26,356 nt of DNA, taken from positions 1 through 26,356 of the IMG/VR virus record IMGVR_UViG_3300037882_004584; one strand, given 5' to 3'. The notes under the pieces are model-generated. The model was given only the letters and a program-made list of their open reading frames with translations, did not search any database and was not told the DNA's origin. The translations under genes were made by a program, and so were the position numbers. Source of the DNA: a virus. How positions within the stretch are numbered: the stretch's first letter is position 1; every line of letters begins with the position of its first letter. Shown one piece after another: positions 1 through 26,356 of the stretch.

Positions 1-499
1 CATTAACGAGACAGGGACCTAATGTATGAAGCGTTGGTTCTGCGGGCAAGCTGATCAGTGCGTTGTTCGTGGTGATCGCAACGGGATCGACCCGACCCGT
101 AGTAAAAGATAGCGGGACCACGGTGATTTCAGCCATTAATACACCACGCTGATTTACCGACCAACCAGTCATCACTGCCATGCCGCCTTGACTGGCAGGA
201 CTGGCCATTTTGGTATGCGTCGATGCGGGATCTTTAATAAAATCCAAAAACGTGGAGAGGAAGAATTCAAAGTTGGTCAACTTCAACCCGCCGAATCCCA
301 TCAGCGTGAACGCCGCCATAAAGGGGGTACGGAAGCCGATCATGCGATCGGCTCCCTCGATATTATGGATCGAGGCGAAGCGGTTACCGCTGTGGCTAAA
401 GAGCGTGCGGGCAATGCCGGGACCAACGGTTAATCCGTCGATCGCCAGGATAGTGCTGTTCAAGCGGCACGGTGCGAGTTCGTTGATAATTTGGGACAT
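1..499 (-). CDS. Partial tail protein, tail-tube-like (runs off left edge)
   Basis: I read this from the minus strand: ATG at 499, then 166 open codons to the window edge. It begins MSQIINELAPCRLNSTILAI. A strong ribosome binding site (GAGGT, 6 nt before the ATG) fixes the start. The protein is compact with many hydrophobic and small residues. It is the last of three genes that follow each other almost without gaps (connector-like, terminator-like, this one), which is the usual place of a tail tube or tail completion gene in siphophages and myophages. The tail-tube assignment rests on gene order only; I recognise no motif. The C-terminus is outside the window. Confidence 0.6.
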   Translation of the reverse strand, partial: MSQIINELAPCRLNSTILAIDGLTVGPGIARTLFSHSGNRFASIHNIEGADRMIGFRTPFMAAFTLMGFGGLKLTNFEFFLSTFLDFIKDPASTHTKMASPASQGGMAVMTGWSVNQRGVLMAEITVVPLSFTTGRVDPVAITTNNALISLPAEPTLHTLGPCLVN

Positions 500-508
500 G
501 GGTAAACC

Positions 509-976
509 TCAGTAAGATAGGCCGTAAGAGATGTCGATCGAACAGGTGCGATAGGCTATTTGCCCAGCGGCAGCACCTGGGGAGTCCTGAGCTGCTTCAG
601 CGGCAAGGGTGATGTCGCTGGCCATTCCAGCCTGCGCGTCGTTGATCGGTAAGCCGGTTTGCAAATTACGTAGTTCGCGCGCAATGGATTGGCACAACGA
701 TTCTAATTGTCCGGCGGTGAGGGCGGCAGCCAGCGTGAGGGACAGTCTGCCATTTGGCAGCGCCGCACCGCCAGCGATATTACTGATATTGGAATGTCCG
801 TGATCCTCGACCTCAAATAACGGCAATGCATCAATTGCCTGTCCACTATCGCCAATCGGTACGGCTCCGGGATAGTGGTACATCGCGGTCGACCAACCGA
901 GACCGGTCACGGTCGCACAAGAAAAAACCATATCGCGCAGAGCGCTCACCGCAGCGGTGGGATTTTCGTAGCTCAT
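509..976 (-). CDS. Putative tail terminator / tail completion protein
   Basis: 155-aa protein, start MSYENPTAAVSAL, overlapping the upstream gene by 4 nt (ATGA), which implies translational coupling. The C-terminus reads RTCSIDISYGLSY, a beta-strand ending in a tyrosine-rich tail, as in many small phage tail-terminator proteins. The middle is helical (GQLESLCQSIARELRNLQTG). No enzyme motif is present. It lies between a connector-like gene and a tail-tube-like gene, which supports a role in joining head and tail or closing the tail. This is inference from size, shape and order; a generic structural label is the safe reading. Confidence 0.55.
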   Translation of the reverse strand: MSYENPTAAVSALRDMVFSCATVTGLGWSTAMYHYPGAVPIGDSGQAIDALPLFEVEDHGHSNISNIAGGAALPNGRLSLTLAAALTAGQLESLCQSIARELRNLQTGLPINDAQAGMASDITLAAEAAQDSPGAAAGQIAYRTCSIDISYGLSY

Positions 977-1389
977 ACGATCCGGCCTCGATCAGCGGTG
1001 AGTTGACGCGGCAATTCGCGTTCGACCAAAGCGCGCTTTAATCCGCTGGTCGAGGGGAGTCGTTGCACCACGGCCCACCAGATACCGCCTGAACGTTGCA
1101 CCTCTGCACCGACGGGCAATTCATTGGTGGAGCCAGCACCGTGCAACGTAAAGGTGTAGGCATCGGAATAAATAAGGACAGCCATCGCCTTGCGCACGTC
1201 TACGTGACGTTGGCTATCGCGTTCGATGCGTTCTTGTTCCTGGGTGATTTGCGCCGTTATTTCTACCGCCGTCGACCAGGTGGTCGTGGCTGCGCCTACC
1301 GCGCTCGCGCGCGTACGGACGTTCAGCGTCTCGCCCAGCAGAGCTGGGACTTGGCGCATGATGCCTTGTAGGACTGAGCGGTAGCTCAC
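973..1389 (-). CDS. Putative head-tail connector / head completion protein
   Basis: 138-aa protein with a GTG start (VSYRSVLQGIMRQVP) two bases after the previous stop, and an ATGA overlap with the next gene. An N-terminal helix is followed by a beta-rich body (STAVEITAQITQEQERIERD; WWAVVQRLPS; a basic C-terminus). Small beta-barrel proteins of this size next to tail-terminator genes commonly close the head or join it to the tail. I see no diagnostic motif, so the role is taken from context. The GTG start lacks a clear Shine-Dalgarno site, so re-initiation after the upstream stop is likely. Confidence 0.55.
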   Translation of the reverse strand: MSYRSVLQGIMRQVPALLGETLNVRTRASAVGAATTTWSTAVEITAQITQEQERIERDSQRHVDVRKAMAVLIYSDAYTFTLHGAGSTNELPVGAEVQRSGGIWWAVVQRLPSTSGLKRALVERELPRQLTADRGRIV

Positions 1390-1392
1390 GGG

Positions 1393-2016
1393 TCAGGCTT
1401 TCTTAGGCGGTTCGGAGAGGTGCTGAATTGCGGCAGAAACATAGGGATGATTCACGAGTTCTCGTAGGCTCGGTGGTAATTGGTCGAGCGGCATCGCGCG
1501 CAATTCGTCGAGTAATGGCTTCGCTACCTGCGCGGCTTGGCTGACGGTTTGCGCTGCGGCATCGGCTTGTTTTTGTTTACGTGTGGCCATCAGTGACCAC
1601 ACCGCATTTGCAGCGCCCTGAACCAAAGGACCGGCACCCGGAATAATGGGCGCGGCGACTCGGATAACGCCCAGTAAAAAGATCGCCAGGCCGGTGAGCT
1701 TCGTCGCCAAGCTAAACATTTCCGGCTCTGGTGGCGCGGCGTCACCGTAGGCAGTGGGATTTTTTTGTATTTGCTCGACCGTGTGCTGTGGTGCTGGCCA
1801 TTCTGCTGAATTCACGCCAGATGCGGCTGGTAAATATTTGTCGATCCCCCTGATAATCGCCAATGCCTCCGCCGTACCGACACCGGCCTGGTATGCTGCC
1901 GCCAGCGCCATTAAACCAGCGCGCGCATTGGCTGCCGCTTGTGCACGGTCATCGCGAGCACAGCCCATCGTAAGAAATAAGAGTAACAATAAGACAGTCA
2001 GTCGGATGTAGTTCAT
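1393..2016 (-). CDS. Putative phage lipoprotein with internal membrane segment
   Basis: 207 aa. Residues 5-17 are a leucine-rich signal segment followed by LTMGC, a near-lipobox with Cys19 as the possible lipidation site, although the residue at -3 is Thr rather than the usual Leu. A second hydrophobic stretch (about residues 105-128, KLTGLAIFLLGVIRVAAPII) could span the membrane. The remainder is Ala-rich helix ending in a proline-rich tail (LSEPPKKA). The ATG overlaps the preceding stop (ATGA). It follows another lipoprotein and a single-TM protein, so the three may form a lysis or envelope cassette. The function is unknown; spanin-like or superinfection-exclusion roles are possible but unproven. 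Confidence 0.6.
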   Translation of the reverse strand: MNYIRLTVLLLLLFLTMGCARDDRAQAAANARAGLMALAAAYQAGVGTAEALAIIRGIDKYLPAASGVNSAEWPAPQHTVEQIQKNPTAYGDAAPPEPEMFSLATKLTGLAIFLLGVIRVAAPIIPGAGPLVQGAANAVWSLMATRKQKQADAAAQTVSQAAQVAKPLLDELRAMPLDQLPPSLRELVNHPYVSAAIQHLSEPPKKA

Positions 2017-2300
2017 TGTTTGACTCCCACGCGTTCCGCAATGCGATCAATGCTGGCGCGCATTTCTTTTAATTGTTCTTTGATTGATTCGTCCAGCACA
2101 CGTCGTGCCGCGCGTTCTTCTTTCAAGACGTCAATCGTGTCGCCTTGTTTTCGCACCAGGTCAGACGTCGTGCGTAATTCGGCGCGATCGGTGGCCCATG
2201 TCACTGCGGCGCCGCCAACGACTAGTAATGCCGTAACAATGGTTCCGATCGGCAACCATAGGGAATTCCCATTAATACGTCGCAATGTTTCAGTGGTCAT
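2013..2300 (-). CDS. Small single-TM coiled-coil protein (inner-membrane spanin or holin-like)
   Basis: 95 aa from the ATG at 2300, chosen because GGTGA lies 7 nt upstream; an earlier in-frame start at 2330 is possible but has no such site. Residues 14-36 (LWLPIGTIVTALLVVGGAAVTWA) form one membrane span. Residues 43-95 are charged heptad-like helix (LVRKQGDTIDVLKEERAARR and onward). This N-terminal-anchor plus periplasmic coiled-coil layout is that of inner-membrane spanin subunits and of some phage accessory lysis proteins. It overlaps the upstream lipoprotein gene by about 11 nt, a nesting also seen in Rz/Rz1 pairs but here in the opposite order. The lysis role is an inference. Confidence 0.55.
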   Translation of the reverse strand: MTTETLRRINGNSLWLPIGTIVTALLVVGGAAVTWATDRAELRTTSDLVRKQGDTIDVLKEERAARRVLDESIKEQLKEMRASIDRIAERVGVKQ

Positions 2301-2667
2301 GAATATCACCGTGGTTGCTTCGTGGGGCACAGATTATCGGGTTGAATTTATCCGTTGTCATTAGCTCTAGCAATCTTTTACATGCTGGCTCTGTCGCCGG
2401 ATCTAATCGCGGCAAGACGTGTTTAATTATTTCATGTAGCGTAACTCTAACTAATTCCTGGTCATCGACGCCACGCGGCAACGTGACGATTATTTTATCG
2501 AACCTAAATTCTGTCGCCCCTCCAAGGTTCTGAAATTGCGGATAGGTTGACGCTAACTCCTGGTGTGTCTGTAAACGGATTTCGATTGGAGCGCCGGGGT
2601 TTAGGGTGCGCGAACCACCACAGCCAACGACAGACGCACATAATAAAATTAACAGGATTAAACGCAT
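2290..2667 (-). CDS. Phage lipoprotein of unknown function
   Basis: 125 aa. MRLILLILLCASVVGCGG is a clean signal peptide with a lipobox (VVGC), Cys16 being the predicted lipidated residue, so the mature protein should be anchored in the outer or inner membrane facing the periplasm. The body is mixed and contains HEIIKH (around residue 79), which is not the HExxH zincin motif because of its spacing, and four further Cys or His positions near the C-terminus (NHGDIHDH). It sits between a fibre-like gene and a single-TM coiled-coil gene. An outer-membrane spanin is one option, but it lacks the usual proline-rich composition. Confidence 0.6.
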   Translation of the reverse strand: MRLILLILLCASVVGCGGSRTLNPGAPIEIRLQTHQELASTYPQFQNLGGATEFRFDKIIVTLPRGVDDQELVRVTLHEIIKHVLPRLDPATEPACKRLLELMTTDKFNPIICAPRSNHGDIHDH

Positions 2668-2668
2668 A

Positions 2669-4393
2669 TCATGCTGCGCCTTTAATTGCGCCGATGGTGA
2701 CTAGGGCTGATCGAATCTCATTTAATAGCGTGATAATGCCGTCTGCTTGTGCCGCAGTGGTAAAGCCATAAGGCGCGATATTCGTTGCTGCGGTGGTGGC
2801 AACAGCGGCCTGATTTGCGCTGGCTGGCTGGATGACTGGTGTAGCGTTCCATAAGCCTAGCTTTTGTGTCGTGGCTGTCCCTATTTTAGTGCCAGTGGTG
2901 GACCCTACGTTTATATTTTTCCCGTCGGCAATACCAATGCCGCCAGCGACGTAGAGTGCGTTGCTGGTTAACGTGGGGCTGTCGGTGGTGTCGTAACAAC
3001 TAACGACGCCAGTACCGTCAACCCGAAATTTTTCAGTCGCTGTAGAGACGCCGGTCCAAACTGAAAAACTTCGGGCGACCGTTCCAGTTCGCGGAATTAT
3101 TACAATATGACCGGCTGCGCTACTAAAAATATCGCCAGCGCTACCGTCGGTTAATAAAATACGCGGAAAATTTGCCGCTGTTGCCGCTTCTGTTAGCGAG
3201 GGGACCTTTATTTGTACCCGCGTCGAAGTATCGGCCACGCCTAAAATAGTCCCAGTATAAATAGCTTTTTCCGCGCCAATCCCGCCTTCGGTAACAATAG
3301 ATCCTGTGTCCTTGGTGGTGCTGTCGGTGGTGCTTTTTATATCTAAAATGGTCCCAGTAGTCGCCTCTAGCGTTAGCTTGCCCGTGGTCGTGTAGCTAAA
3401 ATACGATGCGCCCGCGCCACTGCTCCATAATCTAAACGTTGTTGCGCTTGATCCGTACAATTGCCACTGATTGCCAAAGCCGTCTAGTGCTAGAATTGGC
3501 TCGCCTGACGTTGCCAATAAGCCAATTGTAAGCATTCCGTTTGGTGCGGTTGCAAAATTAAGGGCGGTACTTGAAGACATTAAGCCGCCGCTGGAAAAAA
3601 ACGGCACGCGGCCAGATGTCATTGCGCTAAGGGTCAGCGTCCCAGCAACACTCACGTTCCCGCCGAACGCTGCCGCTGTCGAGGCAATCCCGACGCGAGA
3701 AAATGTAAGCGCATTTATCCCGCTGCTTTCGGCGTCGTTTATTGCTCTCAGTCTGAAAATCCCATCGCCAATAGAGGTACCAGCCTGCCACACCCAATAC
3801 TTTTGGTCTGCGCTGGCGGAACCAGAGAAAGAGCTAAAGGTGTTAAGCGTACCGTTTGATGCGAGAAATGACGTTGCTTTGATGTCGCCGCCCACCCGCA
3901 GTAATTGCGCTCCGGTTGGGTCGGTGCCGATGACTGCTACCGTTGCGGTGATGGTTTGGAACGCGTTGGTCTGGGTAAAGGTATTAGCCAAGCCCAACGT
4001 CGCTATCGTATCCGACGCACTTAGGACAGGCACTGATAAGGTCCGATTCGCCGCCTGCGCGCCAGCGTCAATCGTCAGTTGAAAACCGGATCCAATCGAC
4101 GCGCATTGAAACGCGATCGATTTGGTGATGTCGGCCTGGTCGACGATTTGCAGGGTGCTGTCCTGTAATTTCACGCCCGACATCACGACGCTAGAACCAG
4201 TGCGATCGAACGTTGGGCCGGTGATGCCGCCAACGACGATCCCTAATTTTTCCGCACTGGCCGTCAGGTCGCTATAATATCCAACGCGGTTGGCTGCATC
4301 TGGCGCCGTGCCAAGGCTGATCGCCAACGCTGCCGCGCTTCCCGCGCGGGCGAGGGCCATGGCGTATTCAATGACAGATGCGCCGACGGCCAT
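2669..4393 (-). CDS. Tail-fibre-like structural protein
   Basis: 574 aa, rich in Gly, Ala, Ser and Thr and almost all short beta-strand, with few charged residues. Typical fibre segments are visible: repeats of the form TEGGIGAEKAIYTG and VAGGIGIADGKNINVG, followed by GTKIGTATTQKLGLWNATP, and a short C-terminal helix (IITLLNEIRSALVTIGAIKG). This C-terminal arrangement is common in phage fibre or appendage proteins, where the helix trimerises the chain. The start has AAGGG 6 nt upstream and lies 3 nt after the previous stop. There is no enzymatic domain or chaperone-cleavage motif. It is probably a side fibre or head-fibre component; receptor binding is inferred. Confidence 0.65.
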   Translation of the reverse strand: MAVGASVIEYAMALARAGSAAALAISLGTAPDAANRVGYYSDLTASAEKLGIVVGGITGPTFDRTGSSVVMSGVKLQDSTLQIVDQADITKSIAFQCASIGSGFQLTIDAGAQAANRTLSVPVLSASDTIATLGLANTFTQTNAFQTITATVAVIGTDPTGAQLLRVGGDIKATSFLASNGTLNTFSSFSGSASADQKYWVWQAGTSIGDGIFRLRAINDAESSGINALTFSRVGIASTAAAFGGNVSVAGTLTLSAMTSGRVPFFSSGGLMSSSTALNFATAPNGMLTIGLLATSGEPILALDGFGNQWQLYGSSATTFRLWSSGAGASYFSYTTTGKLTLEATTGTILDIKSTTDSTTKDTGSIVTEGGIGAEKAIYTGTILGVADTSTRVQIKVPSLTEAATAANFPRILLTDGSAGDIFSSAAGHIVIIPRTGTVARSFSVWTGVSTATEKFRVDGTGVVSCYDTTDSPTLTSNALYVAGGIGIADGKNINVGSTTGTKIGTATTQKLGLWNATPVIQPASANQAAVATTAATNIAPYGFTTAAQADGIITLLNEIRSALVTIGAIKGAA

Positions 4394-4396
4394 CGG

Positions 4397-4906
4397 TTAC
4401 CCTTCGGATTCTTCGTTGGTGGTATCATCCGGTGAATCCAGGCTGGTGCCTGTCAGATCTAATACCTTTTGCAAATTGGTTAGTGCGCTGGACGGGATTG
4501 GGTTTTGGTCTTTTTCGTCGCCTACTTTTAAATTTTTCAACGACACCAGCGGCAATTCCAGCGTGGTTTTCTTTTCCAGCAATTCAGCGAGTTTGGTTTT
4601 GTATTCGATTAATTTATGGGTCGGCACACGCAATTCGTCTTTGCCGTCTTTGTCGGTTTCGGTGACTGGTTCGCAGTCCTTGAATATATGCTCGTTATCC
4701 TTGTTCCAGCCTTCAATCACTGGCTTGATTAAAATACCAATGCGCGTCAGTGCGTAGCGAATATCCGTGTCTAATTTATATCCGCGACGAACGTTTTTAT
4801 TGTCGACGGTAATTTCGCGGCCTGCGTCGATTTGCGCGATGCCGTTTTGAATTTGGATGCAGTCGGCGTTGGATAGCGCGATCGTGCGGACAGGGATGCG
4901 TGACAT
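4397..4906 (-). CDS. Phage protein of unknown function, charged and helical
   Basis: 169 aa, start MSRIPVRTIALSNADC with AGGA 5 nt upstream. The N-terminal part predicts mixed structure. Residues about 100-140 are a lysine/glutamate-rich helix (HKLIEYKTKLAELLEKKTTL). The last 20 residues are strongly acidic (LDSPDDTTNEESEG). Such a charged helix with an acidic tail is unlike the beta-rich neighbours, and could be an assembly factor or chaperone for the fibre encoded just downstream. That idea is based only on adjacency and composition; no family is recognised. Confidence 0.55.
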   Translation of the reverse strand: MSRIPVRTIALSNADCIQIQNGIAQIDAGREITVDNKNVRRGYKLDTDIRYALTRIGILIKPVIEGWNKDNEHIFKDCEPVTETDKDGKDELRVPTHKLIEYKTKLAELLEKKTTLELPLVSLKNLKVGDEKDQNPIPSSALTNLQKVLDLTGTSLDSPDDTTNEESEG

Positions 4907-4914
4907 GGGAATCC

Positions 4915-5334
4915 TTAGCTGTATTGCGGTGGTTTCATGGGCAGGCGCCAGGGAGAGACTTGCCAGGTGCCGGATGCGAAGGTCATGGTCAGTCGCAAGC
5001 GCATAACTTGCGCGACGCCTGCACCTGACAGATCGACATCGAGCGTGGTTAATTCGCTACTGATGCCTTCGCCGGTAATGGCGCAATTTGCCGTGGTGGC
5101 GTCAGCGGCGGTGGTGCCGTTGTGGCGGGCAGTGACTCGGCGCGTTAATCCGGTGCCGTCGCTTTTTAGTAAAGTTATTTCCCAGACCGCACCGCCGTAA
5201 TTATCGACAAGCAAACTGTCGAGCGTCATGGCGACGGTTGTAACGGGGGTGAAGGGGCCGAGTTGTGCGCCTTCGAGCCTTCCGATAACGGAACCGATTG
5301 GGAGTGGTTGAGGATCGCCAGCTGGAAGGTTCAT
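4915..5334 (-). CDS. Beta-rich structural protein of unknown role
   Basis: 139 aa. The start codon overlaps the stop of the upstream gene (ATGA), so it should be translated with it. The protein begins MNLPAGDPQPLPIGSVIGRL and continues as alternating strands (VWEITLLKSDGTGLTRRVTA, VMRLRLTMTFASGTWQVSPW), consistent with an immunoglobulin-like or jelly-roll fold. No signal peptide, membrane segment or catalytic motif is present. Coupling to the preceding 321-aa beta-rich gene suggests that both are parts of the same virion appendage or decoration structure. Confidence 0.5.
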   Translation of the reverse strand: MNLPAGDPQPLPIGSVIGRLEGAQLGPFTPVTTVAMTLDSLLVDNYGGAVWEITLLKSDGTGLTRRVTARHNGTTAADATTANCAITGEGISSELTTLDVDLSGAGVAQVMRLRLTMTFASGTWQVSPWRLPMKPPQYS

Positions 5335-6296
5335 GTGCGATCTTCCTGTCGGCCGCTGCGGACGGTGCCTTTATTCGGGGTGAAACGAATAGTGACATTC
5401 ACTGAGCCATCTACGGTGGCATTCGGGATAGCTTCGCTGACCGTGATCACGGTGTTGCCGCCGGTGTAGGCGACGCCGAGGACGGTGTAGGTGGCGTTAT
5501 TCCCAGTTGAGCCAGTGATGGCGATGGTGGTTGCTGGCGCGGTGTTGAGGCTGAATAATTTACGCCGGTCGCCTGCCACGGTGAAGGTTTTTGCACCCTG
5601 GTTCAGGGCGGTGATGGCATAGGTCAAGGTGTTGCGTAGCTGTAAATCGTAGAGGTATTCTTGCGATTCTTTGGTCGCATCCCCAGCGTCAATTTCTGCG
5701 CCAGTGGGGAAGGGATTCAGGGCTAGCGTAACGATGCGATTCACCGTGTCGGTGATATAAGCAGCGATGATAAAATCAGGTTGCGCCTGCAGGCGGTTTT
5801 CGCGCTTGCGTGCTGCCGCGCTAAGCGACCAGGTGGTGCTGGTCAGGTCACTGAAGCCCCAGTCTTCTAAGGAGGCTAACGGCACGACCACGGTACGCAG
5901 GAAGCTGTCGCCTTCGACCAGGGTAAAATCAGTGACGCTGGTGCGATCTTGATTGATTGGTGTCCCATTCGTTGACGTGACCAAGGCGACGATGGATCCG
6001 AGATTATAGATTTCTGCAGAGACAGGGCGCGTGCGTGGCCAGGATTCGAAACCGACTGGTTCGATGACGGTCAAATACCCATTGCCTTCTTGGACGGTGA
6101 GCAGGATATCGTATTCGCCCTGTCCACTATTGATGACATTGAAGGTCCAAGTGGGCGAGGCGAGCACTCCACCAATGTCGTACTGCACGGTATAACCGGC
6201 TGCGAGGAATGCGGTTTTATCAGCGTAGGTTTGCGGCGCGCCGGCATTATTCAGCAGGCGCACGCGAAATGGTACGATGTCGCCGGCCTTGTACAC
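5331..6296 (-). CDS. Beta-rich virion structural protein
   Basis: 321 aa with a GTG start supported by TGAGGT 5 nt upstream. The N-terminus, MYKAGDIVPFRVRLLNNAG, resembles the strand-rich start of baseplate-upper or fibre-adaptor proteins. A second similar segment begins near residue 123 (TDFTLVEGDSFLRTVVVPL), so the chain may hold two or three tandem beta-sandwich domains. The C-terminal third is again strand and turn rich (ITGSTGNNATYTVLGVAYTG). No enzyme signature is present. It lies downstream of the major capsid gene and upstream of fibre-like genes, so it is probably an appendage component. Family assignment is not possible by eye. Confidence 0.55.
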   Translation of the reverse strand: MYKAGDIVPFRVRLLNNAGAPQTYADKTAFLAAGYTVQYDIGGVLASPTWTFNVINSGQGEYDILLTVQEGNGYLTVIEPVGFESWPRTRPVSAEIYNLGSIVALVTSTNGTPINQDRTSVTDFTLVEGDSFLRTVVVPLASLEDWGFSDLTSTTWSLSAAARKRENRLQAQPDFIIAAYITDTVNRIVTLALNPFPTGAEIDAGDATKESQEYLYDLQLRNTLTYAITALNQGAKTFTVAGDRRKLFSLNTAPATTIAITGSTGNNATYTVLGVAYTGGNTVITVSEAIPNATVDGSVNVTIRFTPNKGTVRSGRQEDRT

Positions 6297-6361
6297 GGAA
6301 CCTCACGCGTGGGGTGAATGAATGGGCAATCAATATTCCAGCGGCGTTGGCCGTTGAATTA

Positions 6362-6889
6362 TTATTTTGGTTTGCTGGTAGCTGGCCGGGGCGTTTGGTC
6401 GGGTTGTGCCGCGATCACTTCTGGAACTGGCTGTGGCTCTGGTTGAGGAATAGAAGGAACCACAGGGACAACGGGAACCACAGGAACCACAGGGACAACG
6501 GGAACCACAGGGACAACGGGAACCACAGGCGCTTGAGCGCGGAGTTTTCCGATTTGCAGTAAGCCGTGTAATTTTCCGGCGATGAGCTGATTGGCGAAAT
6601 CCAAAGCCACATCGTGGTCGGTGCCTTTGGCGAAAACTAAAACCAGGGCTACGTCACCACTTTTATGTGACACACCAAAACAATCGCACTTTTGTAAGGC
6701 CTTCAAATCGAGCTGATATGAGGGGCCATTCAACGATACCGCGACGTGATTTGCAAATGCTCCAATCAATAAATTTTCCGCAACTTGATCGGCTTTTTCT
6801 GTTGGCATATCAGGCAGATTGAGCGTGACAGAATCACCGAGGTCCATGAAGGCGATGGAGGCAAGAGCGACAAGGTGTAGCGTGAGCAT
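6362..6889 (-). CDS. Unknown protein with C-terminal (Val-Val-Pro)8 tract
   Basis: 175 aa. The N-terminal 115 residues are globular; residues 1-14 are moderately hydrophobic but do not form a convincing signal peptide. A CDCF motif is seen near residue 67 (ALQKCDCFGVSHKS). From about residue 121 the chain becomes eight consecutive VVP triplets, followed by a proline/glutamine tail (PQPEPQPVPEV, PDQTPRPATSKPK). Such a stretch should be an extended polyproline-like linker, as in TonB-type proteins. The ATG is preceded only by a weak GAGA site. It directly follows the major capsid gene. The function is unknown; a virion-surface or connector role is a guess. Confidence 0.55.
   Translation of the reverse strand: MLTLHLVALASIAFMDLGDSVTLNLPDMPTEKADQVAENLLIGAFANHVAVSLNGPSYQLDLKALQKCDCFGVSHKSGDVALVLVFAKGTDHDVALDFANQLIAGKLHGLLQIGKLRAQAPVVPVVPVVPVVPVVPVVPVVPVVPSIPQPEPQPVPEVIAAQPDQTPRPATSKPK
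6456..6527 (-). repeat. Coding tandem repeat (18-bp / 9-bp units) giving (VVP)8
   Basis: On the plus strand the unit GGAACCACAGGGACAACG occurs at 6456, 6483 and 6501, with half-units GGAACCACA at 6474 and 6519. The 72-bp array keeps a 9-bp period and so preserves the reading frame, encoding eight Val-Val-Pro triplets. Near-perfect DNA identity between units implies recent expansion by slippage; copy number is likely to vary between related phages. Confidence 0.85.
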
Positions 6890-6931
6890 GAGTGATCTCA
6901 GAAAAAAGGAGTAAAAAAATTACAGATCAAC

Positions 6932-6961
6932 ACCGTCCACCGATCAACATCAGTGGACGGT
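6932..6961 (-). terminator. Hairpin after the major capsid gene, terminator-like
   Basis: ACCGTCCAC (6932-6940) pairs perfectly with GTGGACGGT (6953-6961), and three further inner pairs can form past one mismatch around a CAAC loop. On the minus strand the hairpin lies 20 nt beyond the stop of the capsid gene. A T7 run (6913-6919) and a T6 run (6902-6907) follow, but the first starts about 12 nt after the stem, so this is not a textbook intrinsic terminator. It may attenuate transcription after the highly expressed capsid gene or protect its mRNA 3' end. Confidence 0.5.
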
Positions 6962-6981
6962 CATTCATTCAATGCGAAGAA

Positions 6982-7977
6982 TCAGCAACCAGTGAGCAGG
7001 TAGCCAGCGTCTTTGTTCAACAGTTTCATGGTGTTGAATTCTTCGACGCGGATGATGTCAGCTTTGGTTTTGTTTTCGCGGTATTTATCCACGATGAACA
7101 AGAGTTCAGCATCGAGCTCAGACAGGTCTGAACCCTGGGTAGATTGTTCCAGGTACGGGTTCCAGGTCAGCGTACGGCCAAGGGTGACGTCGCCCATGTT
7201 TTCTGGGGTATTGGTGCCGTAAAACAGCAGGCCAAAGGTGCCAGCCCAAATATCTGATAGGGATGAACTCTGTCCTTCGGCTGAGGTGTCTTTGACTTCT
7301 TCGCCAACGATGATCTCTTCGAGGCCGAAGACATCGGCTAAGACTTCCAACGGAATGCGGCTACGATTCGCGCCAATATCACCAGCATAGGCGCGCAAGG
7401 TTTTGACCTGGGCGAGAATTGCGGGGTCATAGCTGGCCTTGGCCCAGAGCGCAGCGCCGATGGCCATTTTATTGGGAAACACACCGAGGCGCTTACGAAT
7501 TTCCTCTTTTCCTAATTCAACGTCTTTGAGCGGATTCGAAGAGCCGCCGCCCCAAGTACCAATCGCAGCCGCATTATAACCAGCGCCAAAGGTGCCGGTG
7601 GTAAATAGGGCCGTGGATAGTGCAACGTCACGGGAACGTAATAAATCACGTTGGATGCCGAGAGCGACGTGAAATTCAGCGTCGAAAGCGCTGCTGAAAT
7701 GAACGCGGTCTTCGTCAGGCAAACGTTCTTCGAGGCCAGCGCCTTCGCATGAGTAGCTCAGTTCGTCAGCGGCGCTTTCGACGCGATTAAAGCTGCCGTC
7801 TTTATTGCGCTTGACGGTCTGTACGCGCCGACGCGCCAGTATCCGGGGCATATTGCCTTGCTTGGTTTTCACGCCGAAGCCAGGGAAAATACGGTGAGCG
7901 ATGAAGCGATCGAGCGCGCGCTTTTCCTGGGCGAGCGTCATCCCGACATCGACGAGTACGGTGGTTCCGTCCTGCAT
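6982..7977 (-). CDS. Major capsid protein
   Basis: 331 aa, start MQDGTTVLVDVGM with AAGGA 7 nt upstream. The sequence shows the pattern of major capsid proteins found beside a decoration protein: an N-terminal segment (FPGFGVKTKQGNMPRI), a conserved region GTWGGGSSNPLKDVELGKEE, then RLGVFPNKMAIGAALWAKAS, where a glycine-proline-asparagine turn precedes a beta-strand and the W-x-K segment, and a C-terminal IWAGTFGLLFYGTN strand. These correspond to the A- and P-domain elements of HK97-fold capsid proteins of the lambda E-like group. Gene order (protease and scaffold, decoration, this gene) is the lambda C/Nu3-D-E order. A hairpin with downstream T runs follows. Confidence 0.85.
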   Translation of the reverse strand: MQDGTTVLVDVGMTLAQEKRALDRFIAHRIFPGFGVKTKQGNMPRILARRRVQTVKRNKDGSFNRVESAADELSYSCEGAGLEERLPDEDRVHFSSAFDAEFHVALGIQRDLLRSRDVALSTALFTTGTFGAGYNAAAIGTWGGGSSNPLKDVELGKEEIRKRLGVFPNKMAIGAALWAKASYDPAILAQVKTLRAYAGDIGANRSRIPLEVLADVFGLEEIIVGEEVKDTSAEGQSSSLSDIWAGTFGLLFYGTNTPENMGDVTLGRTLTWNPYLEQSTQGSDLSELDAELLFIVDKYRENKTKADIIRVEEFNTMKLLNKDAGYLLTGC

Positions 7978-8039
7978 GGGTTATTCCTTGTGAAGCTGGG
8001 GTAGAGAGTGTGTGAGCTGAGTTATTAAGTGAGTGTCGT

Positions 8040-8438
8040 TTATGGGACGACGTGCTTCACGCCGCAGCCGACCGCGGCGACGGTGATGATATCGCCGTCA
8101 GCGGTGCAGGCCTGCTGTGCAATGCCGATCTGATAATAGGTACCAGCACCAGCAGGGAGCTTCAGGGCTTTGCCGCTGGCACCACCAACCAAGACATCAC
8201 CGATCGCGATATTCACGCCGTCGCCTTTTGCCTTGGCTTTAAACAACGGGCCAGCGGTAAAGCCGCGCACGCCGATGACGTCAGTGGCGACACCGTCTTG
8301 GGTCGCGACTCCGACGGCGATTTCATTCGCGCCGGAGTTGACGATTTCGTTTGAGGTATTGCGCTTCACCAGCGTGTGAGCGGCAATGGTGCCACCGGCG
8401 ACGCCGCTGAACGCGGGATTATTCACTTGTTCGGCCAT
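8040..8438 (-). CDS. Capsid decoration (cement) protein
   Basis: 132 aa, start MAEQVNNPAFSGVAGGTIAA with a very strong site (AGGAG, 6 nt before ATG), in line with high expression. The sequence is Gly/Ala/Val-rich with a repeated strand-turn pattern (GVATQDGVATDVIGVRGFTA, IAIGDVLVGGASGKALKLPA) typical of DUF2190-type capsid cement proteins that bind trimer vertices and stabilise the expanded head. It lies just upstream of the major capsid gene, the position of lambda gpD. I see no other candidate for this role between protease and capsid. The assignment combines composition, size and location. Confidence 0.75.
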   Translation of the reverse strand: MAEQVNNPAFSGVAGGTIAAHTLVKRNTSNEIVNSGANEIAVGVATQDGVATDVIGVRGFTAGPLFKAKAKGDGVNIAIGDVLVGGASGKALKLPAGAGTYYQIGIAQQACTADGDIITVAAVGCGVKHVVP

Positions 8439-8505
8439 GATTGGCTCCTGAAGTCAGGGGTGGGCACCGAGGTGCAGTAAAAGAGACAGTGATAAAAGAA
8501 AAGAA

Positions 8506-8958
8506 TTAGCCTTTGGGGAGCGTCATCTGCGGACGTTGCAGCTCTGGCCAGCGTTGGTACGCGAGCGTGGTGAGTTTCGCTGCATTTAATTTGGGATTCT
8601 CAGCCCGCATCAATTTAACGGCTTCACCGAGGTTTTTTGGCGTTTCGCCTTCAGCGCTGGCGGTGAACGGTGGCGCGGTTTTGGCCGAGGCTTCAACCTT
8701 TGGCTTTTCAACCTTAGTCGTTGGTGCTTCTGGTTTTTTCGACAGCTCGACAATTTTCGCTTCAAGCTCAGTGATTTTATCATCACGACGTTTTAATTGC
8801 GACGCATGCACAGCGGCAGCGATCGCATCATCAGCTTTATCTTCGGACATCAGCTTGGCGACCAGGGCTTGGTCGGCGATGTCGGTGAGTGAAGCGAGCA
8901 ACGCTTTCAAACGCAACGCGGCAGTGGGCGCGACAACAGGCGCAGCGGAAGTAGTCAT
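8506..8958 (-). CDS. Nested scaffold protein (internal in-frame start)
   Basis: Within the protease gene an ATG at 8958 (MTTSAAPVVAPTAALRLKAL) is preceded by AAGGA with a 7-nt spacer, a better site than that of the full-length start. Translation from it gives 150 residues that contain only the scaffold part: a helical N-terminus, a coiled coil, a flexible Pro/Lys linker and a basic C-terminus. Lambda C/Nu3 and related phages use this overlapping design so that free scaffold outnumbers the protease-scaffold fusion. The internal start is seen directly; that it is used is inferred. Confidence 0.65.
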   Translation of the reverse strand: MTTSAAPVVAPTAALRLKALLASLTDIADQALVAKLMSEDKADDAIAAAVHASQLKRRDDKITELEAKIVELSKKPEAPTTKVEKPKVEASAKTAPPFTASAEGETPKNLGEAVKLMRAENPKLNAAKLTTLAYQRWPELQRPQMTLPKG

Positions 8959-9660
8959 GTGATGATCCTTGTCGGGATTTGGGTTTAATTCGAGATGAGC
9001 TAAAGGATTTAGAAGAGACGCGGCTAATTTTCCGGTATTGCCGTCAGCGCCCCACAAAACAATCGAGGCTTCATAAATAATTGGGCGACGCATAACGTAG
9101 AGCGGGTATTCGCCGTCGCCGCTAAATTCACGACCATTGAGTGTCACTGTTTTTCCGGCTTTGACTAATTCATAGCCATCAAGGCCATCGCGCGGGAACG
9201 CGCCAACGGAGCACTGCCAGGGGTGATCACGGTCAATCAATACCGCGACTTTTAGTGCTTCTGGCAATACCTGGGCTTCGGTCGCATCTTTGGGGCGGTA
9301 CAGGGTTAACTCTGCCGAAACCTTTTTCTCGTCGACCGTGGGGGATCTCCAATTGCCGATGATCGACCACGACGCGTGCGCGTACAACGCAGGGATAATG
9401 GGCTTTTCAAATTTTGCTTTTGCCAAATCAATGACTAAACGGAAAGGATTCGAATAACCGTATTGATCGGTGTTGACGCCCGACACATAGGTCGTCATTT
9501 CCGCACCGGTATTTAATAACCAGCGGCCATCTTTTTTATTGCCTTCGGCGGTTACTGCATCGGCCAATTCTGCGACAGCGGCGCACATTAAAGCCGCGCC
9601 AAATGGGCGGTGTTCAGCAGTGAGCTGATGCGAGGCTTTTTGATCGAGAGCTGGGCTCAT
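8506..9660 (-). CDS. Prohead protease fused to scaffold
   Basis: 384 aa. The first about 215 residues look like a U35/HK97-type prohead protease. A histidine in ALYAHASWSIIGNW (His95) and a serine in HPWQCSVGAFP (Ser151) are in the places of the catalytic pair, and the segment IIYEASIVLWGADGNT matches the conserved E(I/A)S-V-GAD strand of this family. From residue 235 onward the protein is a scaffold: Ala/Lys/Glu-rich helix with a coiled coil (KRRDDKITELEAKIVELSKK), a Pro/Thr/Lys linker, and a basic tail. The protease should cleave the scaffold and capsid during head maturation and then itself. The ATG at 9660 has no clear Shine-Dalgarno site and sits behind a structured leader. Confidence 0.8.
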   Translation of the reverse strand: MSPALDQKASHQLTAEHRPFGAALMCAAVAELADAVTAEGNKKDGRWLLNTGAEMTTYVSGVNTDQYGYSNPFRLVIDLAKAKFEKPIIPALYAHASWSIIGNWRSPTVDEKKVSAELTLYRPKDATEAQVLPEALKVAVLIDRDHPWQCSVGAFPRDGLDGYELVKAGKTVTLNGREFSGDGEYPLYVMRRPIIYEASIVLWGADGNTGKLAASLLNPLAHLELNPNPDKDHHMTTSAAPVVAPTAALRLKALLASLTDIADQALVAKLMSEDKADDAIAAAVHASQLKRRDDKITELEAKIVELSKKPEAPTTKVEKPKVEASAKTAPPFTASAEGETPKNLGEAVKLMRAENPKLNAAKLTTLAYQRWPELQRPQMTLPKG

Positions 9661-9673
9661 GCGCTGGGTGTAA

Positions 9674-9734
9674 TGACTCGGAGCGAACTACTCAAATGAA
9701 CTGACGTACAAAGTACGTCAGTGGGGCCGAGTCA
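9674..9734. repeat. Nested palindrome between two head genes
   Basis: ACTGACGTAC (9700-9709) and GTACGTCAGT (9713-9722) form a perfect 10-bp stem around a 3-nt loop. An outer 8-bp inverted repeat, TGACTCGG (9674-9681) with CCGAGTCA (9727-9734), encloses it. The element covers the stop codon of the upstream gene and ends 14 nt before the start of the protease gene. Its core is nearly identical to the one at 15973-15993. There is no T-run after the stem on the minus strand, so an operator, RNase III site or translation-control element is more likely than an intrinsic terminator. Confidence 0.7.
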
Positions 9735-10184
9735 CCACGCTGCGCTCGCCAACAGCAATAATTCCAATGAATCATCAATTTGATGTTCACCGTCACCAAG
9801 TGCGCTGAATGCGATCTGTGCACGACCTATGCCGCTCTTGATGCGCCGATGCGTACCGAAGCCGTGAGCTGACGAGGATAATAATCCAGCGCCGGTGCCA
9901 ATACCGATCGATGCCAAGCGACCAGTGCCGTGTGCGGTGATCGGTGGGATGGTGGCGCTGCCGGTACCGACGTTACGGCGGCGAGGCTTGAGTGGTTTTT
10001 TTGACGAGGGGCGGCGACGGTATCCGCCACCGGCACGAGAAAACGAAGTATGTGATCCCTGTCCAATTGCCGTGACGGGTGGTAGAACGGCACCGCCGGT
10101 ACCAACGCCATTACTGCTGGCATCATTATCCCAATGACTACCTGTCCAATATCTCGCGTCCCAGTTACTGGCGTTCCAATTCAC
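9732..10184 (-). CDS. Small repeat-containing structural protein
   Basis: 150 aa with a GTG start two bases after the previous stop and no clear ribosome site, so coupled translation is likely. The N-terminus is tryptophan/asparagine rich (MNWNASNWDARYWTGSHWDN). It is followed by four imperfect beta repeats with the pattern G-x-G-T-x-A-x-(4)-T-A-x-G-x-G (for example GTGSATIPPITAHGTG), separated by a very basic patch (RRRPSSKKPLKPRRR). Similar repeats occur in the neighbouring 265-aa protein, so both may build one spike or decoration. The family function is unknown. Confidence 0.55.
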   Translation of the reverse strand: MNWNASNWDARYWTGSHWDNDASSNGVGTGGAVLPPVTAIGQGSHTSFSRAGGGYRRRPSSKKPLKPRRRNVGTGSATIPPITAHGTGRLASIGIGTGAGLLSSSAHGFGTHRRIKSGIGRAQIAFSALGDGEHQIDDSLELLLLASAAW

Positions 10185-10186
10185 GG

Positions 10187-10984
10187 TCAGTCTGGGTCAA
10201 GGGTTACGGAGGTACGGTTGCCGCTACTATCAGCGGTACCAGAAATGCGTGGTTTCGTAGCGTCACTGATGGCATTAAACGACGGTGACCCTGGGCCGCC
10301 GCTGACTAATCCAGCGGCGTGCGCGGCGAGAATTCGTAACATTTCCGCGAGCGTAAAGGTTCCGTCTGGACCTGTTTCGGCGACGGCATCGAGTACGGCT
10401 TGTGCTAATGATTGGGGTGATAGTTCCGTGTACGGTAGTGAGTGTCCACTTATTTCGCCAAGGCCCTCGATGCTGGACTGTGCGGTTAGGGTCATCGTCG
10501 CGGTGCCGCCAATTTCGGCCAGCGCATCAATTACACCAGGTGCGGCGATCAGCGTGATGGTGGCTGTACCGCGGCCATCAATTGCGCCTTCGATCTCAGC
10601 CGTCGCCGTTAGTGAAATAATTGCTGTGCCGCTGCCGTCAGAGACTAATTCCCCAGCAGCGGTCGCGATCAAAGTGACTGTGGCGGTGCCGGTTATTTCC
10701 ATGCCGGCCTCTGCCGGCGCACTGGCGGTGAGCGTTATTGGATCGCCGCGCCGCGAACCGATGCCGCCGGATTTAGGCGCCAGAAACCATGCCGATGGGT
10801 GTTTATATCCCGGCGGAAACGACTGCACCTGCACATCTTCACTGCACGCTTCCGACACATAAAAACCACGCACAATGCCAGGTCGATAGGCCTGTTGCCG
10901 GTCCATCGATCCGATACTGGTGCTACCGATATTATTGGTCGCGGGGCTAGCGCCCTGTCGATAATGGTTGCCAATCAACGTCAC
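10187..10984 (-). CDS. Repeat-containing fibre or spike-like structural protein
   Basis: 265 aa, GTG start 3 nt after the preceding stop. Residues about 82-180 consist of five tandem repeats of roughly 20 residues, each centred on T-A-T-(V/I)-T-L-(I/T)-A followed by an acidic loop and a glycine; this should fold as stacked beta-strands. The C-terminal part has LPYTELSPQSLAQAVLDAVA, a helical segment often found near the end of phage structural proteins, and ends SGTADSSGNRTSVTLDPD, a beta-strand tail seen in the same group. There is no enzyme signature. It belongs to the six-gene block between portal and protease. Confidence 0.55.
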   Translation of the reverse strand: MTLIGNHYRQGASPATNNIGSTSIGSMDRQQAYRPGIVRGFYVSEACSEDVQVQSFPPGYKHPSAWFLAPKSGGIGSRRGDPITLTASAPAEAGMEITGTATVTLIATAAGELVSDGSGTAIISLTATAEIEGAIDGRGTATITLIAAPGVIDALAEIGGTATMTLTAQSSIEGLGEISGHSLPYTELSPQSLAQAVLDAVAETGPDGTFTLAEMLRILAAHAAGLVSGGPGSPSFNAISDATKPRISGTADSSGNRTSVTLDPD

Positions 10985-10987
10985 GGA

Positions 10988-12139
10988 TCAGCCGCCCCAA
11001 ACTGCGGTCTTATCGTAAATCAACGGACTGTTTGCAGTGGTTGCGCCGGCGCTGAACAACACGGGCACGATGCATGCGCCGTCTTCGATTTTCGGCAGCG
11101 CCAACAATTGGTGGCGGAGGTCGCGCTCCATGTAGGCACCACTCGCCGGTATTTGAATGCGCGCGAGAATCTTTGCCAAGCAGAGCGCCACCACGCCGCT
11201 GCCGGTGTAGGCCGTGCCGCCGGACCAAGTGAAGGATTCAACGGATAAAATACCGGTGTCAGCGCCCTGTTTGGGCAAGTAAGCACCGTAACGTCCTGCT
11301 GCGTTTCCGCTGTGCAAAATGCGCGTGGCGTACGCGTCAGCCGCAGCGCCCATCGATGGCGAACCCTGGAAGGCACGGGCCGCAGTACCGGCTTGGTTCG
11401 TATAACTTGACGCGGAAAGATTCGGTCCGCCTGCCGTGGGCGCTGTCTGTGCGACGAAGAAGGCTTCCACTCCCGCGCCATTATACCGTGCGACGCGCGT
11501 GGTCAGCGTATGTGTACCAGTACCGGCATCCGTGAAGGCAATAAATGTTCCAGCGACGGCATTGCTGAAGGATGTCGCGACCTTCGCGGTGGTGGCGCTT
11601 TGACGCACCAGCCAATAATCCGTATTTAATGACAGGCCGGTAGGAAGTGTAGTGGTGGTGGTAAAGCGGACCTTGGTATAATTCTTAAAATCGTTGGCGT
11701 AGGTCAGCAACAAACCAGAAGAACTCGACGCGGTAAACGTATTCGAATTAATCAGCGCGCGACTGCCGGTGCCGGTCACGTTGGTAGTGGACAGTCGGTA
11801 AAAGCCCAGCAGGTCAATTAAATGTAATACCCATGGTGCGCCAGCAGCGGCGACCAGCTGCGCGCCGATCTTAGCCAAATGCTTGGTCGCCGTTGCAACG
11901 TTGCCGCCCATTTGAGAGCCGATGATGGTGGTGCCGTCGCCATCCTGTTCGCTGCAATTCGACCACAGTAGGTCCGTACCTGGGAAGGTGCCGCCGTTGG
12001 GGTGGCCAGCAGCGCCAGCTAGGCAGTGCCAACCGCCAGCGGTATGGACGGCGCCGGTGATCTTCGTGCAGTCCCGTTCCAGAATTTTACCATTTACGGT
12101 GGCTTGATTAAGTAGGTCGTCGTCGGAGGTGAAGCCCAT
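10988..12139 (-). CDS. Phage structural protein of unknown role
   Basis: 383 aa, start MGFTSDDDLLNQATVNGKIL with AGGAA upstream at good spacing. The N-terminal part includes FPGTDLLWSNCSEQDGDGTTI and ATATKHLAKIGAQLVAAAGA. The middle (residues about 120-215) is a Thr/Ser-rich beta domain (TFTASSSSGLLLTYANDFKN; TGLSLNTDYWLVRQSATTAK) resembling an inserted Ig-like or fibre-type domain. The C-terminus returns to mixed structure (YMERDLRHQLLALPKIEDGA). The layout suggests a virion shell or spike protein with an exposed insert domain. No family is recognised with certainty. Confidence 0.55.
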   Translation of the reverse strand: MGFTSDDDLLNQATVNGKILERDCTKITGAVHTAGGWHCLAGAAGHPNGGTFPGTDLLWSNCSEQDGDGTTIIGSQMGGNVATATKHLAKIGAQLVAAAGAPWVLHLIDLLGFYRLSTTNVTGTGSRALINSNTFTASSSSGLLLTYANDFKNYTKVRFTTTTTLPTGLSLNTDYWLVRQSATTAKVATSFSNAVAGTFIAFTDAGTGTHTLTTRVARYNGAGVEAFFVAQTAPTAGGPNLSASSYTNQAGTAARAFQGSPSMGAAADAYATRILHSGNAAGRYGAYLPKQGADTGILSVESFTWSGGTAYTGSGVVALCLAKILARIQIPASGAYMERDLRHQLLALPKIEDGACIVPVLFSAGATTANSPLIYDKTAVWGG

Positions 12140-12148
12140 GAGGTATTC

Positions 12149-13006
12149 CTAGTTCCAGGTGATAATGCCGTCGGTCAGCAATAAACCCGACGCAATTGAG
12201 GCAGAGCAGTTCGCGATCATACCCAAAAATGCGCCGTCTGTGATACGTGGCGGTTTGGTGCCGGGTCCGCCAAAAATAAATTCGCTGGGACTACCCACTT
12301 CGCGAATCGCCAAATCGGCAAGCTTGCGCACTAACACCAACGACGCGAGTCCGCCGGTAGGGGTTAAATTGCGAAATGCGGTGATGCGACGGATGCCGGT
12401 GTCACCGCCGATCAGCGGCATGAAAGGGCCAAGACCAGCAACGGTGCCAGGCGCAGACGTGGCCAGCACACCGGCACCGGCAGAGGTGGTGTCAGTGAAT
12501 ATCGTAGGCGAAGTCTGTGAATTGCCGTCTTGGTCCTCGTAGTCAAAAGTAAACGATCCACCGGACGTGGTTTGATTTGTGACGACCAGCATGGCCTGCA
12601 CGTTGGCACCGTCGGAATAACGCGGCAATTGCACGGCATTATCCATCACCTGATCGTCGGTGTCCTCCAAGTCGATGAAGGGATAATAAAGCAAGTAATC
12701 AAGTAACTTATAAGCGCCGATTAATCCGGCGGTGGGCGTTTGCAGGGTAATCTCGGCAAGTTGTTTATAGGACGGTAATTTATCATCACCGTGAAAAATG
12801 CCGCGATATTTATCGAGCGTCGCCGCCAACAAGGGCGTAGTCGCGTAATAATTTGCTGGCGGACTTCCGCCGGCCATCGACAGATCAACCCAGCGGCCTG
12901 CTGTGCTGATAAAGGACGCGGAAGGCGCTTTACGGGAGCCGAACGGCAACCACTGCCCCGCCTCAATGGCGCGGTTCCAATCACCAGTGGTGCGCAGTCC
13001 AGGCAT
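12149..13006 (-). CDS. Phage structural protein of unknown role
   Basis: 285 aa from the ATG at 13006 (MPGLRTTGDWNRAIEAGQWL), one base after the preceding stop (TAACATG). An in-frame start at 13042 exists but would overlap the previous gene, so I prefer the coupled start. Features include YYATTPLLAATLDKYRGIFH, an aromatic region LLDYLLYYPFIDLEDTDDQV, and a Gly/Thr-rich C-terminal half (TNQTTSGGSFTFDYEDQDGN). It is always beside the 383-aa gene in this block, and the two may form one structure. No catalytic motif or membrane segment is seen. Confidence 0.55.
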   Translation of the reverse strand: MPGLRTTGDWNRAIEAGQWLPFGSRKAPSASFISTAGRWVDLSMAGGSPPANYYATTPLLAATLDKYRGIFHGDDKLPSYKQLAEITLQTPTAGLIGAYKLLDYLLYYPFIDLEDTDDQVMDNAVQLPRYSDGANVQAMLVVTNQTTSGGSFTFDYEDQDGNSQTSPTIFTDTTSAGAGVLATSAPGTVAGLGPFMPLIGGDTGIRRITAFRNLTPTGGLASLVLVRKLADLAIREVGSPSEFIFGGPGTKPPRITDGAFLGMIANCSASIASGLLLTDGIITWN

Positions 13007-13007
13007 G

Positions 13008-13451
13008 TTAATCCGCAGTACCTTGCAACGCGCCGATCGCAAACTGCGGATTGACGTTCAGGCTGATATCCAGCGGGTCATCTAATTCCCCACTCATGAT
13101 GATCTGCGCTGCGCCAGTAGCAGCGGTGCAGATACTGAAATGGGTAGCGGTGGTGGTACCTACGTCGGTGCGCTTTCCGCATTGGACGAGGGCCGCGTTG
13201 CTGATGGTTGATCCACTGCGACTAAATCCGGCACCGGTGCGGGCGAGAGCGGGCGGGGAATAGCCGGTGTAACTCACTTCGTTGGTGTTTCCAAATCCAG
13301 CTTCACCAGGATCTGCGGTGTGCAGGCGAACGAAATACGAGCCAGCAACGGCACTGTTCTGGAGTCCGGCAGCGTCGCCGATATTTGCCCAATCGATATT
13401 CAGGAAAACAAGGTCGAGCATCGCCTGCTCTGCGGCATTAGACATGGTCAT
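13008..13451 (-). CDS. Gp80-like putative tail-fibre / virion protein
   Basis: 147 aa, start MTMSNAAEQAMLDLVFLNID with AAGGAA at good spacing. An N-terminal helix is followed by YFVRLHTADPGEAGFGNTNE and VSYTGYSPPALAR, then THFSICTAATGAAQIIMSGE. This string of features (a short helix, the LHTADP motif, E-V-x-Y-x-G-Y, and T-H-F-x-I near the end) is that of a small family of phage proteins described as Gp80-like tail-fibre proteins. What they do in the virion is not firmly established. Its place right after the portal block rather than in the tail module is unusual. Confidence 0.6.
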   Translation of the reverse strand: MTMSNAAEQAMLDLVFLNIDWANIGDAAGLQNSAVAGSYFVRLHTADPGEAGFGNTNEVSYTGYSPPALARTGAGFSRSGSTISNAALVQCGKRTDVGTTTATHFSICTAATGAAQIIMSGELDDPLDISLNVNPQFAIGALQGTAD

Positions 13452-13481
13452 AGGTAATTCCTTTTTTTGTTAATATCAGTT

Positions 13482-13862
13482 TTACGCACCGGCGGATAAC
13501 GTGAAATTAGACACTGATATAGGATCGCCGGTTTCCCAGGCGAGGTTTTCAAACGTCAGGTCTGCGCCGCTGCCGGGTAAGCCGATGTCGCCTTCTAAAA
13601 TTATTTCACCGTCGCCGTCCACGAGGCGAAATTTGGCAACGGTACCCGAGGCCAAAACCAAGGCAGTTGTGGTGGCAGCAACCAGGTTTGCGCTACCGTT
13701 ATCGGCGGGATTAAAGGCCGGTTGGCTACAGCTGCTGACAGCGAGTGAGGTGGTAAATCCGGCGGTGTAGAATAAAAATTTACCCGGCGTGGCGGACGCA
13801 TCAATCAAGGTGGTGATCGCATTGATGCTGGCGTTTATGGCGTCTTCTGAGTAGGTGATCAT
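13482..13862 (-). CDS. Small beta-rich phage protein, function unknown
   Basis: 126 aa, start MITYSEDAINASINAITTLI, overlapping the portal stop (ATGA). After an N-terminal helix the pattern is strand-rich: GKFLFYTAGF, a hydrophobic strand, PAFNPADNGSANL, then ALASGTVAKFRLVDGDGEII and LEGDIGLPGSGADLTFENLA. This layout recurs in small phage proteins encoded next to Gp80-like genes and is probably a virion component. Coupling to the portal gene suggests that the two are made together. Confidence 0.55.
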   Translation of the reverse strand: MITYSEDAINASINAITTLIDASATPGKFLFYTAGFTTSLAVSSCSQPAFNPADNGSANLVAATTTALVLASGTVAKFRLVDGDGEIILEGDIGLPGSGADLTFENLAWETGDPISVSNFTLSAGA

Positions 13863-15643
13863 GGTTCACGCACCAATTTGGCTGGTCGGCCCTTGGCGTC
13901 ATTTTCGATACGCAAGGTACCTGGGCTGGGCAGAGTGACGTTGACGACAGGCGGTTTAATATTTTCGATTGCGGTGGTGAGACCGCGCACCATGGCGTTT
14001 TGATCGCGTGCTAATTTCGCATCTTCATCATTTTTATTACCCGCATCATCAGGAGATTTTTTCTGTTCACCATTTTTAATTTCATTATCGACGGAGGCTT
14101 GTTGTGCCGCACCTTGCAGGAATGCGCCTGGTGCGGTCTTCGCACCGAGTATGGCGAGAACTTCTGCCCGAGTCATTTTTAAGTTTGGATTACTTTCGTT
14201 CTCGATGTCGATCTGCTTTTGCAATTGAGCCAGGCGGACGACAGTCAATTTATCAGTGAGTAAATCAGCTTGCGCGTTTTCTTCGCGAATATCCGACCAG
14301 TGATGGCCGAGCAGACGTTGCGGGCTGTCGGTCTGATTATCGAAGGCCAGGCGGTTGCGGGTTTCTTCTTTGATTGGGTCGGGCCACGGTAATTCGGGCC
14401 AGTCCCAGACAAATTGATCAATGGCAAAATCGGTTGGAAGGATACCCGTATAATCATCAATTTCCCGTTCTAACCACCAACGCAGAAAGTCGCTGAGACC
14501 TGGTTCAAAAACATCGTTACGCCAACGCTCCATGCCGGTGCGGGCTAAAGTGATCAGTGTCTTACCGGCTGACCAGCTCAGCGTGTTCATGTCCATAAAT
14601 GCGACTTCGTACGGATACGATAAGCCCATGCCGATCATGCGCAGAATCGAAATCATGAACGGTGGTACGTTGGTATTCGGATGCGATGCGGCAATCGGTT
14701 GGTATTCCTGATTGTCGTACAGCATCAACAGCGAGCCACGGGCGCTGTCGACCCAATCCGGCGCATTGTCTGCCGGATTCATGGATGTCTCTAACGGTGC
14801 GGCTTTGCCACCGGCGGTGACAGGCGCAGAGAAACCGGTACCGCGATTACGCGCTAATTCTGAACTAATGCCTTTAATGGCGCCGTAAACATTTGATGCC
14901 TGTTCGCCGCTGATTACCGTGGATTCCAACAACGCGTCGACGCGCTCAATATCGTCCAGGGCGCTGACGAGCGGTGGCAGGCCACGCGTTTGGCTGTGAC
15001 GGGTGCGATTCAAAAACCAAAAGGCTTGTTCGACGGGATATTCTTTTGCCCGTGCTTTATCGGGAAATCCACCTGTGCCGTTAGGCGCGAGGTAGACCGC
15101 GGTTGGCGCGCCATCCGCATCGAGGCGCAGACCGCCGGTGGTGCGGCGATATTGATTTGGCTGTGGTCCGCCGGCGACGTTTTGCGCTTCCCAGGTGGAC
15201 ACCGTGCCGTTGTCGAGCTTGAGCACGAAGACATCGCCATCGAGCGCCAGGTGGCCTTGCCATAAGCGTACTAACGCTGACCAGGTGTTAAGCTGGCGGG
15301 AATCGAAGCCGCCTTTTTGTTTTCCTGCGCGTAAACGAAAACGATTCGACAACCATTTATTTAATTCAGCATCGCTGGTGGTGAAGCGCGGCCACGGGGT
15401 TCCGAGATCATCGCACCAGCGACTGAGGAATACCGCGTATTCATGGGCGTTGCGCTCCATCGAGCGCGACAATTCGCGGATGGTATCGCGACTGCGATCG
15501 TCAACGTGACGGTCACCACTACCGCCGCGTGCGCCGTCGTTGTGGTTGCGCGAGCGCTGGGTGTCGGCAGAGCGGTAGCTATTCGAGGCCAGCTTTGCAG
15601 ATGGCGATCGCAGACGCAGTGCGGTAGCGCGGGCGGTCGTCAT
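13859..15643 (-). CDS. Portal protein (lambda B type)
   Basis: 594 aa. Hallmarks of the lambda gpB-like portal family are present: an Arg/Ser-rich N-terminus, the DxFVLK segment (GHLALDGDVFVLKLDNGTVS), then HSQTRGLPPLVSALDDIERV around residues 216-236, corresponding to the conserved R-G-(V/L)-P stem region, and NVPPFMISILRMIGMGLSYP. The portal dodecamer sits at one head vertex and is the channel for DNA entry and exit. After the core, a lysine/aspartate-rich linker leads to IENIKPPVVNVTLPSPGTLR at the C-terminus. It begins immediately after the stop of the upstream gene, and its own stop overlaps the next gene. Confidence 0.85.
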   Translation of the reverse strand: MTTARATALRLRSPSAKLASNSYRSADTQRSRNHNDGARGGSGDRHVDDRSRDTIRELSRSMERNAHEYAVFLSRWCDDLGTPWPRFTTSDAELNKWLSNRFRLRAGKQKGGFDSRQLNTWSALVRLWQGHLALDGDVFVLKLDNGTVSTWEAQNVAGGPQPNQYRRTTGGLRLDADGAPTAVYLAPNGTGGFPDKARAKEYPVEQAFWFLNRTRHSQTRGLPPLVSALDDIERVDALLESTVISGEQASNVYGAIKGISSELARNRGTGFSAPVTAGGKAAPLETSMNPADNAPDWVDSARGSLLMLYDNQEYQPIAASHPNTNVPPFMISILRMIGMGLSYPYEVAFMDMNTLSWSAGKTLITLARTGMERWRNDVFEPGLSDFLRWWLEREIDDYTGILPTDFAIDQFVWDWPELPWPDPIKEETRNRLAFDNQTDSPQRLLGHHWSDIREENAQADLLTDKLTVVRLAQLQKQIDIENESNPNLKMTRAEVLAILGAKTAPGAFLQGAAQQASVDNEIKNGEQKKSPDDAGNKNDEDAKLARDQNAMVRGLTTAIENIKPPVVNVTLPSPGTLRIENDAKGRPAKLVREP

Positions 15644-15931
15644 CTACTGATTCCTAAAATCGCGGGTGACGGTGCTGATCATGCGAGGCAGGCCGACGCC
15701 GCTGTCGACGTTGGCTTCTTTTTCCAATTTTGGCAGATCAGATTTGACGATTTGCAATAATTGAACAATGGTCGTGGGATCAATTTCTTCGCCGTTCCCT
15801 TTGCCGCGAGCCGTGATCGCATTTTGCAATTCAGTGACAAATGCACGGGCCATGGTCAGGCGTGCGACAGCGGTGGTCTGTTCCCAGTATCCGCTGTTCG
15901 TCCAGGTCTGCGTCAGGGGATCCCATGCCAT
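15644..15931 (-). CDS. Small protein between terminase and portal, unknown
   Basis: 95 aa from the ATG at 15931 (MAWDPLTQTWTNSGYWEQTT). The only other in-frame start lies upstream at 15967 (TTG) and would translate through a strong hairpin, so I prefer the ATG. The body is helical (TMARAFVTELQNAITARGKG; VQLLQIVKSDLPKLEKEANV). In lambda-like phages this place holds gpW, a short head-completion protein, but I see no gpW signature, so the analogy is by location only. The start codon itself is the base of the 14-bp hairpin at 15931-15966, which may limit initiation. Confidence 0.55.
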   Translation of the reverse strand: MAWDPLTQTWTNSGYWEQTTAVARLTMARAFVTELQNAITARGKGNGEEIDPTTIVQLLQIVKSDLPKLEKEANVDSGVGLPRMISTVTRDFRNQ

Positions 15932-15966
15932 GCCGCGCACAGTCGGTGGCGGGACTGTGCGCGGCA
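15931..15966 (-). promoter_or_regulatory. 14-bp perfect hairpin abutting a start codon
   Basis: TGCCGCGCACAGTC (15931-15944) is the exact reverse complement of GACTGTGCGCGGCA (15953-15966), with an 8-nt loop. In the minus-strand mRNA the stem occupies the whole space where a ribosome binding site should be, and its last base is the A of the start codon of the next gene. It is G/C rich and lacks a T-run, so it is probably not an intrinsic terminator. Control of translation or RNA processing is more likely. Confidence 0.65.
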
Positions 15967-15972
15967 ACTGGG

Positions 15973-15993
15973 GTGACGTCCAAAGTACGTCAC
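15973..15993. repeat. Second copy of the TGACGTNCAAAGTACGTCA hairpin
   Basis: GTGACGT (15973-15979) and ACGTCAC (15987-15993) pair around CCAAAGT. Over 19 nt (15974-15992) it matches the inner hairpin at 9702-9720 at 18 positions. It begins at the last base of the zinc-ribbon stop codon and is about 42 nt upstream of the next start, the same geometry as at the other copy. Confidence 0.7.
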
Positions 15994-16199
15994 TAGATTA
16001 TTTTTAATCCGCTTTGGTCACCACCATTATCGAAGTGTTCGCCGATGGGCAACACTTTGTAAACTAGGCCGCACTTTGCGCAGCGACGATATTGAATCCG
16101 GCCAGCGCGGCTAACGCCACTCTTTGCCCACTCTCCGCACTTGCATTCTGGACAATAAGTTTGGCGTGGCCAAATGAATCCTAGAAATTTATAACACAT
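15993..16199 (-). CDS. Small zinc-ribbon protein
   Basis: 68 aa, start MCYKFLGFIWPRQTY with GAGG 6 nt upstream, two bases after the terminase stop. Two cysteine knuckles, CPEC (Cys16, Cys19, plus Cys21) and CAKC (Cys40, Cys43), are joined by KSGVSRAGRIQYRRC. The spacing and the x-G-x-(I)-Q-Y-R-(R)-C stretch resemble the zinc ribbon of IS1 InsA-type and of some phage late-activator proteins. The tail (PIGEHFDNGGDQSG) is not conserved in anything I know. It could bind DNA or assist the terminase. The family and role are inferred. Confidence 0.65.
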   Translation of the reverse strand: MCYKFLGFIWPRQTYCPECKCGEWAKSGVSRAGRIQYRRCAKCGLVYKVLPIGEHFDNGGDQSGLKII

Positions 16200-16201
16200 A
16201 G

Positions 16202-18235
16202 TTAACCTCGACGGGAAAGACGGCTGTGGCGACGACTGAAAGTAATTGAGCGGCCAGTGAGCGTGGGCGGTAAATCCGGCCGCACGGTTGGCTGTGAGGT
16301 GACTGGCGGCGGATCATCGGGGAAGGCGACGGCGATGTGTGCACGCGCCAACGCTGCGGCGTACACGGCGCAGTCCAGAAAATGGTTCGCGGCGTTGGTA
16401 GTAATTTTTCGATACACCCGACGACCACGGAATTCGGTTGGACGTTCTGAAATTAAATGGCGGATGACGGCGCTGTGGGCCTTGAGGCCGGAAGGTAAAT
16501 GGCGTGAGCGTGGGCCTGGGCTAAGCAGGTAGCCATTTTGAATATAAGCTTTCACCAGGTCGCCGACGATCAGCCACAGCGTCCATTGGCCGTAGTCGTC
16601 CATTTGCAGACGCGGTTCATACCACGAACGTTTGCCATCGAGTTTCGCGCCTTCACTGCGTGAAACGGGTTGATCAGTGTCCCCATCGCCAACACCTTTG
16701 ACGGCGTTCCAGTGCGGGTGATCGCGCAGAAAATAACGCATGTCATCTTGTAAATATCCGACGTCGGTGGTGCGCAATAAAACCGATTCGCGTTGTGATT
16801 GATCGCCTGCTTTTTCAAATCCATTATCGAGAATGCGATCGATGCGCATCATCGCGGCGCGGCGTTCATCGCGGGTCGGTATTTGATCGCTGGGAATTTC
16901 TCCGCCATCGAGGCGGGTAATAGTTTCGGTACCGGCGGCAACCAGGGCTGAGCGTAGGTTGCGGTCATAGGATTCGACCCACCAATAAATCCAGCGTAAT
17001 TGCACGTCACAACCGCACGACAGGAATTCTGACCAGGCAGGAATTTCACCCGGACCGTATGAGGATGATTCCGAAATAGCGTGCAGATGCTTGGCTGATA
17101 GTTCGGCGGGTTTACTGGTATCTTTCCAAATTTTGGACAGGCGGTCACGATAAAAGCTTTGCATGGCGCTGGGATCGCCAGCCTTCACATCTTCGTTGGC
17201 TTTCCAATATTCTGAGGCCAACGAAGCGAGCGACGTCAACGGGCTGTCGATCGCTGACCAGGTGATGCCCCAGGTGGCGACCTGCGGGGTGTCGCCGGTG
17301 ACATTGTTATTTTCGTCGATCGCCTGACCGCGCATCACCAGGCGGCTGTTATCGAGACGCAACATATTTTCTCGATCGAGATCGGTGATCTCGACTTCGC
17401 AGTCTTTAAACGGGCAGACCAGATGAACACTTTCCTTTGCCGACATTTCACTGGTGTCGTCGAAATCAACGTGGCTTTCCCAATCCCAACGAACGAATCG
17501 GCCACATTGTGGACAGGCAAAAGCAACGTGCGCGTCGGTGCTTTTGGCGAGAGTTCCTTCGATCAGCGATCCGCTATCGAGCTTCACCGTGGAAATATCA
17601 ATGGTGACATCACGTTCACGTTTGCGATAATTATCGTTACGTCGACCCATCAAACGGTAGACGTACGGTACCATGGAATCAATTTCATCGCGGGTCAGCA
17701 GACGTGCGGTGATCATGGCTTGACCGGCTTCGTTGCTGGCACCGCCACCAATCCAATACGTTGAGACGCCGTTCAATAATATTTCATCAACGCGGGCGCT
17801 GTCTTCTGATCCTTGGCCGGTGGTCGGTAGCCAGTCAGGTGCATAGTCGCGTACGATGGGGCGAAACTTTGAGCGCCAGTGTTTACCGGCTAGCGCCATA
17901 TCTGGGTGTCCTGTACATACCGGATCGCGGAGAATGCCAGCGGTGTAGATTTGCGGAAGCACGTGACCCGTCAGAGTTCCGCCGTCTTGCGTTGGTTTCT
18001 TTGCTGCGAAATGACGAAAACGGGATTTACCTAACAGCCCATCACCAATGGCTTGCATTAAATAATACTGCGGGGCGTGGCGTTCGGGATTAAATGGCCC
18101 AGGGAAATCGCCTTCGCTAATATTCACTTGACGTGACCAATCAATTAAATGCATCGGCGGCGCCGGTCGTTGAAGAGACAACGATAACCACGACGCGACT
18201 TGGCGAATAATTTCGCGGTGAATCGTTTCAACCAC
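16202..18235 (-). CDS. terL: Terminase large subunit (GpA type)
   Basis: 677 aa from a GTG at 18235, chosen because GAGGA stands 8 nt before it; it overlaps the small-subunit stop by 8 nt. The open frame extends further up, but inside the other gene. A Walker-A-like loop is at 79-88 (KKPTQDGGTL), an atypical form without GK[ST]. RDEID (182-186) takes the place of Walker B. Cysteine pairs CPQC (241-244) and CPFKDC (274-279) form a zinc site as in GpA proteins. The nuclease half carries CGCDVQ (Asp410), TTDVGY (Asp491) and HFLDCAVYAAA (Asp621), the positions of the metal-binding aspartates. The protein cuts concatemeric DNA and pumps it into the prohead. Confidence 0.85.
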   Translation of the reverse strand: MVETIHREIIRQVASWLSLSLQRPAPPMHLIDWSRQVNISEGDFPGPFNPERHAPQYYLMQAIGDGLLGKSRFRHFAAKKPTQDGGTLTGHVLPQIYTAGILRDPVCTGHPDMALAGKHWRSKFRPIVRDYAPDWLPTTGQGSEDSARVDEILLNGVSTYWIGGGASNEAGQAMITARLLTRDEIDSMVPYVYRLMGRRNDNYRKRERDVTIDISTVKLDSGSLIEGTLAKSTDAHVAFACPQCGRFVRWDWESHVDFDDTSEMSAKESVHLVCPFKDCEVEITDLDRENMLRLDNSRLVMRGQAIDENNNVTGDTPQVATWGITWSAIDSPLTSLASLASEYWKANEDVKAGDPSAMQSFYRDRLSKIWKDTSKPAELSAKHLHAISESSSYGPGEIPAWSEFLSCGCDVQLRWIYWWVESYDRNLRSALVAAGTETITRLDGGEIPSDQIPTRDERRAAMMRIDRILDNGFEKAGDQSQRESVLLRTTDVGYLQDDMRYFLRDHPHWNAVKGVGDGDTDQPVSRSEGAKLDGKRSWYEPRLQMDDYGQWTLWLIVGDLVKAYIQNGYLLSPGPRSRHLPSGLKAHSAVIRHLISERPTEFRGRRVYRKITTNAANHFLDCAVYAAALARAHIAVAFPDDPPPVTSQPTVRPDLPPTLTGRSITFSRRHSRLSRRG

Positions 18236-18845
18236 GGGCGATTTCCTCAAGGAAAGCAACCAGGTGCGACTCGATGCCGGTAACGAGTTTCTCTTGGCCG
18301 GTCGCAATCGCTTGCTCAACTGCTGAGCGATTGATCGAATCAAGACAGGCATCTGGCACCGCGTGCATCAGCGGTTGCCATAATTTACCGATGGCAACGA
18401 CCAGGCGGTGCAGGTCATCGACCTGAATAATTCTTTTTTGTTTCTGGCCGAGCTCGATCGCGGACAAAGCGGCCTTGGATTCCGCGTTATCGGCCTCCGC
18501 TTTATCCTTCCGTTCGTCAAAAGTGATCGCGACTTGGTTGGAAACTTCCCGTGGCGAGGGCCGTTCTTTGCCTTCCTGGTCACCAGCGAGCAGCTTCCGG
18601 TACTGCGGAATTCCTGACTTCGCCAATAATTCGAGCAGCGGGGCCTCTGGTTGCTTCTTCGCATCATGATTATTCGCGGCCATCCAGGTGCGCCACGCCA
18701 ACTCGCAGTAAGGTGGACCACCCGGCGCGCCGCGCGAAGCGAGTTCACTCACCCAATTCCGATGCACACCCAGAGCCTCAGCCATCGCGGCGAGTGTGCC
18801 CCGACCCCATTGGCTAACCGGAGTATTGGTCGAACGACTACCCAT
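18228..18845 (-). CDS. terS: Terminase small subunit (Nu1-like)
   Basis: 205 aa from the ATG at 18845 (MGSRSTNTPVSQWGRGTLAA). A TTG two codons earlier is possible but unlikely. Residues about 18-40 (TLAAMAEALGVHRNWVSELA, then SRGAPGG) form a helix-turn-helix with the wing-like turn of Nu1-type small terminases, which bind the packaging site. The rest is helical with a coiled-coil-like charged region (KDKAEADNAESKAALSAIEL) for oligomerisation. The gene stands immediately before the large subunit, overlapping its start, and after a non-coding region that may include its DNA target. Confidence 0.8.
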   Translation of the reverse strand: MGSRSTNTPVSQWGRGTLAAMAEALGVHRNWVSELASRGAPGGPPYCELAWRTWMAANNHDAKKQPEAPLLELLAKSGIPQYRKLLAGDQEGKERPSPREVSNQVAITFDERKDKAEADNAESKAALSAIELGQKQKRIIQVDDLHRLVVAIGKLWQPLMHAVPDACLDSINRSAVEQAIATGQEKLVTGIESHLVAFLEEIARG

Positions 18846-18960
18846 GAGCAACCCCAGTCATAACGACACAACCGCTTGCAGTGCAGTCAGTTAGCACAGC
18901 ACACTTTAAAAATTCTACCCACAAAAATTCAACGCTATTGCCAAGGGCCGCCGCTTGGGC

Positions 18961-18983
18961 TGGGGGTCGGGGGAAGGACCCAC
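18961..18983. other. Candidate packaging (cos) site
   Basis: A compact run of G tracts (TGGGGGTCGGGGGAAGGACC; on the other strand GGTCCTTCCCCCGACCCCCA) lies about 115 bp before the small-terminase gene, on the side where cos or pac sites are normally found in lambda-type phages. The location and composition fit a cohesive-end site, but no terminase-binding repeats are identified, so this is inference only. Confidence 0.3.
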
Positions 18984-19274
18984 GTAAAAGGCTGTAAACA
19001 CTGGGCTTATGGCTTCGTTGTAAGTCTAGTAAATATATCGGTGTGTCATTCAAGTGTACGGCTTTTGAGCAGGCCAAAGTCAAGCAAATACGCCCATTGG
19101 TCGCATACAAAACAGCGCAAGCGGAGCTTGCTGCCGCATACTTCCCTGTCTGATTATCTAGTGCGATTGCGTGCGGAAATAAGACTAACCGAGCTGCCCT
19201 AGCCTCGGGTTGCCCTTGGGGGGCATGGGGGGAAAGATGTAAGGTATTGAGAGACAAGCACTTATCGTGGCGGA

Positions 19275-19543
19275 GTTGCCCCACGGTTGCCCCTGTTCCC
19301 ACCTGTTCCCACTCAACTGACCAAAGTGGGAACAACATAAGGCCATACAATAACAGTAGATAAGTATGTCTGTTCCCATTATTCCCACTATTCCCAGTAT
19401 AAATACATCTACACACATGCGCACACATGTCATGAAGAGACAGTGAAATAAGTGGGAATAGTGGGAACATGGATATAAGTCCTTGTCTGATATCGGTTGC
19501 GCGTTCCCACTGAGGTGGGAACGCGGTGGGAACAGTGGGAACA
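19275..19543. repeat. Iteron array, candidate origin of replication
   Basis: Twelve copies of the core GTGGGAA (or its complement TTCCCAC/T/G) occur between 19294 and 19543. TTCCCA-oriented copies start at 19294, 19304, 19371, 19380, 19389 and 19502; TGGGAA-oriented copies start at 19326, 19452, 19461, 19515, 19526 and 19535. Several are head-to-tail with a 9-bp period (19371/19380/19389, 19452/19461, 19526/19535). Two degenerate copies (GTTGCCCC) precede them at 19275 and 19286. The array ends 3 bp from the primase-helicase stop codon. Dense direct repeats beside a replication-initiator gene are typical of phage and plasmid origins; the copies are too short and too close to be CRISPR repeats. 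Confidence 0.75.
19501..19524. repeat. Perfect 10-bp inverted iteron pair
   Basis: GCGTTCCCAC (19501-19510) and GTGGGAACGC (19515-19524) are exact reverse complements around TGAG. It joins two iterons head to head inside the array, 23 bp beyond the primase stop codon. As RNA it would also form a stable stem after the primase message, so it may serve both as a binding site and as a transcription end, though no T-run follows. Confidence 0.75.
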
Positions 19544-19546
19544 GAA

Positions 19547-22327
19547 CTAGGTCACGCCGCCCTCGTCGAAGCATTGCCATGCCTTGATGGTGAAGCGCAC
19601 GGCGCGGCCACCGTCGCGCCGCCTGACCTTTAAATGTTTATCCTGTCGCTCGATCCACTCGCGATCAGCCCACTGCTTTAGAATGCGATTCTCGCCCCCG
19701 TGCACGCGGAATAACGGTTCGATCTGGGGGTGAAGTGGATCAACGTCGAGCTTGTCCGTGCCACCTGTCGGCAAGTACGAGCGCCAGGCCATCGGTCGCC
19801 CTTGAATACTGATGACATTTTTAGCATTCGGCTTCAGCGTCGGATCGTCTGGATAATCGAACCAACTTTGGTTGAGCACCGTTGACATCACCTGGTGCAA
19901 ACAATTTGTTTCGCGATCAATGACACCCTTACGTTGCGCAATAATCTTGCGCCGAAGCCATTCTAAGAGCCGATCTATTTGCAGATCCAACCCGCTGATG
20001 CGAGCCAATGCGATCGCACCTTGCTCAATTAGAGCCAGGGATTCAGGATCGTCGCCGGTTAGACTACTATTTTCCTTACGTATGGCGGCCGCACGTGCGT
20101 GTAATTGCTCAATCCATTGCGTAACGGTTTTCGTTCCAATGAATTCGGCAATTGGCCCAGCGATGGTTCCCGTATGTCGCGTGCCTGCTTGCAGCGCTTT
20201 CGCAGTCGCTTCATCTGGGCATGGCGCACCATCAAGCTCGATCACGCGATACAACACGCCGAGATTTTGCCCAGGCAGCACAGGTGCCTCGGCCGCATAA
20301 AATCCCACCCCGTAACGTCGCTCACCGCCACTTGCCGTACGATCTTTCGTTGACGTCACGCGTCGCTGACCATTAGCCAAGAAATATAAAGCGTCAGCAG
20401 TCGCATGCGGATGCAATTCAGTAAGCTGCTGTAATTCATCCAGCATAATTGGTAGATCAGGCAATTGAATGGCGCGATCTTGAATACCCTTAGCCGTGGA
20501 GCTCGCCGGTAACCGCATCAAGTCCGCATCAGCCCACATCGCCAACGCATAATCAATTGCTGAGCCCTTACCTGACGAACTCGGCCCCATTAAACCAATA
20601 ATCGGATTACGTGAGCCCATTAAACGCGACCAGGGGGCCGCTGCGGATAAGCACGCTACGGCCAACGCAGTATAACCGTCATCGTCAGGCAATTTAGACA
20701 GGTACGTCAGGCCCGACATCCAGCCCTCGATTTTTCCGTGCGAAGGCAATGCCCCGCCAATATATTCAACGCTGGCGTGTTCACCGACGCCAGGAAATAC
20801 CCAACGACGACTACCGTTCACACCACACCAGCCAATACGTGATGTGACATCGATGCGCGCTTGCGTTACCGAAGCGCGAGCTTCGGTCAAATAAACCGCG
20901 CAATTTTCAGCTTGTCGCTTAGCGACTGGACCATCAGGCAAATGAATCAACGGATGCCCAAGCTTTAAATCGTATTCAGACACCCATTGGAATTTCGTCT
21001 CGTGGCCTGGGGTTTTCCATCCCAGTTTCCACCAGGTGCCGCCGCTGGCGACATCATTGCCTGCACGTTCCGGCCAAATGGGCAAACCAGAAACCCGTTT
21101 ATTGACGCGCGTTTTGTATTCACCCTCGGCATTCATTTCGACTGGCGACACTCCCATATCGCTCAATGACCAGCGGCGATTTAATTGTTTCAGATCAATT
21201 CCACCAAATTGCGGGTCTTTATCGTCATCAGATGGTGGTGCAGGCAGCGATGGTGGTTCGTGGTTTCCGCCGTCATGGTTAGCAAATAGATCTTCATGGT
21301 CCGCCGGTGCCGAATCCTGCTTATCAAACCGTGGTGCGCGCGCTTTAATATCGACCGCGTTATGTTTTCGCTTCTGCGATCGCGCGGTGCGACAAAGCCG
21401 CTCGACTTCGCTGTCGATATTTTTCCATCCGCACCGGCTAACAAAATCTTCAACGACTTGATAGACCAACGAGTCGCTAGAAATAATTCCGTCCTGTAGG
21501 CGTCCAAATCCTTCGCACGCAATGGTAAAGGCGGCCGTGTCGTTGCCCTTACCATTATCGTTAGCGCCACTGGCGCGCGTATCCTTGAACGATGCCCATT
21601 TACGAAACGCTTGATCTTGCAGCGCGAATTCACCGCCAGCGCTCGGACGTTGCGCCATTGGTCGAACAGGTCGCGTACTCGCTGGCTCCGGACATAAACC
21701 AACGCGTGAAGCGGCTCGTTGATAAACGTCGCTCAAGGTAGAATAATCAACGGGATGTGCAGCAATAATTTCAGCAATGGTCAAATGCGGTAAATCTGGT
21801 TCCACGTGAAACAAGGACACTAATATAGGGTCACTTTTATTGTGCATGAATCCAGGAACGCGCATAACGCGGGTAATATCTTTGACCGATTCATCAGACT
21901 GGAACGCGCACGCTAAGTGTACTTGTGCGCCCGAAAAATCAGCAGGATTCTGTCCCTCAGAGAGCAACCAGTAGGCGTGCCAATGCGTCGCGTCACGCCT
22001 GACTACGATGTGCGGTTGCAATTTCCACGTGGTTGGGATTTCAGCGGTACCATCAACGTCGATAAATAACGCACGCAATTTGGTCACGTTATGCAGCTCG
22101 CGACCCTTACCGTCGGTTTCATTCACGCACACGTACACACCGGCGCCGCGACTATTCACTAACCCTAACGCCGCCTGCATATTACCCAAACAAGCGTGGT
22201 TAATCATCGCTAATTCACGATCTTTGCGATCCTTTTTATCGTCGAATGTCTGCCACGTCACCGGCACTAGTTCAGAGCCAGTCAACGCGAACAAATAACC
22301 AAAAGCATCGTTCCAGTTGACAGTCAT
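19547..22327 (-). CDS. Primase-helicase: AEP (RepB-type) primase plus DUF927-type ATPase
   Basis: 926 aa; the start overlaps the helicase stop (TGATG), with GGAG upstream. N-terminal primase: GVYVCVNETDGKGRE leads to ALFIDVDG (metal-binding Asp90 and Asp92), then THWHAYW (His117) and RVMRVPGFMHNK, the three motifs of archaeo-eukaryotic-type primases of the RepB family. Residues about 210-370 are a linker with a helical domain. From about 385 a DUF927-like module follows, with Walker A GPSSSGKG (581-588, Lys587), Walker B LPIMLDE (Asp630, Glu631) and a VTSTKD segment. The enzyme should both unwind and prime at the phage origin, and it may bind the iterons that follow the gene. Confidence 0.85.
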   Translation of the reverse strand: MTVNWNDAFGYLFALTGSELVPVTWQTFDDKKDRKDRELAMINHACLGNMQAALGLVNSRGAGVYVCVNETDGKGRELHNVTKLRALFIDVDGTAEIPTTWKLQPHIVVRRDATHWHAYWLLSEGQNPADFSGAQVHLACAFQSDESVKDITRVMRVPGFMHNKSDPILVSLFHVEPDLPHLTIAEIIAAHPVDYSTLSDVYQRAASRVGLCPEPASTRPVRPMAQRPSAGGEFALQDQAFRKWASFKDTRASGANDNGKGNDTAAFTIACEGFGRLQDGIISSDSLVYQVVEDFVSRCGWKNIDSEVERLCRTARSQKRKHNAVDIKARAPRFDKQDSAPADHEDLFANHDGGNHEPPSLPAPPSDDDKDPQFGGIDLKQLNRRWSLSDMGVSPVEMNAEGEYKTRVNKRVSGLPIWPERAGNDVASGGTWWKLGWKTPGHETKFQWVSEYDLKLGHPLIHLPDGPVAKRQAENCAVYLTEARASVTQARIDVTSRIGWCGVNGSRRWVFPGVGEHASVEYIGGALPSHGKIEGWMSGLTYLSKLPDDDGYTALAVACLSAAAPWSRLMGSRNPIIGLMGPSSSGKGSAIDYALAMWADADLMRLPASSTAKGIQDRAIQLPDLPIMLDELQQLTELHPHATADALYFLANGQRRVTSTKDRTASGGERRYGVGFYAAEAPVLPGQNLGVLYRVIELDGAPCPDEATAKALQAGTRHTGTIAGPIAEFIGTKTVTQWIEQLHARAAAIRKENSSLTGDDPESLALIEQGAIALARISGLDLQIDRLLEWLRRKIIAQRKGVIDRETNCLHQVMSTVLNQSWFDYPDDPTLKPNAKNVISIQGRPMAWRSYLPTGGTDKLDVDPLHPQIEPLFRVHGGENRILKQWADREWIERQDKHLKVRRRDGGRAVRFTIKAWQCFDEGGVT

Positions 22328-23292
22328 CAGACTAATTCTCCTACAGGATTACCCTTGTGATTCGCGATCGCCCGCAACCGATCTGGCGCCGGACGGTGAT
22401 ATAAATCCTCATAGATACCGGCCTTCACCGGCATCCATGGCGGTGGTTTTTCGCACCAGCGATCCTGGTAACGATAAAAAACCCAGCCTAATTTCTTGTT
22501 GCGATGCCGCGCAATTTCGACATGCACCTGATACCACTGATAGCGATCAGCCTCATCGGCGGGCGTCAATTCGCGCATTTCCAATTCGCGCCGCTCAGTC
22601 GCCATGCCGCGCTCATTAATGCTTTCCTGCAATGCGGTGCGACAGGTCGGGCACTGTTCTGGAAATGGCTTCAACATCACCAGTGAACATTTAGGACAAA
22701 TCAGTACCGGAGGACGAACGACACGGCTGCCCTTCGTGTCCTTTTCTTCATTCAGTGAATAAATATCAGCCTGATCAGGCACGCCAAAGCGATGCCCATT
22801 CGCCGCATGATCTAAAATTAAACCGTCTCTTTTCCCAGGCGCAGGGCGCATAATACGCCCACACATTTGACGCCATAAACTACGTGATTTTGTTGGCCGT
22901 GCCTCAATCAAACACGACAGATCAGGCAGATCAAAGCCCTCCGTCAACAACGCCACGTTCCAAACGATTTGCAATTTACGCGCTCGCAAATCAGCTAAAA
23001 TACGTGAACGTTGCACCTCGTCCATTTCGCCATCGATTGATTCAGATGCGATACCAGCCTGTCGGCACGCCTCCGCTAAATGCTGACAGTGCTCAACCGT
23101 ACAGCCAAAGCCAATCGTCAGCCGACCAACCGCATGCTGTTTCCAGGTAGCAATAATTTCCTGCGTAGGACCAGTACGATCTAACACCTTTGCCGCGTCT
23201 TCCGTTCGGTATTCGCCAGCGCGAACATGCACCGAATTCAATTCTTCCGGTGGCGGCGGTGCGAACGTGCGCGTCGGAACCAAATAATGGTC
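22327..23292 (-). CDS. SF2 helicase, C-terminal half (out of frame with N-terminal half)
   Basis: About 321 residues in the -1 frame relative to the N-terminal half, readable from GAC at 23292 (DHYLVPTRTFAPPPPEEL). The first potential start is a TTG at 23283 without a ribosome site, so independent translation is doubtful. It contains the second RecA-like domain: motif IV region RLTIGFGCTVEHCQHLA, motif V LLTEGFDLPDLSCLI, and motif VI RQMCGRIMRP. These are followed by a zinc knuckle, CPKC and CPTC (15-residue spacing), and a C-terminal Trp/Arg-rich domain (WVFYRYQDRWCEKPP). With the N-terminal half it forms a 512-residue DEAD/DEAH helicase of usual phage length. Confidence 0.8.
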   Translation of the reverse strand, partial: DHYLVPTRTFAPPPPEELNSVHVRAGEYRTEDAAKVLDRTGPTQEIIATWKQHAVGRLTIGFGCTVEHCQHLAEACRQAGIASESIDGEMDEVQRSRILADLRARKLQIVWNVALLTEGFDLPDLSCLIEARPTKSRSLWRQMCGRIMRPAPGKRDGLILDHAANGHRFGVPDQADIYSLNEEKDTKGSRVVRPPVLICPKCSLVMLKPFPEQCPTCRTALQESINERGMATERRELEMRELTPADEADRYQWYQVHVEIARHRNKKLGWVFYRYQDRWCEKPPPWMPVKAGIYEDLYHRPAPDRLRAIANHKGNPVGELV

Positions 23293-23864
23293 GCAATTAA
23301 TTCCGGTACCGTTGCGCCAACCACTAAATCTTCAAAGCAATCGCCCAACGCTGCGCCATCGATGCGATACGGTGTCGCCGTCAGCCCTAATACCCGTGCC
23401 TGTGGCCAAGCAGCCAGGATCGCCTGATAACTGGCTGCGGTAATATGGTGACACTCATCAACAACGATCAACGTGAACGGCTGCAAGTGTACTGGGATGA
23501 TGCCTAATTCGCGATCTACCGCACTTGGTTGCCCCGTCATCTTGCCTAGACGACGGACTAACGTCTGCACGGAAGCGACTTGAATGGCCTGGCCTAAATC
23601 AGGCTGAACACCAGCCTTGATCACGCCATGCGCTAAGCCGAATTCCGTCAGCTTGGCTGACGCCTGATCAATTAATTCCTTGCGATGCGCAAGAAATAAA
23701 ACACGCCCACCCTTAGCGACGGCCGCTTCAATCACGCCGCCAGCGATCACCGTCTTGCCGCCGCCCGTGGGCACGACCAAAACGACTTTGTGCACGCGGC
23801 GAAATGAATCACGCGTGCGATCGACACAACCGACTTGATAGCCGCGTAGGGTGGGACGGGTCAT
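23238..23864 (-). CDS. SF2 helicase, N-terminal half (frameshifted gene)
   Basis: 208 residues as encoded; homology to the helicase family ends at about residue 191. The ATG overlaps the previous stop (TAATG). Visible motifs: a Q-motif glutamine (LRGYQ, residue 10), Walker A VPTGGGKT (31-38), motif Ia FLAHRKELI, motif Ib region VASVQTL, motif II DECHH (136-140) and motif III LTATPYR. After PELIA the frame continues into TIIWFRRARSHRRHRKN, unlike any helicase, while the -1 frame continues as DHYLVPTRTF, the normal next segment. One base missing near 23290-23295 explains this. The break separates the two RecA domains, so the gene is inactive as written unless frameshifting restores it. Confidence 0.8.
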   Translation of the reverse strand: MTRPTLRGYQVGCVDRTRDSFRRVHKVVLVVPTGGGKTVIAGGVIEAAVAKGGRVLFLAHRKELIDQASAKLTEFGLAHGVIKAGVQPDLGQAIQVASVQTLVRRLGKMTGQPSAVDRELGIIPVHLQPFTLIVVDECHHITAASYQAILAAWPQARVLGLTATPYRIDGAALGDCFEDLVVGATVPELIATIIWFRRARSHRRHRKN

Positions 23865-24151
23865 TAGTATGCGCTCAATCCAGTACCAATTCCAAAAACA
23901 ATATTGGGAGATTTTTTAGTTGGTCGCTGCATGCAGGTGGTCGCAATCAATGGTTTACCAACCCATTCATGTTGAATAATACCGGCTTGACGTATCGCAT
24001 CCTGACCATTTTCAGCAAAGGTTCGATATTGGCGTTTATCGCCATCGTTATCATTTAAATTTTCTTCACGACCACGAAAGATAGTCCACATACATAAACC
24101 TGCGATACTTGGCATAGGAGAATCCTTTGACTTTAGTGTGGGACAGATCAT
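23864..24151 (-). CDS. Small phage protein of unknown function
   Basis: 95 aa from the ATG at 24151, which shares a base with the preceding stop (TAATG). An internal ATG 12 codons later (MPSIAGLCMWTIFRGREENL) has a weak AGGA upstream and would give an 83-aa form; which is used cannot be decided. No motif is recognised. The C-terminal part is Gly/Thr/Ser-rich (SPNIVFGIGTGLSAY). It lies in the replication operon directly before the helicase gene, so it may be an accessory replication or nucleotide-related protein, but nothing in the sequence shows this. Confidence 0.55.
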   Translation of the reverse strand: MICPTLKSKDSPMPSIAGLCMWTIFRGREENLNDNDGDKRQYRTFAENGQDAIRQAGIIQHEWVGKPLIATTCMQRPTKKSPNIVFGIGTGLSAY

Positions 24152-24744
24152 TAGACCGATGCCGCAATTATTTTATTTGGACTAAAGAAGTCACTTTTAT
24201 CGATCCAGCGATCACCAAAGGGATGGAATCCCCATCGCCGCCGACGTGGACCAGTCCGGACTAGGGTAAACGTACCTGGTTGCACCTGGCCAACACAGTG
24301 CAAATCCTCTGCTTGGTGCTCCACGCGATTGCCCGCGTAATAATACCGCTTTTCAGAATCCCACACTGGACCCCATAAAGAACGCTGCGGCCAATTAATC
24401 GGCGGAACATGTTCAACGTATCCGCCTGCTAAAATATCAGTGGTGAAATCCCATGGATGATCATGCAGACAATTATCGTCATCCGCCTGGGCAAAATAAT
24501 GCAGCAAAAAACTGGCGCCTGACTCAAGCTCGCGTTTCCCGTCATCACTAAAAACCAAATTCGGTTCTGTCAGCCAGCAGCGAAGTAAATAGAGGGAAGA
24601 GTTGTCGCGTGAGGGAATCGCAACGAATCGCTTTTCATCAACTGCCTCAATGGCCGCTGTTTTGTACCAGGCTTCCCCATCAATGCCACAATTGGCCCAA
24701 GATTCGATTAAAGCATCTAATTGTTTTTCGATGACTGGATTCAC
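24151..24744 (-). CDS. Cupin-fold phage protein
   Basis: 197 aa, GTG start overlapping the stop of the 50-aa gene (GTGA). Residues 94-111 read HDHPWDFTTDILAGGYVE: two histidines (His94, His96), then the G-x-Y-x-E strand of a cupin barrel. Later, HQAEDLHCVGQV (His149) and TLVRTGPRRRRWGFHPFG complete the usual second cupin strand. Such HDHPW proteins occur in many tailed phages beside replication or DNA-modification genes; their reaction is not established. The N-terminal helix (IEKQLDALIESWANCGIDGE) is an addition of about 40 residues. Confidence 0.65.
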   Translation of the reverse strand: MNPVIEKQLDALIESWANCGIDGEAWYKTAAIEAVDEKRFVAIPSRDNSSLYLLRCWLTEPNLVFSDDGKRELESGASFLLHYFAQADDDNCLHDHPWDFTTDILAGGYVEHVPPINWPQRSLWGPVWDSEKRYYYAGNRVEHQAEDLHCVGQVQPGTFTLVRTGPRRRRWGFHPFGDRWIDKSDFFSPNKIIAASV

Positions 24745-24893
24745 ATCTTTCTCCGATATCCTAAAAGGTTTAATATCTCATCAGCAACCAGCGACGCGCT
24801 GTCCCAGTTGCCATAGCGCGCGATCATCGCCAACCGTTGACGCAGACGATCTAAGTGACATTGCTCCTGTTCGGTTAATGCCCTGCGTTCCAT
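24741..24893 (-). CDS. 50-aa small protein
   Basis: The ATG at 24893 opens 50 codons ending in TGA at 24741-24743. The protein begins MERRALTEQEQCHLDRLRQR and ends LVADEILNLLGYRRKM. It fills the gap between two accepted genes exactly: it starts 4 bp after the upstream stop and its own stop overlaps the next start (GTGA). The sequence is amphipathic helix with a basic and acidic face. No clear ribosome site is present, so it probably depends on the upstream gene for translation. The function is unknown. Confidence 0.6.
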   Translation of the reverse strand: MERRALTEQEQCHLDRLRQRLAMIARYGNWDSASLVADEILNLLGYRRKM

Positions 24894-24897
24894 GATT

Positions 24898-25206
24898 TCA
24901 TTGAAGGCCAGCAGGACCGAGCTTGATCTCTGCGCTATAAAATTCGCTCAGCTCTTTTTCGTATTTATTAGCTTCGCGTTCCATCGCGTCAGCCAATGAT
25001 TTGAGATACTCTTCACGCGTAATTATTCCCTTCTCAATCAATAACTGTGCTAAGGCACCGCTATCGACGAGAGCCGCATTAACCCCCACGCGCAGATGCT
25101 TTGGCTCTGTCTCGCTGTGGTGTGCGGTATTTGGGTCAGCCTTGACCGCAGCGACGCCGGTTTGCATACGGCGAATGTGTAAATCATAGCGTTCTTGGTC
25201 GTTCAT
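24898..25206 (-). CDS. Conserved phage protein of the SSB-linked small helical family
   Basis: 102 aa. It begins MNDQERYDLHIRRMQTGVAA and has the run ETEPKHLRVGVNAALVDSGA followed by LAQLLIEKGIITREEYLKSL, a string I recognise from small phage proteins encoded beside SSB genes. The C-terminal half is a charged helix (DAMEREANKYEKELSEFYSA). AAGGAAATACC precedes the downstream SSB-side gap, and the start here is within 30 bp of the SSB stop. The family function is unknown; a recombination or replication accessory role is likely from location. Confidence 0.65.
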   Translation of the reverse strand: MNDQERYDLHIRRMQTGVAAVKADPNTAHHSETEPKHLRVGVNAALVDSGALAQLLIEKGIITREEYLKSLADAMEREANKYEKELSEFYSAEIKLGPAGLQ

Positions 25207-25235
25207 ATGGTATTTCCTTGTTGGGATTGAGAGGT

Positions 25236-25676
25236 TTAAAATGGTGGTTCATCATCACCGCGCGAAGGCGGCGGCGATGCGGTAGGGGTTACGCCGTCGC
25301 TGCTTGGCGCGGGCGGGCTTGCCGCGCCCGCCCGCGCTTCGCGGCCCTGGCTCGATAAAAACTGCACTGATTCCGCCACCACTTTTATGCGGCTGCGTTT
25401 GTGTCCGTCTTTATCTTGCCAGTTTTCCAACTTTAACCGTCCTTCAACAAATACAGCTGCCCCCTTTGGACAATATTGCGTGACTAATTCGGCAGTGCGC
25501 CCCCAAGCCTCACAGTCGACGAAGGTGACTTCCTCCTTCTTCTGGCCATCGTTGCCCTTGAAGCTGCGATTGATGGCCAGACTGAAATTAGCCACGGTAT
25601 GCTGACCAACGACCTTGATTTCAGGATCGCGGGTTAGATGCCCGCCCAGACAAACGATATTGATAGCGACACTCAT
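25236..25676 (-). CDS. ssb: Single-stranded DNA-binding protein
   Basis: 146 aa. The OB-fold core occupies residues 1-110: IVCLGGHLTRDPEI, then ANFSLAINRSF, TFVDCEAWGRTAELV, KGAAVFVEGRLKLENWQDKD and RSRIKVVAESVQFL, the standard bacterial SSB pattern. An Ala/Pro/Ser-rich linker follows, then the acidic tip DDEPPF, close to the DDxPF that docks host replication and repair proteins. It should coat single-stranded DNA during phage replication. The start overlaps the preceding stop by 4 nt (ATGA). The linker DNA contains a 12-bp inverted repeat (25307-25337). Confidence 0.9.
   Translation of the reverse strand: MSVAINIVCLGGHLTRDPEIKVVGQHTVANFSLAINRSFKGNDGQKKEEVTFVDCEAWGRTAELVTQYCPKGAAVFVEGRLKLENWQDKDGHKRSRIKVVAESVQFLSSQGREARAGAASPPAPSSDGVTPTASPPPSRGDDEPPF
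25307..25337. repeat. 12-bp G/C inverted repeat in the SSB linker
   Basis: GCGCGGGCGGGC (25307-25318) and GCCCGCCCGCGC (25326-25337) are exact reverse complements around a 7-nt loop. It lies within coding sequence for the flexible linker, where codon choice is weakly constrained. It could be a chance result of Ala/Gly/Arg codons or a stem in the mRNA. Confidence 0.6.
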
Positions 25677-26296
25677 GCGGTTTTCCCCATCGTTAGATGT
25701 AAACTAAATTCTGGATCCACGTCCGCCGTGGTAATTAAATCCGTGCTATCGACCCAGCCGACAAACAGACCGTGAAAACACACGGGACTACGTGGAATCT
25801 TTTCCTGCCCACGTAACCAACGATGGCCAAGGCCGGTTAATTTCCACCAACCACGGGGTGAATTGTCGTCGCCCTCAACTGGTTGCTTTGGCTCGATCAA
25901 TCCCCACCAACGCAGACGTGCCCATTCCCCATGATTAGGACCATTAAAATCCCGCAGATGGGCAAACTCTTCAGACGGATGACGATCATGAAAATTCTTT
26001 AGACGACCAAGCGCATACAGCATGGATCGCGTAATACGCCGCGCGTAAAAACGCCACACCACATCACCAAATGGCAAACGCACACCAACACCGTTATTTA
26101 AACACGTTTCAATTGCCCGATGCATGGCATCGGTGCGCGACCGCTTCACCGTTTCAATTTTGCCAATATGCACGCGCGGCAGCGGCACCTGCAGAACGAA
26201 CCCTGATTTTAATTTCATCGGTCGACGCACTCCGCACAGCATATCGCTGCTCAACGTGGTTAGGTGGTGGTGGGGATTGGTGACGAGCTGCGGCAT
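25673..26296 (-). CDS. Phage protein with winged-helix-like region, unknown function
   Basis: 207 aa, first complete gene of the transcript in this window. The ATG at 26296 has AAGGGAG 6 nt upstream, which decides the start although the frame stays open to the edge. A central part (ALGRLKNFHDRHPSEEFAHL, RDFNGPNHGEWARLRWWGLI) leads into GWWKLTGLGHRWLRGQEKIP, a strand-helix pattern typical of winged-helix DNA-binding domains in unassigned phage proteins. The rest is beta-rich. It is the first gene before SSB in the replication operon. It could be a regulator or replication factor; this is inferred from fold and place. Confidence 0.55.
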   Translation of the reverse strand: MPQLVTNPHHHLTTLSSDMLCGVRRPMKLKSGFVLQVPLPRVHIGKIETVKRSRTDAMHRAIETCLNNGVGVRLPFGDVVWRFYARRITRSMLYALGRLKNFHDRHPSEEFAHLRDFNGPNHGEWARLRWWGLIEPKQPVEGDDNSPRGWWKLTGLGHRWLRGQEKIPRSPVCFHGLFVGWVDSTDLITTADVDPEFSLHLTMGKTA

Positions 26297-26356
26297 GGCA
26301 GACTCCCTTGGTGAATTTCGTCGCGTCGGTTCGGCAATTTGCCGTAGGTTGTCGGC

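Follow-up and report, generated by a model that had tools for sequence, protein, structure and literature searches.

An iteron array directly after a primase–DUF927 helicase gene as the probable replication origin of a tailed phage

We propose that a dense array of short repeats in an IMG/VR phage fragment of 26,356 bases (the window, meaning the whole stretch of DNA analysed) is very probably the replication origin of this phage, and that the adjacent 926-residue protein is its self-sufficient initiator. The array (19286–19545) lies directly after the initiator gene (19547–22327, minus strand), whose product joins an AEP primase, a DUF927 helicase and a C-terminal winged helix according to Pfam, PHROGs and fold matches to Cch and SaPIbov1 Rep, and the same layout follows DUF927 genes elsewhere. 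An earlier note on this DNA had suggested a self-contained phage replicon. The iteron-origin anatomy, the rank of the array as the densest cluster and the membership of the protein in an iteron-binding initiator family all favour this reading, but the part of the protein predicted to read the repeats is the DUF927 half with its C-terminus and not the AEP.

Twelve TGGGAA cores lie on both strands, at 19296, 19306, 19327, 19373, 19382, 19391, 19453, 19462, 19504, 19516, 19527 and 19536. Ten are exact GTGGGAA and the other two differ by one flanking change, so that the twelve GTGGGAA copies in both orientations reported earlier within 250 bp stand as cores rather than as exact heptamers. GTGGGAA does not occur in the remaining 26 kb of the window, and whole-window shuffles contained it 3.15 times on average, with none of 100 reaching ten; no second repeat cluster in the window record is comparable. 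The exact 9-bp period noticed for several copies is seen at 19373/19382/19391, 19453/19462 and 19527/19536. From the end of the final core (19541) to the primase stop codon (19547–19549) there are 5 bp, where 3 bp had been given. Overall, the array takes up about 250 bp at the initiator end of a 695-bp gene-free stretch, from the start of the terminase small-subunit gene (18851) to the primase stop (19547), which is indeed, as first noticed, the only long non-coding DNA of the window. Two minus-strand open reading frames that cross the array (18838–19470 and 19185–19580), in which the repeats translate as LFPLFP, are probably spurious. An RNA element was also considered and set aside, as the array has no Rfam match.

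The cores fall into four clusters around a weak centre. An outer cluster on the terminase side (19296–19332; two copies on the minus strand, one on the plus) is followed by an inner cluster of three minus-strand copies with an exact 9-bp period (19373–19396), then by an inner cluster of two plus-strand copies, also with a 9-bp period (19452–19467), and by an outer cluster on the initiator side (19504–19541; one minus, three plus). Because the inner copies of the two halves are opposite in sense, the array forms a rough dyad. Between the inner clusters lies an AT-rich centre (19355–19452), a candidate unwinding element judged by AT content and nearest-neighbour stability; the 50 bp of lowest stability in the region (19355–19404) rank at the 99.98th percentile of the window. 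Read on the initiator strand from the stop codon, the order is three plus one outer copies, two inner copies, a 62-bp step over the AT-rich centre and three inner copies, with the terminase-side outer copies 46–77 bp beyond these. This plan recurs in most other loci with TGGGAA arrays 3′ of DUF927 genes, which keep the 9-bp steps, inner clusters about 60–110 bp apart and outer clusters about 35–57 bp from the inner ones.

The AEP primase–DUF927 fusion named in the earlier note was confirmed, with both domains scoring above their Pfam cut-offs (RepB_primase, 29.2 bits; DUF927, PF06048, 58.7 bits against 22.6). The AEP domain (residues 1–210; 21698–22327, minus strand), recognised by Pfam and by alignment with the AEPs of seven phages, has the conserved residues D90, D92, H117, R153 and R156 and is 32–38% identical to primases of PTXU04, Vibrio and Pelagibacter phages. 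The DUF927 AAA+ helicase core spans residues ~415–805 (19913–21085, minus strand; model confidence mostly 70–94). In the predicted structure, which is confident at residues ~415–815 and poor in the AEP part, residues 406–899 match SCCmec Cch (5dgk; Z 29.6 over 427 residues) and residues 341–921 match SaPIbov1 Rep (8tch; Z 26.7 over 421 residues), the next-best fold being MCM (Z 13.7). The alignment behind the model contained relatives, and the fold match to Cch and Rep is thus not wholly independent; phmmer alone also matches SaPIbov1 Rep (8tch, E 5e-5). The protein as a whole is highly divergent, with an end branch of 4.25 on the tree and a best identity of about 20%, and no close relatives of its full length were found in IMG/VR.

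The C-terminal winged-helix domain (residues ~806–926; 19547–19912, minus strand), placed by alignment, structure matches and a weak HTH_56 match, is our candidate for the iteron reader. HTH_56, the Cch helix-turn-helix, scores 10.9 bits against a cut-off of 26.2 at 19616–19690, the expected place. When folded alone, the last 149 residues reach a mean confidence of about 64, with the wing below 50, and give borderline matches to TcpK (Z 8.0), SaPIbov1 Rep residues 449–556 (Z 7.6) and Cch residues 439–548 (Z 6.7). Profile comparison from the single sequence of the domain gave E 0.013 and a probability of 3%. The TcpK sequence model NF052334 did not match the domain of the window, and reached 15.5 bits against a cut-off of 45 on the relative L094.

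Comparison with related proteins indicates which half of the initiator travels with the array. A dense array after the gene was absent in seven phages with a related AEP, none of which has a clear DUF927 domain, and in 22 IMG/VR relatives of the AEP that lack DUF927 and have usable flanks. DUF927 proteins with a DnaG-type, Toprim or AEP primase part, or with none, do have arrays after them, including a clostridial locus (L276) in which the AEP belongs to the same Pfam family as that of the window. From these comparisons the primase is exchangeable and the array stays with the DUF927 helicase half. The AEP was therefore rejected as the iteron reader, because its relatives with other helicases have no array. 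Of the fused primase and ATPase that the earlier note described as ending at its own iterons, the part that goes with the array is thus the DUF927 helicase with its C-terminal DNA-binding domain and not the AEP; likewise, phages with the same primase and without the repeats, which the note had named as evidence against its reading, were found for the AEP but not for the DUF927 half. Arrays of TGGGAAC are also present after a Prim-Pol–VapE protein (L079:1111–1285) and a Toprim–DUF5906 protein (L108:1083–1377), both with helicases of other families, and the DUF927 account leaves these two TGGGAA arrays unexplained. VapE and DUF3987 initiators were considered as equal users of dense arrays and rejected, their maxima being only 4 copies among 6 VapE genes and 6 copies among 19 DUF3987 genes.

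Two samples were used to ask how widespread such arrays are. An exact scan of IMG/VR for two tandem iterons, biased to GTGGGAA by design, yielded at least 38 other loci in which TGGGAA occurs five or more times within 300 bp, against three at most for control hexamers; most TGGGAA arrays among the matches listed adjoin the 3′ end of a long open reading frame. The second sample was picked by protein, taking DUF927 genes from 229 genomes of the class of Pseudomonas monteilii (G001) and 245 of the class of Acutalibacter (G005), and scoring any 7-mer repeated within 480 bp after the stop codon in the 36 distinct genes with usable flanks. Five or more copies were present downstream of 20 of the 36 genes against 2 of 30 upstream regions, and six or more in 14 of 36 against 0 of 30; a clear array was not seen in 16 of the 36. 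Four of 19 control open reading frames also reached five copies, one of them being the tail of a broken DUF927 gene.

The cores of the protein-picked genes vary (GTGGTAACA, GGTGGAACA, GGGTGACA, GGCGTGACA, GTGGTTACA and others), and share a G-rich first half, the 9-bp period and mostly a final ACA, often in the form GTGG..ACA. Since they differ yet keep these features, GTGGGAACA is, on comparison of the repeats, one allele of an iteron family. GTGGGAA as a universal iteron was rejected, five or more TGGGAA being found in none of the 36 protein-picked genes, and so was its explanation by clade, the label requiring at least nine changes on the tree. A motif scan of GTDB genomes returned mostly cyanobacterial simple repeats, and many tandem GTGGGAANN repeats with a 9-bp period were recorded in Okeania, Oscillatoria, Crocosphaera and other cyanobacteria (L123–L202). 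Such repeats are numerous and account for some of the motif-only matches (L005, L008, L116), which raises the question of whether the array of the window could likewise be a functionless simple tandem repeat. We regard this as extremely improbable, as the cyanobacterial runs are one-directional whereas the copies of the window alternate in strand with conserved spacing, and as arrays with different cores recur after DUF927 genes.

Records of complete phages and plasmids were also collected by similarity of the protein. The array that directly follows the DUF927 stop codon ranks first or joint first among the repeat clusters of the record in the complete phages FP_Epona, THSA-485A and phiRg507T2, the satellite phiAH14b, Legionella fallonii plasmid III and Photobacterium pCECT9189-4, whereas Jekyll, AC844P1 and pTAO100 have a weak array or none. 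The Photobacterium toruni element pCECT9189-4 (L312) is a 9.8-kb linear element with protelomerase and head maturation protease genes, a DUF927 initiator and a 13-copy GTGTAAC array. Two further contigs have the array (L057:8266–8518 and L070:4280–4579) upstream of the DUF927 gene, at a distance of about 220 bp, and not after it.

Pairs of closely related initiators bear on how reader and repeats are coupled. The initiators of Klebsiella phage P12620-1 (L240) and of a contig of E. coli phage ECO95 (L241) have helicase cores that are 100% identical, C-termini that are 47% identical and different iterons (TGTTGGTTCA and GTGGGTTAT, respectively), with the orientation order of the 11 copies identical. 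Their DNA is 97–100% identical up to about position 1260 of L241, about 33–63% identical over 1321–1920, which comprises the gene end and the array, and 96–98% identical again from 1981. L241 is a low-coverage unverified contig, for which an assembly chimera has to be considered, but six E. coli genomes that are complete or at chromosome level carry the L240 type. A second pair, L383 and L384, both taken from E. coli chromosomes, combines 95% identical cores with 34% identical C-termini and iterons GCGGGTT versus GTTGTCC, and L241 and L383 have C-termini that are 69% identical and near-identical iterons over cores that are 77% identical. In these alignments the C-terminus (the last ~100 residues) and the iteron change together and the core does not follow. 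That cores 95–100% identical differ jointly in C-terminus and iterons suggests that the reader domain and its address move as one cassette. The comparison of phiAH14b with L034 was dropped as a third swap, because L049, which has the iteron of L034, shows a similar C-terminal drop.

All main genes of the window lie on the minus strand. Replication genes occupy 19.5–26.3 kb (SSB, a split SF2 helicase and the AEP–DUF927 protein), and the terminase, portal, protease and capsid genes all lie below 18.9 kb. The SF2 helicase (22327–23864, minus strand) consists of two overlapping frames (22327–23283 and 23238–23864) that match consecutive parts of phrog_16, a split that could reflect a frameshift, a sequencing error or a programmed shift, and the replication module also holds a gene resembling the cysteine dioxygenase family phrog_4786 (24151–24744, minus strand). 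Cumulative GC skew, one of the checks proposed earlier, was computed and gave no decision on the origin: its maximum at 18.1 kb falls close to the array but also at the boundary between early and late genes, its sign is not the one that a G-rich leading strand would give, and no consistent extreme marks the array in other complete phages that have one. We therefore rejected skew as proof of the origin.

The position of the array has two other readings. The next gene on the same strand is terS (18228–18851), which starts about 440 bp from the array and is followed by terL (16202–18352), and directly upstream of terS–terL is the usual place of a packaging site in many phages. A cos or pac site bound by the terminase small subunit is nevertheless very unlikely, since arrays of the same type follow DUF927 genes where terS is far off (6 kb in FP_Epona, across the map in phiRg507T2) or on plasmids without an annotated terminase, and since the core sequence varies jointly with the initiator C-terminus. 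The remainder of the gene-free region, from the array to terS (18852–19285), could hold a late promoter or a packaging site. By its place between early and late genes with the same transcription direction, the array could also be an operator or autoregulatory region for the late operon or for initiator expression, and iterons are often used in copy control too. An operator without origin function is similarly improbable, however, given that the array comes after the initiator gene and not before it, that ordinary operators do not run to 10–13 sites arranged as mirror-image sets about a weak AT-rich centre, and that arrays also occur where no late operon comes next, as on plasmids. An origin may additionally have a regulatory side role.

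Taking the array as the origin, we infer a sequence of binding, melting and priming for the window phage. The C-terminal winged helix would bind the (A)GTGGGAACA iterons, and the two mirror-image sets would load rings of the helicase at both flanks of the weak AT-rich centre, which the DUF927 AAA+ motor would melt and unwind, leaving the N-terminal AEP domain to prime the exposed strands. Because the DNA-reading domain lies at the 3′ end of the gene with the sites directly after it, reader and sites would form one segment, exchangeable by recombination as a unit. It is conceivable, although we put it at somewhat short of an even prospect, that the DUF927 initiators of phages, satellites and plasmids have this one origin design in common, in which a TcpK-like winged helix and its array make up an exchangeable cassette with a readable code between beta-wing and GTGG..ACA-type repeats. 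If so, the one-cassette design would explain origins at the 3′ end of a gene, and the replication incompatibility groups of satellites and phages could be predicted from sequence. As a general rule, the presence of a DUF927 gene would point to the origin of the phage, satellite or plasmid that carries it. The natural swap pairs make the protein–DNA code directly testable with small domains and short DNAs.

The closest known systems are the staphylococcal and Gram-negative islands. In published work the C-terminal domain of SaPI Rep recognises iterons immediately 3′ of the rep gene, the protein apparently binding as two hexamers, and autonomous replication is described for pri-rep-ori segments of PICIs (PMC7581432, PMC6092414). 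The window fits every feature of this published mechanism that can be read from sequence, with iterons directly 3′ of the initiator gene and two iteron sets flanking an AT-rich region. SaPIbov1 Rep shares the helicase fold over 421 residues, the C-terminal domain among them, and an iteron origin lies directly after rep (PMC7581432), but the AEP of SaPIbov1 is a separate protein and its carrier a satellite, whereas the AEP of the window is fused and the element that carries it encodes a capsid, a portal and a terminase of its own. Gram-negative PICIs such as EcCICFT073 have a fused primase–Rep and, after it, two sets of iterons with AT-rich DNA between them (PMC6092414); the window, in contrast, is a tailed-phage fragment. 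PICIs are satellites without a full set of capsid and packaging genes of their own, and the window, with portal, major head protein, head protease and both terminase subunits, falls outside that description. The earlier statement that this pairing was undescribed cannot be upheld, as PICIs and SaPIs have as their standard layout a primase and Rep, fused or adjacent, and then iterons on both sides of AT-rich DNA.

More distant parallels concern single parts of the system. SCCmec Cch (5dgk) is the best fold match of the window helicase, and Cch2, which belongs to a different helicase family, uses its C-terminal domain to bind repeats that lie downstream of the gene encoding it (PMC7581432); neither has a fused primase, and the Cch2 repeats are three AAGTG copies. 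TcpK, a relaxosome protein of pCW3 (5vfx) and the best, if borderline, match of the isolated C-terminal domain, is a winged helix whose beta-wing binds tandem boxes GGAACTTTA preceded by G, within AAGGAACTTTACAGGGAACTTTA (PMC6137059). The box overlaps the GGGAAC of the array, a commonality that is suggestive only, and TcpK acts in conjugation at oriT with a box spacing of 12 bp against 9. The AEP–DUF927–winged helix fusion has been noted for the PrimQH/PrimPol-PV1 AEP families in a study that predicted a helicase function and a winged helix that recognises the origin and, unlike here, described no iterons (PMC5862659). As far as the open-licence literature shows, in which one paper names both DUF927 and iterons, the generality of DUF927–iteron origins beyond PICIs and SaPIs is undescribed; our comparison extends the layout ascribed to PICIs to complete phages and plasmids and supplies an iteron consensus. 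The layout is already known from the SaPI and PICI islands, and what is new is its presence in a tailed phage with a different AEP, the common iteron family and the cassette swaps.
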